Shown here one piece after another: positions 1 to 64,000 of a stretch of DNA of 64,000 nucleotides. Made by a program: the position numbers and the translations under genes. The stretch is taken from the NCBI GenBank assembly GCA_947489085.1, contig CANLCJ010000025.1, forward strand, positions 1 through 64,000, given 5' to 3'. The DNA comes from an uncultured Flavobacteriaceae bacterium. Lineage in GTDB: Bacteria > Bacteroidota > Bacteroidia > Flavobacteriales > Flavobacteriaceae. Positions within the stretch are counted from its first letter, which is position 1; every line of letters starts with the position of its first letter. The notes beneath the pieces were generated by a model that had not been told where the DNA came from, ran no database searches, and was given only the letters and a program-made list of their open reading frames with translations.

Positions 1-2420
1 TCTGCATCGCTTACGCTAATGGCTAAATCGTCTCCGGGTACACTGTTAGGGGTTATGCTTACTGTACCGTCTGTACCTGTTAGCACCGTTAAAACAGCAC
101 TCTCTACATCTTCGCATAAATGATCATCGTTAGTAATTACTACAAAATACTCTTCACCGTCCAAAGAGGGATCTGTTACAACATTTAAATTTGCTGTTTC
201 GACCCCTGAATAAGGTGGTGTATTGGTTAACGGCACATTGCCTGGCGCACTAGGGTCTCCTAAGTACCAAACATAGTTGAACCCAGTAGTGCTTTCTACA
301 CCTGGTGGCACTGCAAAATTTGGCGTTGTGTTAGGTGCTGTACCCGTAAACACTGTAGTTGTTGTTAATGTTGCATCGGTTACACTAAAAATTGCTGTAT
401 CTCCTGAATTTTCTGTTTGATCTGTTGGTGCAGTATAACTTATTTGCGTTGGCGTAGTTACATTTGTATTAGTCCCAGAGTAGGCTGTGGCCGCACCTGT
501 TACTCTCCCGTTAGCTGTGTTTATACCTGTACCTGAAACTCGACCAGTACCATCGTCAATGTGGCCTGCTTCGGTAACATCATTACAACCATCGTTATCA
601 CTATCCAAATCAAAAGCATCTTCAATACCATCGTTATCAGCATCGCAAATCTCGAAACCTACCAGAAAACTAATTCCTAAACCACATGCTGGTCTTGACG
701 TTCTAAAAGTAAAACTACTTAAAGCTGTTGGAAACTCCCATAATATTTCTATATCTTGATTTGTACTGTTTGATGTTAATACACCTTGGGGCGATAACGT
801 TGCATTAGAACTAATTTGTGTTGGCAATACAGAAAAATTAGACATACTTTCTTGTGTAGGTCCATCAAAATCTATCGCAGTCATTCTAAGTCTACGTTGT
901 GGCGATGGAAACGTAATTTCCACATTAAATTCTAGACCACTTAATTCTGGAATATTTGCTGATGTACAAGACCTAAAGGATACTATTTTAAATTGCGTAC
1001 CTCCTATATTACGTGTACCAACAGTATATATATCATCTGCATTCCATATAAATGTTTGCCCTCTTTCTGTAGTAAATGTGGTTGGTCCAGATACGTCTCT
1101 CGCATTAGGATTTACTGTATTATCATTCAATATAGGATCGAATGAATCCGGACAACTTCTTTCATTTGCATCTGTTATGCCATCGTTATCATCATCTTCA
1201 TCACAACCATCTGGAACGCCGTCATTATCATTATCGTCAGAATCACTAAACCCTTGACATATATCTGCACTATCTGGCACACCATCGTTATCATTATCAT
1301 TAGTTAATACTTCAATTTCCAACGTTGCAATGTTAGAGCTTGCTGCTGCCGTATCTTCTACTCTAAAATTAACATCTGCATTACCTACAAAGCCTATTGC
1401 CGGTGTAAACGTTACATTTCCAGAATTATCTAAGACATACGTTCCTACGCCAACTATTACCAAATCTTCCCCAAAAGACCCTGTATTTGAAGAATCATTG
1501 GGGTCTATCAATATTACTGAAGCTGGATCTATATTGTTCTCTGCATCGGAAGAACCCGTTAATACATTTATAGCTGTATTTCCTGATGTATCTTGCACTA
1601 CTGTATTTCCAAGATTATCTACTACAGTTGGCGGAGTATTTACAGAGGTCGTATTAGGGGTGTTAAATGTAACTTCGCCTAAAAAACTCACTGAGTTTTG
1701 TCTTAGACCGCCACTGATGGATCTACCATTACGAAATCTCACTCTACTTACGTTTGTATAATTAACTGAAACTACAAATTCCGTCCTAGCCGCATTAATT
1801 CCTGCTGAAAAATCTGCATCACTCTGAAAACGCGTAAATGGAGCGTTGTTAGATATTACCAAATCAGATGGACAGCCTATAGAGTTATCTGCTGCGAAAG
1901 GACCTTGCGGACAGCCTGCTGGTGTAGGTGTAACGCCTTCTTCTACAGTAAAACTATCTGGAACTAATACCTCGAAAAATTCGTTTCCATCTACATCGAT
2001 GGCTTCTAAAGTGTACGAATCTAGAAGGATGGGCGCGCCGTCGCTAGTAGCATTAGCCGTACCTGATTCCACAAAAAGTATTTCCCACTCCACAAAACCT
2101 CCTGCTGCAGTTGTGGTTGTAGAAGGTTCGAATCGATTGTCTACACCCAAAGCACTGTCTACATCATTAATAGTAATGTTGTTTAATTCTATAATAGTTA
2201 ATACAGCATCTGCATTTGTTGCTGTACCATTTACATTCAGTGCTACATCGGAAAATAAATATCTAGCACCTTCTTGCAAGTCTGTTCCAGACAGAAGCGT
2301 TCTGTTTTGGGTTGCTCCAAATTCTGGCATGGCTTGCCCAATAACATTTTCAAACGAAAATAAAATGAAACATACATATACAATAAATTTTAATCTGGAG
2401 GAGATAATAAAATTCTTCAT
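1..2420 (-). CDS. Large secreted surface protein with thrombospondin type 3 repeats (5' part only)
   Basis: This frame is open from an ATG at 2420 to the window edge, about 806 codons, with no stop. The N-terminus (MKNFIISSRLKF, then a hydrophobic run ending near VIGQ) looks like a signal peptide. Around residues 370-425 and 585-620 there are Asp/Asn-rich repeats such as DNDNDGVPDSADIC and DSDNDGCNDVTEAG. These are the calcium-binding thrombospondin type 3 signature. The sequence between them is Thr/Val/Asn-rich and resembles Ig-like or cadherin-like surface modules, for example a stretch beginning NTPPTVVDNLGN. Proteins of this build in Flavobacteriia are usually exported by the type IX secretion system and end in a gliding/sorting domain. 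Here that end lies outside the window, so this part is inference. The substrate or adhesive role is unknown. The many frames visible on the opposite strand are shadows of this gene. Confidence 0.85.
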   Translation of the reverse strand, partial: MKNFIISSRLKFIVYVCFILFSFENVIGQAMPEFGATQNRTLLSGTDLQEGARYLFSDVALNVNGTATNADAVLTIIELNNITINDVDSALGVDNRFEPSTTTTAAGGFVEWEILFVESGTANATSDGAPILLDSYTLEAIDVDGNEFFEVLVPDSFTVEEGVTPTPAGCPQGPFAADNSIGCPSDLVISNNAPFTRFQSDADFSAGINAARTEFVVSVNYTNVSRVRFRNGRSISGGLRQNSVSFLGEVTFNTPNTTSVNTPPTVVDNLGNTVVQDTSGNTAINVLTGSSDAENNIDPASVILIDPNDSSNTGSFGEDLVIVGVGTYVLDNSGNVTFTPAIGFVGNADVNFRVEDTAAASSNIATLEIEVLTNDNDNDGVPDSADICQGFSDSDDNDNDGVPDGCDEDDDNDGITDANERSCPDSFDPILNDNTVNPNARDVSGPTTFTTERGQTFIWNADDIYTVGTRNIGGTQFKIVSFRSCTSANIPELSGLEFNVEITFPSPQRRLRMTAIDFDGPTQESMSNFSVLPTQISSNATLSPQGVLTSNSTNQDIEILWEFPTALSSFTFRTSRPACGLGISFLVGFEICDADNDGIEDAFDLDSDNDGCNDVTEAGHIDDGTGRVSGTGINTANGRVTGAATAYSGTNTNVTTPTQISYTAPTDQTENSGDTAIFSVTDATLTTTTVFTGTAPNTTPNFAVPPGVESTTGFNYVWYLGDPSAPGNVPLTNTPPYSGVETANLNVVTDPSLDGEEYFVVITNDDHLCEDVESAVLTVLTGTDGTVSITPNSVPGDDLAISVSDA

Positions 2421-2783
2421 ATTCTTAGGGGTGTTTTAGCACTATTAATTAGCCGATGTAGAGAGTGTTTATATCGACGAAGTGTAAAAATACACTATAT
2501 TCTTTCGACTTTACAATTTTTTTAACAATTAATTTTTATGCTGTTAGCGATCATAAAAATTGCTTCTGTTCTATATTATGACACGACAATCTATCTTAGT
2601 CACTATTATTTTTTAAAATTTTATGAATATATGGAAACCTGTTTTTCTATACAATCTATCCTTGCCTTCTTTTTAACACAACTTAACTTACACTAAAATA
2701 ATTAGAGACTTACAGCGTATTAACTTACTAAAAACTAGTAACTCTCGCAGTTATTTATATTTTTGCATATCCAAAAATTTAAG
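2421..2783. other. Intergenic region between divergent genes
   Basis: This stretch of about 360 bases separates the divergent secreted-protein gene and prfC. It is very AT-rich. Apart from a likely prfC promoter at its right end and a short inverted repeat AGTGTA/TACACT at 2481-2496, no gene or RNA was recognised. Confidence 0.5.
2758..2765 (+). promoter_or_regulatory. Candidate -7 box of the prfC promoter
   Basis: TATTTTTG fits the Bacteroidota -7 consensus TAnnTTTG. It lies 18 bases before the ATG at 2784, so the leader would be about ten bases. No good TTTG -33 element is seen. If real, it argues that the TTG further upstream at 2763 cannot be the start codon. Confidence 0.4.
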
Positions 2784-4370
2784 ATGCAATTTTTAAAAGA
2801 AATAGAGAGACGCCGCACGTTCGGCATTATATCTCACCCAGATGCTGGTAAAACGACATTAACCGAAAAACTATTATTATTTGGAGGTGCCATACAAGAA
2901 GCCGGCGCTGTAAAAAGTAATAAAATAAAAAAAGGCGCCACTAGTGACTTTATGGAAATTGAACGCCAACGTGGTATTTCTGTAGCGACTTCGGTTTTAG
3001 CATTTGAATATAATAACATAAAGATTAACATTCTAGATACCCCTGGACATAAAGATTTTGCAGAAGATACTTTTAGAACCTTAACGGCTGTAGATAGTGT
3101 TATTGTTGTTATTGATGTGGCTAAGGGGGTTGAGGAACAAACTGAAAAACTAGTAGAGGTTTGCCGCATGCGTAACATTCCTATGATTGTTTTTATTAAC
3201 AAATTGGACCGGGAAGGTAAAGATGCTTTCGATTTGCTAGACGAAGTGGAACAAAAACTGGGTTTAAAAGTTACGCCTTTGAGTTTTCCTATTGGCATGG
3301 GGTACGATTTTAAAGGTATTTATAACATTTGGGAAAAAAATGTTAATTTATTTAGTGGCGATAGTAGAAAAGACATCGAAGAAACTGTGGAGATTTCTGA
3401 TTTATCTTCTGACACATTAGACACGTTGGTTGGCGAAAATGCTGCAAATACGTTGCGAGAAGAAATAGAATTAGTTGAAGGCATTTACCCTAAGTTTGAT
3501 AAAACTACTTACTTAGAAGGTAACTTACAACCTGTATTTTTTGGATCTGCCTTGAATAATTTTGGTGTGCGCGAGCTATTGGACTGCTTTGTAGAGATCG
3601 CTCCAAAACCTAGACCTAAGCATAGTGAAGAGCGTTTAGTGTTGCCTGATGAGCAAAAATTTAGTGGGTTTGTGTTTAAAATTCATGCTAATATGGACCC
3701 TAATCACAGAAATAGATTGGCTTTTATAAAAATTGTATCTGGCGAGTTTAAAAGAAATACACCTTATTTACACGTAAGACACAATAAAAAAGTAAAATTT
3801 TCTAGTCCAAATGCCTTTTTTGCCGAGAAAAAAGAGATTGTAGATATTTCTTATCCTGGAGATATTGTTGGCTTGCAAGATACAGGAACGTTTAAAATTG
3901 GAGACACTTTAACTGAAGGGGAGCTTTTAAATTATAAGGGAATTCCTAGCTTTTCTCCAGAACATTTTAGATACATTAATAATGCAGATCCTCTAAAATC
4001 TAAACAGCTTTTTAAGGGTATTGACCAATTAATGGATGAGGGTGTTGCACAATTGTTTACTTTAGAATTGAACGGTAGAAAGGTTATAGGCACTGTAGGG
4101 GCTTTACAATACGAGGTGATACAATACCGTTTAGAGCATGAATATGGCGCTAAGTGTACTTACGAAAATTTAAATGTTTACAAAGCCTGTTGGATAGAAC
4201 CTGAAGATCCTAAAAATGCTGAGTTTCAAGAATTTTTAAGAGTGAAGCAACGTTTCTTAGCTAAGGATAAACAAGAGCAGTTGGTGTTTTTAGCCGATTC
4301 TTCATTTTCATTACAAATGACAGAACAAAAATACCCAAGTATAAAGTTTCATTACGTTTCAGAATTCTAA
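2784..4370 (+). CDS. prfC: Peptide chain release factor 3 (RF3)
   Basis: A translational GTPase that recycles RF1 and RF2 from the ribosome after peptide release. The frame encodes 528 residues, the normal RF3 length. The GTPase motifs are plain: P-loop SHPDAGKTTLTEKL near residue 20, DTPGHKDF for G3 and NKLDREGK for G4, followed by the translation-factor beta-barrel and the RF3 C-terminal domain. The start is placed at ATG 2784 (MQFLKEIERRRTFG), which matches the family N-terminus. A TTG seven codons upstream would add a short unconserved extension and overlaps a likely promoter. The gene appears monocistronic and is followed by about 210 bases and then a strong two-way hairpin. Confidence 0.97.
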   Translation: MQFLKEIERRRTFGIISHPDAGKTTLTEKLLLFGGAIQEAGAVKSNKIKKGATSDFMEIERQRGISVATSVLAFEYNNIKINILDTPGHKDFAEDTFRTLTAVDSVIVVIDVAKGVEEQTEKLVEVCRMRNIPMIVFINKLDREGKDAFDLLDEVEQKLGLKVTPLSFPIGMGYDFKGIYNIWEKNVNLFSGDSRKDIEETVEISDLSSDTLDTLVGENAANTLREEIELVEGIYPKFDKTTYLEGNLQPVFFGSALNNFGVRELLDCFVEIAPKPRPKHSEERLVLPDEQKFSGFVFKIHANMDPNHRNRLAFIKIVSGEFKRNTPYLHVRHNKKVKFSSPNAFFAEKKEIVDISYPGDIVGLQDTGTFKIGDTLTEGELLNYKGIPSFSPEHFRYINNADPLKSKQLFKGIDQLMDEGVAQLFTLELNGRKVIGTVGALQYEVIQYRLEHEYGAKCTYENLNVYKACWIEPEDPKNAEFQEFLRVKQRFLAKDKQEQLVFLADSSFSLQMTEQKYPSIKFHYVSEF

Positions 4371-4580
4371 AACTTAAAATAAGCCGTTTTAAGACATTAT
4401 TTTTATGTTTTCGACGTATATGTTGAAATATTTATGAAAATCAAAATAAGACACAAATAAAAAGCTGCTTTTTTAAGCAATAATTACTAAAAATTATTAA
4501 AATGTTCAAAATTATATATTTTACTTATATCGTGTTTGTATTAGGATTTTTTGTTTGTGTTTAGAAATGACAAAAAAATA

Positions 4581-4626
4581 AACTTAAAAAGCATCTGCAA
4601 TATAAAATGCAGATGCTTTTTAAGTT
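4581..4626. terminator. Strong bidirectional rho-independent terminator
   Basis: A perfect 19-bp inverted repeat (AACTTAAAAAGCATCTGCA, complement at 4608-4626) with an 8-base loop and A/T runs on both sides. It can end transcription from prfC (plus strand) and from the DUF3467 gene (minus strand). Confidence 0.9.
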
Positions 4627-4644
4627 TTCTCTTTAACTGAGAAA

Positions 4645-4880
4645 TTCAATGGAATTGGTGGTTGCTCTCCAAAAAATTTCGAGCAACTGAAAACACCAAA
4701 CTGTAAATTAGAAGTCTCCAAAGAATTTAAGCCTGACCTGTTGGCCCAAAATTTAATGGGATTGGTGGTTGCTCTCCAAAAAATTTCGAGCAACTGAAAA
4801 CACCAAACTGTAAATTAGTAGTATCCCAAAAGTCTAAGCCTGACCTGTTGGTCCAAAATTCAATGGGATTGGTGGTTGCT
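4645..4880 (-). repeat. 107-bp tandem repeats carrying copies of the DUF3467 gene 3' end
   Basis: The motif GGGATTGGTGGTTGCT recurs at 4865, 4758 and, with one change, at 4651, giving an exact 107-base period over about 2.2 units. Read on the minus strand, each unit contains codons for EQPPIPLNF. The genic and middle copies continue with GPTGQA and a stop, while the leftmost copy diverges after PLNF. A shared spacer of about 60 bases contains a GTTGCTC/GAGCAAC hairpin. The period is not a multiple of three and each copy starts after a stop, so the extra copies are not an extension of the protein. They look like slipped or unequal duplications of the gene end. Confidence 0.9.
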
Positions 4881-5151
4881 CGTAATCTTTAATTTCTCCA
4901 TGGGCATTTTCGAATCTGGAAACATTATCGCTCAATGCTTTTAACAAGCGCTTTGCATGTTGGGGTGTTAATATAATACGAGACTTTACTTTGTTTTTGG
5001 GTACGCCCGGCATTATATTGACAAAATCTACTACAAATTCTGATAGTGAATGGTTGATTATTGCCAGATTAGAATACGTACCTTCCGCTACCTTCTCGTC
5101 TAATTCTATGTTAATTTGTCCTTGTTGTGACTTATCGTTCTCGTTTGCCAT
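4834..5151 (-). CDS. DUF3467 family protein
   Basis: 105 residues, matching a small conserved Bacteroidota family that usually sits directly downstream of rpoC, as here. The core (NLAIINHSLSEFVVDFVNIMPG, then SRIILTPQHAKRLLKAL) is a short mixed alpha/beta domain. The N-terminus is Asn/Gln-rich and has no signal peptide, so it should be cytosolic. The function is unknown; the position next to RNA polymerase genes hints at a housekeeping role but proves nothing. The last 15 codons are repeated in tandem behind the stop. A perfect palindrome separates the gene from rpoC, so it may be transcribed by read-through or from its own promoter. Confidence 0.9.
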   Translation of the reverse strand: MANENDKSQQGQINIELDEKVAEGTYSNLAIINHSLSEFVVDFVNIMPGVPKNKVKSRIILTPQHAKRLLKALSDNVSRFENAHGEIKDYEQPPIPLNFGPTGQA

Positions 5152-5196
5152 TATCTTTTGTTTTAAATACGTATTAGAAATTTAAAAAGGGTTTAT

Positions 5197-5234
5197 AAAA
5201 AAGCCTTCAAATTATATAATTTGAAGGCTTTTTT
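5197..5234. terminator. Terminator downstream of rpoC
   Basis: A perfect 38-base palindrome: AAAAAAGCCTTCAA, then ATTAT/ATAAT, then TTGAAGGCTTTTTT, with a T-run on either strand. It lies between the rpoC stop and the DUF3467 start and should end most of the long ribosomal-protein/RNA-polymerase transcript. Confidence 0.85.
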
Positions 5235-5319
5235 TTGTATTAGAATTCTTTTAATCATTGATATTATTATAACAGTACAATTAAAGTACGCTTAAATATT
5301 CAATTTTAAAAGAATGACA

Positions 5320-8300
5320 TTAATTAAAATTCATTTCTTGCTTTACTTGCATCATCTCGTCGAACTCTTCTTTTGAACCTACTATGATATCGGTATAATT
5401 TCTCATACCTGTACCCGCTGGTATTCTGTGCCCAACAATTACGTTTTCTTTTAACCCTTCTAAAGCATCTACCTTTCCTGCTACAGCAGCTTCGTTTAAT
5501 ACTTTAGTAGTTTCTTGGAAGGATGCTGCTGAGATAAACGATTTGGTTTGAAGCGATGCTCTGGTAATACCTTGTAATATAGGTGTTGCTGTTGCTGGTT
5601 TTACATCTCTGGCTTCTACCAATTGCTTATCTTCTCGTCTTAAGATAGAATTCTCGTCTCTTAATTGACGTGGTGTGATAATTTGACCTGCTTTAAGGTT
5701 TGTAGAATCGCCCGCATCTTCAATCACTTTCATACCGAAAATATCATCATTTTCTTTTATGAAATCTGCTTTGTGCACCAATTGATCTTCTAAGAAAATG
5801 GTATCGCCAGAATCTATAATTCTAACTTTACGCATCATTTGTCTTACAACAACCTCGAAATGCTTATCGTTAATCTTCACCCCTTGTAGACGGTATACTT
5901 CTTGTACTTCGTTTACTAAATATTGCTGTACCGCTGAAGGGCCTTTAATATTAAGGATGTCGTTAGGTGTTATTGAACCATCTGATAGAGGCATACCTGC
6001 TTTAACATAATCGTTTTCTTGTACAAGAATTTGATTTGATAGTTTTACTAAGTATTTTTTAACTTCTCCTAACTTCGATTCTACAATAATCTCGCGGTTA
6101 CCTCTCTTAATTTTACCAAATGATACTACACCATCAATTTCACTTACTACAGCTGGGTTAGATGGGTTACGTGCTTCAAATAGCTCTGTTACACGTGGTA
6201 AACCACCAGTAATATCTCCTGCCTTAGCAGATTTACGTGGTATCTTCACTAAAATTTTACCAACTTTAATATCTTCTCCATCGTCAATCATTAAGTGTGC
6301 TCCTACTGGTAGGTTGTAAGAACGTATCGTTTCGCCTTTACTATTATCAATATGAAGTGTTGGTATAAGCTTTTTATTTCTAGATTCTGAAATTACTTTT
6401 TCTTGGAATCCTGTTTGCTCATCGATTTCTACCTGGTAGGTTACCCCCTGTTCTATGTTTTCGTATCTTACATTACCTGCAAATTCTGATATGATAACAC
6501 CGTTGTAAGGATCCCATTGACATACCACATCGCCTTTCTTCAACTCTTGGCCATTCTTTATAAAAATGGTAGATCCGTAAGGAATGTTGTTTGTACTTAG
6601 GGTGATACCCATTTTCTTGTCGATAAGTTTTATTTCAGACGTACGAGAGATAACGATATCTACTTCGTTTCCTTCGCTATCTTCTCCCTTAACTGTTTTA
6701 AGATCTTCTATTTCTGCAATACCATCAAACTTAACGGCAAGCTTGTTATCTTCAGAAATGTTACCTGCAATACCACCTACGTGGAATGTACGTAAGGTTA
6801 ACTGTGTACCTGGTTCTCCAATAGATTGTGCTGCTACAACACCTACGGCTTCACCACGTTGTACCATTTTACCTGTAGCAAGGTTACGTCCGTAACACTT
6901 AGCACAGATACCTCTTGTGGCCTCACAACTTAATGGTGAGCGTACTTCTAGGGTTTCGATTGGAGATTCTCCAATTTTCTTAGCTATAGCATCGTCTATA
7001 AGTTGTCCCGCAGCTACTAATAATTCCTCATTTTGAGGGTTGATTGTATCGTATAATGCCACACGTCCTACTACACGTTCTTCTAAAGTTTCTACAACTT
7101 CATCGTTTTTCTTTAATGCTGCTACTTCAACACCTCTTAATGTACCACAGTCTACACTGTTGATGATAACATCTTGAGATACATCTACCAAACGACGTGT
7201 TAAGTATCCTGCATCTGCCGTTTTTAAGGCGGTATCTGCAAGTCCTTTACGTGCACCGTGCGTTGAGATAAAGTATTCTAAAATTGAAAGGCCTTCTTTA
7301 AAGTTAGATAAAATTGGGTTTTCAATAATTTCTCCTCCACCTGCGTTAGATTTTTTAGGCTTTGCCATTAATCCACGCATACCAGTAAGCTGTCTAATCT
7401 GTTCTTTAGATCCACGAGCTCCAGAATCAAGCATCATAAACACCGAGTTAAATCCTTGTTGGTCTTCTCTAATACGTTTCATTGACAGTTCTGTCAATTC
7501 TGCATTGGTAGAGGTCCAAATGTCAATAACTTGATTGTAACGTTCGTTGTTGGTAATAAGTCCCATGTTATAGTTTCCAGTAATACCGTCTACTAAACCA
7601 TTGGCTTTATCGATCATAGATTGCTTTTCTGGTGGGATGATAATATCTCCTAAACTGAATGATAGTCCCCCTTGAAATGCAAAATTAAATCCTAATGTTC
7701 TAATGGCATCTAAGAAATCTGCTGTTTCTGGAACAGAAGTTACTTTAAGAATACCGTGAATAATATCTCTTAAAGATTTCTTAGTTAATACCTGATTGAT
7801 GTATCCTGCTGCTTGTGGCACGTGCTGGTTAAATAACACACGACCTACAGTAGTCTCTACAATCATTCTATCTAGTTTACCATCTTCGTTAATGTCGATG
7901 GTTCTTACTTTTATTCCTGCATTTAAGTCTACGCGCTTTTCGTTGAAGGCAATTTCTACTTCTTCTGGAGAGTAGAATATTAAACCTTCTCCTTTAATTG
8001 GCACTTCTGGTGTAGACTTGCGCTCTTTAGTCATATAATACAACCCTAGTACCATATCCTGAGACGGTACGGTTACTGGCGAACCGTTGGCTGGGTTTAA
8101 TATGTTATGAGACGCTAGCATTAACATTTGGCATTCTAATATAGCTTCTGGTCCTAAAGGTAAATGTACTGCCATTTGATCTCCATCGAAATCGGCATTA
8201 AATGCTGTACATACTAATGGGTGCAATTGGATTGCTTTACCTTCTATTAATTTAGGTTGAAATGCTTGAATACCTAAACGGTGAAGTGTTGGCGCACGGT

Positions 8301-9621
8301 TTAGTAATACAGGATGGCCTTTCAGCACATTTTCTAAAATATCCCAAACTACTGGCTCTCGCTTGTCTATAATCTTCTTTGCAGATTTTACAGTTTTTAC
8401 AATGCCTCTTTCTATTAGTTTTCTAATTACAAAAGGCTTGTATAATTCTGCTGCCATGTTCTTTGGCAACCCACATTCGTATAATTTTAATTCTGGTCCT
8501 ACAACAATTACAGAACGTGCTGAGTAATCCACACGCTTACCAAGTAAGTTTTGACGGAAACGGCCTTGCTTACCTTTAAGTGAATCTGATAATGATTTTA
8601 ACGGACGGTTAGAATCTGTTTTTACTGCAGATGATTTACGTGTGTTATCGAATAAAGAATCTACAGATTCTTGCAACATACGTTTTTCATTACGTAAAAT
8701 TACTTCTGGTGCTTTTATCTCTACCAAACGCTTTAAACGGTTGTTACGGATAATAACACGACGGTACAAATCATTTAAATCTGATGTTGCAAAACGACCT
8801 CCATCTAATGGTACTAATGGACGTAATTCTGGCGGAATGATTGGAATTACCTTCATAATCATCCATTCTGGACGATTTTCTCTGTTGTTGTTAGATTCTC
8901 TTAAAGATTCTACAACTTGTAAACGCTTTAAGGCTTCTGTTTTACGTTGTTTAGACGTTTCTGTATTAGCCTTGTGGCGTAACTCATAAGATAAACCTTC
9001 TAAATCGATACGTGCTAATAAATCTATTAAACACTCTGCCCCCATCTTAGCGATGAATTTGTTAGGGTCTGTGTCGTCTAAATATTGGTTATCTTGTGGT
9101 AACTCTTCTGCTATATTTAAATATTCTTCCTCTGTAAGAAAATCCATTTTTTGCAATGGTTCTCCTTCTTCGTTTTTAGCTAAACCTGGTTGTATTACGA
9201 CGTAACGTTCGTAATAAATAATCATATCTAATTTCTTAGATGGTAAGCCTAATAAGTATCCTATTTTGTTTGGTAAAGAACGGAAATACCATATGTGCGC
9301 TACAGGAACTACTAAATTAATGTGTCCTACACGATCGCGACGTACTTTTTTCTCTGTAACTTCTACCCCACAACGGTCGCATACAATACCTTTGTAACGT
9401 ATTCTTTTATATTTACCGCAAGCACACTCATAATCCTTTACAGGACCAAAAATACGCTCACAAAACAAACCATCACGTTCTGGTTTGTGTGTTCGATAAT
9501 TAATAGTTTCTGGTTTTAATACTTCACCTTTAGATTCTGCTAAAATAGATTCTGGTGATGCTAAACCAATTGAGATTTTATTAAACCTCTTTACTGTATT
9601 CTTATCTTGTCTTCTTGCCAT
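5320..9621 (-). CDS. rpoC: DNA-directed RNA polymerase subunit beta'
   Basis: 1433 residues, full length for Bacteroidota. The N-terminal zinc-binding motif [20 protein letters not shown] lies near residues 65-85. The catalytic magnesium loop [12 protein letters not shown] is near residue 475. A second cysteine cluster, [15 protein letters not shown], lies near residue 900. With RpoB, alpha and omega it forms the core enzyme. It is encoded 115 bases after rpoB in the same direction and is surely co-transcribed. The start ATG (MARRQDKN) follows a short low-complexity spacer made of TTTTAGTTT-like repeats. Nothing is truncated. Confidence 0.99.
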
Positions 9622-9736
9622 GTCTTCTTTATAGTTTTTAGTTTATGGTTTTTAGTTTTAGTTTCTTGGTTCTTTTTACACATCTCTTATAATATTGTCC
9701 CAAGAACTACAAACTAACAACTACCAACTATCAAAA

Positions 9737-12700
9737 TTATTCCTCTAATCTAATGTCTAATCCTAAACCTTTCAATTCATGCATTAATACATTGAAAGAT
9801 TCTGGTAATCCTGGATCTGGCATTGGCTCGCCTTTAACTATACTTTCGTATGTTTTAGCTCTACCAATAACATCATCAGATTTTACAGTTAAAATTTCAC
9901 GTAAGGTACTTGATGCGCCATAAGCTTCAAGTGCCCAAACTTCCATCTCACCAAAACGTTGTCCACCAAACTGTGCTTTACCACCTAATGGTTGCTGTGT
10001 TATTAATGAGTAAGGTCCTATAGAACGTGCGTGCATCTTATCATCTACCATGTGTCCTAACTTCAGCATGTAAATTACACCTACTGTTGCTGGTTGATCG
10101 AAACGCTGTCCTGTACCACCATCGTATAAGTAGGTATGCCCGTATCTTGGAATTCCAGCTTCATCTGTAAATCCGTTAATTTGGTCTATAGTTGCACCAT
10201 CGAAAATAGGCGTTGCATATTTGCGACCTAATTTTTGTCCTGCCCATCCTAGTACAGTTTCGTAAATCTGTCCAATATTCATACGCGATGGTACCCCTAA
10301 TGGATTTAATACGATATCTACTGGTGTACCGTCTTCTAAAAATGGCATATCTTCCTGACGTACAATACGTGCTACGATACCTTTGTTACCGTGGCGTCCT
10401 GCCATTTTATCTCCTACTTTAAGTTTACGCTTTTTAGCAATGTAAACTTTAGCAAGCTTAATGATACCTGAAGGCAATTCGTCTCCTACAGAAATGGTAA
10501 ACTTCTCGCGGCGTAATGCCCCTTGAAGATCGTTTTCTTTAATTTTATAATTATGGATAAGATCTGCAACTAATTTGTTAGTATGCTCGTCCGTAGTCCA
10601 CTTTCCTGATACTAAGTGCGCGTAATCGTCTACAGCATTCAACATTTTAAGTGTGAATTTTTTACCTTTTGGTAATACTTCTTCACCTAAATCGTTAAAG
10701 ATTCCTTGAGCTGTTTTGCCGTTTACAATAGTGAATAGCTTGTCTATTAAAACGTCTTTTAACTCGTCGAACTTTCTGTCGTATTGCGACTCTAAAGCTA
10801 AAATATCATCTTTATCTTGTGCTCTTTTACGCTTATCTTTTACTGCTCTTGCGAACAATTTCTTTTCTATAACTACACCGTTTAATGAAGGTGATGCTTT
10901 TAAAGATGCATCTTTTACATCGCCTGCCTTGTCTCCAAAGATGGCACGTAATAATTTTTCTTCTGGTGTAGGGTCCGATTCTCCTTTAGGTGTAATCTTA
11001 CCGATAAGGATGTCTCCTGGTTTAACTTCTGCACCAACGCGAATCATACCGTTTTCGTCAAGGTCTTTTGTCGCCTCTTCTGAAACGTTTGGTATATCGT
11101 TCGTTAATTCTTCGTTACCTAATTTTGTATCTCTTACTTCTAAAGAGTATTCGTCGATATGTATAGATGTAAAGATATCTTCACGAACTACCTTTTCAGA
11201 TATTACAATCGCATCCTCAAAGTTATACCCCTTCCAAGGCATAAAGGCTACTTTCATGTTTCTACCTAGGGCTAATTCTCCCATTTGGGTTGCATAACCT
11301 TCAGATAAAACTTGTCCTTTTTCTACTTTATCGCCTTTTTTAACAATAGGCTTTAAGTTGATCGAAGTCCCTTGGTTTGTTTTTCTGAATTTTACTAATT
11401 TATAAGATTTAACATCGCTGTCGAAACTTACTTTAGCTTCATCTTCTGTACGATCGTATCTTATTTGTATTTCGTTTGCATCAACATACAATACTTCTCC
11501 TGTACCTTCAGCATTTATTAATACTCTAGAGTCTGATGCTACTTGTTGTTCTAAACCTGTTCCAACAATTGGCGCGTCTACACGTAATAATGGTACGGCT
11601 TGACGCATCATGTTAGATCCCATCAACGCACGGTTGGCATCATCATGCTCCAAGAATGGAATTAAAGATGCAGATATGGATGATATTTGATTTGGTGCAA
11701 CATCTGTATAATGAATCTCTTTTGGATCGATTACTGGGAAATCGCCTTCCATACGTGCAATTACCTTATCGTGTAATATCGTTCCATTGTCATCTACTTT
11801 TACAGTAGCCTGCGCAATAAGTTTTTCTTCTTCTTCTTCTGCACTTAAATATGTTGGTGCATTTTGAATGTCTACAACACCTTCTGTTACTTTACGGTAT
11901 GGTGTTTCAATAAAGCCCATTGAATTCACCTTAGCGAATACTGAAAGTGATGATATCAAACCAATATTTGGTCCTTCTGGTGTTTCTATAGGACAAAGTC
12001 TTCCGTAGTGTGTATAGTGTACATCACGTACCTCGAACCCTGCGCGTTCTCTTGATAAACCTCCTGGCCCTAATGCCGATAGACGACGCTTATGTGTAAT
12101 CTCTGCTAATGGATTGGTTTGATCCATAAACTGAGATAACTGATTCGTTCCAAAGAATGAATTAATTACAGACGATAAGGTCTTGGCATTAATTAAATCT
12201 ATTGGTGTAAATACCTCGTTGTCACGCACATTCATACGCTCACGAATGGTACGCGCCATACGTGCTAAACCAACACCAAACTGAGACGATAATTGCTCTC
12301 CTACGGTACGTACACGACGGTTAGATAAGTGGTCTATATCATCAATCTCTGCCTTAGAGTTGATTAACTCGATTAAATATTTTATAATGGTGATGATATC
12401 TTCTTTGGTAAGCACTTGCTTGTCCATTCCTATATCAAGACCTAATTTCTTATTCATTCTGTAACGTCCAACTTCTCCTAAAGAATAACGCTGGTCACTA
12501 AAGAATAATTTATCTATAATACCACGTGCTGTTTCCTCATCTGGCGGCTCTGCATTACGTAGTTGTCTGTATATATGTTCAACAGCCTCTTTTTCTGAGT
12601 TTGTTGGATCTTTTTGAAGCGTGTTGTGGATAATGGCATAATCCCCTTGTTCGTTGCTTTCTTTATGTAAAAGAATAGTTTTAACTTCTGCTTCAAGAAT

Positions 12701-13549
12701 TTCTTCTATGTTTTCTTTGTCAAGAATAGTATCACGATCTAAAACGATTTCGTTACGCTCTATTGATACTACTTCACCTGTATCTTCATCTACAAAATCT
12801 TCGTGCCATGTGTTAAGTACACGTGCTGCTAATTTTCTTCCTAAGTATTTTTTTAGACCTGTTTTAGAAACTTTAGCTTCTTCTGCTAAATCGAATATCT
12901 CTAAAATATCTTTATCACGTTCGAAACCAATCGCACGGAAAAGTGTTGTTACAGGTAATTTTTTCTTTCTATCAATATAGGCATACATTACCTGATTGAT
13001 ATCTGTTGCAAATTCTATCCAAGAGCCTTTAAATGGAATTACCCTTGCTGAATATAATTTTGTACCGTTGGCGTGGAAAGATTGGCCAAAGAATACCCCT
13101 GGAGAACGGTGTAATTGTGATACTACCACACGCTCTGCCCCATTGATTACGAAAGTACCACTTGGCGTCATGTAAGGTATAGTACCTAAGTACACGTCTT
13201 GTACTATGGTTTCAAAATCTTCGTGCTCAGGATCTGTACAATATAACTTTAGTCTGGCCTTAAGTGGCACACTATAGGTTAATCCTCTTTCAATACACTC
13301 TTCAATTGCGTATCGTGGTGGATCTACAAAGTAATCTAAAAATTCTAATACGAATTGATTACGCGAATCTGTAATTGGAAAGTTTTCCATGAAGGTATTG
13401 TATAACCCTTCATCTCCTCTTTCTTCAGATTTAGTTTCTAATTGGAAAAAATCCTGGAAGGATTTTATCTGAATATCCAAGAAATCTGGATATTCTGTTC
13501 TATTGATAATAGAGGAAAAATTTAATCTTTCAGCTTGTGTTGATGACAT
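9737..13549 (-). CDS. rpoB: DNA-directed RNA polymerase subunit beta
   Basis: 1270 residues. It carries the rifampicin-pocket segment [17 protein letters not shown], then [14 protein letters not shown], and the C-terminal [20 protein letters not shown] motif, ending in a typical LGLDIRLEE. It is the main partner of RpoC in the active centre. The ATG at 13549 ([13 protein letters not shown]) is preferred over the TTG one codon upstream. It lies in the rplL-rpoB-rpoC operon, behind a stem-loop in the 190-base rplL-rpoB spacer. The rifampicin-pocket residues show no obvious change from the usual flavobacterial sequence. Confidence 0.99.
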
Positions 13550-13680
13550 CAATGGACGGAATTTTGATTAAAAAAATAATAACAGTGTCTTGACACACTA
13601 ATTAAATGGCTAATACAGTACTTAAAACATTAGCCTTTTAAGCTTTTATTTATGTATATATTTATATACACAAAATGGTC

Positions 13681-13713
13681 TAGGTGCTATCACGCATTTG
13701 CGTGATAGACCTA
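13681..13713 (-). promoter_or_regulatory. Stem-loop in the rplL-rpoB spacer
   Basis: TAGGT-G-CTATCACGCA pairs with TGCGTGATAG-ACCTA: a stem of about 15 bp with one bulged G and a tiny loop, starting 28 bases after the rplL stop. No strong U-run follows it on the minus strand, so it looks like an attenuator or RNA-processing element rather than a full terminator. An attenuator and an RNase III site occupy this spacer in Escherichia coli, so the position is suggestive. Confidence 0.55.
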
Positions 13714-13740
13714 AACCTTTGTATTGTTGTGGTGTTAAGC

Positions 13741-14118
13741 TTACTTAAGCTCAACCTCTGCTCCAGCTTCTTCTAAAGAAGATTTTAAGCCTTCTGCTTC
13801 ATCTTTAGAAACACCTTCTTTGATTGCACTTGGTGCATCATCCACTAAACCTTTAGCTTCTTTTAATCCTAAACCAGTTAATTCCTTAACTAATTTTACA
13901 ACTGCTAATTTAGATCCACCAGCGGCTTTTAAGATTACATCAAATTCAGTTTTTTCTTCTGCAGCTTCTCCACCTGCAGCACCACCTCCAGCAGCAACAG
14001 CAACAGCTGCAGCAGCAGGCTCGATACCGTACTCGTCTTTTAATATAGTAGCTAACTCATTAACTTCTTTTACTGTTAAGTTAACTAATTGTTCTGCGAA
14101 TTCTTTTAAATCTGCCAT
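13741..14118 (-). CDS. rplL: 50S ribosomal protein L7/L12
   Basis: 125 residues. The N-terminal dimerisation helix ([22 protein letters not shown]) is followed by an Ala/Gly-rich hinge and the conserved C-terminal domain ([21 protein letters not shown], then [15 protein letters not shown]). It forms the ribosomal stalk on L10 and recruits GTPase factors. It is the fourth gene of rplK-rplA-rplJ-rplL, 63 bases after rplJ. Confidence 0.98.
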
Positions 14119-14181
14119 TTTCTATCGTTTTAATAATTTTGTAATAATAATATAATTGTAAATAAGTGCGTACGCTTTTAA

Positions 14182-14703
14182 TTATCCTTCTTTCTCGGAT
14201 AATGTTTTGATAATACCTGCTATTGTAGAGCCACCTGATTTAAGTGCCGAAATAACATTCTTAGCAGGAGATTGTAATAATCCAACAATCTCTCCAATCA
14301 ACTCTTCTTTAGACTTGATTTCTACTAACATATCTAACTGGTCGTCGCCAATGTAAACTGCTTCTTCAATAAAAGCTCCTTTTAATAAAGGCTTCTCTGA
14401 TTTTTTTCTAAAAGCTTTGATTACTTTAGCTGGTGCATTACCAGTTTCTGAATACATTACTGATGTATTACCTTTTAAAACACTAGGAAGTTCTCCAAAC
14501 TCTCTATCTGAAGCTTCCATTGCTTTTTCAAGCAAGGTGTTTTTAACCACTGCCAATTTAATATCTGCTTTAAAACAAGCACGACGTAAATCTGAAGTTG
14601 TACCTGCATTCAATCCAGAGATATCTGCTAAATAAATGTTAGCATTATCGGCTAATTGTGCAGTTAAGTCTTGAATTACTTGCGACTTTTCTTCTCTTGT
14701 CAT
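14182..14703 (-). CDS. rplJ: 50S ribosomal protein L10
   Basis: 173 residues. It has the L10 N-terminal rRNA-binding fold (MTREEKSQVIQDLTAQL, later NTLLEKAMEA) and a C-terminal helix for L7/L12 binding ending TLSEKEG. It anchors the stalk. It starts 19 bases after the rplA stop. No distinct L10 autoregulatory leader can be recognised in this short gap. Confidence 0.97.
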   Translation of the reverse strand: MTREEKSQVIQDLTAQLADNANIYLADISGLNAGTTSDLRRACFKADIKLAVVKNTLLEKAMEASDREFGELPSVLKGNTSVMYSETGNAPAKVIKAFRKKSEKPLLKGAFIEEAVYIGDDQLDMLVEIKSKEELIGEIVGLLQSPAKNVISALKSGGSTIAGIIKTLSEKEG

Positions 14704-14722
14704 AATAAAAGTTTTTAACTAA

Positions 14723-15412
14723 TTAACCAATTTTAGGATCTATTGCGATACTAGGACTCATAGTAGAAGACATAAATATACTCTTCACGTATGTCCCTTT
14801 TGCAGTAGTTGGTTTTAATTTCATTAATGTTTGTAATAACTCGTTTGCGTTACCTTCAATTTTATCTGCACTAAATGATGCTTTACCAATTGCAGCGTGA
14901 ACAATACCTGTTTTATCAACTTTAAAGTCAATTTTACCAGCTTTTACTTCGCTTACTGCTTTTGCTACATCCATAGTAACAGTTCCTGTTTTAGGGTTTG
15001 GCATTAAACCACGAGGCCCTAATACACGACCTAAAGGTCCTAATTTACCCATAACGCTTGGCATTGTAACGATAACGTCTACATCTGTCCATCCACCTTT
15101 AATTTTATCAAGGTATTCGTCTAAACCAACGTAATCTGCTCCAGCTGCTTTTGCATCTGCTTCTTTGTCTGGAGTTACTAATGCTAAAACCTTCATGTCT
15201 TTACCAGTACCGTGTGGAAGAGATACTACACCTCTTACCATTTGGTTAGCTTTTCTAGGATCTACACCTAAACGCACAGCTAAATCTACTGAGGCGTCAA
15301 ACTTTGTATTGGTAATTTCTTTGATTAATGAAGATGCTTCATTAAGAGAATATACTTTCCCTTTTTCTATTTTCGCTAAAGCTTCTTTTTGCTTTTTTGT
15401 TAATCTTGCCAT
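14723..15412 (-). CDS. rplA: 50S ribosomal protein L1
   Basis: 229 residues, normal length. The conserved L1 signature region is present ([20 protein letters not shown]), as are the [14 protein letters not shown] and the C-terminal [15 protein letters not shown]. It binds the L1 stalk of 23S rRNA and, in many bacteria, represses its own rplK-rplA mRNA. It is 20 bases downstream of rplK. Confidence 0.98.
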
Positions 15413-15432
15413 TTTCTAATGTCTTTAATAGA

Positions 15433-15870
15433 TTAAGAAGGGAATTGCCCTGTTACAGTGATTCCCATTGATCTTGCAGTACCTGCAACCATTTTCATAG
15501 CAGATTCGATTGTAAATGCATTTAAATCTTGCATTTTATCTTCTGCGATGGTTTTTACTTGGTCCCAAGACACTTTAGCTACTTTTTTTCGGTTTGGTTC
15601 TCCTGAACCTTTTTTCACCTTGGCCGCTTCTAATAATTGTACTGCAGCTGGTGGTGTCTTGATAACGAAATCGAAAGACTTGTCCTTGTAAACAGAAATA
15701 ACAACTGGTAATACTTTACCAGCTTTATCCTGAGTTCTCGCATTAAATTGCTTACAGAACTCCATGATGTTTACTCCAGCAGCACCTAAAGCGGGTCCAA
15801 CCGGTGGCGATGGATTCGCAGCACCTCCCCGAACTTGTAACTTAACTACTTTACCTAATTCTTTTGCCAT
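15433..15870 (-). CDS. rplK: 50S ribosomal protein L11
   Basis: 145 residues. The N-terminus ([20 protein letters not shown]) and the Pro-rich [19 protein letters not shown] are the L11 hallmark. The C-terminal rRNA-binding domain ends [13 protein letters not shown]. It is part of the GTPase-associated centre. It is preceded by a 73-base leader after nusG that can fold into a hairpin, a possible L1 operator. Confidence 0.98.
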
Positions 15871-15887
15871 TTTTAATAATTTAGTTT

Positions 15888-15922
15888 GATAGTACTGTTA
15901 ATTGGAAGCTAATGATACTATC
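15888..15922 (-). promoter_or_regulatory. Inverted repeat in the rplK leader
   Basis: GATAGTA at 15888-15894 and TACTATC at 15916-15922 can pair in the mRNA between nusG and rplK, about 20 bases before the L11 start. In many bacteria L1 represses translation here. I cannot recognise the L1-binding internal loop with certainty, so this is only a candidate. Confidence 0.3.
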
Positions 15923-15943
15923 ATTTATCTGGTGTAACAATTA

Positions 15944-16498
15944 TTATATTTTTTCAACTTGCATATAGCTTAGCTCTAATGGTGTTTTTCTTCCAAATAT
16001 CTTAACCATTACTTCTAGCTTGCGCTTTTCTTCGTTTATGTTCTCTATAGTGCCATCGAAACCATTAAATGGTCCATCGATAACTTTTACAGTTTCGCCT
16101 TTTGTAAAAGGTATAGCTACATGTACATTTTCATCTACTGCTAACTCATCTACCTTACCTAACATTCTGTTTACTTCAGATTGTCTTAATGGTACAGGAT
16201 CGCCCCCTTTTGTCTCTCCTAAGAAACCAATAACATTAGTTACAGATCTTATAATATGAGGCACTTCTCCTGTTAAATTGGCTTGAACCATAATATACCC
16301 AGGAAAGAATACTTTTTCTTTCTGAGTTTTTTTTCCGTTACGGATTTGAATTACTTTTTCTGTAGGTACTAGTACTTGATCTACATAATCTTGCAAACCA
16401 AGGCGAGCAATCTCATTCTCTATGTAGGTCTTGATTTTATTTTCTTGACCACTAACTGCTCTTACAACATACCACTTTTTCTCACTCACTTCAGACAT
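15944..16498 (-). CDS. nusG: Transcription termination/antitermination protein NusG
   Basis: 184 residues. The NGN domain is recognisable from KKWYVVRAVSGQENKIKTY and FFPGYIMVQANLTGEVP. The C-terminal KOW domain is recognisable from FTKGETVKVIDGPFNGFDG. NusG binds the polymerase clamp and links it to ribosomes or Rho. It lies 12 bases after secE, the near-universal order secE-nusG-rplK. Confidence 0.98.
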   Translation of the reverse strand: MSEVSEKKWYVVRAVSGQENKIKTYIENEIARLGLQDYVDQVLVPTEKVIQIRNGKKTQKEKVFFPGYIMVQANLTGEVPHIIRSVTNVIGFLGETKGGDPVPLRQSEVNRMLGKVDELAVDENVHVAIPFTKGETVKVIDGPFNGFDGTIENINEEKRKLEVMVKIFGRKTPLELSYMQVEKI

Positions 16499-16510
16499 AC
16501 AAATATGTTT

Positions 16511-16705
16511 TTATTTTATTAAATCGAAATAAGCGGTTATTACCTTACTAAAAACAGTGTCTATTCCCCAAATAGCTAAAGAGAATAAGATAGTAAATAC
16601 AGCAACTAGTACAGTTAAGCTTTGTGCTTCTGCCCATGTTGGCCATGACACATTATTTTTAAGCTCTTCGAATGATTCTTTTACGTATGTTACTATTCCA
16701 GCCAT
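16511..16705 (-). CDS. secE: Preprotein translocase subunit SecE
   Basis: 64 residues, the short single-span form of SecE. The amphipathic helix (VTYVKESFEELKNNVSWPTW) is followed by one membrane segment of about 20 hydrophobic residues (LTVLVAVFTILFSLAIWGI). It clamps SecY in the inner membrane. It sits between tRNA-Trp and nusG. Confidence 0.96.
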   Translation of the reverse strand: MAGIVTYVKESFEELKNNVSWPTWAEAQSLTVLVAVFTILFSLAIWGIDTVFSKVITAYFDLIK

Positions 16706-16779
16706 TTTTACTATTTTTTAAAGGACAGCATCCTTATTTTAAATTATCGAGTAAACACATAGTTACTCGATTTAATTTG

Positions 16780-16852
16780 CACGGGTTGAGAGGCTCGAAC
16801 TCCCGACAACTGGTTTTGGAGACCAGTGCTCTACCAACTGAGCTAAACCCGT
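16780..16852 (-). tRNA. trnW: tRNA-Trp (CCA)
   Basis: A cloverleaf of 73 bases. The 5' acceptor arm ACGGGTT pairs with AACCCGT, the D-arm is TAGCTCAGTTGGTAGAGC, and the anticodon stem CTGGT/ACCAG encloses CTCCAAA with anticodon CCA. The T-arm holds GTTCGAG. CCA is not encoded. It lies between tuf and secE and is probably processed from their common transcript. Confidence 0.96.
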
Positions 16853-16858
16853 AATTAT

Positions 16859-16902
16859 AAGTCAAAAGGCATTACGCTAGTAACGCAATACCTTGTGACT
16901 TT
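16859..16902 (-). promoter_or_regulatory. Long imperfect stem-loop between tuf and tRNA-Trp
   Basis: The stretch starting AAGTCAAAAGGCATTACG (plus strand) pairs with CGCAATACCTTGTGACTT through about 18 positions with three or four mismatches. It begins 25 bases after the tuf stop and ends 7 bases before the tRNA. No U-run follows, so it probably protects or processes the tuf mRNA 3' end while allowing transcription into tRNA-Trp and secE. Confidence 0.5.
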
Positions 16903-16927
16903 ATAAGGTTAAACTAATCTATGAGAA

Positions 16928-18115
16928 TTAGTCTAATATTTCAGTTACCTGACCTGCACCTACTGTTCTACCACCTTCACGGATAGCGAAACGTAGACCG
17001 ATGTTCATTGCGATAGGCTGAATTAACTCTACAGTAATTGTTAAGTTATCTCCAGGCATTACCATCTCTACACCATCAGGTAAAGCGATGTTTCCTGTTA
17101 CGTCTGTTGTACGTACGTAAAACTGTGGACGGTAGTTATTATGGAATGGTGTGTGACGACCACCTTCTTCTTTCTTAAGGATATAAACCTCTGCTTTAAA
17201 CTTAGCGTGTGGTGTTACAGATCCTGGCTTAGTGATAACCATACCTCTAGAGATTTGAGATTTTTCAATACCTCTTAATAAGATACCTGCGTTATCTCCA
17301 GCTTCTCCTCTATCTAATATTTGACGGAACATTTCGATACCAGTAATAGTAGATGTTAATTTCTCTGCACCCATACCAATAATTTCTACTGGATCTCCTG
17401 TTTGTGCAACTCCAGTTTCTATACGACCTGTAGCAACAGTACCACGACCTGTAATAGAGAATACATCTTCGATAGGCATTAAGAAAGGCTTGTCCATATC
17501 ACGAACAGGCTCTTCAATCCAATCATCACAAGCTTGCATTAATTCCATTACTGTGTCTACCCATTTTTGCTCACCGTTAAGAGCACCTAATGCAGAACCA
17601 GAAATTACAGGACCGTTATCTCCATCATATTCGTAAAAACTTAATAAGTCTCTTACTTCCATGTCTACTAATTCTAGTAACTCTTCATCGTCTACCATAT
17701 CTACTTTGTTTAAGAAAACAACGATACGTGGTATACCTACCTGACGACCTAATAATATGTGCTCACGAGTTTGTGGCATAGGACCATCTGTCGCAGCTAC
17801 AACTAAGATTGCACCATCCATTTGAGCAGCACCAGTTACCATGTTCTTTACGTAATCGGCGTGACCTGGACAATCAACGTGTGCGTAGTGACGGTTAGCT
17901 GTTTGATACTCTACGTGAGAAGTATTAATTGTGATACCTCTTTCTTTTTCTTCTGGAGCGTTATCGATTTGATCGAAATCTTTAGCTTCTGATAAACCTG
18001 CATCAGCTAATACTTTAGTAATAGCAGCAGTTAAAGTTGTTTTACCGTGATCTACGTGTCCAATAGTACCAATATTTAAGTGTGGTTTTGAACGATCGAA
18101 AGTTGCCTTTGCCAT
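16928..18115 (-). CDS. tuf: Elongation factor Tu
   Basis: 395 residues. GTPase motifs are GHVDHGKTT near residue 19, [12 protein letters not shown] near residue 81 and [11 protein letters not shown] near residue 136, followed by the two beta-barrel domains ending [14 protein letters not shown]. It carries aminoacyl-tRNA to the ribosome. It is embedded between four upstream tRNAs and tRNA-Trp on the same strand, so it is likely co-transcribed with them from the promoter near 18.82 kb. Confidence 0.99.
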
Positions 18116-18181
18116 GTTTTAAATAAATTTTTATTCTTAGTTATATAATAATATTAGTGTTTTCTTAAAATCACTATTTCG

Positions 18182-18253
18182 AGCCAATGACGGGATTTGA
18201 ACCCGTGGCCTCTTCCTTACCAAGGAAACGCTCTACCCCTGAGCTACACCGGC
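18182..18253 (-). tRNA. trnT: tRNA-Thr (GGT)
   Basis: 72 bases. Acceptor GCCGGTG pairs with CATTGGC through two G-U pairs, the anticodon loop TTGGTAA gives GGT, and the T-loop is GGTTCAAAT. It is the last tRNA before tuf. Confidence 0.95.
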
Positions 18254-18317
18254 GTAAAGTTTTTATTTCCTTTTCTATCAAACACTTTTAATTTAAGTTT
18301 TATGTTTGAAAGAAGAG

Positions 18318-18337
18318 ATTCCTGCCTTCGCAGGAAT
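18318..18337 (-). repeat. Short palindromic hairpin between tRNA genes
   Basis: ATTCCTGC-CTTC-GCAGGAAT, 8-bp arms and a 4-base loop, between tRNA-Gly and tRNA-Thr. It could be a processing signal or one copy of a dispersed palindromic repeat. No other copy was noticed in this window. Confidence 0.45.
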
Positions 18338-18343
18338 TTTTAG

Positions 18344-18416
18344 AGCGGGAGACCAGGTTCGAACTGGCGACATTCAGCTTGGAAGGCTGACGCTCTACCA
18401 ACTGAGCTACTCCCGC
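18344..18416 (-). tRNA. trnG: tRNA-Gly (TCC)
   Basis: 73 bases. Acceptor GCGGGAG pairs with CTCCCGC, the anticodon stem TCAGC/GCTGA encloses CTTCCAA (anticodon TCC), and the T-loop is GTTCGAA. Confidence 0.96.
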
Positions 18417-18534
18417 TTTTCAAGTTTACACTTGCTTATTCATTATTTCAAATTGAAGCTTAAACACTTCTCTTGTTAACACACAAAAATGATTTACGAA
18501 AAAGACATTCCATAAATCATTATCTGCATTATTG

Positions 18535-18617
18535 TGGGAAGAGCAGGATTCGAACCTGCGAAGGTAAAAACCAACAGATTTACAGTCTGTCCTCGTTGGC
18601 CGCTTGAGTATCTTCCC
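18535..18617 (-). tRNA. trnY: tRNA-Tyr (GTA)
   Basis: 83 bases with the long variable arm of a class II tRNA. Acceptor GGGAAGA pairs with TCTTCCC, the anticodon stem CAGAC...GTCTG-type region encloses CTGTAAA with anticodon GTA, and the T-loop is GTTCGAA. Confidence 0.96.
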
Positions 18618-18686
18618 AATTGTATTTTTATATTATTTTAAAGAACTTACTTTTATGTTATTCAACAAAAAAGCTTTGTTTTTAAG

Positions 18687-18760
18687 AGCCGATGGAGGGA
18701 CTCGAACCCACGACCTGCTGATTACAAATCAGCTGCTCTAGCCAGCTGAGCTACATCGGC
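18687..18760 (-). tRNA. trnT: tRNA-Thr (TGT)
   Basis: 74 bases. Acceptor GCCGATG pairs with CATCGGC, the anticodon stem CTGAT/ATCAG encloses TTGTA with anticodon TGT, and the T-loop is GTTCGAG. It is the first gene of the tRNA-tuf transcription unit. Confidence 0.96.
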
Positions 18761-18788
18761 GTTTTCTATGCTTTTCTTTGCATAAAAA

Positions 18789-18810
18789 AGTCCGCTATTT
18801 CTAACGGACT
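18789..18810 (-). terminator. Terminator of hpf
   Basis: On the minus strand AGTCCG pairs with CGGACT and is followed by a run of Ts. It stands about 50 bases after the hpf stop. Its upstream arm abuts the tRNA-operon -7 box, so a transcript starting there would lack an intact hairpin. Confidence 0.7.
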
Positions 18811-18811
18811 G

Positions 18812-18841
18812 CAAATGTAAATATATTTTTTACTATTCAAA
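18812..18841 (-). promoter_or_regulatory. Promoter of the tRNA-tuf operon
   Basis: On the minus strand TTTG (18841-18838), an 18-base spacer and TACATTTG (18819-18812). This fits the Bacteroidota consensus TTTG-N19-TAnnTTTG very well. The predicted start is about 45 bases before tRNA-Thr(TGT). Confidence 0.7.
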
Positions 18842-18860
18842 ACATTTTTTAAAAAAAATT

Positions 18861-19163
18861 TCAAGAAAATGCTCTTAATTTCTGTTTTCGCTTCTTTAAC
18901 TGGCGCTCCAACGAGGAAACGGCACAGTCTGCACCTTCTTCGAAGCTCTTGCATTGCTTTTTTACCACAAAACTATCTCCAGGCACACTAACTCTTGCTT
19001 CGAATAGTTTGTTCTCTTTAGTATTTGTGTTCTCTACTTTCAAATATACTTCAGATTTTATGACCTTATCATAAAACATGTCTAACTTATCCATACGCTT
19101 TTGTATAAAGAGTATGAGTTTTTGGTCGGCATTAAAATTGATGGATTGCGTGTGTACTTTCAT
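18861..19163 (-). CDS. hpf: Ribosome hibernation promoting factor, short form (HPF/RaiA family)
   Basis: 100 residues, the length of short HPF/RaiA proteins. The fold shows in MKVHTQSINFNADQKLILFIQ and LFEARVSVPGDSFVVKK, ending in a basic Lys/Arg-rich helix (ERQLKKRKQKLR). It binds the 30S decoding region and stabilises inactive ribosomes when growth slows. It follows xerC in a conserved rpsU-xerC-hpf order. Its own terminator overlaps the next promoter, so it is uncoupled from the tRNA-tuf unit. Confidence 0.92.
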   Translation of the reverse strand: MKVHTQSINFNADQKLILFIQKRMDKLDMFYDKVIKSEVYLKVENTNTKENKLFEARVSVPGDSFVVKKQCKSFEEGADCAVSSLERQLKKRKQKLRAFS

Positions 19164-19274
19164 TTGGTTATCAAGGTTTAAAAATAGTTAGGCATTGTAC
19201 GGCCTTTGGTTGTAATTTTTAAAAAATTGAGACTGTACTCTTTTTGATACTATTTTTGGTTAGACATTACTTTC

Positions 19275-20165
19275 CTATTTTTTATTTCTAGGATGCGATT
19301 TTAGATGGACTTTCTTAAGCTCGGCTATACTATTATGTGTATAAACCTGAGTAGCTGCTAAACTTGTGTGTCCTAACAATTCTTTAACAGCATTTAGGTC
19401 TGCTCCCTCGTTTAAAAGATGCGTTGCAAAAGAATGCCTCAAAATATGAGGACTCTTTTTTAGCTTCGTGGATGCCTGACTAAAGTAATGATTTATTACT
19501 CTGTAAACAAGTGTTTCATAAACTTTAGTTCCTTTTTTTGTTAAAAACAAATAACCATCTTGTTTTTTACCTTCTAAATCATGCCTTTTATCTAAATATT
19601 CTTGAAGTGTTTTTTTTACAGAATACAACAATGGTATCATACGCTCTTTGTCTCTTTTCCCAAGTACCTTTATCGTATTATTGCTTGTATCGACATCTTT
19701 TAGCTTTAGGTTTACCAGTTCTATACGTCTTATACCTGTTGAATAAAACAGTTCTATAATAAACCTGTCTCTTACCCCTTCAAAAGAATTATCGAAATTA
19801 AGTACATCTAAAACGTTTGCTATTTCTGTTTCCGAAAAAGGAACTTGCACTTTCTTACTCGTTTTTAATGCCTTGTGTTTCGAGAGTGGGTTATGGTGTA
19901 TAACTTCAATCTTTACTAAAAACTTAAAGTAAGTGTTTAAAGAAGATATTTTTCTATTTATGCTTCGGTTGGTAATGCCCGATTCTACGAGAACTACAAT
20001 CCAAGATCGTATTTGCGCGTAATTAACCATTTTAACATCTTCTTGTTCGAATGTTTCAGCTACAAAAGCCTTAAAGGCATTTAAATCTGCTTTATAAGCT
20101 TGTACTGTAAGCTTGGAGTAGTTTTTTTCTAGTAGTAAATAATCTGTAAAGGCTGTAAAAGACAT
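19275..20165 (-). CDS. xerC: Tyrosine recombinase XerC
   Basis: 296 residues, the size of XerC/D. The N-terminal SAM-like DNA-binding domain (FTDYLLLEKNYSKLTVQAY) is followed by the catalytic domain with the conserved set: Arg in YSTGIRRIEL, Lys in KVLGKRDKERMIPL, HxxR in HILRHSFATHLL, His in LLGHTSLAATQVYTH and the nucleophile Tyr in the same motif. It resolves chromosome dimers at dif with XerD. Its fixed position between rpsU and hpf marks it as housekeeping rather than a mobile-element integrase. Confidence 0.95.
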   Translation of the reverse strand: MSFTAFTDYLLLEKNYSKLTVQAYKADLNAFKAFVAETFEQEDVKMVNYAQIRSWIVVLVESGITNRSINRKISSLNTYFKFLVKIEVIHHNPLSKHKALKTSKKVQVPFSETEIANVLDVLNFDNSFEGVRDRFIIELFYSTGIRRIELVNLKLKDVDTSNNTIKVLGKRDKERMIPLLYSVKKTLQEYLDKRHDLEGKKQDGYLFLTKKGTKVYETLVYRVINHYFSQASTKLKKSPHILRHSFATHLLNEGADLNAVKELLGHTSLAATQVYTHNSIAELKKVHLKSHPRNKK

Positions 20166-20255
20166 GTTTAAAGTTACAAAAGTTTGGTTTATTTTATAAG
20201 GTTACAACCTATAATTACCTTTATTATACTTTGAAAACGAAAACGCAAACCAATA

Positions 20256-20280
20256 AAAATCCCGCTCATGGCGGGATTAA
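20256..20280 (-). terminator. Terminator of rpsU
   Basis: ATCCCGC and GCGGGAT around a 5-base loop. On the minus strand a run of Ts follows. It lies about 20 bases after the rpsU stop and separates it from xerC. Confidence 0.75.
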
Positions 20281-20298
20281 ATAGTATTGAAACATAGA

Positions 20299-20493
20299 CT
20301 AAACATGTTCTGCATCTCTTAATGCCTGTACATATTGCGCTTTTTGTAATTGCATTCTTTTTAAAACCGAAGGCTTATTGTATTGCTTTCTGTTTTGTAA
20401 TGCGCGTCTTGCGCCTGTTCTATCGAATTTTCGTTTGTAGCGCTTTAATGCTCTTTCTATATTTTCACCGTCTTTAATAGGTATTATTAACAT
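20299..20493 (-). CDS. rpsU: 30S ribosomal protein S21
   Basis: 64 residues, basic, with the S21 pattern (MLIIPIKDGENIERALKRYKR, then KFDRTGARRALQNRKQYNKPS). It sits near the anti-Shine-Dalgarno end of 16S rRNA. In Bacteroidota S21 is linked to the sequestered anti-SD, in line with the lack of SD motifs here. It has its own promoter and terminator. Confidence 0.97.
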   Translation of the reverse strand: MLIIPIKDGENIERALKRYKRKFDRTGARRALQNRKQYNKPSVLKRMQLQKAQYVQALRDAEHV

Positions 20494-20531
20494 AGTGCCT
20501 TAACCTCCTCTCTTTTAGAATTTTCAGTTGG

Positions 20532-20539
20532 CAAATATA
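20532..20539 (-). promoter_or_regulatory. -7 box of the rpsU promoter
   Basis: TATATTTG on the minus strand, an exact match to TAnnTTTG, 39 bases before the rpsU ATG. A TTTG lies further upstream at a larger than usual spacing, so the -33 element is uncertain. Confidence 0.55.
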
Positions 20540-20578
20540 AAATTAATTCTGAATTTGAAAAATCAAAAAAATAAATTG

Positions 20579-21745
20579 TTAGGTTGCTGGACGGTACTCT
20601 TTTTTATCTACAACCATCTTAGCTATAATTTCTCTTAGAATTTCGGATGTGCCGCCTCCTATTGGGCCGAGCCTGCTATCTCTAAACAGTCTTGCCATTG
20701 GATAATCTTCCATATACCCATAGCCGCCTAGAAATTGTAAACAATCGTAAATAATCTTATCGGCTATTTTAGTAGATTTCAACTTTGAAATTGTCGCTTC
20801 TTTAACTACATAAGCGCCTTTATCTAGGGCACTAGCTACAACGTAATTGTAAGTTTTACAGAGCTCTAAATCTCCGTACAAGTCTGATATTTTATGTCTT
20901 AATGCTTGAAATGTGCTAATCGATTTTCCAAATGCTTCGCGTTCGGACATGTATTGTATGGCATAATCTAAAGCGTATTCTGCTCTGGCATGGGCGTTTA
21001 TTCCCATGATAAGCCGTTCGGAAGCAAAATGCTGCATAATATAATTGAAACCTTTATTCTCTTCTCCCATGAGGTGGTGCAAAGGCACCTCAACATTATC
21101 GAAAGCGATTTCTCCTGTATCTGAAGCTCTCCAACCCAATTTATCTAGCTTGGTAGCCGAAAGCCCTGGTGTATCTCTGTCTACCAAAAATATACTTATG
21201 CCTTTATTTCCTAATTCGGGTGTTGTTTTTGCAGCTACTATTAAGTAATCGCTATAAACCCCATTTGTTATAAATGTTTTAGAGCCATTTAACACGTACA
21301 CATCTCCTTTTTTTGTGGCAGTGGTTCTCATACCCGCCACATCGCTACCTCCAAAAGGTTCTGTTATGCACAAACACCCCGTAAGCTCTCCTGTAATACT
21401 TTTGGTAAGGTATTTTTCTTTTACGGCATCACTGGCTTCTGCGTTTAAGTGCGTCATTGCTAAATAAACATGTGCCCATATTGCTGCTGCAAAACCTCCA
21501 GAGTTTATTTTTTGAAGTTCTTCAAGTAAAATTACGGTATAAAATAAGTCTAAATTTAATCCTCCATAAGCTTCGGGATAATTGATTCCCAAAAACCCCA
21601 TGTCTCCAAACTTTAACCAAATGGATTTGTCTATTTTACCAGACTCCTCCCATTCGTCGATGTGAGGCACTACTTCTTTTTTTAAAAAATCTTGTAAACT
21701 TTTTCTAAACAGCTGATGCTCTTCAGTGAAGTACATACTTGTCAT
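20579..21745 (-). CDS. Acyl-CoA dehydrogenase family protein
   Basis: 388 residues, the usual length of this flavin enzyme. Features visible are the N-terminal helical domain (FRKSLQDFLKKEVVPHIDEW), the FAD/substrate segment (GCLCITEPFGGSDVAGMRTTA), GSKTFITNG, and the C-terminal FLGGYGYMEDYPMARLFRDSR typical of the family. It oxidises acyl-CoA to enoyl-CoA, passing electrons to ETF. The chain-length preference cannot be read. It stands alone between rpsU and a helix-hairpin-helix gene, without other beta-oxidation genes. A second family member begins at 63527 on the other strand and is clearly different in sequence. Confidence 0.9.
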   Translation of the reverse strand: MTSMYFTEEHQLFRKSLQDFLKKEVVPHIDEWEESGKIDKSIWLKFGDMGFLGINYPEAYGGLNLDLFYTVILLEELQKINSGGFAAAIWAHVYLAMTHLNAEASDAVKEKYLTKSITGELTGCLCITEPFGGSDVAGMRTTATKKGDVYVLNGSKTFITNGVYSDYLIVAAKTTPELGNKGISIFLVDRDTPGLSATKLDKLGWRASDTGEIAFDNVEVPLHHLMGEENKGFNYIMQHFASERLIMGINAHARAEYALDYAIQYMSEREAFGKSISTFQALRHKISDLYGDLELCKTYNYVVASALDKGAYVVKEATISKLKSTKIADKIIYDCLQFLGGYGYMEDYPMARLFRDSRLGPIGGGTSEILREIIAKMVVDKKEYRPAT

Positions 21746-21814
21746 ACGTTATATTTTAGATAATCATTAATACCCCAGTTTGGTTTGTTTGGATCTGGCA
21801 TTTAATGTGCTCCA

Positions 21815-22681
21815 TTATTTAATTTGCAAAGATAATTTAATTAAATCTAATTTGCTTAAGGGAATCTCTTTTACTTTGGACAATTCGTCTATGGACGTAA
21901 ATCTTTCGTGGAGTGTTCTGTATTCTACTATAGCATGTGCAATTTCATAATCTATGTATTGAATAGTTACCAATTCATCGACCGTCGCTGTATTTAAATC
22001 GAGTTGAATTCTATGTTTATTCGTGTTTACTTTAAATTTAGTTTTTAGCTTTAGCACAACTTCTGGTGTTAACCCGTAAACCTCTTGCAATTGTATCATA
22101 CTTACAAAACCACCTTTAAGCTTGTTTCTATAAGCTATAATGCGTTTAGATAATACTGCGCCAATACCACGAATCTCCTGCAAGTCTTGAGCCGTTGCTC
22201 TATTTATATCTTTTTTTATGGCCTTTCGATCTGTAATTTTTGTCTGGGCAGCGCTTCCTTTAACTTTAAAATTACGCTTTGGAAACTTAAAATAAGGGCT
22301 AATCTTTGCCAATACTGTATCTGATATACTTGTAACGTGTTGAAATTCTTTTGCGGAATTTATCCATTTATTTTCTGCTCTATACTTTAAAAGTCTATCT
22401 ATTTCTTCTACTCGCATCCCTAAAGAAGCGCCTTTGTAATCTGTTATGTAATTAGGATTAAATGGGTAAATTTTTACCTGTTTTGCTTCTAAGGCTTTTG
22501 CTCTTAAGCTATCCAATTCCAATTGGTAAAACTGTAGTGTTTGCGCATCTATACCCAAAGGTGTTTTTGGCTTGTCTATAAAAAGGTATAGGCATTGTAG
22601 CACCACTATTAGTAGTAGTAAAACCAAAATCCCATGACGTTGAGCTTTGGTAAAAACGACATGGGATTTAAAAAACGTCAT
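21815..22681 (-). CDS. Helix-hairpin-helix (ComEA-like) membrane-anchored protein
   Basis: 288 residues. One hydrophobic segment near residues 18-35 (GILVLLLLIVVLQCLYLFI) is followed by helix-hairpin-helix units: DINRATAQDLQEIRGIGAVL near residue 160 and LDLNTATVDELVTIQYIDYE near residue 230, plus a weaker copy before them. HhH units bind DNA backbone non-specifically, and ComEA uses them to pull in DNA during competence. Bacteroidota encode many such proteins, so a competence role is inference. It starts 14 bases after the symporter gene stop and may be co-transcribed with it. Confidence 0.75.
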   Translation of the reverse strand: MTFFKSHVVFTKAQRHGILVLLLLIVVLQCLYLFIDKPKTPLGIDAQTLQFYQLELDSLRAKALEAKQVKIYPFNPNYITDYKGASLGMRVEEIDRLLKYRAENKWINSAKEFQHVTSISDTVLAKISPYFKFPKRNFKVKGSAAQTKITDRKAIKKDINRATAQDLQEIRGIGAVLSKRIIAYRNKLKGGFVSMIQLQEVYGLTPEVVLKLKTKFKVNTNKHRIQLDLNTATVDELVTIQYIDYEIAHAIVEYRTLHERFTSIDELSKVKEIPLSKLDLIKLSLQIK

Positions 22682-22695
22682 ACAAAACGTATTTT

Positions 22696-24306
22696 TTATT
22701 TTTTCTTAAAGCCTACAGCTACCAAATAACGTTCTAATTCGTGCTTTACTTTTGGCATTAATACCAGCAGACCTATTACATTTGGAAATACCATAGCAAA
22801 AATCATAGCATCCGAGAATTCTACTACTGAATTTAAGCTTGAAGATGCGCCTATTACTACAAAAAACAGAAATATAATTTTATACACCATATCTGCTATT
22901 TTCCCTTTACCAAAAAGGTATTTCCAGCCTTGCAACCCGTAATAAGACCAAGATAACATGGTTGAAAACGCAAACAGTATTACTGCTATTGTTAATAATA
23001 TAGAAAAATTAGGTATTGCAGAATCGAAGGCTACAGAGGTTAAATCTACCCCTCCCAAATGCGCTCCTGTACCATTCATTATTACATTTTTTCCTGCATC
23101 TAAATTGGCATATTCAAACAAGTTACTTTTTATATTTGTTACTATAATTACTAAAGCTGTCATGGTACAAATAACTACTGTGTCTACGAATGGCCCTATA
23201 GAGGCTACTATACCCTCACTCGCAGGAAACTTAGTTTTTACAGCTGCATGCGCTATCGAGGCAGAACCTACCCCAGCTTCGTTAGAAAAAGCTGCACGTT
23301 GAAAACCAACTATCATTACACCTACAAAGCCACCAAGTAGAGTGTTGCTTTCAAATACGCCTGTCCAAATTTGCCCAAATGCTTCTGGAATGGCTGTAAT
23401 ATTCATTATAATGATAATTAGAGCGGCTCCTATATACATAATGCCCATAAAAGGCACTATTTTTTCTGTAACCTTGCCTATACGCTTAATGCCGCCTATA
23501 ATTACAATTGCCACTAGAACAGCCATAATAATTCCAAATGCGAAGCCTGAATCTAATCCTGTTAACACCTTAAATTGTGCTGCTGCTTGATTGGCTTGAA
23601 ACATGTTACCTCCTCCAAAAGAGCCACCTACAACAAAAATTGCAAATAAAAAGGCCAATACTTTTCCTAGCATGCCTAAATTATTCTCTTCTAAACCCTT
23701 TCTTAGGTAATACATTGGGCCTCCGTAAATTTTACCATCTGCCCCTACTTCTCTATATTTAACACCTAGTGTTGCTTCTACTAATTTGGTGGACATGCCT
23801 AGAAAACCAGCCAAAATCATCCAAAACGTCGCGCCCGGCCCCCCAATAGCAATGGCTACTGCCACACCTGCAATATTTCCTAAACCTACCGTTGCAGATA
23901 ATGCTGCTGTTAAAGCCTGAAAATGAGTAACTTCTCCTACAACCTCATCGTTTTTAACCGTTTCCATAACGTCACCTCCTGGTGTTGGGTCTCCGCTTAC
24001 TACTTCGGTAACACTATTATAGTCTATCTCATCGTAAGTCCCTTTTGTGGCTTTTATGGCAACTCCTAACAATCTAATATTAGCAAACTTAAAATAAAGA
24101 GTGAAAAATAAAGCACCTGCTAAAAGTACAATGAGCACTATAGGTACTTGTTTGCCTGCTATAGAGATCGGCGAAAACACAAAGCCACTTACCCAAGAAG
24201 CAAAAGGTTTAAATTTTGCTTCTATAATTTCATCTATAGATGCTTCTTGAGCGTAAGTTAAAAATGGGGCTATTGTTGCGATAACTGAAAGAAGATACTT
24301 CTTCAT
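22696..24306 (-). CDS. Sodium:alanine/glycine symporter family (AGCS) protein
   Basis: 536 residues with about ten membrane spans. The AGCS hallmark is visible around residues 130-190: THFQALTAALSATVGLGNIA, then GGPGATFWMILAGFLGMSTK. It also has GGPMYYLRKG and the later AAFSNEAGVGSASIAHAA. The family imports alanine or glycine with sodium in the inner membrane. An N-terminal segment ending in TYAQ resembles a cleavable signal peptide, common in Bacteroidota members. The actual substrate is not certain. Confidence 0.9.
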   Translation of the reverse strand: MKKYLLSVIATIAPFLTYAQEASIDEIIEAKFKPFASWVSGFVFSPISIAGKQVPIVLIVLLAGALFFTLYFKFANIRLLGVAIKATKGTYDEIDYNSVTEVVSGDPTPGGDVMETVKNDEVVGEVTHFQALTAALSATVGLGNIAGVAVAIAIGGPGATFWMILAGFLGMSTKLVEATLGVKYREVGADGKIYGGPMYYLRKGLEENNLGMLGKVLAFLFAIFVVGGSFGGGNMFQANQAAAQFKVLTGLDSGFAFGIIMAVLVAIVIIGGIKRIGKVTEKIVPFMGIMYIGAALIIIIMNITAIPEAFGQIWTGVFESNTLLGGFVGVMIVGFQRAAFSNEAGVGSASIAHAAVKTKFPASEGIVASIGPFVDTVVICTMTALVIIVTNIKSNLFEYANLDAGKNVIMNGTGAHLGGVDLTSVAFDSAIPNFSILLTIAVILFAFSTMLSWSYYGLQGWKYLFGKGKIADMVYKIIFLFFVVIGASSSLNSVVEFSDAMIFAMVFPNVIGLLVLMPKVKHELERYLVAVGFKKK

Positions 24307-24366
24307 ATATAACTATTTTTTATTTTGTAATTAGGTGTACTGTATAGCAAGATGCTAAAAAAAAAT

Positions 24367-24386
24367 GGGTTTTTAAAGCTAAACCC
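24367..24386 (-). terminator. Terminator of the potassium channel gene
   Basis: GGGTTT and AAACCC around an 8-base loop. On the minus strand they are followed by a run of nine Ts, 8 bases after the channel gene stop. Confidence 0.7.
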
Positions 24387-24393
24387 CTATTTG

Positions 24394-25428
24394 TTATGCT
24401 TTTTCAACTTCTATATTGTAAACAGCATTTAATACTTCTATTTGTTCTGGACGCCCTAATACTATTATTTTAGAATTGGGTGCTAAAATTAACTCTGCTT
24501 CTGGGTTTACTATATATTCTCCATTTTCGTCTTTGTAGCCTATAATGGTACAGCCCGTTTTTCGCCTTAAATCTAAATCTTTTATTGTAAGTGCTTCTTT
24601 AGAAAATGATAGTTTTTCTACAGCAACCTCTTCAATATTTATGTTCGATTTGCCTACTATAGAAAGATTGTCTATAAATTCCATAAGACCGGGAACAACA
24701 ACTAAAGATGCCATGTGGTCTCCTCCTATTTTATCGGGTAAAATAACATTGTTAGCGCCTGCAAACTTCAGTTTTTGGTAGGACGATTCTTGAGATGCTC
24801 TACTTATTATATTAATATTGTTATTTATCTGTTTTGCAGATAGCACAACAAACAGGTTATCGGCGTCGCTTGGTAACGCAGATATAAAACACGAAGCACG
24901 TTCCACGCCTGCCTTTAATAGGGTTTCGTCTTCGTCTGCATTACCCAATACATAAGGAAAACCATCTACTTTAAGACGTTCTTCTACTTTCTTGCTTTTT
25001 TCTATAACCACAAAAGTTTTATTGTAGGCCTTTAATTTCTGCGCAGCTTGTTTGCCATTTCTCCCATACCCGCAAATAACAACATGGTTTTTAAAACTTT
25101 CTATCTTCTTTTGCATCCTTTTGTATTTAAGTTCTTCAATATCGTTTCTACTTAAAATATATTCTGTTATTACAGACAAAGCATAACCTACTATAATAAC
25201 ACTGGTTATTATTAAAAATACCGTAAATAGTTTCGATTGGTCGTCTAACGGTGTTACTTCTCCAAACCCAACAGTAGTTATGGTAATTACCGTCATGTAA
25301 AGTGCATCTATCCAACTGTAATTGGCTATACACCTATACCCCACTACGCCCACGATTAGCACTGTTACTAAGAGGACTAAAGCGGTGTAAATTCGAGATC
25401 TAAAAAGTTTAACTAAAGGGTTATCCAT
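24394..25428 (-). CDS. Two-span potassium channel with RCK (TrkA-N) domain
   Basis: 344 residues. Two membrane helices (about residues 13-35 and 68-90) flank a pore loop with the filter TITTVGFGEVTP. A cytosolic RCK/TrkA-N Rossmann domain starts with VVICGYGRNGKQAAQKL, has a second-strand acidic VVIEKS, and is followed by a TrkA-C-like domain ending in ILAPNSKIIVLGRPEQIE. This is the MthK/Kch-like plan of a ligand-gated potassium channel. The filter reads VGFG rather than VGYG, a known and functional variant. It follows a PspC-domain gene by four bases. Confidence 0.88.
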   Translation of the reverse strand: MDNPLVKLFRSRIYTALVLLVTVLIVGVVGYRCIANYSWIDALYMTVITITTVGFGEVTPLDDQSKLFTVFLIITSVIIVGYALSVITEYILSRNDIEELKYKRMQKKIESFKNHVVICGYGRNGKQAAQKLKAYNKTFVVIEKSKKVEERLKVDGFPYVLGNADEDETLLKAGVERASCFISALPSDADNLFVVLSAKQINNNINIISRASQESSYQKLKFAGANNVILPDKIGGDHMASLVVVPGLMEFIDNLSIVGKSNINIEEVAVEKLSFSKEALTIKDLDLRRKTGCTIIGYKDENGEYIVNPEAELILAPNSKIIVLGRPEQIEVLNAVYNIEVEKA

Positions 25429-25432
25429 AAAA

Positions 25433-25660
25433 CTATAAATCGAAAACGGAAGAGCGTTTTGTATAAATTAGATCTTTAATTCGCATCCAAAAAATAAGAA
25501 ATAAATACAATGCAAAACCAAAGCCTACTGTAATAAAGGTAATGTACATAAAAGACGTTCTAACTACTTTTGCTCGAATACCAAAACGATCTGCTATGCG
25601 CTGGCATACGTGATAACCGTGTTTTTGTAAAAACAATAATATTTTTTGAAAAATCGTCAT
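25433..25660 (-). CDS. PspC domain-containing small membrane protein
   Basis: 75 residues from ATG 25660 (MTIFQKILLFLQKHGYHVCQ). A TTG four codons upstream would be a less likely start. The PspC pattern is an amphipathic lead (RIADRFGIRAKVVRTSF) followed by one long membrane helix (ITFITVGFGFALYLFLIFW) and a basic tail. PspC proteins sense or counter membrane stress in enterobacteria; the role here is unknown. It is four bases upstream of the potassium channel gene, so the two are very likely co-transcribed. Confidence 0.75.
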   Translation of the reverse strand: MTIFQKILLFLQKHGYHVCQRIADRFGIRAKVVRTSFMYITFITVGFGFALYLFLIFWMRIKDLIYTKRSSVFDL

Positions 25661-25755
25661 AATTAAACGCAAGTTAACGCATAGTTTTTGCTTTTAAAAA
25701 CTATATGCATTAAAGTTGAAATACATTCTTGTTTCTAGTGTTATTCAGCTCCTAA

Positions 25756-27027
25756 TCAACCACCAATTAACGCATTACCTATAGCGCATTTTAAGCACCT
25801 ATTGGTATCGCAATATACACCTTTAAGTTGTAATAAGGCTTGGGAGTGCAATGCATTAGTAGATACCTCTCCCAAAGTATTAAATCTACTAATAATACTA
25901 TTTTTCTCTGTGGGCAATCTTGTTATTAGGTCTAAAACAGCATCGCTATCCATACTGTTTCTGTACTTTCCATATGCAAAACGTATGGGCAGTATTGTGT
26001 TTATAACAAGAAGGTTTATAAACGCTTTAGACAATGCTTTAGTTGTAGCTTTAGATGCCTTGGAAAACGTGTAGTGTGTTTTCCAAAATTCTGAAGTTTG
26101 TACTTTAAAAACAGCATACACTGCTTCCAGTGATTCTGCCGCAATAATTTTAGAAAATACGTTTTGATGTTTATGATATAAACCTGCCAACTGCGAGAGC
26201 CTTATGGTTGGAAAATTATTGGGTCTAAGCCGAAAAAATAAGGGCGTAATACCATTTTCGGTATTTAACTTAAACTTTGCTTTTAAAAAATCGTATTCCT
26301 TTTTTAGGCTATTGAAATAGGGGTCTTCGTGCGTTTGCTCCAGCAGTCTAGCTTGCCCCAATAATAGCGCCTCTGTTTGCAAACCATTATGCTGCACTTT
26401 TCTTAAAATTGAAAAATTTAAATGCTCTGCCATGCTTGCAAAAGCATCTGCATTAACTTTGAGTCCGAAATTTTTTGCTAACATTTTAAAAAGCACTGCT
26501 TCCCAATCGTTATTAGAGGCTTCTAGAAGTTTTATCACATCGAGCGATTTACGTTCCAAACGCTCGAAATAGAGTGTCTCTAGCCAATTTTGAAGCTTAA
26601 AATTGCTCAACTTTGGGAACTCGTTTTCGCAATTGATCCATTGTTGTTTTGCCTCAAAAAGGTTTGTGTAATTTAGCAAAATATGTTCCGAAATATACGG
26701 CTGCAACACCAATGTGGGAATAACAGAATTGTCGCGCCTAAAAACTTCTGTATCATGCTCCCACACAACATGTAGTATTACATTATCGTAAGCCTTATCC
26801 TTTTCATGGTTATGCAAATACCAATCAGAAGACTTAACATGTATTTCCAAATTCCCGGCCCATAGTTGAGTGCCTATTCTAAGCTGCGCATTAAAAAAAT
26901 CTGGTCCTGCGTTAGTATTGTATTGCCCAACGGCCGTTAAAGTTACATGTTCGCCTTGAGTCGTTTTTAAGGCTTCTTGCTCAAATGCTTTGTAACGCCA
27001 TATATAATGTAGAAATTCCTCTTGCAT
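25756..27027 (-). CDS. DUF2851 family protein
   Basis: 423 residues from ATG 27027 (MQEEFLHYIWRYKAFEQEAL), the usual beginning of this Bacteroidota family. An in-frame start 37 codons upstream would run into the divergent gene and is rejected. Features include GPDFFNAQLRIGTQLWAGNLEIHVKSSDW near residue 60 (quoted in parts: GPDFFNAQLRIG and NLEIHVKSSDW). That arrangement of acidic and Lys residues recalls a nuclease-like core, but no function is established. The C-terminus has four cysteines (GVYCDTNRCLKCAIG), possibly a metal site. It is cytosolic, with no signal peptide. Confidence 0.8.
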   Translation of the reverse strand: MQEEFLHYIWRYKAFEQEALKTTQGEHVTLTAVGQYNTNAGPDFFNAQLRIGTQLWAGNLEIHVKSSDWYLHNHEKDKAYDNVILHVVWEHDTEVFRRDNSVIPTLVLQPYISEHILLNYTNLFEAKQQWINCENEFPKLSNFKLQNWLETLYFERLERKSLDVIKLLEASNNDWEAVLFKMLAKNFGLKVNADAFASMAEHLNFSILRKVQHNGLQTEALLLGQARLLEQTHEDPYFNSLKKEYDFLKAKFKLNTENGITPLFFRLRPNNFPTIRLSQLAGLYHKHQNVFSKIIAAESLEAVYAVFKVQTSEFWKTHYTFSKASKATTKALSKAFINLLVINTILPIRFAYGKYRNSMDSDAVLDLITRLPTEKNSIISRFNTLGEVSTNALHSQALLQLKGVYCDTNRCLKCAIGNALIGG

Positions 27028-27050
27028 AGCTCTAAAATATAAAAAGTCAC

Positions 27051-27058
27051 TAACTTTG
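27051..27058 (+). promoter_or_regulatory. -7 box for the DUF2721 gene
   Basis: TAACTTTG, an exact TAnnTTTG match, 22 bases before ATG 27080, in the 52-base gap between divergent genes. No clear -33 element is seen. It overlaps a TTG that a gene finder could take as a start. Confidence 0.5.
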
Positions 27059-27079
27059 AATAGATTTACGTTATTAAAT

Positions 27080-27478
27080 ATGGAAGCTTTAACTCTAACA
27101 ACACCCGCCTTACTATTTTCGGCAATTTCATTAATCATGCTGGCTTATACCAACAGATTTCTGGCTTATGCCGCTACTATTAGAGATTTACACGATAAAT
27201 ACGTGAAAAATAAAGATTCGGTATTAATGGCTCAAATTCAAAATATAAAAAAACGTTTGTATCTTACGCGTTACATGCAAATTCTGGGCATTTCGAGCCT
27301 ACTACTCTGCGTGCTCTCTATGTTTTTAATATACATAGGCCAGTCTCATATAGCTGCATGGATTTTTGGTTTCGCCTTGCTACTACTCATGGCATCTTTG
27401 GGCTTTTTAGTACTAGAAATTCAAATTTCTGTTAAAGCCCTACAACATCACATTAGCGATATAGAAGGTAAAAAATAG
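27080..27478 (+). CDS. DUF2721 family membrane protein
   Basis: 132 residues from ATG 27080 (MEALTLTTPALLFSAISLIM). Three hydrophobic segments (about residues 6-25, 70-90 and 93-118) flank a charged loop with RDLHDKYVKNKDSVLMAQI, the conserved heart of DUF2721. It is predicted to sit in the inner membrane, and its function is unknown. It is divergent from DUF2851 with a shared 52-base promoter region. Confidence 0.8.
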   Translation: MEALTLTTPALLFSAISLIMLAYTNRFLAYAATIRDLHDKYVKNKDSVLMAQIQNIKKRLYLTRYMQILGISSLLLCVLSMFLIYIGQSHIAAWIFGFALLLLMASLGFLVLEIQISVKALQHHISDIEGKK

Positions 27479-27782
27479 ATGTTACAAACTTTACTTTCTT
27501 ACGCCAATTCATTCAAAATATTTATTTAAGTTAACTCATTTCAAATTACAATGTTCGTCTTAATCCTTACAGACGCATATTTCTTTATTCAATATTTATA
27601 TTTTTCTATTTTATTTTTTAAACTCTTCAAAATATACCCCGTTTCATTTGCAATAAATGAAATCGATACAAGACACATTATTATGCTTAAAACGCTGTAC
27701 ATAGCCGTAATAAAACTGTAAATTTGTTTTGCTTAGCACAAGCTATTTTATATCAAGATTAATCGCTTAACAAATTACGTTT
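27479..27782. other. Intergenic leader of the transglutaminase operon
   Basis: About 300 AT-rich bases with no gene recognised. An inverted repeat, TTTCATTT/AAATGAAA at 27642-27662, lies about 60 bases before the promoter below and could be an operator or a weak terminator for the DUF2721 gene. Confidence 0.4.
27719..27726 (+). promoter_or_regulatory. -7 box for the transglutaminase/ATP-grasp operon
   Basis: TAAATTTG, an exact TAnnTTTG match, 57 bases before the ATG at 27783. The expected -33 TTTG is not evident. Confidence 0.45.
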
Positions 27783-30700
27783 ATGGCTCTAAAAGTAGTG
27801 ATTTCGCACAAAACTGTTTATAAATACGATCGCAATGTAAATTTGTCTCCTCATATTTTTCGTTTACGTCCTGCACCACACAGTAGAACTCCTATCGAGG
27901 CTTATTCGTTAACTATAAAACCAGAAAACCATTTCTTTAACTGGCAGCAAGATCCTTTTGGAAACTACCAGGCAAGAGTTGTTTTTCCAGAAAAAACAAA
28001 TGAACTTTCTATTGATGTAGAGATTGTTGCCGATTTAAAAACTATTAATCCTTTCGATTTTTTTATAGACGACACAGCAGACGAGTTTCCTTTTGACTAT
28101 GAAGATCACATCAAAAAAGAGTTAGGCCCTTATCTCGAAGTAGAATACCAAGACCCCTTAATCGATGCTTTTATTGAAACCATTGATTACACCCCTAGAA
28201 AAACCATTTATTTTTTAATAGACCTCAATAGAAAAATATACGAGTATTTAAATTACAACATTCGTTTAGAACCCGGCGTACAAACACCACAAAAAACGTT
28301 AGAGTGCAAATCTGGGTCTTGTAGAGATTATGCTTGGTTATTTGTACAAGTGCTGCGCCAACTTGGTTTTGCAGCGCGTTTTGTATCTGGATATATTGTG
28401 CAATTAAAGCAAGATGAACTTTCTTTAGATGGGCCTTCTGGCCCTGCTAACGATTTTACAGATTTACATGCTTGGACAGAAGTATATGTTCCAGGTGCTG
28501 GTTGGATTGGTTTAGACTCCACTTCGGGATTGCTTACGGGAGAAGGACACATACCACTTGCCTGCACCCCACACTACGAAAGTGCTGCTGCGGTAACAGG
28601 CCTATCCGATCCTTGCGAAACAGAGTTTGATTTTAGCAATTCTGTAACCAGAATTTTAGAGTCTCCCAGAGTAACTAAACCCTATACCGACGAGCAATGG
28701 AAAGCCATTAATAGACTTGGCCAAAAGGTGGAACGCGATTTACAAAAAGGAGATGTTAGGCTTACCATGGGTGGAGAACCTACATTTGTATCTATAGACG
28801 ATATGGAGGCGCCTGAATGGAATACTGATGCTGATGGGCCACACAAACGCAAATTGGCTAACGATTTAACCAAACGTTTATTACATAAAATTGCTCCGGG
28901 CGGCATGCTGCATCATGCCCAAGGAAAGTGGTATCCCGGCGAACCTCTACCAAGATGGGAAATCCAATTGTATTGGAGAAAAGATGGTAAAAAAATATGG
29001 CATAACGAGCATTTACTTTCTGCCTTTTCGCCTAATCCTATTGTTGCTCCCGGAAGCGATATTTTATTTTTACAAACACTTAGCACCTATTTAGGCGTAT
29101 CTCAAACTTATATTTTACCTGCTTACGAAGATGCATTTTACATGTTATGGGAACAAGATAACTTGCCTGTAGACATAGACCTCTCTAAAGAAGGCAGCGA
29201 AGACTTAGTAAAAAAACGACTTGCCGAAATACAAGAACAAGGTACACATAAAGCTGTAGGATATGTGCTGCCTTTAAACAAATCTGGAGATGAGTGGTTC
29301 TCTAGTACTTGGCTTTTTAGAAGACACCAACTACTACTTACACCGGGCACCTCGCCTTTAGGTTTAAGATTACCTTTAGCTAGCTTGGCCACAAAACCAG
29401 AGTATGGCGTGTTTCCAGTATACGAACCCGATTTGTTTAAAAAGCGTAAGCAGTTACCAAGTTTTAAGCGCTTGGTAAATGTTCGGCACAAATCGATTGT
29501 TACCAACGGTTTAAACACTAATAAACCAAAATACTTTGTAAAAACAGCTATTAGTGCAGAAATTAGAGAAGGTAAACTCTATCTGTTTCTACCTCCCTTA
29601 GATGGTATGGATGCTTTTTTGGATTTAATAGCCTCTATAGAAGCTACTGCAAAACAGCTCAACATCCCCGTTATTCTTGAAGGGTACAACCCACCTCACG
29701 ACAACCGTGTTGAGTCTATGAAAATTACACCAGATCCAGGTGTTATTGAAGTAAATGTACACCCTACCACCAATTGGGACGATTTGGTAAACAATACATT
29801 TACACTTTACGATGAAGCCAAAAAATCGCGATTAGGTACAGAAAAATTTATGCTAGATGGCAAGCACACAGGTACAGGAGGTGGAAACCACGTGACCTTG
29901 GGAGGCACTACACCCGCAGACAGCCCACTCTTGCGCAAGCCCAGCTTATTACGAAGCCTACTCACATTTTGGCAGCACCATCCTGGACTTTCCTATTTAT
30001 TTTCTGGAGCTTTTGTTGGCGCTACCAGCCAAGCGCCCAGAATAGACGAAGCCAGAATGGAAAACTTGTACGAGTTGGAAATTGCCTTTAGTCAAATTCC
30101 AAAAGATGGAGAGGTGCCTTTTTGGCTTACAGACCGTTTATTTAGGCACTTACTAACCGATTTAACAGGAAATACCCACCGTGCAGAATTTTGTATCGAT
30201 AAATTGTATTCGCCAGATTCTTCCTCTGGTAGACTTGGTATTTTAGAACTAAGAGGTTTCGACATGCCACCGCATGCAAAAATGAGCTTAGTGCAAATGC
30301 TATTGGTACGTACATTAGTGGCTTGGTTTTGGAAAAAACCTTACGAGCACGACTTGGTGCGTTGGGGTACAGAATTGCACGATAAGTTTTTAATAGAACA
30401 CTACGTTCGTGAAGACATAAAAGACATTGTAAAACAGCTTAACAGAGCTGGTTATAAATTTCAAGAAGACTGGTTCGATCCCTTTTTCGAATTTAGATTC
30501 CCGCTACATGGCATGGTAGATATTAATAATATTCATTTAGAATTAAGAGCAGCCATAGAACCTTGGAATGTTTTAGGTGAAGAAATGACTGGCGGTGGTA
30601 CAGCCCGCTATGTAGATTCTTCTCTAGAACGCCTACAGGTTAAAGTTTCCAACTTTACAAGCGAAAGGTACGTGCTTACATGTAATGGGGTAAAAATACA

Positions 30701-31118
30701 ATTGCAACCCACAGGTACAAAAGGCGAATATGTAGCTGGGGTAAAATACAAAGCATGGGACCCGCATTCTGCCTTACACCCTACCATAGGTGTAGATACA
30801 CCTTTAGCCTTCGATATTGTAGACACTTGGAACCGCAAGTCTATAGGTGGCTGCAAATATTTTGTAGCTCACCCCGGCGGGCGTTCTTACGACACTTTTC
30901 CTGTGAATAGCTACGAAGCCGAATCGAGACGTATAAATCGATTTTGGGATATTGGTGAAACGCAAACCGAAGTTGACATTATTGAAGAAGTAAGCGCAAG
31001 CGATACTAACGCCCCGCTAAGAACCGTTGAAGAAATAGGCAGTAAACGCAAATACAGATATAAAACAATACCTGTAGATCCAGAATTTCCAAACACACTA
31101 GATCTACGTAAAAAATAA
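27783..31118 (+). CDS. Transglutaminase-like/DUF2126 fusion protein
   Basis: 1111 residues. The first 100 residues are the 'bacterial transglutaminase-like N-terminal' beta region (VVISHKTVYKYDRNVNLSPH). Next is a papain-fold transglutaminase-like domain with the full triad: Cys180 in GSCRDYAWLFVQ, His229 in DLHAWTEVYVP and Asp245 in WIGLDSTSG. From about residue 300 the rest is DUF2126, with motifs such as RLTMGGEPTFVSIDD and GGGNHVTLGG that suggest a second catalytic module. This architecture recurs in bacteria next to circularly permuted ATP-grasp and alpha-E proteins, and comparative genomics predicts peptide ligation or protein modification. It is cytosolic. It is the first gene of an operon, 12 bases before the ATP-grasp/alpha-E gene. 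Confidence 0.88.
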   Translation: MALKVVISHKTVYKYDRNVNLSPHIFRLRPAPHSRTPIEAYSLTIKPENHFFNWQQDPFGNYQARVVFPEKTNELSIDVEIVADLKTINPFDFFIDDTADEFPFDYEDHIKKELGPYLEVEYQDPLIDAFIETIDYTPRKTIYFLIDLNRKIYEYLNYNIRLEPGVQTPQKTLECKSGSCRDYAWLFVQVLRQLGFAARFVSGYIVQLKQDELSLDGPSGPANDFTDLHAWTEVYVPGAGWIGLDSTSGLLTGEGHIPLACTPHYESAAAVTGLSDPCETEFDFSNSVTRILESPRVTKPYTDEQWKAINRLGQKVERDLQKGDVRLTMGGEPTFVSIDDMEAPEWNTDADGPHKRKLANDLTKRLLHKIAPGGMLHHAQGKWYPGEPLPRWEIQLYWRKDGKKIWHNEHLLSAFSPNPIVAPGSDILFLQTLSTYLGVSQTYILPAYEDAFYMLWEQDNLPVDIDLSKEGSEDLVKKRLAEIQEQGTHKAVGYVLPLNKSGDEWFSSTWLFRRHQLLLTPGTSPLGLRLPLASLATKPEYGVFPVYEPDLFKKRKQLPSFKRLVNVRHKSIVTNGLNTNKPKYFVKTAISAEIREGKLYLFLPPLDGMDAFLDLIASIEATAKQLNIPVILEGYNPPHDNRVESMKITPDPGVIEVNVHPTTNWDDLVNNTFTLYDEAKKSRLGTEKFMLDGKHTGTGGGNHVTLGGTTPADSPLLRKPSLLRSLLTFWQHHPGLSYLFSGAFVGATSQAPRIDEARMENLYELEIAFSQIPKDGEVPFWLTDRLFRHLLTDLTGNTHRAEFCIDKLYSPDSSSGRLGILELRGFDMPPHAKMSLVQMLLVRTLVAWFWKKPYEHDLVRWGTELHDKFLIEHYVREDIKDIVKQLNRAGYKFQEDWFDPFFEFRFPLHGMVDINNIHLELRAAIEPWNVLGEEMTGGGTARYVDSSLERLQVKVSNFTSERYVLTCNGVKIQLQPTGTKGEYVAGVKYKAWDPHSALHPTIGVDTPLAFDIVDTWNRKSIGGCKYFVAHPGGRSYDTFPVNSYEAESRRINRFWDIGETQTEVDIIEEVSASDTNAPLRTVEEIGSKRKYRYKTIPVDPEFPNTLDLRKK

Positions 31119-31130
31119 ACACAGTTAAAA

Positions 31131-33686
31131 ATGGAAGCTAAAACAGCCTCGTTAATAGAACACTACTCTCATATTGATGCTTACGACGAAATGTTTAAAG
31201 AAGACATGACGTTAAGAGACACGTGGAAAAAAGTTTACCATAATTTTGAAACATTAGGACACAATGAAATAATTTCCAGACAAAAAGACATTGATTGGAA
31301 TTTATCTGAAAATGGAACAACCTATAATATTTACAACGACCCCAATGGCCAAAACAGACCTTGGAATTTAAATATTTTCCCTTTCGTAATGCACAAAAAG
31401 GAATGGGATGATGTTGAAAAAGGTTTGCAACAACGTGTGCATTTACTCGATTTGGTTGTTAAGGATATTTATGGGGAAAGACAACTCTTAAAAAAAGGCA
31501 TTATACCTCAAGAGGTTATTTTTGGACACAGAGGTTTTTTAAGACAATGCGATGGTATAGAGAGTTCAACAAAGCAACACTTATCTGTGTATGCCGCAGA
31601 TTTATCTAGAGGGCCTGATGGACGTATGTGGATGGTTAATGATAGAGTTCAAGCACCTTCTGGGATGGGCTATGCGCTAGAAAACAGAACCATAACCAGT
31701 AATGTTTTACCAAATCTTTACAAAGACCTATCTGTTGTAGATCAATACGATTTTTTTAACACCTTTAATCAATTATTGATAGACGCAGCGCCAAACAAAA
31801 TTCTAAATCCCAATATTGTAGTATTAACTCCTGGCCCTTCGAGCGAGTCTTATTTCGAGCATTCGTATCTGGCTAATTACTATGGTTACCCTCTTGTTAG
31901 AGGTAACGATCTATTAGTTAGAGATGGGAAACTATGGATGAAATCTCTAAAAGGCCTAAAGCAAGTAAACGTGGTTTACAGAAGAGTCGAAGATATGTTT
32001 ATAGACCCTCTAGAACTAAGAGAAGATTCTTATTTAGGCGTAGCTGGTTTGCTCGATGTGGTGCGACGTAAAAATGTTAGCATACTTAACCCTGTTGGTG
32101 TGGGCGTTATTGAAAACCCTGGACTTATTCCTTTTATGCCTGCTATTGCCAAGTATTTTTTAGACGAGGAACTTATATTGCCGCAAATCGCGACTTGGTG
32201 GTGTGGCCAAAAAAAGGAATTGGATCATGTTATGGCCAATATCTCCAAATTGGTAATTAAACGTATAGACCGTTCTAGTAGAGAAACCATTGTTTTTGGA
32301 GAACTGCTTGACGCTACAGAGTTGGAAGCTTTAAAGCAAAAAATTAAAAGTCGTCCACACCTATATGTGGCACAAGAGAGGATAAAGTTTTCTACCGTTC
32401 CCAACTTTACCGATGGTAAATTAGAACCTAGAAACATGATATGTAGAGCTTTTGCCATAGCAGATAAAGCAGCTTACAAAATAATGCCTGGTGGTCTTGT
32501 TAGAGTTTCTTCAACCTCAAAAACATTTAAAGTAAACGAACAGCGCGGAGGTACAAGTAAAGACTTTTGTGTTATTGACGAAAACTACGTAAAAACTGTA
32601 AAGCCAAAATATTGCAAAATTACCACTACTGGTTTAACAAAGTTAAACGACTTGCCGAGTTTAACCGCAGAAAATCTGTACTGGGCAGGCAGGTACGCCA
32701 GTAGAGCCCTAGTACTAAGTAGGCATTTAAGAATGGTTTTAAAAGAAGTGTCTAAAACAGACCTTTCCAGTACCTTCCAAAAGCACTCTAAAATAGATTA
32801 TTTATTAAATACAGTTACGGAGCTTACAAATGTTAGCCCTGGCTTTTCTACAAGTAAAAATGTAGACTCTCCAGACGCTATTAAAAAAGAGCTTATTGCC
32901 ATTGTGGTAGACAAAAATAAAGCTGGCAGTTTAGCGAGCACCTTGTCGCTTTTTAGCAATTCCTTTTATGCTATAAGAAATCTAGCATCCACAGACATGT
33001 GGCGTGTTTTAGACAGCATGCAAAAATTATGGCATCCCATAACAGAAGAAGATCAAACCAAACTGTCTTACAAAAGACTGATTAAAATTCTAGATCAATT
33101 GATAACAAAGCTTATCGCTTTTATGGGGCTTATAGAAGAAAGCATACTTGTAGAACAAGGCCTTTTACTGTATTTTATTGGCTTAAACCTAGAACGTGCT
33201 ATGTTAAACACTACAATATTTCAAAATATGCTTATTGGTGTGGAAGAAGACCATGTGCAATACGAAATATTAGAAGCACTCTTACATAGCCACGAAAGCT
33301 TAAATATTTACCGTTACAGCTACCGTTCTCATATCAATATAGAATCTGTATTGTCTCTAATTATGTTGAACACCAAATATGCGCGTTCTCTCACGTTTTT
33401 AGTAGGCAGACTAAAAAAGGATATTGGATACTTGCCACACTCTAAAACCACTAGCGATCTTCAAGATTACGAAAAGGGTATTTTTGAGGCTTACTCTAAA
33501 TTAAGGCTATCGAATACGGAGTACCTTTCTGAAATTTCTGGTACAGATTTACCTATTAGAGCACATTTAAAAACCTTTTTAGATATGTTACAAGTATTGT
33601 TTTTAGAAACTTCGAAATCTATATCAGACACTTACTTTAATCACAGTAAAGGCCACACCCAACTTACGTCCCAAAAATTTAGTTAA
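31131..33686 (+). CDS. Circularly permuted ATP-grasp protein fused to an alpha-E domain
   Basis: 851 residues. Residues 1 to about 480 form the circularly permuted type 2 ATP-grasp ligase (DRVQAPSGMGYALENRTITS, VVYRRVEDMFIDPLELR, and the closing GGLVRVSSTSKTF...RGGTSKDF region). Residues about 520-851 are an alpha-helical alpha-E domain starting at ENLYWAGRYASRALVLSRHL. The usual state is two separate genes, as in the convergent operon at 34.7-37.1 kb, so this is a fusion. The ATP-grasp part should activate a carboxylate as acyl phosphate and join it to an amine; the substrate is unknown. It is three bases upstream of the next transglutaminase gene. Confidence 0.88.
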   Translation: MEAKTASLIEHYSHIDAYDEMFKEDMTLRDTWKKVYHNFETLGHNEIISRQKDIDWNLSENGTTYNIYNDPNGQNRPWNLNIFPFVMHKKEWDDVEKGLQQRVHLLDLVVKDIYGERQLLKKGIIPQEVIFGHRGFLRQCDGIESSTKQHLSVYAADLSRGPDGRMWMVNDRVQAPSGMGYALENRTITSNVLPNLYKDLSVVDQYDFFNTFNQLLIDAAPNKILNPNIVVLTPGPSSESYFEHSYLANYYGYPLVRGNDLLVRDGKLWMKSLKGLKQVNVVYRRVEDMFIDPLELREDSYLGVAGLLDVVRRKNVSILNPVGVGVIENPGLIPFMPAIAKYFLDEELILPQIATWWCGQKKELDHVMANISKLVIKRIDRSSRETIVFGELLDATELEALKQKIKSRPHLYVAQERIKFSTVPNFTDGKLEPRNMICRAFAIADKAAYKIMPGGLVRVSSTSKTFKVNEQRGGTSKDFCVIDENYVKTVKPKYCKITTTGLTKLNDLPSLTAENLYWAGRYASRALVLSRHLRMVLKEVSKTDLSSTFQKHSKIDYLLNTVTELTNVSPGFSTSKNVDSPDAIKKELIAIVVDKNKAGSLASTLSLFSNSFYAIRNLASTDMWRVLDSMQKLWHPITEEDQTKLSYKRLIKILDQLITKLIAFMGLIEESILVEQGLLLYFIGLNLERAMLNTTIFQNMLIGVEEDHVQYEILEALLHSHESLNIYRYSYRSHINIESVLSLIMLNTKYARSLTFLVGRLKKDIGYLPHSKTTSDLQDYEKGIFEAYSKLRLSNTEYLSEISGTDLPIRAHLKTFLDMLQVLFLETSKSISDTYFNHSKGHTQLTSQKFS

Positions 33687-33689
33687 GCC

Positions 33690-34580
33690 ATGAATTTTCA
33701 AATTACGCATACTACAGAATACACGTATACAGATCCTGTAGTTTTTTGCCATAACATAGCAACCATTAAACCCAGAACATCTTTGGGTCAAGAACTTTTA
33801 GATTACACTATCGATATCAACCCAGAACCCACTCAAATTTCTGAACGGATCGATTTTTTTGGAAATAACATTACACGCTTCACCATACAAAAGCAACACA
33901 AAAAACTATCTGTAACTTCTAAAAGTAAGATTACCAGAAATTATACAGAGGTTAAAGAACGTTTCTTTTCTAAAGCGTGTACAGATGTAACGCTGGAGCA
34001 AGCTTTAGAGCTTTTAAATGCCAATAACGAAAATACGTTTACACCAAAACAATTTATCTTGGACTCTATTTTAATAAGAAACACAAAATCTAATATTAAA
34101 GCTTATGCGTTGGAGTCGTTTAAACCCAAACGTTCGGTATTCGAAGCTACCAACGAGTTAATGCAGCGTATTTTTACAGATTTTAAATTCGTTTCTGGCT
34201 TTACAAATGTTTCCACGCCTTTAAGTGTGGTTATGGAAGAAAAAAAGGGCGTGTGCCAAGATTTTGCACAAATAGCTATAGCTTGCTTAAGAAGTATAGG
34301 ACTTCCTGGCCGCTATATTAGTGGTTATATTGAAACTTTACCACCTCCCGGAAAACCCAAACTTATAGGTGCAGACGCTTCTCATGCTTGGTTTGCTGTG
34401 TTTATCCCTGGTTTTGGTTGGGTAGATTTCGATCCTACTAATAATAAGATTCCAGAAAACCAACATATTGTAGTCGGCTGGGGAAGAGACTATTACGATG
34501 TTCCGCCTTTAAAAGGTGTGGTGTACAGTTCTGGTAGTAGCAGTTTAAAAGTGTCTGTAGATATCAGGTCTATAGAGTAA
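33690..34580 (+). CDS. Transglutaminase family protein
   Basis: 296 residues. The N-terminal beta region (MNFQITHTTEYTYTDPVVFC) precedes the papain-like fold with Cys189 in KGVCQDFAQIAI, His232 in ASHAWFAVFIPGFGW and Asp246 or Asp248 in VDFDPTNN. Such proteins may act as cysteine peptidases, amidases or amide-forming enzymes; which applies here is open. It ends the operon with the transglutaminase-DUF2126 and ATP-grasp/alpha-E genes. The spacing of three bases suggests translational coupling. Its 3' end converges on the second, split ATP-grasp/alpha-E operon. Confidence 0.9.
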   Translation: MNFQITHTTEYTYTDPVVFCHNIATIKPRTSLGQELLDYTIDINPEPTQISERIDFFGNNITRFTIQKQHKKLSVTSKSKITRNYTEVKERFFSKACTDVTLEQALELLNANNENTFTPKQFILDSILIRNTKSNIKAYALESFKPKRSVFEATNELMQRIFTDFKFVSGFTNVSTPLSVVMEEKKGVCQDFAQIAIACLRSIGLPGRYISGYIETLPPPGKPKLIGADASHAWFAVFIPGFGWVDFDPTNNKIPENQHIVVGWGRDYYDVPPLKGVVYSSGSSSLKVSVDIRSIE

Positions 34581-34622
34581 TGTAAAACAGCTAAGACCAA
34601 CCCTAAGCACACACATTACATT

Positions 34623-34712
34623 TTATTGTTGCTGTTGCTGCGCCTGCTGCAACGCCTCCATATCTGTATCTGTTGTTGTTCTGTTTTGTGTTTGCTGTTG
34701 TTCTAATGCCAT
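34623..34712 (-). CDS. Putative 29-residue Gln-rich peptide, third gene of the ATP-grasp/alpha-E operon
   Basis: The alpha-E stop TAA, one A and then ATG give TAAAATG, the spacing of a translationally coupled gene. The frame starts MALEQQQTQNR, continues through Thr/Asp residues, and closes with LQQAQQQQQ and a TAA stop. There are 12 or more glutamines in 29 residues and no Cys, signal peptide or membrane segment. It is in a different frame from the alpha-E gene, so it is not its simple extension. Because the neighbours are an ATP-grasp ligase and (convergently) transglutaminase-like enzymes, it could be the peptide substrate. It could also be a chance frame in CAG/CAA-rich DNA or a frameshifted tail. 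I do not recognise the family. Confidence 0.45.
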   Translation of the reverse strand: MALEQQQTQNRTTTDTDMEALQQAQQQQQ

Positions 34713-34713
34713 T

Positions 34714-35667
34714 TTAATCTATATAAAAAAACTCTTTCTCCATTTTTTTACTAATCATAAATAAACTTTCCAAAATTGTTTCTATAAACGTTCTAAAATC
34801 CACCTCAATCTCCTCAGTATATTTATACTGGTATTCTGCATACAATTTATTTACCAGAAAAGCTGTAGAATGCTTAGATGGCTTTTTCTCGTGGGATAGT
34901 GCGTCGATATGTCTGGAAATTTCACTTAAACTATTTACTACAGATCTGGGACACTTTGGGTTTAATATAAGAAATTCTAAAGTATTGTAACTATTGGCTA
35001 CTCCTCTCTCGTAGCGTTTCATCATGTCGTAAGACTCTACACAGCGTAAAAGGGTAGACCATTCCAGTGCTGGAGACACCATAAAACCTTCAGAACGCTT
35101 TAATTCTATGGCTTGTATGTCTATATATTTAGAATGAATAATACCTATTACTTGAGTGGCTCTTTCCATGTTAACACCTAGCTTAATTACCGAAAATACT
35201 TCGTCGAAAAGCAAAGTTGTTCTAATTTTAGCTTTGGTTATGGCTGCAAATTCCATTACGTTAGACGTAAACTCATAAAGCCCCTTTTTAACTAAAAAAT
35301 CTGGAGAATAGTTGAGTACAAAATGGTAAAACTTATTGATGGCTTCGTATAACTCTGTAGATATTATATCTCTAGCACTGTTCGCGTTTTCTCGTGCCAT
35401 TTTAATACAATTTATTATAGAGTATTCCTTGTCTGGATTTAGCCCTATGTTGTAAAGCACATCTGCCTCGTCTAAATCTTTGTTTGATGTGTTAGGCGCA
35501 CCTACCATAAACATTAAAGACTTTAACACGAATTGGCGTGATTGCGATAGTTCGTGAGGCGCATCTAGAGATGAAAAATAATTCACTCTTAAATACCTTG
35601 CAATATGTTCGGAACGTTCTATATACCTGCCCATCCAAAACAGGTTGTTGGCTACTCTTGCTAGCAT
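34714..35667 (-). CDS. Alpha-E domain-containing protein
   Basis: 317 residues, all helical, the normal stand-alone size. It starts MLARVANNLFWMGRYIERSE, the conserved signature of the family, and contains MERATQVIGIIHSKYIDIQ and NPKCPRSVVNSLSEIS. Its role is unknown, but it is nearly always paired with the circularly permuted ATP-grasp ligase and is thought to form a complex or carry its substrate. It begins six bases after that gene's stop. It is only distantly similar to the alpha-E half of the fused protein on the other strand, so the two systems are not recent duplicates. Confidence 0.9.
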   Translation of the reverse strand: MLARVANNLFWMGRYIERSEHIARYLRVNYFSSLDAPHELSQSRQFVLKSLMFMVGAPNTSNKDLDEADVLYNIGLNPDKEYSIINCIKMARENANSARDIISTELYEAINKFYHFVLNYSPDFLVKKGLYEFTSNVMEFAAITKAKIRTTLLFDEVFSVIKLGVNMERATQVIGIIHSKYIDIQAIELKRSEGFMVSPALEWSTLLRCVESYDMMKRYERGVANSYNTLEFLILNPKCPRSVVNSLSEISRHIDALSHEKKPSKHSTAFLVNKLYAEYQYKYTEEIEVDFRTFIETILESLFMISKKMEKEFFYID

Positions 35668-35673
35668 ATTCTT

Positions 35674-37134
35674 TTACTTTTTTAACACCCAAGTATCTTT
35701 CGATCCTCCTCCTTGAGATGAATTTACAATTAAATTTCCTCGTCTTAAAGCTACTCGCGTTAAACCACTTTTTAAAACATAACTTTTATCCTTACCTAAT
35801 AGCGTAAACGTTCGTAAATCGACATGTCTTGGCTCGAAAGATTTTTCACTTTCTATATAAGTGGCATGCACGGATAAAGACATTATAGGTTGTGCGATAT
35901 ATTTTCTTGGATGTTTTAAAATAGTTTGTTTTACCTCTTCAATTTCTTGGGGACTTAACTTATTGCCTATGGAAATACCATAGCCTCCAGCTTCGTCTAC
36001 CGGCTTAATAACCAAATCTTTTATATTATTTAAAACAAATTCTAAATCTTTAGCATCGCTACAATGGTAGGTATGCACATTTTTTAGTATTGGTGTTTCG
36101 TTTAAGTAGTATTTAATAATTTTTGGCATATAGGTATAAATGGCTTTATCATCTGCAACTCCTGTGCCTGGCGCATTTACCAAACATACATTGCCTTTTT
36201 TGTAGGCCGCAAATAAACCTTTAACGCCTAACATCGATTCTGGATTAAACACATCAGGATCTATAAACCCATCGTCTATACGTCTGTAAATTACATCTAC
36301 GCGTTCTGGACCATTTATAGTTCGCATATACACAAAATGGTTCTCTACAAATAAATCTCTTCCTTCTACCAGCTCTATACCCATACCTTTTGCCAAGTAA
36401 GAGTGTTCGTAGTACGCCGAATTAAACACGCCTGGTGTAAGCACCACACAGGTTGGTTTATCTACACCTTTTGGCTTTACGCTTTCGAGAATTTCTAACA
36501 GATTTTCAGAATAATCGGTTACAGTGTGTATTTTGTATTTATCGAATACACCAAATAACGCCCGCTTTAAGGTAGTACGGTTACAAATAACATAGCTAAC
36601 CCCAGATGGACACCTTATGTTATCTTCTAACACATAGTAGTTACCGTCTGAGTGTTTTATTAAGTCTGTTCCAGATATGTGATTGTAAATACCGCCTGGA
36701 GGCGTAAAGCCTTGCATTTGTTTTAAGTAATTCTCGGAAGACTCTATGAGTGTTTTAGGCACGATGCCATCTTTAATAATGTTTTGCTCGTGGTACAAAT
36801 CGTGTAAAAACAGATTTAAAGCTTTGCTTCTTTGCAATACGCCTTTCTCTATATGTTCCCACTCCTCATGGTCTATAATTCTTGGAAATAAATCGAAAGG
36901 AAAAATTTTCTCTTTTGTTTCGTTATTTCCGTAAACTTGAAATGTAATCCCTTGATTAAAAAAAGATGTTTTTGCATATTCATTTAACGCCTCAAAATCC
37001 ATGATGCTGTGGCTGCTGTATAAGGCGAATAACTTCTTATAAATTTCTTTTACGCTTTTATCATCATTAAATACTTCGTCTAAAGTGTTTTCATCGAAAG
37101 TGTAAGAAGAAAATATTGTTTGGTTTTTATGCAT
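35674..37134 (-). CDS. Circularly permuted type 2 ATP-grasp protein
   Basis: 486 residues, the usual size of the separate form. Motifs match the fused homologue on the other strand: EDNIRCPSGVSYVICNRTTL, VDVIYRRIDDGFIDPDVF, GTGVADDKAIYTYMPKI, and near the end GLTRVALRRG with SSQGGGSKDTWVL. These include the acidic and Lys/Arg residues expected to hold ATP and magnesium. It should form an amide or ester bond through an acyl phosphate; substrate unknown. It is the first gene of the minus-strand operon, followed by alpha-E and the Gln-rich frame. No clear TAnnTTTG box was found in front. Confidence 0.9.
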   Translation of the reverse strand: MHKNQTIFSSYTFDENTLDEVFNDDKSVKEIYKKLFALYSSHSIMDFEALNEYAKTSFFNQGITFQVYGNNETKEKIFPFDLFPRIIDHEEWEHIEKGVLQRSKALNLFLHDLYHEQNIIKDGIVPKTLIESSENYLKQMQGFTPPGGIYNHISGTDLIKHSDGNYYVLEDNIRCPSGVSYVICNRTTLKRALFGVFDKYKIHTVTDYSENLLEILESVKPKGVDKPTCVVLTPGVFNSAYYEHSYLAKGMGIELVEGRDLFVENHFVYMRTINGPERVDVIYRRIDDGFIDPDVFNPESMLGVKGLFAAYKKGNVCLVNAPGTGVADDKAIYTYMPKIIKYYLNETPILKNVHTYHCSDAKDLEFVLNNIKDLVIKPVDEAGGYGISIGNKLSPQEIEEVKQTILKHPRKYIAQPIMSLSVHATYIESEKSFEPRHVDLRTFTLLGKDKSYVLKSGLTRVALRRGNLIVNSSQGGGSKDTWVLKK

Positions 37135-37448
37135 ACTTTATCGGTAGTAAAAGCACTAAATTTATAAAAATAAACGACGCTTCTATGTGCTTTATCAATA
37201 AAAATTAGTATTTCTTTCAATATTTAATCAATCGTGTAATCTTTAATACTTGCAGGCATTGAAGATTACGCTTTCCATAGAAAAGCACCCTGTAAATTAT
37301 CAATATAAAACAGAACTTATTTAGTGATTTTTTGGACTTTTAGCATCTTAAAGATTTAATGTAAATATTTTCTTATTCTTAAGTTCTATGGCTTTACATT
37401 TTGTTATAGTTGTTTCAATCTATTCTTATGCAAAATATTTAAAACAAA
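37135..37448. other. Intergenic region before the ATP-grasp operon
   Basis: About 310 bases without a recognisable gene. GTAATCTT at 37236-37243 can pair with AAGATTAC at 37262-37269, a stem of about 10 bp with a wobble and an 18-base loop. Its meaning is unknown. Confidence 0.4.
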
Positions 37449-37476
37449 AAAAGCCTGTTTCTTAAAACAGGCTTTT
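37449..37476 (-). terminator. Terminator of the pdhA-pdhC operon
   Basis: Perfect 12-bp arms (AAAAGCCTGTTT and its complement) around CTTA, with a T-run on the minus strand, 26 bases after the pdhC stop. Confidence 0.88.
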
Positions 37477-37502
37477 AGATCTTTATTAGAGTCAATTTAT
37501 TT

Positions 37503-39113
37503 TTACACTAACATAGTTACAGGATTTTCTATATATCCTTTTAATGTTTGTAAAAATTGTGCTCCTGTTGCGCCATCTACGGTTCTATGATCGCAAGCTA
37601 ATGTTAATTTCATTGTATTTCCTACTACAATCTCACCATCTTTAACAATAGGTTTTTGTACTATGGCACCTACTGATAAAATTGCTGAGTTGGGTTGATT
37701 GATTATTGATGTAAAATAATCGATACCAAACATACCTAGATTAGACACTGTAAACGTACTTCCAGACATCTCATCTAACGTTAATTTTTTATCTCTTGCT
37801 TTTCTTGCTAAAGATTTTACATCTGCACCAATTTGCGGTAAAGACTGCTCGTTAGCAAAACGCACTACTGGCACTACAAGTCCATCTGGCACGGCTACAG
37901 CTACCCCTACGTGTACATGGTTGTTTAAACGCATTTTATCGTCAAACCACTGAGAATTTACTTGTGGGTGTTGTTTTAATGCTAAAGCACAGGCTTTAAC
38001 AACGATATCGTTAAATGATATTTTTGTATCTGGAATAGAGTTAAATTGCTTACGGAAAGCAATGGCATTATCCATGTTAAATTCTACCGCTAAGTAATAG
38101 TGTGGTGCAGAGAATTTAGATTTGGTTAAAGATTTAGCTATGGCTTTACGCATTTGAGAATTTGGAATCTCTTCGAAATCTTCTTGCCCTGCTGGCACAA
38201 ACTTACCTAATGCGGCTGCTCCTCCTGCTGGTTCGTAATTTTCTATATCTCTTTTTATGATACGTCCATTTTCTCCAGAACCTTGGACTTTGGTTAGATT
38301 AATGCCTTTATCTTCTGCTAATTTTTTAGCTAAAGGAGACACATAAACACGACCATTGTCTGTTACTGGAGTTGGCGCTGGTGCTTTCTTGGATGCTTTC
38401 GGGGCTGATGCCTTAGGAGCTTCTGCTTTTGGCGCTTCTTCCTTTTTAGCTGGTTCTGGTGCGTCTTTAGAAAAGTTTGCCGCTACGCCAGATACGTCTG
38501 TTCCTGCAGGGCCTATTATGGCTAAAAGTTCGTCTACTTTTGCCGATTCTCCTTCTTTAAGCCCTATTTCCAGTAATGTACCAGATTGGAAAGACTCAAA
38601 TTCCATAGTTGCCTTATCGGTTTCAATTTCTGCTAAAATATCACCTTCCTCAACAGTATCTCCTACGTTTTTTAACCAAGAGGCTACAGTTCCTTCTTCC
38701 ATGGTATCGCTTAAGCGAGGCATAGTAATAACTATAACGCCTTCTGGCAATTCTGCTGCTGCACTTTCTGCTGCTGGAGCTTCTGTATTTGCAGTGTCTT
38801 CTGTTTTTTCTTCTGCGGGTGCTGCCGTTTCCTCTGCTGCACCTCCTCCATTTAAAATGGCAGATATATCTTCTCCTTCATCTCCAATAATAGCCAAAAG
38901 TTCGTCTACCTTTGTAGTTTCGCCTTCCTGCACACCAATATGTAGCAGCGTACCTTCGTTAAAAGACTCGAACTCCATTGTTGCTTTATCTGTTTCGATT
39001 TCGGCTAAAATATCGCCTTCCGCTACTTTGTCACCTACTTTTTTTAACCAAGCCGCAACTGTACCTTCTTCCATGGTATCACTTAAGCGCGGCATGTTTA
39101 CTACTATTGCCAT
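37503..39113 (-). CDS. pdhC: Pyruvate dehydrogenase complex E2, dihydrolipoamide acetyltransferase
   Basis: 536 residues. It has two lipoyl domains with nearly identical attachment motifs ETDKATMEFES (Lys near residues 43 and 166), joined by Ala/Glu/Pro-rich linkers. These are followed by the E1/E3-binding domain (RVYVSPLAKKLAEDKGINL) and the acetyltransferase domain with DHRTVDGATGAQFL near the end. It moves acetyl groups from the E1-bound intermediate to CoA. It starts three bases after pdhA, so the two form an operon. E1 beta is not in the window; in Flavobacteriia it is often encoded elsewhere. Confidence 0.95.
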   Translation of the reverse strand: MAIVVNMPRLSDTMEEGTVAAWLKKVGDKVAEGDILAEIETDKATMEFESFNEGTLLHIGVQEGETTKVDELLAIIGDEGEDISAILNGGGAAEETAAPAEEKTEDTANTEAPAAESAAAELPEGVIVITMPRLSDTMEEGTVASWLKNVGDTVEEGDILAEIETDKATMEFESFQSGTLLEIGLKEGESAKVDELLAIIGPAGTDVSGVAANFSKDAPEPAKKEEAPKAEAPKASAPKASKKAPAPTPVTDNGRVYVSPLAKKLAEDKGINLTKVQGSGENGRIIKRDIENYEPAGGAAALGKFVPAGQEDFEEIPNSQMRKAIAKSLTKSKFSAPHYYLAVEFNMDNAIAFRKQFNSIPDTKISFNDIVVKACALALKQHPQVNSQWFDDKMRLNNHVHVGVAVAVPDGLVVPVVRFANEQSLPQIGADVKSLARKARDKKLTLDEMSGSTFTVSNLGMFGIDYFTSIINQPNSAILSVGAIVQKPIVKDGEIVVGNTMKLTLACDHRTVDGATGAQFLQTLKGYIENPVTMLV

Positions 39114-39116
39114 AGT

Positions 39117-40115
39117 TTATAATTTGTGTTGTATAAATGGGTAATCTTCTTGTTCGTAAACCATATCGTAAAGCTGTTGCTTTTCTGGGTATGGCGATTC
39201 GTCTGCAAACTTTTCGCATTCTGATACACGGGCTTTAACAGACTTATCAATAGCTTTTATATCGTCTTCACTGGCATAACCTTTGTCAAGAATAATATCT
39301 TTTACTTGAGTTATTGGGTCAATTTTCTTGTATTCTGCAACCTCATCTTTGGTTCTGTAATGTTGCGCATCGGACATTGAGTGCCCTCTATAACGGTATG
39401 TTTTTAATTCTAAGAATGTAGGCCCGCCTCCTTTTCTAGCGCGTTGTATAGCTTCGTCGAAAGCCTCGGCTACTTTTACGGGGTTCATACCGTCTACAGG
39501 ACCACAAGGCATCTCGTAACCAAGTCCTAATTTCCAAATGTCTTCATGGTTTGCAGTACGCTCTACAGACGTTCCCATAGCATAACCATTGTTTTCGCAA
39601 ACAAATACTACTGGTAAATTCCATAACATGGCTAGGTTGAATGTTTCATGCAGAGATCCTTGTCTTGCTGCACCGTCTCCAAAACAACATAGAGTTACTG
39701 CGTCTTTGTCGTGGTATTTGTCTCCAAATGCAATTCCTGCACCTAAAGGAATTTGCCCTCCTACAATACCATGCCCTCCATAGAACCTGTGTTCTTTAGA
39801 GAAAATGTGCATAGAGCCTCCCATACCTTTGGATGTTCCTGTTGCTTTACCAAATAATTCTGCCATTACACGTTTAGGATCTACGCCCATGCCTATTGGC
39901 TGTACGTGGTTACGATAAGCTGTTATCATCTTATCTTTTGTTAAATCCATAGCATGTAAAGCTCCCGCTAAAACGGCTTCTTGTCCATTGTATAAATGTA
40001 GAAATCCTCTAACTTTTTGTTGGATGTAAACTGCAGCTAATTTGTCTTCAAATTTTCTCCAGAATAACATGTCTTCATACCACTTGAGGTAAACCTCTTT
40101 TGTTATTTTTTGCAT
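39117..40115 (-). CDS. pdhA: Pyruvate dehydrogenase E1 component, alpha subunit
   Basis: 332 residues. The thiamine diphosphate motif is GDGAARQGSLHETFNLAMLW, ending at the conserved Asn-containing VFVCENNGYAMGTS. It also has YRGHSMSDAQHYRTK with the phosphorylation-loop-like serine region of the family. With E1 beta it decarboxylates pyruvate. It is first in the pdhA-pdhC pair. A TACTTTTG box lies 33 bases upstream of the start. Confidence 0.95.
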   Translation of the reverse strand: MQKITKEVYLKWYEDMLFWRKFEDKLAAVYIQQKVRGFLHLYNGQEAVLAGALHAMDLTKDKMITAYRNHVQPIGMGVDPKRVMAELFGKATGTSKGMGGSMHIFSKEHRFYGGHGIVGGQIPLGAGIAFGDKYHDKDAVTLCCFGDGAARQGSLHETFNLAMLWNLPVVFVCENNGYAMGTSVERTANHEDIWKLGLGYEMPCGPVDGMNPVKVAEAFDEAIQRARKGGGPTFLELKTYRYRGHSMSDAQHYRTKDEVAEYKKIDPITQVKDIILDKGYASEDDIKAIDKSVKARVSECEKFADESPYPEKQQLYDMVYEQEDYPFIQHKL

Positions 40116-40147
40116 CGACGAATTTTATATTACGGTTAAGCGAAACA

Positions 40148-40155
40148 CAAAAGTA
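40148..40155 (-). promoter_or_regulatory. -7 box of the pdhA promoter
   Basis: TACTTTTG on the minus strand fits TAnnTTTG, 33 bases before the pdhA ATG. A matching -33 element is not clear. Confidence 0.45.
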
Positions 40156-40289
40156 ACACTTTGATTGGTTTTGAAAAAACGCATGTACACGAAAGTACAA
40201 AAAATACGAAAAAAGCAGAATTAGTTCTAATTTTTCAACGATTTACTTATAATACTGAATATCTCCCTAAGTTTTTAAAAAATAAGAGG

Positions 40290-40772
40290 CTATAATTGAG
40301 ATTTATCGAAAATAAGAGGCAATACATTTGCAACAGAACACGATTTTAACACTTCGCCTTCTGTGCCCGTAAAATAGATTTCTATTGGCTGCGTTTGTTT
40401 TATTTCATATTCTACCATAGCTTGTCTGCAAGCGCCGCATGGAGGTACTGGATTTCTATTTATTTTACCTGTTACCCCTCCTGCTAGTGCTATGCATTTT
40501 ATCTTTGCATCTGGGTAAGTAGCCTTAGCGTAGTATATAGCTGTTCGTTCTGCACACAAACCAGAAGGATAAGATGCATTTTCTTGATTATTTCCTGTAA
40601 TTATTTCTCCATTGTCTAACAAAATAGCTGCGCCTACTTTAAAATTAGAGTAGGGCGCGTAGGCTTTTAACCGGGCTTGTTTTGCTTGTGTTACGAGTTG
40701 TTTTACCTGCACAGGCAACTCCGCTTCTGTTTCGAAAACAACTATTTCGGTTTCTATTTTAATGCGCTTCAC
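40290..40772 (-). CDS. cdd: Cytidine deaminase
   Basis: 160 residues. The zinc site is complete: CAERTAIYYA with the catalytic Glu, and PCGACRQAM with two Cys ligands. The substrate pocket segment NFKVGAAILL is also present. It deaminates cytidine and deoxycytidine for pyrimidine salvage. The start codon is GTG (40772); no ATG is available in frame nearby. The position between pdhA and porV is conserved in relatives. A perfect 11-bp palindrome lies 25-47 bases upstream. Confidence 0.94.
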   Translation of the reverse strand: MKRIKIETEIVVFETEAELPVQVKQLVTQAKQARLKAYAPYSNFKVGAAILLDNGEIITGNNQENASYPSGLCAERTAIYYAKATYPDAKIKCIALAGGVTGKINRNPVPPCGACRQAMVEYEIKQTQPIEIYFTGTEGEVLKSCSVANVLPLIFDKSQL

Positions 40773-40796
40773 TGTATCTTGTTTAGGTGGTTTACT

Positions 40797-40819
40797 ATCT
40801 CAATTTACTAAATTGAGAT
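40797..40819 (-). promoter_or_regulatory. Perfect palindrome upstream of cdd
   Basis: ATCTCAATTTA-C-TAAATTGAGAT: 11-bp arms and one central base. As DNA it looks like an operator; as RNA the tiny loop would make a poor hairpin. No regulator gene is adjacent. Confidence 0.5.
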
Positions 40820-40905
40820 GCAATCTACAACACGAACCGCTTTATTTTTTTTGATAACTCCAATGCAAAATTAGCTATATGTTATTTTTAAAATTTGGGA
40901 TAAAA

Positions 40906-40936
40906 AAAAGACTACCGCTTTACGTGATAGTCTTTT
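40906..40936 (-). terminator. Terminator of porV
   Basis: AAAAGACTA and TAGTCTTTT with an inner C-G/G-U/C-G extension, followed on the minus strand by a T-run. It begins 24 bases after the porV stop. Confidence 0.82.
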
Positions 40937-40959
40937 GTATGTTACAAACTGGTATTGTT

Positions 40960-42188
40960 TTAATATTCTTGGTATGTACCTGCTCCTAAATTAAAGGTTA
41001 AAGAAAAACGTAACGTATTTTCTAAAGGGCTTCTTACTTGAGATGCCGAGAATAAATATGACAAATCTATATTAAGTACATTATATTTAAATCCTGCTCC
41101 TATGGAAGCAAATTTTCTTGCACCTTTTTCTTCACTCTCGTTAAAATAACCTGCTCTGAATGCAAAAGAATCTTGATAGGTATATTCTGCACCTAGCGCC
41201 CATGTAAACTCTTGTATTTCTTCGCTAAAACCTCCTGGTGCATCTCCAAAAGATTGAAAAATTCCAGATAGGAAGCTAACATCGTCATCTTGTCCTGCTA
41301 TTATTTGTGTGGGTTCACTTTCATCAACATTTGGAGTTGTTGGGTCGTCATCAGTTTGCGCACCATCTCCGTCTGTATCTATAAATCCAAATTGAGGTGG
41401 AGTAGGTACTAATAGTTTTGTTACTTCTGCGGTTAATGCTAGTTTATTGTAATCGTCGAAAATAAAATCGAAACCTCCTCCTAAACGTAACGTTGTGGGC
41501 TGGAAGTTCTCTTGTCCTGCATCATCAAATCTAAATTTAGGCCCTAAATTTTGTATAGCAAATCTCCACGCCATCTACCATTAAAATCTTTATAAGCTTC
41601 TTCTTCACTTTGATAGTATCCAGAAATATCTACTCCAAATGTATTGGCCGCAGAGGTGTCTCCACTACCATCGTCTAGACGTAAATCGGAACGCAAGTAA
41701 CGTAAGGCTACAGACATGGAAAAGTTATCTGAAAGGCGCAAGGCATAAGAGGCATCGAACGTCAATTCGTTAGGACTCTGTATTAATGGTTCTTGCACTT
41801 CGTTTTGTCTAAACTCAATATCACCTAGAGAAAAGAAACGCAAACTTGCTGCAAATGCACTACGTTCATCTATTCTATTAAAATAGGTTGCGTTTCCTAA
41901 AAATATATCGTTAACAAGATTACTTAAGTAAGGGGTATAACTTACTGCAATACCCGATTTTGTTTCTGAAAAAGCGTACTTTGAAGGATTCCACTGCTGA
42001 GAAAAAGCATCTACTGAGGTAGCCACCCCTATATCGCCTTGACCAGCTGCTCTTGCATCTGCTGCTATTAAAACAAAGGGCAAACCTGTTGTTATTACTC
42101 TAGAATCGTTAGGGCTTACAATCCTTTCTTGAGCACTCGTACTTAAAGCTAGCGCAAAAAATGCTAGAGCTATTATCTTATTCTTCAT
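40960..42188 (-). pseudogene. porV: Type IX secretion outer-membrane protein PorV, split by a -1 frameshift
   Basis: Two overlapping frames together cover one complete PorV (LptO family). The first (42188 to 41544) has a signal peptide (MKNKIIALAFFALALSTSAQ) and beta-barrel sequence up to DFNGRWRGD. The second (in frame from about 41568 to 40960) continues FAIQNLGPKFRFDDAGQENF and ends LTFNLGAGTYQEY. Restoring a single T in the run GATTTGC near 41555 would join them as RGDFAIQNLG. PorV shuttles T9SS cargo to the PorU attachment complex and is normally indispensable for it. The break is therefore either a sequencing error in a T-run or a true, recent loss. No other decay is visible. Confidence 0.85.
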
Positions 42189-42205
42189 ATTTAAAATTTA
42201 TTTAG

Positions 42206-42236
42206 CAAATATAATTTTTTATTATAGTATTACAAG
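42206..42236 (-). promoter_or_regulatory. Promoter of porV inside the end of porU
   Basis: On the minus strand CTTG (42236-42233), a 19-base spacer and TATATTTG (42213-42206) give an excellent Bacteroidota promoter. Its -33 part lies in the last codons of porU, and the leader would be about 12 bases. Confidence 0.6.
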
Positions 42237-45200
42237 TTTCTCTATTTTTTCAACTTTTTTGTTGAGTGCATTAGAGCGCACAGTTAATTTATAGATATAC
42301 ACGCCTTTACCTATCCTTTCTCCAAAATCGTCTCTACCATCCCACACGATATCTCTGGAAAGCGAGCTTGTTGCAGATACGCCTGCGGTGGTTTGTCCAT
42401 TTAAGGTTCTTACCAACTTACCTGACACTGTAAATATTTGTACAGAAATATCTAAAACTTCGGAACTATTATGGTTAAACCAAAACTCCGTATAATCTAC
42501 AAAAGGATTGGGATAATTTAAGACGTTATTTATAACCAACTCTTGGTTTTCGTTAAATACTGTAAATTGAATTTCTGAGGAGGATGAATTATTAAATACA
42601 TCCCAAGCTGTTACCGTTAAAGTGTGTAAACCAGGTTCTAGGTCTCTAAGCGGAAAAGTTGCTGTACCCCTAGTAAAATCATCTAAATTGGTTTCATAGA
42701 AATCGTTTAACACAAAAGGATTTGTTTCGTCTCCATCTAAAACGGCAACAATGTCGTGGCCTATACCTCCAACTGTGTTAATACCGTTTGGATCTTCTAA
42801 CCTTACCACAAGTGTTGGAGCTTCGTTTGTTATACCTCCAGAAACAAAATTCTCATCGTTTAGAAAAATAGACACCACTGGTCCAACATCATCTGTTTCT
42901 GCATTTTCGTTAACTCCACCTATCCGTACATTGGCAATGTCCGATCCTGTTTGGTCTTGTAACAATTGTTGATCTGTTGCATAAAAACTTACACGCCCCG
43001 TCCCTACTGGAATGCGGATATCTCTTGGCACTACAAACTCTACATCAAATTCTCCGTTGGTTACCGAGGCTTGACCACGAAAAATTACAGATCCTAGAGT
43101 TTCGAAATCTAATAAAATTAGTTCGCCTCTTAATCTAGTATTGTCGTTTGCTAGTGTACGTCTATTTTCAGATTTGTCGTATATCGTCGTAGATAATGTA
43201 CCATTATAGCTGGTTAGTCTTGCTCCGTTAGCACCTCGAACTTCTCCAGATAATTTAACTTTACTTAAAGCCTTTAAAGTGTCTGTGGCTTGAGCTACTG
43301 GCACGTCGTTTATACGTGTTAAATGTATATTAGGTTTTGGAAAGGGCAATCGCATAGCTGGGTCTCCTATGTAGAACACTAAACGTCTTTGCCTTCCTCT
43401 GGAAATTAGTGGATCTACTTTGGTTAACCGAAGCGATTCTGCTATACTTGGGATTTCATCTTGATTGCTCGAATCGGCAAAATTAAAAAGGTAACGCCCT
43501 AAAGCTCTGTTAAAATCTATTCCAAAGGTTACAAATACTTGCCTTGTGGTGGTTATTAAACTTGATGCGCCAGCGTCTTCTCTCCAATAGGTAAACTCTC
43601 CTGCTGTTTGCCTTAGCGGATTATCGAACTTTGTGTATTCGCAGGTTACTGTTACAAAACAATTTTGTCTAAATACATTTCTAAAATCGTCTATGGTTGG
43701 CAATGTTAGTAAACGTTCTTCTGCAAGGCCTTCTTCTCCTCCATGGCCAAAGTAATTAACTACCAATGCCCCATTGTTAATGCTATTTGTAAATTCTTCT
43801 ACAGCTTCTGGGTAGGTATCACCCCCTGGAGACGATTGTTGCTCAAAAGCGTCTGAATGTATTTTAATTACATTTATAAAATTTCTGTTTTCGGCAACTT
43901 CATCCGCAATTTCGTCTGTTGTGCCTTGTATAACGCCTTCCCAATCTTGATCTACATCATCAGACATTACCACGTAATTGTTTCTCCAACTTCCAAAAGC
44001 TTCTCTGGCATAATATTGTTCCACTTTATCTACCAGAAGGTTTGCTCGCTGTGGTGAGTCTGCTAATATCCTACCTACGGCAATATCTAACCTATCACTG
44101 TTGGCCATAGTACCTTCGTCTTCATCCATCATTCCAAAAAAGTCATCAGACACAAAAGAGTTTGTTAAGCTAAAACTTGGGTAAGAGTGCCAGGATGGGA
44201 TAATATTGGTATTGTTGGGCAATCTCTCCTTATAATCGTAAGATCCATCTCCAAAAAGACACAGGTATTTTAATCTTTGTTCGGGACTACTGGCATTATC
44301 GTATATATATTTTACAAAGTTGCGTATCGCACCTATATCTTGATTTCCTGTACTAAACTCATTGTAGATTTGATTGAGCCCAACTACTTTTACATTCAAA
44401 CTGTATTGGTCTCTGTTTATTTGCGCTAACCTGTTAGCCTGATTTAGCATATTATTTGGTGCTACTATAAGGTAATCTATATCTTCAAACCTGCCTTCTG
44501 AATTGTTAAAAATCGTGCCTTTCAAGTCTTGGTTTGGAACTATTGTATTGCCATCGCGCCTTGGTGTAAAGTAATTTAGAGAACTAACCGCTACGTAAGT
44601 GCGTTCTTCTCCCATATTGGCTCTAAAACTAAATCTGGCAGTATTATCTGTATTTAAAGCGCTTGTCACGTTAAAAATATCTGTAACATCCCAAACTTCG
44701 CTTAATCTAGAACTGTTTTCAATAACGTATTCTGCAATACCAGAATTATTAACAACACTATTGTTTTTAAATTGAAATTGTCTGTTTTGAAAATTTAACG
44801 CTCTTGTTGCTTCTATTGAAACAAAATCTAAATACCCCTCTGCACTTGGGTTTCCGCCATTGTTAAAATTTAACCTTACCGCTATATCTGGTCCTGTAAC
44901 ATTTATATCGCCTGTAAATCCCGATCCTGCTCCTACTATTGTACCAGTAGTTGTACCAAATGGTAGTGCTGTTACAGTTTCGTTATTTACATTAACATTC
45001 ATAGAGGTTCTGGTAGAAGAAATACTTGCACCCAATACTCTAAAGCGTACAGGCACTGTTGTAACAATATCTGGAAAATTAAAGTTTAAAAGCTGCTCAT
45101 TACCTATACCAAATCGTCTGCCAAACCAGCGTCTGCCAATAGTCCCTAAATTATTAAGGTCTTCTTCGAAAAATTGGTAATCTTGAAAGGTGGTTATTTG

Positions 45201-46100
45201 CTGGGTTACAGCTCCCGTAGGTTGGTTTAGAGCTTGTATACGTTTTCCAGGGCCTAGACCTATGTTTACATAATAAAATGTTTCATCTGTATATGCATTT
45301 ACATGTGTAATGCTTTCTTCGTTAAACCCTCTGGGGCCTACACCATAAAACAGTACAACATCTTGATCGTTAAATACGCCATCTTCTTGCCCTATTACTT
45401 TGATGGCGTTTTCTTGAACATCGAAAGGTTGCGGCACATCATTTCCAAACGGAATCATGTCGCCTCCATTACCATAAATTCTTATAGTTCTGGGGTCTAA
45501 TCCATTTGTGGGCACTCCCAAACTTTCTAAAAAATCTTTGGTAAGTACAAAAACACCTGTTGTATCTATTACAAAACGAAACCATTGCCCAGATCTTAAT
45601 ACTGAACTGGATAACGTGGCACTTAAACGTTTCGCAGATCGTCTTGAACTTACGGCATTTCGTGTATTATGGTTATATGTTATGGAAAAAGATGTTACCT
45701 TTTTATAAGTACCGTTACCAGATTTTACTATAGGGTTTACTGTAAGGAAAGCAAACCTACTATCTCTTGCTTTAGAGTTTTTTAAGCTATGGTATAAATT
45801 CGGTTTTATTTTACTTCTGTCTAAATCTAACAACTCCCTGTCGCTAATGGGTGCGTAAGTTACATTGGTAATGCTATAAGAATTGGTGTTAACTGCCGTA
45901 AAAACTTGCCATTGCGCTATAAACTGCAACCCCTGCTCCTCATCGAAACTAAAAGCATCTGCATTAAAAGCAGGCAGCTCTAAAACAGTAGTATCTGTAT
46001 TTAAAATTTTAGTGCCTTGCCAGTTTATAACAAAGTTTTTAGTTTGAGCAAACGTCAAACCAAAAACAAAAAGGCACATTATAACTATATTCTTTTTCAT
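42222..46100 (-). CDS. porU: Type IX secretion system sortase PorU
   Basis: 1292 residues from ATG 46100 (MKKNIVIMCLFVFGLTFAQ, a signal peptide). An in-frame ATG 82 codons upstream is rejected because it would precede the signal peptide. The C25 gingipain-like peptidase domain is visible through VVNYFGHGGEEGLAEERLL (catalytic His) and FVTVTCEYTKFDNP (catalytic Cys). The C-terminal module (NYPNPFVDYTEFWFNH...GKGVYIYKL) is a sorting-type beta domain. PorU removes the C-terminal signal of T9SS cargo at the outer membrane and attaches it to a glycolipid. It is adjacent to porV and divergent from gldJ, the standard flavobacterial order. Confidence 0.95.
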   Translation of the reverse strand: MKKNIVIMCLFVFGLTFAQTKNFVINWQGTKILNTDTTVLELPAFNADAFSFDEEQGLQFIAQWQVFTAVNTNSYSITNVTYAPISDRELLDLDRSKIKPNLYHSLKNSKARDSRFAFLTVNPIVKSGNGTYKKVTSFSITYNHNTRNAVSSRRSAKRLSATLSSSVLRSGQWFRFVIDTTGVFVLTKDFLESLGVPTNGLDPRTIRIYGNGGDMIPFGNDVPQPFDVQENAIKVIGQEDGVFNDQDVVLFYGVGPRGFNEESITHVNAYTDETFYYVNIGLGPGKRIQALNQPTGAVTQQITTFQDYQFFEEDLNNLGTIGRRWFGRRFGIGNEQLLNFNFPDIVTTVPVRFRVLGASISSTRTSMNVNVNNETVTALPFGTTTGTIVGAGSGFTGDINVTGPDIAVRLNFNNGGNPSAEGYLDFVSIEATRALNFQNRQFQFKNNSVVNNSGIAEYVIENSSRLSEVWDVTDIFNVTSALNTDNTARFSFRANMGEERTYVAVSSLNYFTPRRDGNTIVPNQDLKGTIFNNSEGRFEDIDYLIVAPNNMLNQANRLAQINRDQYSLNVKVVGLNQIYNEFSTGNQDIGAIRNFVKYIYDNASSPEQRLKYLCLFGDGSYDYKERLPNNTNIIPSWHSYPSFSLTNSFVSDDFFGMMDEDEGTMANSDRLDIAVGRILADSPQRANLLVDKVEQYYAREAFGSWRNNYVVMSDDVDQDWEGVIQGTTDEIADEVAENRNFINVIKIHSDAFEQQSSPGGDTYPEAVEEFTNSINNGALVVNYFGHGGEEGLAEERLLTLPTIDDFRNVFRQNCFVTVTCEYTKFDNPLRQTAGEFTYWREDAGASSLITTTRQVFVTFGIDFNRALGRYLFNFADSSNQDEIPSIAESLRLTKVDPLISRGRQRRLVFYIGDPAMRLPFPKPNIHLTRINDVPVAQATDTLKALSKVKLSGEVRGANGARLTSYNGTLSTTIYDKSENRRTLANDNTRLRGELILLDFETLGSVIFRGQASVTNGEFDVEFVVPRDIRIPVGTGRVSFYATDQQLLQDQTGSDIANVRIGGVNENAETDDVGPVVSIFLNDENFVSGGITNEAPTLVVRLEDPNGINTVGGIGHDIVAVLDGDETNPFVLNDFYETNLDDFTRGTATFPLRDLEPGLHTLTVTAWDVFNNSSSSEIQFTVFNENQELVINNVLNYPNPFVDYTEFWFNHNSSEVLDISVQIFTVSGKLVRTLNGQTTAGVSATSSLSRDIVWDGRDDFGERIGKGVYIYKLTVRSNALNKKVEKIEKLVIL

Positions 46101-46166
46101 AAATCTAAATAACGTTAATAAAAAGACCTTAGTATTTAAGTTGATTAACATTTTTTTCTTTTCTGC

Positions 46167-46174
46167 CAAAAATA
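46167..46174 (-). promoter_or_regulatory. -7 box of the porU promoter
   Basis: TATTTTTG on the minus strand, 67 bases before the chosen porU start and well downstream of the longer frame's first ATG. It supports the start at 46100. Confidence 0.4.
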
Positions 46175-46366
46175 CAATAATATTTAATGAAATGTTGCGT
46201 TTAATGTATGTTTGCGGCTCATATAAAACGCCAAAAACATCGGTATAATACACTAAAAACAGGATGAAATACGTATTTTTTTCGTCAAAATGCAAAAAAT
46301 AGCTTGTTGTATAAGGTATAATTCTTATATTGCAGCACCAAAACAAAATTTAGCTTACTTAAAAGT

Positions 46367-48040
46367 ATGAATATGAAAAATGTAACAATATTCAGAGCAC
46401 TGTTAATCATGGTAGTATCTGTTACGACGTTTAGTTGTAAAAAATCTTCTAGTTCCAGAAACAGTTCTAGGGCAACAGGTTGGCAAATAAACAGTCGTGA
46501 AGGCGGTTTCCAATACAATACAAACTTTAACGAGCAAGAAACCTCTCCTGGTTTAGTTTTTATTGAAGGGGGTACTTTTACAAAAGGTCGCGTTCAAGAT
46601 GATGTTATGCACGATTGGAACAACACACCGTCGCAACAACATGTTCAATCTTTTTACATGGATGAAACCGAGGTAACTAATTTAATGTATGTTGAATATT
46701 TAGATTATATAAAGAAATTATACCCGCCAGAAGACGAACTTTACAAGAACATATATAATGGTATATTACCAGATACTTTGGTTTGGAGAAATCGTTTAGG
46801 TTTTAACGAAGTAATGACTCAAAATTACTTGAGACACCCTGCTTATGCTGAATATCCTGTTGTTGGTGTAAGTTGGATACAAGCTGTAGAATATTCTAAC
46901 TGGCGTACAGACCGTGTAAATGAGTTAAATTTAGACAGAGCTGGCTACAGAGATATTAATCTTGCTGAGCAAGACCCAGAAACAATATTTAATACAGATA
47001 GATATAGAGTAGATCCTAGCGCTTACGATAACGGTGAAGATAACAGAAGAAACCGAAACGTTAGAGTAGATGCAGATGGTAATGAAACAGGCGTTTATGC
47101 CTCTATGGAAACAGGAGTTATTGGCCCTAAGTACAGACTTCCAACAGAAACAGAATGGGAATATGCTGCTCTTGGTTTAAGTGAATTGAGAAGTTATAAC
47201 CTTTACAGAGGACGAAAAAAATACCCATGGGACGGACAATATACAAGATCTGGATCTCGCAAATATCGTGGAGACCAACTTGCCAACTTTAAACAAGGTA
47301 AAGGTGATTATGGCGGAATTGCTGGATGGAGTGATGATGGTGCAGATATTACCAATGCCGTAAGATCTTATGCGCCTAACGATTATGGACTATACGATAT
47401 GGCTGGTAATGTGGCAGAATGGGTTGCAGATGTTTACAGACCTATAATAGATGATGAGTTTAACGACTTTAACTACTACAGAGGTAACGTATACACAAAA
47501 AATAAAATTAACGACGATGGTACTGTAAAAGTTGTAACTTCTGCTGATGTTATTTACGATACACTATCTAACGGAAAGTTAATTGCAAGAAATTTACCTG
47601 GAGAAATTGTTAAGGTTGCTGTAGATGAAAATGAAACTTACTTAAGACCAAATTTCGATAGAGCGAATAACATTAACTTTAGAGATGGAGATAAGCGCTC
47701 TTCTAGAAATTTCGAAACTTTTGGAGATGAAGAGAATGAAGACGGTAACATACAAGACAAAGAAACACGTAAAATGTACAACTCGCCTAAGCACACCATT
47801 AGAAGAGATTCTTTAGGTAATATTATTAGAGAGATTGATAAATCTAACAATAGAACATCTTTAATTAATGATGAAGTTAGAGTATACAAAGGTGGTTCTT
47901 GGAAAGACAGAGAGTACTGGTTAGATCCAGCACAAAGACGTTACTTCCCGCAAGATATGGCGACAGATTATATTGGCTTTAGATGTGCGATGTCTCGATT
48001 AGGATCTAAATCTAAAATTAAAAACAAAACAAAAGGGTAA
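46367..48040 (+). CDS. gldJ: Gliding motility lipoprotein GldJ
   Basis: 557 residues. The lipoprotein signal ends with TTFSC (Cys at residue 24), then a Ser-rich linker. The body is a formylglycine-generating-enzyme/sulfatase-modifying type fold: FIEGGTFTKGRVQDD, YMDETEVTNLMYVEYLDYIK, YRLPTETEWEYAALGL, YDMAGNVAEWVADVY and the closing RVYKGGSWKDREYWLDPAQR. In GldJ and GldK this fold is structural. GldJ is needed for gliding and stabilises GldK in the T9SS. It is divergent from porU. ATG 46367 or ATG 46373 are both usable starts. Confidence 0.95.
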   Translation: MNMKNVTIFRALLIMVVSVTTFSCKKSSSSRNSSRATGWQINSREGGFQYNTNFNEQETSPGLVFIEGGTFTKGRVQDDVMHDWNNTPSQQHVQSFYMDETEVTNLMYVEYLDYIKKLYPPEDELYKNIYNGILPDTLVWRNRLGFNEVMTQNYLRHPAYAEYPVVGVSWIQAVEYSNWRTDRVNELNLDRAGYRDINLAEQDPETIFNTDRYRVDPSAYDNGEDNRRNRNVRVDADGNETGVYASMETGVIGPKYRLPTETEWEYAALGLSELRSYNLYRGRKKYPWDGQYTRSGSRKYRGDQLANFKQGKGDYGGIAGWSDDGADITNAVRSYAPNDYGLYDMAGNVAEWVADVYRPIIDDEFNDFNYYRGNVYTKNKINDDGTVKVVTSADVIYDTLSNGKLIARNLPGEIVKVAVDENETYLRPNFDRANNINFRDGDKRSSRNFETFGDEENEDGNIQDKETRKMYNSPKHTIRRDSLGNIIREIDKSNNRTSLINDEVRVYKGGSWKDREYWLDPAQRRYFPQDMATDYIGFRCAMSRLGSKSKIKNKTKG

Positions 48041-48063
48041 TTAAAACCCAAACGATATTACTT

Positions 48064-48094
48064 AAAAAGTCCTGATGCTAAATCAGGACTTTTT
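48064..48094 (+). terminator. Terminator of gldJ
   Basis: AAAAAGTCCTGAT and ATCAGGACTTTTT around a 5-base loop with a further T-run. murF starts only 14 bases beyond it, so murF needs either read-through or a promoter inside gldJ. Confidence 0.88.
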
Positions 48095-48108
48095 TTTATT
48101 TTTATTCT

Positions 48109-49389
48109 ATGAATACAGATGCATTACATCACCTATTTTTAGAGTGCAACTCTATTAGTACAGATACCAGAAAACTACAAGAAGGCGATTTATTTTTTGC
48201 TTTAAAGGGAGATAATTTTAATGGCAATACTTATGCCGCTAAAGCCTTAGAAAAAGGTGCAAAATATGCTGTTATAGACGATGCAGCTTATACAATACCA
48301 AACAAAACCATTCTTGTTGCAGACGTGCTTAAAAGCCTCCAAGAGCTTGCCAGCTACCACCGTAGGCATTTAAAAGTTCCTATTATAGCTTTAACTGGAA
48401 GCAATGGTAAAACAACCACCAAAGAACTTATAAACGCTGTACTTTCTAAACGATTTAAAACCACAGCCACAATAGGCAATTTAAATAACCATATTGGCGT
48501 GCCTTTAACCTTACTCCAAATGACAACAGCTACAGAAATAGGTATTGTTGAAATGGGAGCTAATCATCAAAATGAGATTTCTTTTTTGTGCCAGATTGCT
48601 GCCCCAGACTACGGTCTTATTACCAATTTTGGAAAAGCACACTTAGAAGGCTTTGGAGGTGTAGAAGGTGTAATTAAGGGCAAAAGTGAAATGTACACCT
48701 ACCTAGCAAGAGCCAATAAAACTATTTTTGTGAATGCAAATGATGCCATTCAAGTTGAAAAAACGCAATTAGCAAATACCTACCGTTTTGGCGACTCCAA
48801 AACACATACGGATGTAGGTATCGATTTTGTAGACGCGCAACCTTTTGTAAATTGTAAGTATAATGGTCTTACTATTAAGAGCAATTTGATAGGCGATTAT
48901 AATTATAACAATATAGCCGTGGCAATAGCTATAGGCGCTTATTTTAAAATTACAGCTCCAGTAATTAAAGACGCCATAGAAGATTACACTCCAACCAATA
49001 ACCGTTCGCAAATCTTACACAAAGGCGGGCACGATATTATCTTAGACGCCTATAATGCTAACCCTACAAGCATGACTGCTGCCCTCTATAATTTAGAGCG
49101 ACAAGATGGCTTTAAAGTTGCCATTTTAGGAGACATGTTCGAGTTGGGAGACGTTGCTGCTCATGAACACCAAAACATTGCCAATCTTGCTGCGCGCTTA
49201 AATATCGATAGGGTAATTTTAATTGGTAAAAACTTTAACGCCATACAACCTAAAGGATCGAAAATAATATGTATCGAAGCTATTGCTTCTCTAAAACAAA
49301 AATTGGAATCGCTGCATTTAAAAAACAGTACTATCTTAATTAAAGGTTCTAGAGGTATGGCTTTAGAACGTGTCCTAGACATCTTATAA
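48109..49389 (+). CDS. murF: UDP-N-acetylmuramoyl-tripeptide--D-alanyl-D-alanine ligase
   Basis: 426 residues. The N-terminal domain (SISTDTRKLQEGDLFFALKG) binds the UDP part. The ATP site is ALTGSNGKTTTKELINAV near residue 95. Other Mur motifs are VEMGANHQNEISFL and ILDAYNANPTSM, and the C-terminal domain contains KVAILGDMFELG. It adds D-Ala-D-Ala to the peptidoglycan precursor in the cytosol. It lies downstream of gldJ as in other flavobacteria, away from the main mur/dcw cluster. Confidence 0.96.
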   Translation: MNTDALHHLFLECNSISTDTRKLQEGDLFFALKGDNFNGNTYAAKALEKGAKYAVIDDAAYTIPNKTILVADVLKSLQELASYHRRHLKVPIIALTGSNGKTTTKELINAVLSKRFKTTATIGNLNNHIGVPLTLLQMTTATEIGIVEMGANHQNEISFLCQIAAPDYGLITNFGKAHLEGFGGVEGVIKGKSEMYTYLARANKTIFVNANDAIQVEKTQLANTYRFGDSKTHTDVGIDFVDAQPFVNCKYNGLTIKSNLIGDYNYNNIAVAIAIGAYFKITAPVIKDAIEDYTPTNNRSQILHKGGHDIILDAYNANPTSMTAALYNLERQDGFKVAILGDMFELGDVAAHEHQNIANLAARLNIDRVILIGKNFNAIQPKGSKIICIEAIASLKQKLESLHLKNSTILIKGSRGMALERVLDIL

Positions 49390-49459
49390 AGCTTAGCCAA
49401 AAAAGTTATATTAGACACTATACCGCTTTTAGCATCAGTATAGGTTTTGCTAAGCTATA
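49390..49459 (+). repeat. Widely spaced inverted repeat behind murF
   Basis: AGCTTAGC at 49390-49397 and GCTAAGCT at 49449-49456 can pair, with further complementary bases on both sides, around a loop of about 50 bases. The left arm starts at the last base of the murF stop region. It could stabilise the mRNA end; no U-run follows. Confidence 0.35.
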
Positions 49460-49534
49460 ATTAACTGTTTTCATTGTAGCTTGGGTTATGTATTTAGCCT
49501 ATGGCATACAGAACACTTTGCTACAAAATGCGTT

Positions 49535-50035
49535 CTATTTTACTTCATGTACTATAACCGTTCCTGTTTCTAATTTATTTACAGCTATGCCAAAGTTAGG
49601 ACGCGTGCTATAATTTTGCTTTTCTCCTGTGGTATACTTGTATGTTAAAATAAGTTCTCCTTCGGCGTTTCTTTCAAGTGTTTCAGGAACTAAAGTTGTA
49701 TTTAAGTCTGTGGTTGGTTTAATAATAGCTAAGATATACTGCTTAGAAAAATCGATTTGGGTAGGTCTTCCTCCAAGTGCAGAAATGTCTGCTCTTCCAA
49801 AAATAGTCTCGAAATTCTCCGCTGTTTCTATTTTAATTAACCCTACATGTTTTACTGAGTTTTTAACAAAGTAGTTTTCAATTCTAATAAAAGGTACAGC
49901 GCCTACTTTAAAGGCTTTTTCCTCTTTTACTTCTGTAGCATCTTGTTTCTGTTTGTCGCTTTCTTTTTTAGTATTCTGGCATCCTGTTAGTAACAAACTT
50001 ATTATTGTGGCTAGTGTTAAAAATGACTTCGTCAT
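49535..50035 (-). CDS. Lipoprotein of unknown function
   Basis: 166 residues. A signal peptide with lipobox SLLLTGC (Cys near residue 19) is followed by a Lys/Glu-rich linker and a domain of about 120 residues (PFIRIENYFVKN through FGIAVNKLETGTVIVHEVK) rich in beta-strand patterns. I do not recognise the family with certainty. It is convergent with murF. It has a TAGATTTG box about 80 bases upstream, with a palindrome right behind the box. Confidence 0.75.
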   Translation of the reverse strand: MTKSFLTLATIISLLLTGCQNTKKESDKQKQDATEVKEEKAFKVGAVPFIRIENYFVKNSVKHVGLIKIETAENFETIFGRADISALGGRPTQIDFSKQYILAIIKPTTDLNTTLVPETLERNAEGELILTYKYTTGEKQNYSTRPNFGIAVNKLETGTVIVHEVK

Positions 50036-50639
50036 GAGTTAATGATTTTGTAAGGTTGGTTTTTTAATTATAATTTCTATCCCTTCTATTTTACAGCGTA
50101 TGAATACGCTATGCAAATCTAAAATTTCAAGCCCCCTTTCGTTAGGTTTTTATTAATAGGTAAAGTTAGCAAACAAACCTTAACCAAAAACATCATAAAA
50201 TTTTTATTAAAGTATTAATTGTTCCTCTGTGCTATGCCTCTAGTGCTTTTCTATTTTGCTGCTACTTTTTAACCTGTTTTTACAATTCGTTAATAGGTTT
50301 ATTCTAGGAGCAATTTACTTACTAATTCTACTTTTATTTAAGAAAGTCTTATGAATTCTTATTGCGATTGCAGCAAAGTTTACAAGAATTAAACCCAGTT
50401 ATAGCGTTTTCTAGAACTTTTTGCCTCAAAATTTGTATAAACAACACTGTAAAGGGATCTCCTGAAGGAATGCTTCAATACACATGTTCTTCTAAAAATC
50501 AACAAGCTATTGTAGGTAAAGCAATAGCTTGGCACACTAAATACAGCTATTGTTTCCCTTAATTCCTTGAACTTAAAAGACCTTGAAAACTTTCTAAAAA
50601 GCCTCCAAGGTCATTCAAGCCGTTATTATTTTGTAGAGT
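50036..50639. other. 600-base intergenic region
   Basis: It holds the promoter and palindrome of the lipoprotein gene near 50.1 kb. At its right end there is an inverted repeat (GACCTTG 50579-50585, CAAGGTC 50606-50612) that may end transcription of the next lipoprotein gene. A 66-codon frame at 50362-50562 begins with TTG, matches nothing I know and has no gene-like context. Otherwise I see nothing. Confidence 0.4.
50095..50121 (-). promoter_or_regulatory. Promoter -7 box with an overlapping palindromic operator candidate
   Basis: On the minus strand TAGATTTG (50121-50114) is followed after three bases by AGCGTAT-TC-ATACGCT (50110-50095), a perfect 7-bp inverted repeat at the expected transcription start. 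A protein bound there would block initiation at the lipoprotein gene. Confidence 0.45.
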
Positions 50640-51464
50640 TTATGGCTCTAACGTAATGGTTCGGTTTACTTGGTTAAAAGGTCCTGAAATAACATTGCCA
50701 TTTGCATCTAGCAAATTTAAAGCTATACTTACTTCTCCCATTGGTAAACCTTCTATCACATGAGGCTTCCATTCGGTAATAATAAATTCTTTTCCATTTA
50801 TAATGGCTTGTACTTTGGAGCCTTCTTTATCAAGTTTTGTATTTAAAACAAAAAAGTCTAACATTATTTTTTTTGAATCCTCACCAGTGTATTTCCCCTT
50901 AGGACGGCTGTAAATTAACGTAGGCGCATCCATGCTAACTCCCAAAGAATCCTTTGGATTTTCTCCTACTTTTATTCTTTTTACCACAACAGAATTTTCA
51001 TTCTTAACAGATTCATGATAAGAACGGCTTAAAAAAGCTACCAAATGGTGAACCCCTTCTGGAATTTCTTTTTTGAAGGTAGGGCTGTAATGTGCTGAAT
51101 AGGGTTGATTGTCGAGGATAAAATGTATGTGTTGTCCTTTACCAGAATTGGCCAACGCTTCTGCATTTACACTCTGCGTTTGCGCCCCTAATTCGTAATT
51201 TTTTACATCGAAAGAAAAATCGATTTCCCCTTTAGGTAAAGATATTGTACTTTTTGGAGTATTTAAAACCAAGGCTGCAGTTTCATAAGCTGGAGAGCCT
51301 TCTAATTTTAGTAGTGTAATTTCAGAAGTTTTAGCTACGGATTTTACTTCCTCCTCAGCAACTTGTGCTGCGTTTTTAGCTTTAGATTCCTGTTTACAAC
51401 TAGTAACAAGCATGATAGCAGATGCTGCTAAAATGGTCATTACGTTTTTTGTCTGCGTTTTCAT
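50640..51464 (-). CDS. Lipoprotein of unknown function
   Basis: 274 residues. The lipobox is IMLVTSCK (Cys near residue 23), followed by an Ala/Glu/Lys linker. The body has repeated beta-sandwich-like strands: EIDFSFDVKNYELGAQT, HIHFILDNQPYSAHYSPTF, HHLVAFLSRSYHESVK, and a C-terminal half starting LMLDFF-like IMLDFFVLNTKLDKEG. Related flavobacterial proteins are annotated only loosely. It probably faces the periplasm or the cell surface. It lies just outside the left repeat of the tRNA-Val island. Confidence 0.78.
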   Translation of the reverse strand: MKTQTKNVMTILAASAIMLVTSCKQESKAKNAAQVAEEEVKSVAKTSEITLLKLEGSPAYETAALVLNTPKSTISLPKGEIDFSFDVKNYELGAQTQSVNAEALANSGKGQHIHFILDNQPYSAHYSPTFKKEIPEGVHHLVAFLSRSYHESVKNENSVVVKRIKVGENPKDSLGVSMDAPTLIYSRPKGKYTGEDSKKIMLDFFVLNTKLDKEGSKVQAIINGKEFIITEWKPHVIEGLPMGEVSIALNLLDANGNVISGPFNQVNRTITLEP

Positions 51465-51655
51465 ATCGAAAATTTTAAATATTGAATAGTTAGTTTATAA
51501 GGGTTATTGTTCGTCACTTTAGTAAAGGTACAAATCGGTCTTTACCTGACTAAACTTCATTGTTTATTATAAGCTATTCATTACAATATAAAACGGATAA
51601 GATAATAGTACAGGTCATACTGCTTAATTTTATTAGTTGTTAGGCGTAAAATGGG

Positions 51656-51756
51656 TCAAGTCCAAAATTTGTATGAAATAAAATTTTGATTTAGCGAAAA
51701 CGTCTAAAAATAAAAAATCCCAAAGCAAGTGCTTTAGGATTTTTCTGTGGACGCGA
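51656..51756. repeat. Left copy of the direct repeat (putative att site)
   Basis: About 100 bases nearly identical to 57144-57250, from TCAAGTCCAAAA to the shared ATTTTTCTGTGG(A/G)CGCGA. It keeps a mutated copy of the tRNA-Val terminator hairpin and about eight bases matching the tRNA 3' acceptor strand, then diverges exactly where the tRNA body would begin. Confidence 0.75.
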
Positions 51757-51785
51757 CAAGACAGATTGCTACTTTTTTTATAAAA

Positions 51786-51814
51786 AAGGTGGTAAACAAG
51801 AGATTTACCACCTT
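51786..51814 (-). terminator. Terminator of the T9SS-exported hydrolase gene
   Basis: AAGGTGGTAAA and TTTACCACCTT around a 7-base loop. On the minus strand a run of Ts follows, 32 bases after the stop codon. Confidence 0.88.
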
Positions 51815-51845
51815 AATATATTATTTAAAATATTGCTTTTTCTAT

Positions 51846-53693
51846 CTATTTAATTACAAGTTTTGAAGTAACGTTCCCACCATCACTATCTTTTGCTACA
51901 ATAAAATAAATGCCACTTTTAAATAGACCACCTTTTTTTAACTTGATAATATTTTCTTTTGTAGTTATTTGATGTATCACTTTTCCTAATGCATTTGTAA
52001 TTGTGATATTGGCACTTTCCATTCCTTCTAATTTAATATTGAACGTTTCTGAGTTAACAGGATTTGGGTAAACTTTAATGTCTTTGTTGTTTAACGCTGT
52101 CGCCGATACGTCTTCGTTTATTAGTTTGGCATTTACACTGTCTTTTGCAGAATTAGAATTAACAGTAATTCTGTATTTAGCCCACGTCCAACTAGGAAGT
52201 GACTCGGTTATCCTTACAGTAGATCTAGAATTATTACCCCCAAAAGTAGTGCGTCTAAAACTTGAATTGGTTAGTGTTTCAGAGCCAAATCTTTCAGAGT
52301 TAGAAGTAACTGTACCAGCATTAAAGAATTGTTTTTCTACCGAAACTCTAGTACCTGTAGGAGCGTTAATTACAGCATCTATTCTTACCTCCTGTGTTAT
52401 AGCAGGGGTATTTAAAGCTCTTAAAAAGTTTGACACTATTATTTCGTAAGTATTAGGACCAGCTTTTGTAAAAATAGCATTAATTAACGTGTTATTGTTA
52501 GTAGGTCTTCCAGATTTCCCCCCTGTATAGTACTCATTACCATTTGCTATTAGCTCACGCACAACTCCCATGCTAGGTTCGTACTGTTGCCCTGTATCCC
52601 AGTGATGTACTTGGTCTAAACCATTGTCGATTACCGTTTTTACCATTCCTATAAAGAATGCATTTTGTTTATCTGCCGTAGCAGGTACGGTAGTATTACC
52701 CGAGATTTGATCAACCAATCTATGTTCGTGCAACTGTAATTTGGCATTACTATCCCATTGCGGATGCTCTAGTATAGGTGCCCAATCTAAATTGTAAATA
52801 TTGTCTAGATCACTATTTGGTCTATTTACTATAGGATAATAGGATACAGCAAGAAAATCGTAAGGAACGTTATTGTTTGCGCAATAGGCTATAAAGTCTT
52901 CTTGCCAAGATGTATCATCATTAGCTGTTTGAGAAGTTGCAGATTGCCATAAAAAATGACTACCAACCTTTGCATTAGGTAATACTTGTCTAACAACGTT
53001 GATAGATTCCCTATAAAATCTAAAAAATTCATTTCGACTTCCAGTCCAATGCGCTTCTGTACCAATTTCGCGTCCTATACAATATTGAACATCATTAGGG
53101 TTAATGCCTTGTGAGTTAAGTTGATCTACAATGGCTTCCATAGCTTCTTCTAAATAGGCTACCCATCTTCTGAAACCTTTATCTCTAGGGGTATCGCCTA
53201 AGCCATCAAAAGGTGGCTCCCCATTACCATAAGTTCTTACGTTGAAAGTGTTACCAGGTAAAACGCCATTTTCATCTCTTTGAAAATCCCAAGAAGGTTG
53301 GTCTAATACAATCATACGCACTGCTCTACCATTACCACCTGAGTTTATCCACCCTCTCAATGTTGAAAAGTCTGTTACAAATTCTCTTCCATTCCATGTA
53401 TAAGAATCATATTGCTGCACAGGTACAGGGTTTGAGTTAGAGTCTCGAATACCTCCTAAAGTTCTTACTAAACTAATACCATCTCCATTAAAAAAGGGAG
53501 ATCGGTATCCAGGTGTTGTTCTGCCACCACTATATTGATGTGTTCTAATAAAAGTATTGTGGAAATCTCTCATTACACCTTTATTATTGCTAGAGTTAGT
53601 AAAGTTAGTCGATACTGTTACTTGTGCGTTATGGCTAAGTGATAGCGCAAATAGCATTAGTAAACACATTAAAGCTTTTTTTTGATTTTTCAT
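51846..53693 (-). CDS. Secreted putative glycoside hydrolase with T9SS sorting domain
   Basis: 615 residues. A signal peptide (MKNQKKALMCLLMLFALSLS...NAQ) is followed by a TIM-barrel-like region to about residue 390. Candidate acid and nucleophile glutamates are in YCIGREIGTEAHW (near residue 208) and KLQLHEHRLVD (near residue 315), an arrangement seen in clan-A glycosidases. A beta-sandwich-like part follows. The last 75 residues (KVYPNPVNSETFNIKLEG to TSKLVIK) are a type A T9SS sorting domain, so the protein should be exported by PorV/PorU-dependent secretion. The substrate is unknown; a marine polysaccharide is plausible. It is cargo of the tRNA-Val-flanked region and has no SusC/SusD genes nearby. 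Confidence 0.72.
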   Translation of the reverse strand: MKNQKKALMCLLMLFALSLSHNAQVTVSTNFTNSSNNKGVMRDFHNTFIRTHQYSGGRTTPGYRSPFFNGDGISLVRTLGGIRDSNSNPVPVQQYDSYTWNGREFVTDFSTLRGWINSGGNGRAVRMIVLDQPSWDFQRDENGVLPGNTFNVRTYGNGEPPFDGLGDTPRDKGFRRWVAYLEEAMEAIVDQLNSQGINPNDVQYCIGREIGTEAHWTGSRNEFFRFYRESINVVRQVLPNAKVGSHFLWQSATSQTANDDTSWQEDFIAYCANNNVPYDFLAVSYYPIVNRPNSDLDNIYNLDWAPILEHPQWDSNAKLQLHEHRLVDQISGNTTVPATADKQNAFFIGMVKTVIDNGLDQVHHWDTGQQYEPSMGVVRELIANGNEYYTGGKSGRPTNNNTLINAIFTKAGPNTYEIIVSNFLRALNTPAITQEVRIDAVINAPTGTRVSVEKQFFNAGTVTSNSERFGSETLTNSSFRRTTFGGNNSRSTVRITESLPSWTWAKYRITVNSNSAKDSVNAKLINEDVSATALNNKDIKVYPNPVNSETFNIKLEGMESANITITNALGKVIHQITTKENIIKLKKGGLFKSGIYFIVAKDSDGGNVTSKLVIK

Positions 53694-54058
53694 AGTTCTA
53701 ATTTAGTTTTTGTTAATTAATAAGTGCTTTGTTTTTTAAGGGAGCAATTTTAACCTTTATTAGATATGTTACATTTTAAAAAAATGATTTCTTTTATTGT
53801 ATTAACTATCATGGTTAATTGTTTGTTTTTTGCATTAAAAAATGCTACATATTTAAATATCTATTAGAATTTACTACCCTGTAAAGTCTTGTTTTATATT
53901 TTTCAGTCAACACCATATACGTAGTATTTATTCTACTGGTCTTTAAGAATTAAATATTTAACATTTGTAATTTCTTATATTTCAAGAAAAAAGTTGTCTT
54001 AATAAAAAAAAGACACGAATCTATTCAGTTTTAACGCGAACTTTGGAGGTTAAGTCTC
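53694..54058. other. Intergenic region upstream of the transposase relic
   Basis: About 365 very AT-rich bases. A 34-codon hydrophobic frame at 53766 (MLHFKKMISFIVLTIMVN) has no support and is likely chance. No inverted repeat that could be an IS end was recognised. Confidence 0.35.
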
Positions 54059-54413
54059 ATGCATAACCATTTCAAATCAGAACGAAATAAACAAGCCATT
54101 ATCTGTAAATACGCTCTTAATGAGCATTATTGGATAAAAAGCAGATTAAGTTACCAATGCAAGACATGTGGAAAACGTATCACTTTAAGAAGTGATGCGT
54201 TTTCTGTATTTTAATCTTTCTTTTCTTGTAGGGTATGAGATTGTATTTCTGTTAACAGCAACCAAAAAAAGGGGTCTTCATCAAAAGAAATTGGGGCTAA
54301 AGCACTATGAACCTGTATGAGCTATGGTTCACAAACTCCGAAAGGTTATGAGTAATCGAGATGCGCGTTATACTTTAGAGGAAATGATTGGAAATGGACA
54401 AAGGCTATTTTAG
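54059..54413 (+). pseudogene. Decayed IS1595-type transposase fragment
   Basis: Three pieces of one transposase can be read in different frames. The zinc-ribbon part is NEHYWIKSRLSYQCKTCGKR followed by ITLRS and a stop. After a shift comes FLLTATKKRGLHQKKLGLKH, then YEPV, a TGA where the family has Trp, then AMVHKLRKVMSNRDARYTLE and EEMI. A one-base insertion then hides a last piece readable as MDKGYF. These match the YW/CxxC ribbon and the WAMVHKLRxVMxxRDARYTL block of IS1595-like (ISNCY-like DDE) transposases. The catalytic domain beyond is missing. It is clearly dead and marks past transposition in this accessory stretch. Confidence 0.75.
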
Positions 54414-54501
54414 TTATAGATATTTTGCTTCAATAACTAAGTAGGTGAATTTCCAATATCATTTGACTCTTTAATGACTTTAATAGTCTCTTTATTTAAC
54501 T

Positions 54502-56241
54502 TCATTTTAAAAGCGAGTCTTTGCTTTTCTGGTGAATTTTAATTTTTTTTAAATATAGTAGCGAACCAGGATATCCTTCAGGCACGTTTGATAATTTTTC
54601 ATGAGGTTTTTTTCTTATTCTTTTTTTAGAAACAAATGCATACTTTATACCATATATTTTAAATCGTTCTTCTATCGATTTTTTAAACCAAGTATATCCC
54701 AATTCAATTTTTCTATCTTCTTTTTTTAGTAGTGCTAATTCTTGTTTAAAAGTAGATGTATTTTCAACTTCCCATTTTATATGAATAGATATTACAATTA
54801 AAGCGTTTACAATAGTTACAAAAACTAAACTGTAATTCGTTTTTTTATTTTTAGTGGAAGTCATACCTAAAATCAAAGGAATTATAGGAATAAACCAAAT
54901 TTGAGGAGCAAAACGTGCCCACCAAAAATGTTTACTGATAAATAAAGAACTAAAAATTGCACCATACAAACAGAGTACTAATATTGTCTTATTCTTATTT
55001 GCTTTTAGAAAAAACAGCAAATATAACATAGATAAAATAAGTAATCCACTAAAAAAAGGACCAAAACCTGCGACTCGTGTTTCATGAAATCGGTATGCAT
55101 CCCAACTCGAAAAACTAGAGACAAAAGGAATCGTTAATTCTGCATTCTTTTTTTGATCGTAAGGAGCATTACTTGGAGCTCCAAAATGTGCATAAAAAAA
55201 CCGTACAACAAATGGTTTATTTTGCATGTTTTTTGGCGTTTCATATTTTTCATTGCCATCAAATCCTTGTTCTAATCTACTTGGAAATTCTTTAGACCCT
55301 AATATAGGATATAAAGGATTGTCTCGTTCTTGAAAATTACTTACATAAGGATTGAATCCAAAAATAAATAAACTTATAATTGCAGTTATAACATTAATTA
55401 TAATGTACTCTTTAATTAAGGCTCTTTTCTTAAAAAGAAGGTAAATAAACCCAAAAGACGAAAAAACAGCTACAAAAACACCTCCTGTAAACTTGACATT
55501 AATTAAACCAATAACCGCCATCACGCCTATCAACAGATGGTATAAATTGTATTTTTTTAGTAACGAAAAAAGTGCTAAAACATAAATAGTTAAATACAAA
55601 CAGAGCAACTGATCTACCATATATGTTGCTATTTCGCTCCAAATAACAGGGTTAAAAACTAATAAAACAGATACTAAAACACTATTTAATTTATTTAAAT
55701 TAAATTTTCTTGAAACATCATAACTAAATAAAGCTAAAACGAATAACACCATAAAATTTAAGGCTTTACCAGCCTCAAAAACACCAAAACAACTATAAAT
55801 AGAAGCAGCAAAATACCAAGAACCTTTTGGAAAATGTAGTATAGATAAATCGTTATTCTTATTGAATTTTCTAATTGGCTCTTTTATCGGATTCCAACCA
55901 TCTGTTATATTATAAATTGCTGATTGATGATACCATTGACCATCCCAGGAGAAATCCCAAAAAAATGAAGCAGTTAATAATGAAACTAAAATTATAAGCA
56001 GACTAAATACTATAGATACTGCGCTTTGTTTTAATGAGGTTTCTTTAAAACTGTCTAAGAAAAATAATGTTGGTATCGATAAAATTATTGAAAAAGAGAA
56101 AGCATAAGGCAATAATAAACTTGTTGTTAAAAAACTTACCATTACTAGTAAATGGTTGTAACACATAAATAGCAATAAAAAACAACAAATAGAATTTATC
56201 GAGTTAGCAATTAATTTTTTTTCAAAATTTAAGACACTCAT
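54502..56241 (-). CDS. Multi-span membrane protein, glycosyltransferase family 39-like
   Basis: 579 residues with about 11-12 hydrophobic spans and a short basic C-terminal tail. The first periplasmic loop begins FSWDGQWYHQSAIYNITDGW, with Asp/Gly and Trp residues placed like the acidic loop of GT-C enzymes (ArnT/PMT type). A later loop has NPLYPILGSKEFPSRL and FHETRVAGFGPFF. It probably transfers sugars from a lipid carrier, but donor and acceptor are unknown. Base composition is more AT-rich than the flanking core genes, in line with acquisition. It lies within the direct-repeat-bounded region. Confidence 0.65.
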   Translation of the reverse strand: MSVLNFEKKLIANSINSICCFLLLFMCYNHLLVMVSFLTTSLLLPYAFSFSIILSIPTLFFLDSFKETSLKQSAVSIVFSLLIILVSLLTASFFWDFSWDGQWYHQSAIYNITDGWNPIKEPIRKFNKNNDLSILHFPKGSWYFAASIYSCFGVFEAGKALNFMVLFVLALFSYDVSRKFNLNKLNSVLVSVLLVFNPVIWSEIATYMVDQLLCLYLTIYVLALFSLLKKYNLYHLLIGVMAVIGLINVKFTGGVFVAVFSSFGFIYLLFKKRALIKEYIIINVITAIISLFIFGFNPYVSNFQERDNPLYPILGSKEFPSRLEQGFDGNEKYETPKNMQNKPFVVRFFYAHFGAPSNAPYDQKKNAELTIPFVSSFSSWDAYRFHETRVAGFGPFFSGLLILSMLYLLFFLKANKNKTILVLCLYGAIFSSLFISKHFWWARFAPQIWFIPIIPLILGMTSTKNKKTNYSLVFVTIVNALIVISIHIKWEVENTSTFKQELALLKKEDRKIELGYTWFKKSIEERFKIYGIKYAFVSKKRIRKKPHEKLSNVPEGYPGSLLYLKKIKIHQKSKDSLLK

Positions 56242-56251
56242 AATCTTTATA

Positions 56252-56422
56252 TTATTTATCAGTTATTTTCCAATATTCAATATTCTTTGGATTGTTTTTG
56301 TCAACATTGATTTCCTTTACTTCCCCAATTTAATAACAATAATTTTTAAAGTTCTCTTGCGCAGAGCTATTTGAAAATAATAAAATTAAAATCAGTAGCG
56401 TAATGTTTTTTGTCTTTCTCGA
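56252..56422 (-). pseudogene. Relic of a small secreted protein
   Basis: A continuous frame reads SRKTKNITLLILILLFSNSS, then AQENFKNYCY, a TAA stop at 56332-56330, then IGEVKEINVDKNNPKNIEY and WKITDK with a final stop. The first part is a typical signal peptide and the part after the stop is protein-like, but there is no ATG and a stop interrupts it. I do not recognise the family. It lies between the GT-like gene and the acetyltransferase gene. Confidence 0.4.
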
Positions 56423-56466
56423 TTATTTTTCAAGCTTGCAGGTAACATTTTGAATAAACGGTCGTT

Positions 56467-57039
56467 TTAATGCCGTTTATTTTTTGTTGTGCTTAGTTTT
56501 CTTTCATCTGTTTCAAGAATAGAGTATTCATAATTATCCGACCAGCCAGATTTTAATGGCAATATTTGTCGCCCTCTTCCTTCTTGTATAAAACCTACTT
56601 TCTCAAGGACTTTTATTGAGCCAATATTTCTCACAGCAGCTCCTGCTTGAATTCTGTGCAGTTTTAATTCATCAAATCCATAATTAACCATTCTTGATAG
56701 AACCTCTGTAGCAATTCCTTTATTCCAATGGATAGAATGTATTTTATACCAAACCTCACCACGTTTATATTTTTCATGTCCGAGTTTTAACCCGAATAAC
56801 CCAATAAAATCGTTATTCAAATTGGATTCAATAGCAAAAGTATAATTCTTAATATTATCCATTTCATTTTCAGAAATCCAAGGTTCAATAACAGCTTTAG
56901 TCTCTTCAATACGTTTTGGTATACCTAACGTGTTATATTCGTCAATTTCAGGTAATGAATGTAGTTTATGTATTGAATTTAAATCTGACAATTCAATTAA
57001 TCTTATTCTTGTTCTTTCAGTTAGTATTTCGATAGCCAT
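56467..57039 (-). CDS. GNAT family N-acetyltransferase (RimJ/RimL-like)
   Basis: 190 residues. The start (MAIEILTERTRIRLIELSDL) and the core (FIGLFGLKLGHEKYKRGEVWYKIHSIHWNKGIATEVLSRM, quoted in part as GLKLGHEKYKRGEVWY and HWNKGIATEVLSRMVNYGF) match the RimJ/RimL subgroup. The acetyl-CoA loop is the NKGIATE segment. It is followed by HRIQAGAAVRNIGSIKVLEK and VGFIQEGRGRQ. It transfers an acetyl group to an unknown amine. A perfect 12-bp palindrome lies about 20 bases upstream. It is the gene next to the tRNA-Val end of the island. Confidence 0.88.
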   Translation of the reverse strand: MAIEILTERTRIRLIELSDLNSIHKLHSLPEIDEYNTLGIPKRIEETKAVIEPWISENEMDNIKNYTFAIESNLNNDFIGLFGLKLGHEKYKRGEVWYKIHSIHWNKGIATEVLSRMVNYGFDELKLHRIQAGAAVRNIGSIKVLEKVGFIQEGRGRQILPLKSGWSDNYEYSILETDERKLSTTKNKRH

Positions 57040-57058
57040 TTTATTAAGCGCAACAATT

Positions 57059-57086
57059 AAATAACATGCATTAGTGCATGTTATTT
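57059..57086 (-). promoter_or_regulatory. Perfect 12-bp palindrome upstream of the acetyltransferase gene
   Basis: AAATAACATGCA-TTAG-TGCATGTTATTT. It sits between the right direct repeat and the acetyltransferase start, 20 bases before the ATG. It could be an operator or a hairpin that keeps tRNA-Val read-through from the gene. Confidence 0.5.
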
Positions 57087-57143
57087 ACACTATAAAGCTA
57101 ATGTATTTTTCATAACCTTCAAATGATTTACAGGATCAAGGAA

Positions 57144-57250
57144 TCAAGTCCAAAAGTTATGTGTGAAATGAGATAAAATTTTGATCTTGCAAAACGTCTA
57201 AAAATAAAAAATCCTAAAGCAAATGCTTTAGGATTTTTCTGTGGGCGCGA
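57144..57250. repeat. Right copy of the direct repeat, overlapping the tRNA-Val 3' end
   Basis: The partner of 51656-51756, with about 85-90% identity by eye and a few-base indel. It includes the terminator hairpin behind tRNA-Val and the last bases of the tRNA acceptor strand. Its overlap with a tRNA 3' end is typical of integration sites. Confidence 0.75.
57207..57238 (-). terminator. Terminator of tRNA-Val
   Basis: Perfect 15-bp arms (AAAAATCCTAAAGCA and complement) around AA, with A/T runs, four bases after the tRNA 3' end. Confidence 0.88.
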
Positions 57251-57316
57251 AGGGATTCGAACCCCTGACCCCTTGGGTGTAAACCAAGTGCTCTGAACCA
57301 ACTGAGCTACGCGCCC
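57242..57316 (-). tRNA. trnV: tRNA-Val (TAC)
   Basis: 75 bases. Acceptor GGGCGCG pairs with CGCGCCC, the anticodon stem CTTGG/CCAAG encloses TTTACAC (anticodon TAC), and the T-loop is GTTCGAATC. It follows folC on the same strand and is the likely insertion target of the neighbouring accessory region. Confidence 0.96.
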
Positions 57317-57379
57317 TTGTTATCGGTGTGCAAATATACACTTGTTTTTAGATCTGCAAAAACTTTTTTAAAAAAAATT

Positions 57380-58597
57380 TCAAATAATTTCTGCAACAAC
57401 AAATGTGCTGCCTCCAATGAAAATAAAGTCTTCTTTTGTCGCCGCTTTTAAAGCCATTTTATAGGCTTCATTTACAGAATTATACGCTTTTCCTGTAAGC
57501 CCATAAGGCATTAATTCGCGTTTTAAATCAACTGCGGGTTTCCCTCTGGAAATTTCTGGTTTACAAAAATAATAGGTGGCTGTTTTCGGCAATACATCTA
57601 CAATAGTCTTTAAATCTTTATCTTTTACAACTCCAAATACAATGTGTAACGTATTATATGTTTCTTTTAAGAGTTGAGCCATAACATAAGTTAAGCCTTC
57701 TTTATTGTGTCCCGTATCGCAAACCGTTTTAGGTGCCGTATTTAAAACCTGCCAACGGCCCAACAAACCTGTATTAGACACCACATTTAAAAAACCATTT
57801 TTTACATTAGTTTCTGTAATTGTATAGCCTTTTAAACGCAACTCTTTTATACTTTGATATGCTGTTTTTAAGTTTTTAATTTGATAGCTTCCTATCATAT
57901 CAGACCTAAACGCTGTGGTTACCAGTTGGTCTGCGTATACAATTTTAGACGCCTTAACTTTAGCCTTAGCATTAAAGACTGCTTGAGTTTCAGGATGTGT
58001 TTCTCCTATTACAACAGGCACCTTAGCTTTTATAATTCCTGCCTTTTCTCCTGCTATGAGCCCTAAAGTATTGCCTAAAAATTGCGTATGGTCTAAACCT
58101 ATGTTGGTTATTACAGATACTTCTGGTGTTATAATGTTTGTAGAGTCTAAGCGTCCGCCTAAACCTACCTCAATTACCGCAATATCTACTTGCATTTCTG
58201 CAAAGTATGCAAATGCCATCCCAACAGTCATCTCGAAAAAAGACAGCTGGTGTTGCTCTAAAAAAGCCTTCTGCTTCTCGATAAACGCTACAACAAAGGC
58301 TTTACTTGCTTTTTTTCCGTTAACACGTATACGCTCTCTAAAATCTTTTAAGTGTGGAGATGTGTACAGCCCAACATTATATCCTGCTTCTTGCAAAACA
58401 GAGGCTATCATGTGGCTTGTAGATCCTTTACCATTTGTTCCCGCAATGTGAATAGATTTAAAATGCTCTTGCGGATTGTTAAGATGTGCTGCTAATTTAA
58501 GCGTATTGGTTAAATCTTTTTTAAAGGCAGTCTTACCTTGCTTTTGATACATTGGTAGTTGAGAAAACATCCAATCTAGTGTATCTGTATAAGTCAT
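57380..58597 (-). CDS. folC: Bifunctional folylpolyglutamate synthase/dihydrofolate synthase
   Basis: 405 residues. The ATP loop SIHIAGTNGKGSTSHMIASV is near residue 50. Further Mur-ligase-fold motifs are YTSPHLKDFRERIRVNGK, IEVGLGGRLDSTNII, GLDHTQFLGNTLGLIAGEKA and CDTGHNKEGL. It adds glutamates to dihydropteroate or folate in the cytosol. It starts three bases after the tonB gene stop and ends the nhaD-exbB-exbD-tonB-folC unit. Confidence 0.95.
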   Translation of the reverse strand: MTYTDTLDWMFSQLPMYQKQGKTAFKKDLTNTLKLAAHLNNPQEHFKSIHIAGTNGKGSTSHMIASVLQEAGYNVGLYTSPHLKDFRERIRVNGKKASKAFVVAFIEKQKAFLEQHQLSFFEMTVGMAFAYFAEMQVDIAVIEVGLGGRLDSTNIITPEVSVITNIGLDHTQFLGNTLGLIAGEKAGIIKAKVPVVIGETHPETQAVFNAKAKVKASKIVYADQLVTTAFRSDMIGSYQIKNLKTAYQSIKELRLKGYTITETNVKNGFLNVVSNTGLLGRWQVLNTAPKTVCDTGHNKEGLTYVMAQLLKETYNTLHIVFGVVKDKDLKTIVDVLPKTATYYFCKPEISRGKPAVDLKRELMPYGLTGKAYNSVNEAYKMALKAATKEDFIFIGGSTFVVAEII

Positions 58598-58600
58598 AAC

Positions 58601-59449
58601 TTACTGACTAAGTTTAAAATTCACACTAACAAAACCTATTTGCCTAGTAGGGGCTTTTGCATCTGCCGGCCATTTATGAGATAGAGCTATCTTTTTTGCG
58701 GGCTCTAACAAGCATTTTGCTGTGTTTGTAGTTCCGCGTACACCGGGTAAAGCCTCTACTACTTGTCCTGCTTTATTTACTACTATTTTAACGATAACCA
58801 TTCCAGACTCGTTACAATCGTGTCCTAATGTTTTAAACGATGGTTTTCCTCTTCCATTTAAGCCATAGCCTACGCCACCGCTCCCAGAACCTCTACCTCC
58901 AAAATAACTTGGTGCATAGGGGTTACCATCTAATTGTCCCTTATCTCCTGCTTTGGTATCGTTTCCTTCTCCTCCAGTTTCAGAGCCTTCAGATTTACTT
59001 ACACCTCCTATTAGAGCGTCTAATTTTCGTTTCTTTTCTTCTTGTTCGCGTTTTTCTTTCGCCACACGTTCTGCCTCGGCTTTTGCTTTGGCCTCTGCAA
59101 CGGCTTTTGCCTTAGCTGCTTCTGCTTTTTGTTTCTTAATGGCTATAGCCTCTGCACTTTCTTCTGTTAACACCTCTTCTTGAGTTGCAGTAGCCTTAGT
59201 GGGTTCTGGTTTAGAAACTTCTGGTTGTGGTGTCTTTTCTACAACTTTAGGCTCGGATTTTATAGGCTTTGTGGGTTGTATTTTACCGCTGCCAAAATTG
59301 CTTGTTCCAAAATTAACGGCAATACCGTACTCCTCTGGTGGATCCATGTAGGGCGGCCCAACCACAAACAATAATAACAAAACAATAAGCGCAATTAAAG
59401 CTGTTAGCTTGGCAGAATTCCGTTCGTGTTTTGTCTCTAAATATTTCAT
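58601..59449 (-). CDS. tonB: Energy transducer TonB
   Basis: 282 residues. One N-terminal membrane helix (ALIALIVLLLLFVVGPPYM, about residues 16-34) is followed by a long Pro/Glu/Lys/Ala-rich stretch (EAAKAKAVAEAKAKAEAERV, near residue 110). A Gly-rich spacer (GGRGSGSGGVGYGLNGRG) comes next, and then a compact C-terminal domain (ESGMVIVKIVVNKAGQVVEA) of the TonB type. It links ExbB/ExbD to outer-membrane receptors. It is directly downstream of exbD. Confidence 0.85.
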   Translation of the reverse strand: MKYLETKHERNSAKLTALIALIVLLLLFVVGPPYMDPPEEYGIAVNFGTSNFGSGKIQPTKPIKSEPKVVEKTPQPEVSKPEPTKATATQEEVLTEESAEAIAIKKQKAEAAKAKAVAEAKAKAEAERVAKEKREQEEKKRKLDALIGGVSKSEGSETGGEGNDTKAGDKGQLDGNPYAPSYFGGRGSGSGGVGYGLNGRGKPSFKTLGHDCNESGMVIVKIVVNKAGQVVEALPGVRGTTNTAKCLLEPAKKIALSHKWPADAKAPTRQIGFVSVNFKLSQ

Positions 59450-59474
59450 GTCTTTAGTGCTTAAACATCTTTAT

Positions 59475-59867
59475 TTAGTTTGGTTTTACGGCTAAAATCA
59501 CTTTAAATTTATTCCTATTAGCTATATCCATTACTTTTACTACATGCTCTACTGGCACAGATTTTTCTGCTCTAAGCACAATAGTAGGTTTCGTTTCTTT
59601 AGCCAATACGTCTAACAATTTAGTTTCTAAAACGCTAATACCTACGCGCTCTTGATCGATGTAATAGGTTAGGTTTTTTTTAATGCTAACAGCCACAGAT
59701 TTTTTGTTTTCTGTTTTTCCACTGGCCTTAGGCAGTAAAATATCGATAGCATTTGTGGTAACCAGCGTAGATGCCAGCATAAAAAATATAAGTAATAGGA
59801 ATACAATATCCGTCATCGAAGACATATTGAATTCTGGAGTTACTTTATTTCTTCCTCTTAAATTCAT
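59475..59867 (-). CDS. exbD: Biopolymer transport protein ExbD
   Basis: 130 residues. The N-terminus NKVTPEFNMSSMTDIVFLLL places the conserved Asp near residue 20 at the head of its single membrane helix. A periplasmic domain of about 80 residues ends KFKVILAVKPN. With ExbB it uses the proton gradient to drive TonB. Its start overlaps the exbB stop by four bases. Confidence 0.93.
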   Translation of the reverse strand: MNLRGRNKVTPEFNMSSMTDIVFLLLIFFMLASTLVTTNAIDILLPKASGKTENKKSVAVSIKKNLTYYIDQERVGISVLETKLLDVLAKETKPTIVLRAEKSVPVEHVVKVMDIANRNKFKVILAVKPN

Positions 59868-60565
59868 ACAGGCTCGTTTAAGTGGTCTAAAAACTCTAAA
59901 GAATTTGCTTCCATTTGGTATACCACCTTATCTGTTTTAACAACGAGATGGTTATAGGCTATATAACCTACAATACCTACTATAAGACCAGCTACTGTAG
60001 TTGTCATCGCTGTATATAAACCATCGGCCAATAATTTAATATCTATTTGACCTCCGGAATTTGCTATTTCGAAAATGGAAAGAATCATTCCAATAACTGT
60101 ACCTAAAAACCCTATCATTGGCGCTGCACCAGAAATGGTGGCCAATACACTAACATTTTTTTCTAAGCCATACACTTCTAAACGTCCTGCATTTTCTATA
60201 GCCGTATTAATGTCTGCCAAAGGTTTCCCTATACGGGTAATTCCTTTTCCTATTAATCGAGATACAGGAGAATTGGTTTGCGCGCATAACATCTGTGCGG
60301 CATCAATTTTACCATTACTTACATGATCTTTTATTTGATTCATAAAATTAGCATCTATTTGAGAGGCTGCTTTTATTGCAAATAGGCGTTCAAAATAAAT
60401 GTAAATGGCCATTACTAAAAGTAAGAATAAAATAGCAATGATAACTTGTCCTGCTAATCCACCGCTACTTATCAACTCTATAATAGAAAGCGTTTTTTCT
60501 ACAGATTCTCCATCCTCTACAGTAGGAACTGCTTCGTTGTTGGTTTGTAATAAAAGGTTTATCAT
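59864..60565 (-). CDS. exbB: Biopolymer transport protein ExbB (MotA/TolQ/ExbB family)
   Basis: 233 residues from ATG 60565 (MINLLLQTNNEAVPTVEDGE). An in-frame ATG 13 codons upstream at 60604, four bases after nhaD, is an alternative. There are three membrane helices: IAILFLLLVMAIYIYFERLF, then ISGAAPMIGFLGTVIGMILS, and MTTTVAGLIVGIVGYIAYNHL. The GAAPMIGFLGTVIGM and the following Thr-rich segment are the family signature. It forms the proton channel pentamer with ExbD. Confidence 0.93.
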   Translation of the reverse strand: MINLLLQTNNEAVPTVEDGESVEKTLSIIELISSGGLAGQVIIAILFLLLVMAIYIYFERLFAIKAASQIDANFMNQIKDHVSNGKIDAAQMLCAQTNSPVSRLIGKGITRIGKPLADINTAIENAGRLEVYGLEKNVSVLATISGAAPMIGFLGTVIGMILSIFEIANSGGQIDIKLLADGLYTAMTTTVAGLIVGIVGYIAYNHLVVKTDKVVYQMEANSLEFLDHLNEPV

Positions 60566-60608
60566 AAAATAATACTGTTGTGTATATAACGCCAAATTAA
60601 ACATTAAA

Positions 60609-62081
60609 TTATAGGAAATATAAAATACCTATTAAGCCCATTCCGCCTAAAACTATCGTGTAAGGCAACGCCATTTTAGCCATTTTACCATAAGATAAAT
60701 TAATAAGTGGAGCTAAAGACGACGTTAATAAGAATAAAAATGCAGCTTGACCATTAGGGGTGGCCACACTTGGCAAATTTGTACCTGTATTTATGGCTAC
60801 TGCTAATTTTTCAAATTGCGCTCTAGAAATATTACCTGCTTCGAATGCACTCTGAACTTCTCCTATATATACCGTTGCTACAAAAACATTATCGCTAATC
60901 ATAGACAACACGCCATTTGCTAAATAAAACAACATAGGTTGTTGTGCAGGATCTTTAGATAGCGCCCATTCTATAATTGGTTTAAACAAATGTTGGTCAT
61001 GAATCATCGCCACAATTACAAAAAAGACAACTAGTAACCCCGTAAAAGGAAGTGCCTCCTCAAAAGCGTGCCCTAAAGAATGTTCTTCTATAATACCCAT
61101 AAATGCCGTTTGCACAATAATTAATGCCAAACCAATAAGTCCAACTGGTGCAATATGTAGCGCTAAACCAGCAATAAGTAAAATCGCAGAAACGCCTTGA
61201 ACAACTAATCCATATTTTTCAGAATCTGTACGTTTTTCATCTTGCTCTTCGGTATAATTCTCTATTATTTCTCGTACTGAGTCTGGTAATTCTTCACCAA
61301 ACTCAAAAATTTTAGTTTTCTCTAGTATAATCGTGGTTATTAAACCTGCTACTAAAACAGGCAGCGTTATGGGCGCCATTTTCACAAAAAACTCTACGAA
61401 ATCCCACCCCAGACGCTCACCTATAAGCAAGTTTTGAGGCTCTCCTACAAGTGTACACACACCACCTAAGGCCGTACCAACTACACCATGCATAATTAAA
61501 CTACGTAAAAAACTTCTAAACCGTTCTAAGGTTTCACCACTTAGCTCTTTTCTATCTGGTACATCATCATCATTAAAATCGGCACTATCCATAGACTGGA
61601 TTTTATGGTATACCCCATAAAATCCAACAGCAACACTAATTAATACAGCCGTTACAGTTAGGGCATCTAAAAACGCAGACAGCACTGCTGCTAAAAAGAC
61701 AAATAATAATGAAAGTGCTGTTTTAGATTTTATTTTAGTAAACACTTTACTAAAGATAAACATGAGTAGAGGTTTCATAAAATAAATACCTGCTACCATA
61801 AATACCAAAAGCAAAACAACTTCTAAATTGGCATCTACTTCGTGGTAAGCATTATGCGGCGTTGTTAAGCCCAATGCCAAAGCTTCAATAGCTAATAAAC
61901 CTCCTGATTGCAGAGGATAACACTTAAGTGCCATAGCCAAACAGAAAATAAATTCTGCTATAAAACACCAAGCTGTAATTGTTGGACCTGCAGCAAAGTA
62001 TAATACAACATTAAAAACTAAAAATAATATGATTGTAGTCTTGAACCATTTGGGACTATTCCCTAAAAATTGTTTGAACAT
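60609..62081 (-). CDS. nhaD: Na+/H+ antiporter NhaD
   Basis: 490 residues with about 12-13 membrane spans. Features are [19 protein letters not shown] with the conserved Asp/Thr of the ion-transporter superfamily, [20 protein letters not shown], and near the end [15 protein letters not shown] and [20 protein letters not shown]. It exchanges sodium or lithium for protons, helping salt and pH balance, as expected in a marine bacterium. It leads the operon with exbB, exbD, tonB and folC. Confidence 0.92.
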
Positions 62082-62113
62082 GAGTTTCTTTAAAAATTAA
62101 ATTTCTTAGGAAA

Positions 62114-62121
62114 CAAATATA
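62114..62121 (-). promoter_or_regulatory. -7 box of the nhaD operon promoter
   Basis: TATATTTG on the minus strand, an exact TAnnTTTG, 33 bases before the nhaD ATG. No TTTG is found at the ideal distance. Confidence 0.5.
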
Positions 62122-62352
62122 AAAAACTAAACTCCTTTTATGAGATAGCACAGACTTTAATACTATGAATTGTCATATTATTAATATATCTGTTGAATAT
62201 ATTATTTTTTCGAAATAATTTTGTTGCGAAAATCTCGGTTTTTGTATTTTTTTTTAACGTTAACTCAATTTAACAGTTGTTTTTTCTTAAAATTAGTATT
62301 TGCAAGATTGTATATGTTAGCTTACTTAGGATGCTTTAAGTTCTAAAAGCAA

Positions 62353-63432
62353 TTAAAACTTGTCTGGCAACGGCGAATAGATTTCACCAGAGCTATGGTC
62401 TTTAGATGCACCTGTAACCGATTTTAAGCAATTAATTTCATCTCTTAGTTTTAATATACCTAAACATCCAAAAATAATAGCTTCTTTAAATTCAATAATA
62501 TCTGCATTAGGACATATAATTGTATTTGTTGTATGTGCTTTAATGCGCTCTAAAAGAAAATAATTATAAGCACCTCCTCCTGTTATTAAAACAGAAGCTT
62601 TGCTCTTTACGTTTATTGTTTTTGAAATTTGAATGGCAACGTGCTCACAAAACGTTCTTAAAACGTCCTTAATTTCTAGTTGAAACGATTTAAGTAATGG
62701 AAAAATTTGCGCGGTTACCCATTCTAAGCCTAACGATTTGGGAGGCAATTCTTGATAAAAAGGGAGAGCATTTAAAGCTTCTAATAACCCCTGGTGCAAT
62801 TGCCCTTTAGAGGCTAGTTTACCTTCCGCATCATAATCTAAACCCAATAGCCTTGCGTAATGATTTAAAACGATATTAACAGGGCATACATCATAAGCTA
62901 TTCGTATATGTGCCTCTTGTAACGATATGTTAGCAAAGCCTCCTAAATTTAAACAAAAATCGTAGTTAGAAAATAAAAGCGCATCGCCTATCGGTACTAA
63001 CGGAGCGCCTTGCCCACCCAATGCTACGTCTTGAACTCTAAAATTGCAAACCACTCTATGGTCTAAGTAAGTCGCAATCTCTTCTCTGTTTCCTATTTGG
63101 TAAGTTATACCTTGTTCTGGCTTATGCAATGCTGTATGGCCATGAGAACATACTGCATCTACATGCTCAATTTTATGTTTTTGTACAAAGCCTTTTATAA
63201 TGCCAGCTAGATATACGGTATAGGCTTTATCCAAAACTTCTAAAGCCTCTGGTTTAAGATCTACTAAAGCTTGTAATGCTTGTTTCCAGTATGACGTATA
63301 TTGTATGGTTTCTGCTTTTAAAACCTTAAACTGCCATTGGGGTTCTAAATAAAATTGCACATGCACTATATCTATACCATCTAGAGATGTTCCAGACATG
63401 ACTCCTATTACACTGTATTTTCCTTTATTCAT
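62353..63432 (-). CDS. anmK: Anhydro-N-acetylmuramic acid kinase
   Basis: 359 residues. Family motifs are VIGVMSGTSLDGIDIVHVQF at the start, AVCSHGHTALHKPEQGITYQ near residue 95, LNLGGFANISL near residue 165, and VLITGGGAYNYFLLERI near residue 285 (ASKHA fold). It hydrolyses and phosphorylates anhydro-MurNAc for peptidoglycan recycling. It stands alone, with about 270 bases of AT-rich DNA between it and nhaD, and is divergent from an acyl-CoA dehydrogenase gene. Confidence 0.95.
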   Translation of the reverse strand: MNKGKYSVIGVMSGTSLDGIDIVHVQFYLEPQWQFKVLKAETIQYTSYWKQALQALVDLKPEALEVLDKAYTVYLAGIIKGFVQKHKIEHVDAVCSHGHTALHKPEQGITYQIGNREEIATYLDHRVVCNFRVQDVALGGQGAPLVPIGDALLFSNYDFCLNLGGFANISLQEAHIRIAYDVCPVNIVLNHYARLLGLDYDAEGKLASKGQLHQGLLEALNALPFYQELPPKSLGLEWVTAQIFPLLKSFQLEIKDVLRTFCEHVAIQISKTINVKSKASVLITGGGAYNYFLLERIKAHTTNTIICPNADIIEFKEAIIFGCLGILKLRDEINCLKSVTGASKDHSSGEIYSPLPDKF

Positions 63433-63526
63433 ATTAGGTAAAATTACTAATATCTATTGAAAAATCACTATTTAAACAGTATATTCGTAAACATCTCACA
63501 AGTAAATAACAAAATAATTACGAATT

Positions 63527-64000
63527 ATGGATTTTAACCTATCGGAAGAACATAAATTGATAAGAGACGCAGCCAGAGATTTTGCGCAAATGGAATTATT
63601 ACCTGGTGTTATAGAGCGTGACAATGCTCAAGAATTTCCTGAAAGTCTGGTAAAAAAAATGGCCGATTTGGGCTTTATGGGTATTATGGTAGATCCTAAA
63701 TATGGTGGTAGCGGTATGGATACCATATCCTACGTTCTCATTATGGAAGAGTTATCTAAGATTGATGCCTCTGCCTCTGTAATAGTTTCTGTAAATAATT
63801 CTTTAGTCTGTTATGGCTTAGAAGCTTTTGGTACAGAGGAACAAAAAATTAATTACCTAAGCCCTTTAGCTAAGGGTGAAAAAATTGGTGCCTTTTGTTT
63901 GAGTGAACCTGAAGCAGGTAGCGACGCAACATCTCAAAAAACAACTGCTATAGCTCAAGGAGATCACTATATTTTAAACGGCACTAAAAACTGGATTACT
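63527..64000 (+). CDS. Acyl-CoA dehydrogenase (5' part only)
   Basis: 158 codons run to the window edge. It starts MDFNLSEEHKLIRDAARDFA, then FPESLVKKMADLGFMGIMV, and the FAD-site stretch GAFCLSEPEAGSDATSQKTT, followed by ILNGTKNWIT. This is the short-chain/butyryl type layout of the family. It differs clearly from the dehydrogenase at 20.6-21.7 kb. The catalytic Glu is beyond the window. Confidence 0.93.
   Translation, partial: MDFNLSEEHKLIRDAARDFAQMELLPGVIERDNAQEFPESLVKKMADLGFMGIMVDPKYGGSGMDTISYVLIMEELSKIDASASVIVSVNNSLVCYGLEAFGTEEQKINYLSPLAKGEKIGAFCLSEPEAGSDATSQKTTAIAQGDHYILNGTKNWIT

Follow-up and report, generated by a model that had tools for sequence, protein, structure and literature searches.

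A 29-codon mini-gene after alpha-E encodes a glutamine tail of the kind that related ATP-grasp/alpha-E/transglutaminase operons carry on their own proteins

In an uncultured member of the Flavobacteriaceae, a glutamine-rich frame of 29 codons follows the alpha-E gene of an ATP-grasp/alpha-E operon, raising the question whether so short a frame is a gene and, if so, what its product may do in this system. The operon is spread over several phyla and has been predicted to synthesise peptides or to attach tags (Iyer et al. 2009, via PMC5666114, PMC6376114), for which the consulted parts of these two papers name no known substrate. The excerpt of PMC5666114, a study of Anbu, states that peptide synthesis becomes a less likely role in view of its own results. 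An initial annotation had suggested that the frame is coupled to alpha-E and could encode the missing substrate. The window, i.e., the whole stretch of 64,000 nucleotides that was analysed, contains the following features around the frame:

27783–31118, plus strand: transglutaminase-DUF2126 (putative amidoligase) protein, 1111 aa; Pfam PF08379, PF01841, PF09899
31131–33686, plus strand: fused ATP-grasp/Alpha-E protein of the convergent operon, 851 aa; Pfam PF14403 and PF04168
33690–34580, plus strand: convergent transglutaminase TG2, 296 aa; Pfam PF08379/PF01841; GVCQDF, HAW and DPT motifs
34623–34712, minus strand: 29-codon mini-gene (glutamine-tail peptide); open reading frame, present in 8/8 window-type loci, codon evidence
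34626–34649, minus strand: QQAQQQQQ C-terminal tail, the conserved part of the mini-gene; glutamine run with mixed CAA/CAG codons
34714–35667, minus strand: alpha-E protein, 317 aa; Pfam PF04168, E 1.8e-63
35674–37134, minus strand: circularly permuted ATP-grasp protein, 486 aa; Pfam PF14403, E 1.9e-157; PDB 3n6x, E 4.4e-154

The ATP-grasp and alpha-E genes, 6 bases apart, represent the core pair of the operon (Pfam PF14403 and PF04168). The mini-gene is the final gene on this minus strand and is followed by the convergent TG2, whose three motifs presumably provide the Cys, His and Asp of the triad. No same-strand transglutaminase follows alpha-E in the window, and the peptide occupies that place. 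Both ATP-grasp proteins of the window were assigned to CP_ATPgrasp_2 by Pfam, and the nearest solved relative of the separate one, 3n6x, is labelled a putative glutathionylspermidine synthase; for alpha-E, profile searching up to E 1 yielded no PDB relative. The five operon proteins and a TG1, the transglutaminase of related operons described below, received no name from NCBIfam. PADLOC gave no matches for the same five proteins, on which ground a defence system was rejected.

The predicted product of the mini-gene, MALEQQQTQNRTTTDTDMEALQQAQQQQQ, comprises 29 residues, 11 of them glutamine, lacks cysteine and is closed by a TAA stop of its own, which agrees with its first description. The alpha-E stop (34714–34716) and the ATG of the mini-gene (34710–34712) are separated by one base (TAAAATG). 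Simple mononucleotide shuffles of this frame and its seven counterparts in related loci never produced at least five glutamines in the last six codons before the stop (0/5000 for each of the eight). In the genome of origin (3.65 Mb, 135 contigs), DNA encoding QQQQ followed by TAA or TAG occurs five times, and only at the mini-gene does it end a frame of at least 8 codons with an ATG, GTG or TTG start. The peptide had no Pfam matches. No promoter-like or terminator-like site was found at 34500–34900 and the RNA fold at 34560–34760 was not unusual (z -0.76); as the mini-gene is also the last on its strand, a role as regulatory RNA or leader peptide is therefore unsupported.

To place the frame among relatives, loci were gathered by means of the alpha-E protein from 60 genomes, including the genome of origin, and 12 genomes of the genus, and further alpha-E relatives were taken from the best 80 of 208 genome-contig loci and from 397 genomes of the family, a subset of a larger group. 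Alpha-E of the window type, 72–85% identical to that of the window, was found in L018–L023 and L099. Loci with identical peptides were taken as the same (L002/L018, L098/L021, L100/L022, L101/L023), giving eight distinct loci including the window. All eight have a frame of 26–29 codons ended by a glutamine run after alpha-E, and all eight products, 26–29 residues in length, end in glutamine; examples are MKEALQQHQKVSEENSESIRQQQAQQQQQ (L019, Aquimarina), MNESRMQSICVTDANEELINQQQQQQQ (L021, Algibacter) and the 28-residue peptide of Maribacter vaceletii (L023). The expectation that the frame is conserved in relatives was thus borne out, although its tight coupling to alpha-E is a feature of the window, as the distance from the alpha-E stop to the peptide start ranges from -1 to +73 with differing relative frames. 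Similarly, the absence of cysteine holds for the window, but the L021 peptide contains a Cys. The L020 peptide has a TTG start and is separated from TG2 by about 1.1 kb; this insert contains a frame of 137 aa (L020:5199-5612), whose product may be a PIN-type protein.

A scan of L001–L097 and the window for frames of 15–120 codons with at least four glutamines in the last six matched window-type loci only, and no separate glutamine-ended frame accompanies alpha-E in any of the 74 loci L024–L097 (among the best 80 of 208), so that the short frame belongs to the window type and not to alpha-E genes at large. A profile of seven peptides (threshold E <1e-6) matched 5 of the 397 family genomes at E 8.2e-7 or better, four of which are in the training set, leaving G178 (E 2.9e-8) as the one independent match; the same five genomes carry window-type alpha-E (E 1e-135 or better). 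The next-best match in the family genomes had E 0.0055 and lay inside a 713-codon frame, and 395 genomes of the order yielded the window's own peptide and one weak match (E 0.006, inside an 894-codon frame). Across the genomes searched, the peptide goes with window-type alpha-E.

A comparison of synonymous with non-synonymous change, as had been proposed at the outset, indicated selection on the protein: pS was 0.83 and pN 0.36 with all pairs pooled, and 0.77 and 0.46 when anchored at the C-terminus without gaps. Counted by sites, the values were pS 0.77 and pN 0.17 for L021/L099 and pS 0.94 and pN 0.22 for L021/L022. The part ahead of the glutamine run is looser (pS 0.67, pN 0.47; pN/pS 0.70), and the window peptide belongs to the most divergent members of the set of eight (pN 0.39–0.48 to the others). 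In the last eight codons, pairwise differences at codon positions 1/2/3 numbered 48/40/125. Over the eight frames, glutamine is encoded by 48 CAA and 28 CAG codons in mixed order, which disfavours a simple DNA repeat. The peptide is under protein-level constraint, but far less so than alpha-E, since the latter gave 0.69 for synonymous and 0.06 for non-synonymous change between L021 and L022.

Two readings that would deny the frame the status of a separate gene were rejected. That it is a chance or neutral low-complexity frame between convergent genes is very unlikely: it is short, its window copy has diverged more than most and the part ahead of the glutamine run is weakly constrained, but all eight loci keep its place and glutamine end despite changed spacing, length and linker, its glutamine codons are mixed, and no other frame of 15–120 codons ended by a glutamine run occurs in the 74 other loci. 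The locus scan, the background frames described below and the codon tests all speak against a chance frame or DNA repeat. Even less credible, to the point of being negligible, is a C-terminal extension of alpha-E reached by frameshift or readthrough. The window frame does begin just one base past the alpha-E stop, but the varying spacing and relative frames rule this out, and in 8/8 loci alpha-E stops 1–3 residues after a conserved EFFY; the frame is distinct from a continuation of alpha-E in the relatives, as the initial annotation supposed. The mini-gene is a genuine, tiny and overlooked gene.

A wider setting for the peptide emerged from related operons. In L024–L097, which belong to the best 80 of 208 loci, alpha-E is followed on its own strand by a transglutaminase, TG1, in 72 of 74 cases; L041 and L094 have no transglutaminase call at this place. 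Within this set from the best 80 of 208, TG1 ends in glutamine in 68/72 and in Gln-Gln in 59/72 cases, 54/72 have at least three glutamines in the last ten residues, and alpha-E never ends in glutamine (0/74). Background counts were taken from the other frames of at least 200 codons in the loci collected, with duplicates dropped and some of them maybe not genes; of these 179, four ended in glutamine, none in Gln-Gln and one had at least three glutamines in the last ten residues. The linkers ahead of the glutamine run vary strongly by family (...NSYQQYMEAMQQQQQQ, ...DHQQQQQQQQ, ...HDIQQAQQQQ) and the final run of the transglutaminases comprises 1 to 9 glutamines. The transglutaminase of L004, which is not a copy, ends in QDQQ. 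The remaining four of the 72 TG1 proteins (L077, L080, L084, L088; Leeuwenhoekiella) have a long glutamine-rich stretch followed by 9–13 other residues.

TG1 was absent from all six window-type genomes covered by the test, the two Aquimarina genomes lying outside it, and the Ulvibacterium TG1 used as query had no matches other than TG2 and the DUF2126 protein. In Ulvibacterium itself (L045, L073), ATP-grasp, alpha-E and TG1 (...SEQQQ) are followed by a convergent TG2; in the regions L045:4459-7503 and L073:4459-7518, a window-like convergent layout is seen with the QQQ-tailed TG1 retained. The window TG2 is 65–69% identical to that of Ulvibacterium, and 35–41% identical to flavobacterial TG1 (L037, L045, L073) over about half its length. 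Judged by these identities, TG2 is not the missing TG1, and the layout of L045 and L073 is likely the ancestral one. In a quick alpha-E tree, with a midpoint root for drawing only, the eight window-type proteins form one clade (SH-aLRT 100) within the flavobacterial group, adjoining Galbibacter L095 (joining branch 92), whose TG1 ends in QQ. As TG1 is absent and Ulvibacterium keeps both TG1 and a matching TG2, TG1 was most likely lost in the window clade, where the peptide now occupies its position. Ahead of the glutamine run, the peptide gave no clear match to TG1.

The tail is also found on other proteins. Of 198 genomes from the phylum, 78 were matched in a search for alpha-E (PF04168), and the loci read were 30 that were returned (L113–L142) and 40 chosen with flanks (L143–L182), 12 of them shared. 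In family f30 (L117–L142 without L122 and L131, and L177–L182), the glutamine run sits on alpha-E itself (...NWSQSQQQQQ). Here, alpha-E ends in glutamine in 21/23 and the transglutaminase in 0/24 cases; the exceptions L121 and L124 have the run just ahead of extra residues, and L132, with an internal run, was set aside from the alpha-E count for its length. Among L143–L182, 18 of the 36 transglutaminases seen end in glutamine. Among the rest, several alpha-E proteins have a glutamine-rich end (L165 TQSQSQS, L172 SQNQDQ, L173 QQTQ, L176 FQQMDQ). In three loci of family f19 (L157, L160, L164), no transglutaminase was seen, and alpha-E is followed by an Anbu-like protein with the terminal residues LQQ, VDQ and LQQ, respectively.

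The carriers were mapped onto an alpha-E tree with 143 rows, counting as a strict tail at least three glutamines in the last 12 residues or a final QQ. By this rule, the tail is on the transglutaminase in 90 rows, alpha-E in 11, the peptide in 8, Anbu in 2, ATP-grasp in 2 and both Anbu and transglutaminase in 1, with none in 29. With rows lacking a tail left out, seven carrier changes were obtained at face value and four without L188, L169 and L196, as the Anbu tail of L188 is false and the ATP-grasp ends of the other two are doubtful; among transglutaminase, alpha-E and peptide alone there were at least three, and four with Anbu. The glutamine tail has switched its carrier. The tree was built without L001–L004, L015–L017, L098–L112 (save L099), most of L113–L142, L177, L179–L182, L189–L193 and frames outside 250–450 aa such as L197. 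The 29 rows lacking a strict tail comprise 11 with a single glutamine on one component, two with Gln-Glu, four with an interrupted or internal glutamine run (L077, L178, L183, L195), six with no transglutaminase seen (L006, L014, L041, L094, L170, L199) and six with no glutamine tail on the components seen (L161, L167, L168, L171, L174, L186). Glutamine runs followed by other residues were found in L013, L077, L080, L084, L088, L124, L132, L178 (the same as L121) and Tsukamurella L195, and carriers ending in Gln-Glu in L166, L169 and L184.

Outside the phylum, in a small and uneven sample with many unannotated plasmid records whose protein ends are based on open reading frames, transglutaminases of plasmid records end in GQQQ (Aeromonas caviae, L188), VRQQQ (Limimaricola, L200), SQQAQQQ (Klebsiella pneumoniae, L214), QMQSQSQS (Rhizobium, L198) and QQGQSQAQN (Sinorhizobium, L187, L218). 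Operon transglutaminases of Paracoccus (L197, L213) end in a single glutamine, and Azospirillum L194 has a glutamine-rich end on alpha-E (TQSQSQ). Agrobacterium L199 has such an end on no component seen, and Burkholderia arboris L215, Acinetobacter L216, Paenibacillus L186 and Deinococcus L184 (ARQE) are misfits.

The tail is thus conserved and moves between carriers. If the body of TG1 could be lost in the window clade while the tail was kept as a gene, and if alpha-E carries the tail elsewhere, the tail would have a function of its own. Somewhat favoured by these data is the reading that the mini-gene is the free-standing form of a glutamine tail that is required by the ATP-grasp/alpha-E/transglutaminase system, its most likely role being that of a substrate of this system. 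Elsewhere the tail would be fused to an operon protein, usually the TG1 after alpha-E and sometimes alpha-E; an ancestor of the window clade would have lost TG1 and kept, or re-made, the tail as a peptide of 26–29 residues, and the convergent TG2 may replace the lost TG1 activity. Glutathionylspermidine synthase-like enzymes couple an amine to a carboxylate that they have activated. Because 3n6x-like enzymes join amine to carboxylate, the tail may serve as an in-house carboxylate or glutamine substrate of the operon: ATP-grasp and alpha-E would activate the tail carboxylate, i.e., the C-terminal glutamine or a glutamate derived from it, and join an amine, and the transglutaminase would act on the glutamine side chains or on the ligation product. 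A strict need for a C-terminal glutamine carboxylate is disfavoured, since some glutamine runs precede other residues. The substrate proposed in the initial annotation thereby gains indirect support from the presence of a glutamine tail in most related operons read, but the detached form is lineage-specific: the peptide is not universal, because most alpha-E loci carry the tail on the transglutaminase and others on alpha-E. More tentatively, the system in general may act on its own glutamine tail, be it on transglutaminase, alpha-E, perhaps Anbu or ATP-grasp, or on a free peptide, the tail being a built-in substrate or tag handled by a Pup-like logic of Gln-to-Glu conversion, activation and ligation, with the window clade as the first free-standing form.

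The main rival assigns the tail a role in binding instead of chemistry. A flexible glutamine tail, itself unmodified, might hold operon proteins together or regulate the ATP-grasp enzyme, a possibility of some weight that we nevertheless regard as unlikely. Tail length and linker vary widely while glutamine-richness stays, and internal glutamine runs (L013, L077, L080, L084, L088, L178) would fit binding better than chemistry at the end; however, a free peptide of 29 residues tethers nothing by itself, and the exact glutamine end of 68/72 TG1 proteins (L024–L097, among the best 80 of 208) would be needless for a loose tether. It is improbable that the tail serves as a primer that the ATP-grasp enzyme lengthens with amino acids. 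The C-terminus of RpsF is extended with Glu by the ATP-grasp ligase RimK (as described in the consulted part of PMC12239564), and a final run of 1 to 9 glutamines is what a primer could show, but the CP_ATPgrasp_2 family differs from the ATP-grasp family of RimK. The boldest rival, likewise improbable, is a Pup-like tag, in which the transglutaminase deamidates the terminal glutamine and the ATP-grasp or DUF2126 enzyme ligates the resulting glutamate to proteins. Tagging by the operon has been proposed earlier (PMC6376114, in part), the short peptides end in glutamine in 8/8 cases and a few carriers have a Gln-Glu end. In contrast, the proteasome homologue Anbu was found in 0/6 window-type genomes tested, with 4/4 control genomes known to have it being recovered; a tail fused to an enzyme, as in most loci read, would be a poor tag, and the excerpt of PMC6376114 reports that neither a specific interaction of Anbu with the other proteins of the operon nor an Anbu peptidase activity was detected.

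The reading as an in-house substrate can be set beside known systems. The locus shares with the ATP-grasp/alpha-E/transglutaminase (Anbu) operon the circularly permuted ATP-grasp beside alpha-E and the nearby transglutaminases, and differs from it in that no same-strand transglutaminase or Anbu was found in the window clade, which has a separate glutamine-tail peptide; Anbu is part of the operon in only some members. The consulted parts of PMC5666114 and PMC6376114 make no reference to a glutamine tail. Pup, a short protein, ends in Gln or, in many species, in Glu; Dop deamidates it and PafA ligates it (PMC12288473, in the part consulted). The peptide resembles it as a short Gln/Glu-ended protein, by itself a weak criterion, with carboxylate-amine ligase families nearby; however, the Pfam matches of the five operon proteins include neither PafA nor Dop, no Anbu was found, and in most cases enzymes carry the tail as a fused part. 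With RimK and ribosomal protein S6, the locus has in common an ATP-grasp ligase that would work on a C-terminal tail of repeated residues, but there the ATP-grasp family is another one, the residue is Glu instead of Gln and the tail belongs to a ribosomal protein. Graspetide precursors (RiPPs) are likewise small peptides encoded adjoining an ATP-grasp gene. Their core contains Ser, Thr or Lys together with Asp or Glu for side-chain rings, and their ATP-grasp ligase is RimK-like; the glutamine run of the window, in contrast, lacks acidic residues and such a ring core, and its ATP-grasp proteins belong to CP_ATPgrasp_2. The operon is thus known, but the detached tail and the recurring glutamine tail were not found described in the literature searched, which covered titles and the openings of abstracts, a scope outside which Iyer et al. 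(2009) lies.

A glutamine tail with a constant place in the operon but changing carriers represents a direct and testable substrate candidate. C-terminal affinity tags on operon proteins may mask a functional end; in co-expression of the Yersinia Anbu operon, a C-terminal FLAG tag was placed on the transglutaminase (PMC6376114, in the part consulted).

Further glutamine-containing ends were observed in the convergent operon. TG2 has such tails in four window-type loci (GQFQTQ, L020:5692-6639; VQSQSQ, L021:4626-5549; SSQETIQ, L022:4620-5543; MNQSQSQ, L023:4595-5521) and lacks them in the window, L018, L019 and Ulvibacterium L045/L073. The C-terminus of the ATP-grasp/alpha-E fusion has a conserved glutamine-containing motif of approximately QxQLTxQxFS (33640–33686 in the window; also L018, L019, L022 and L023).
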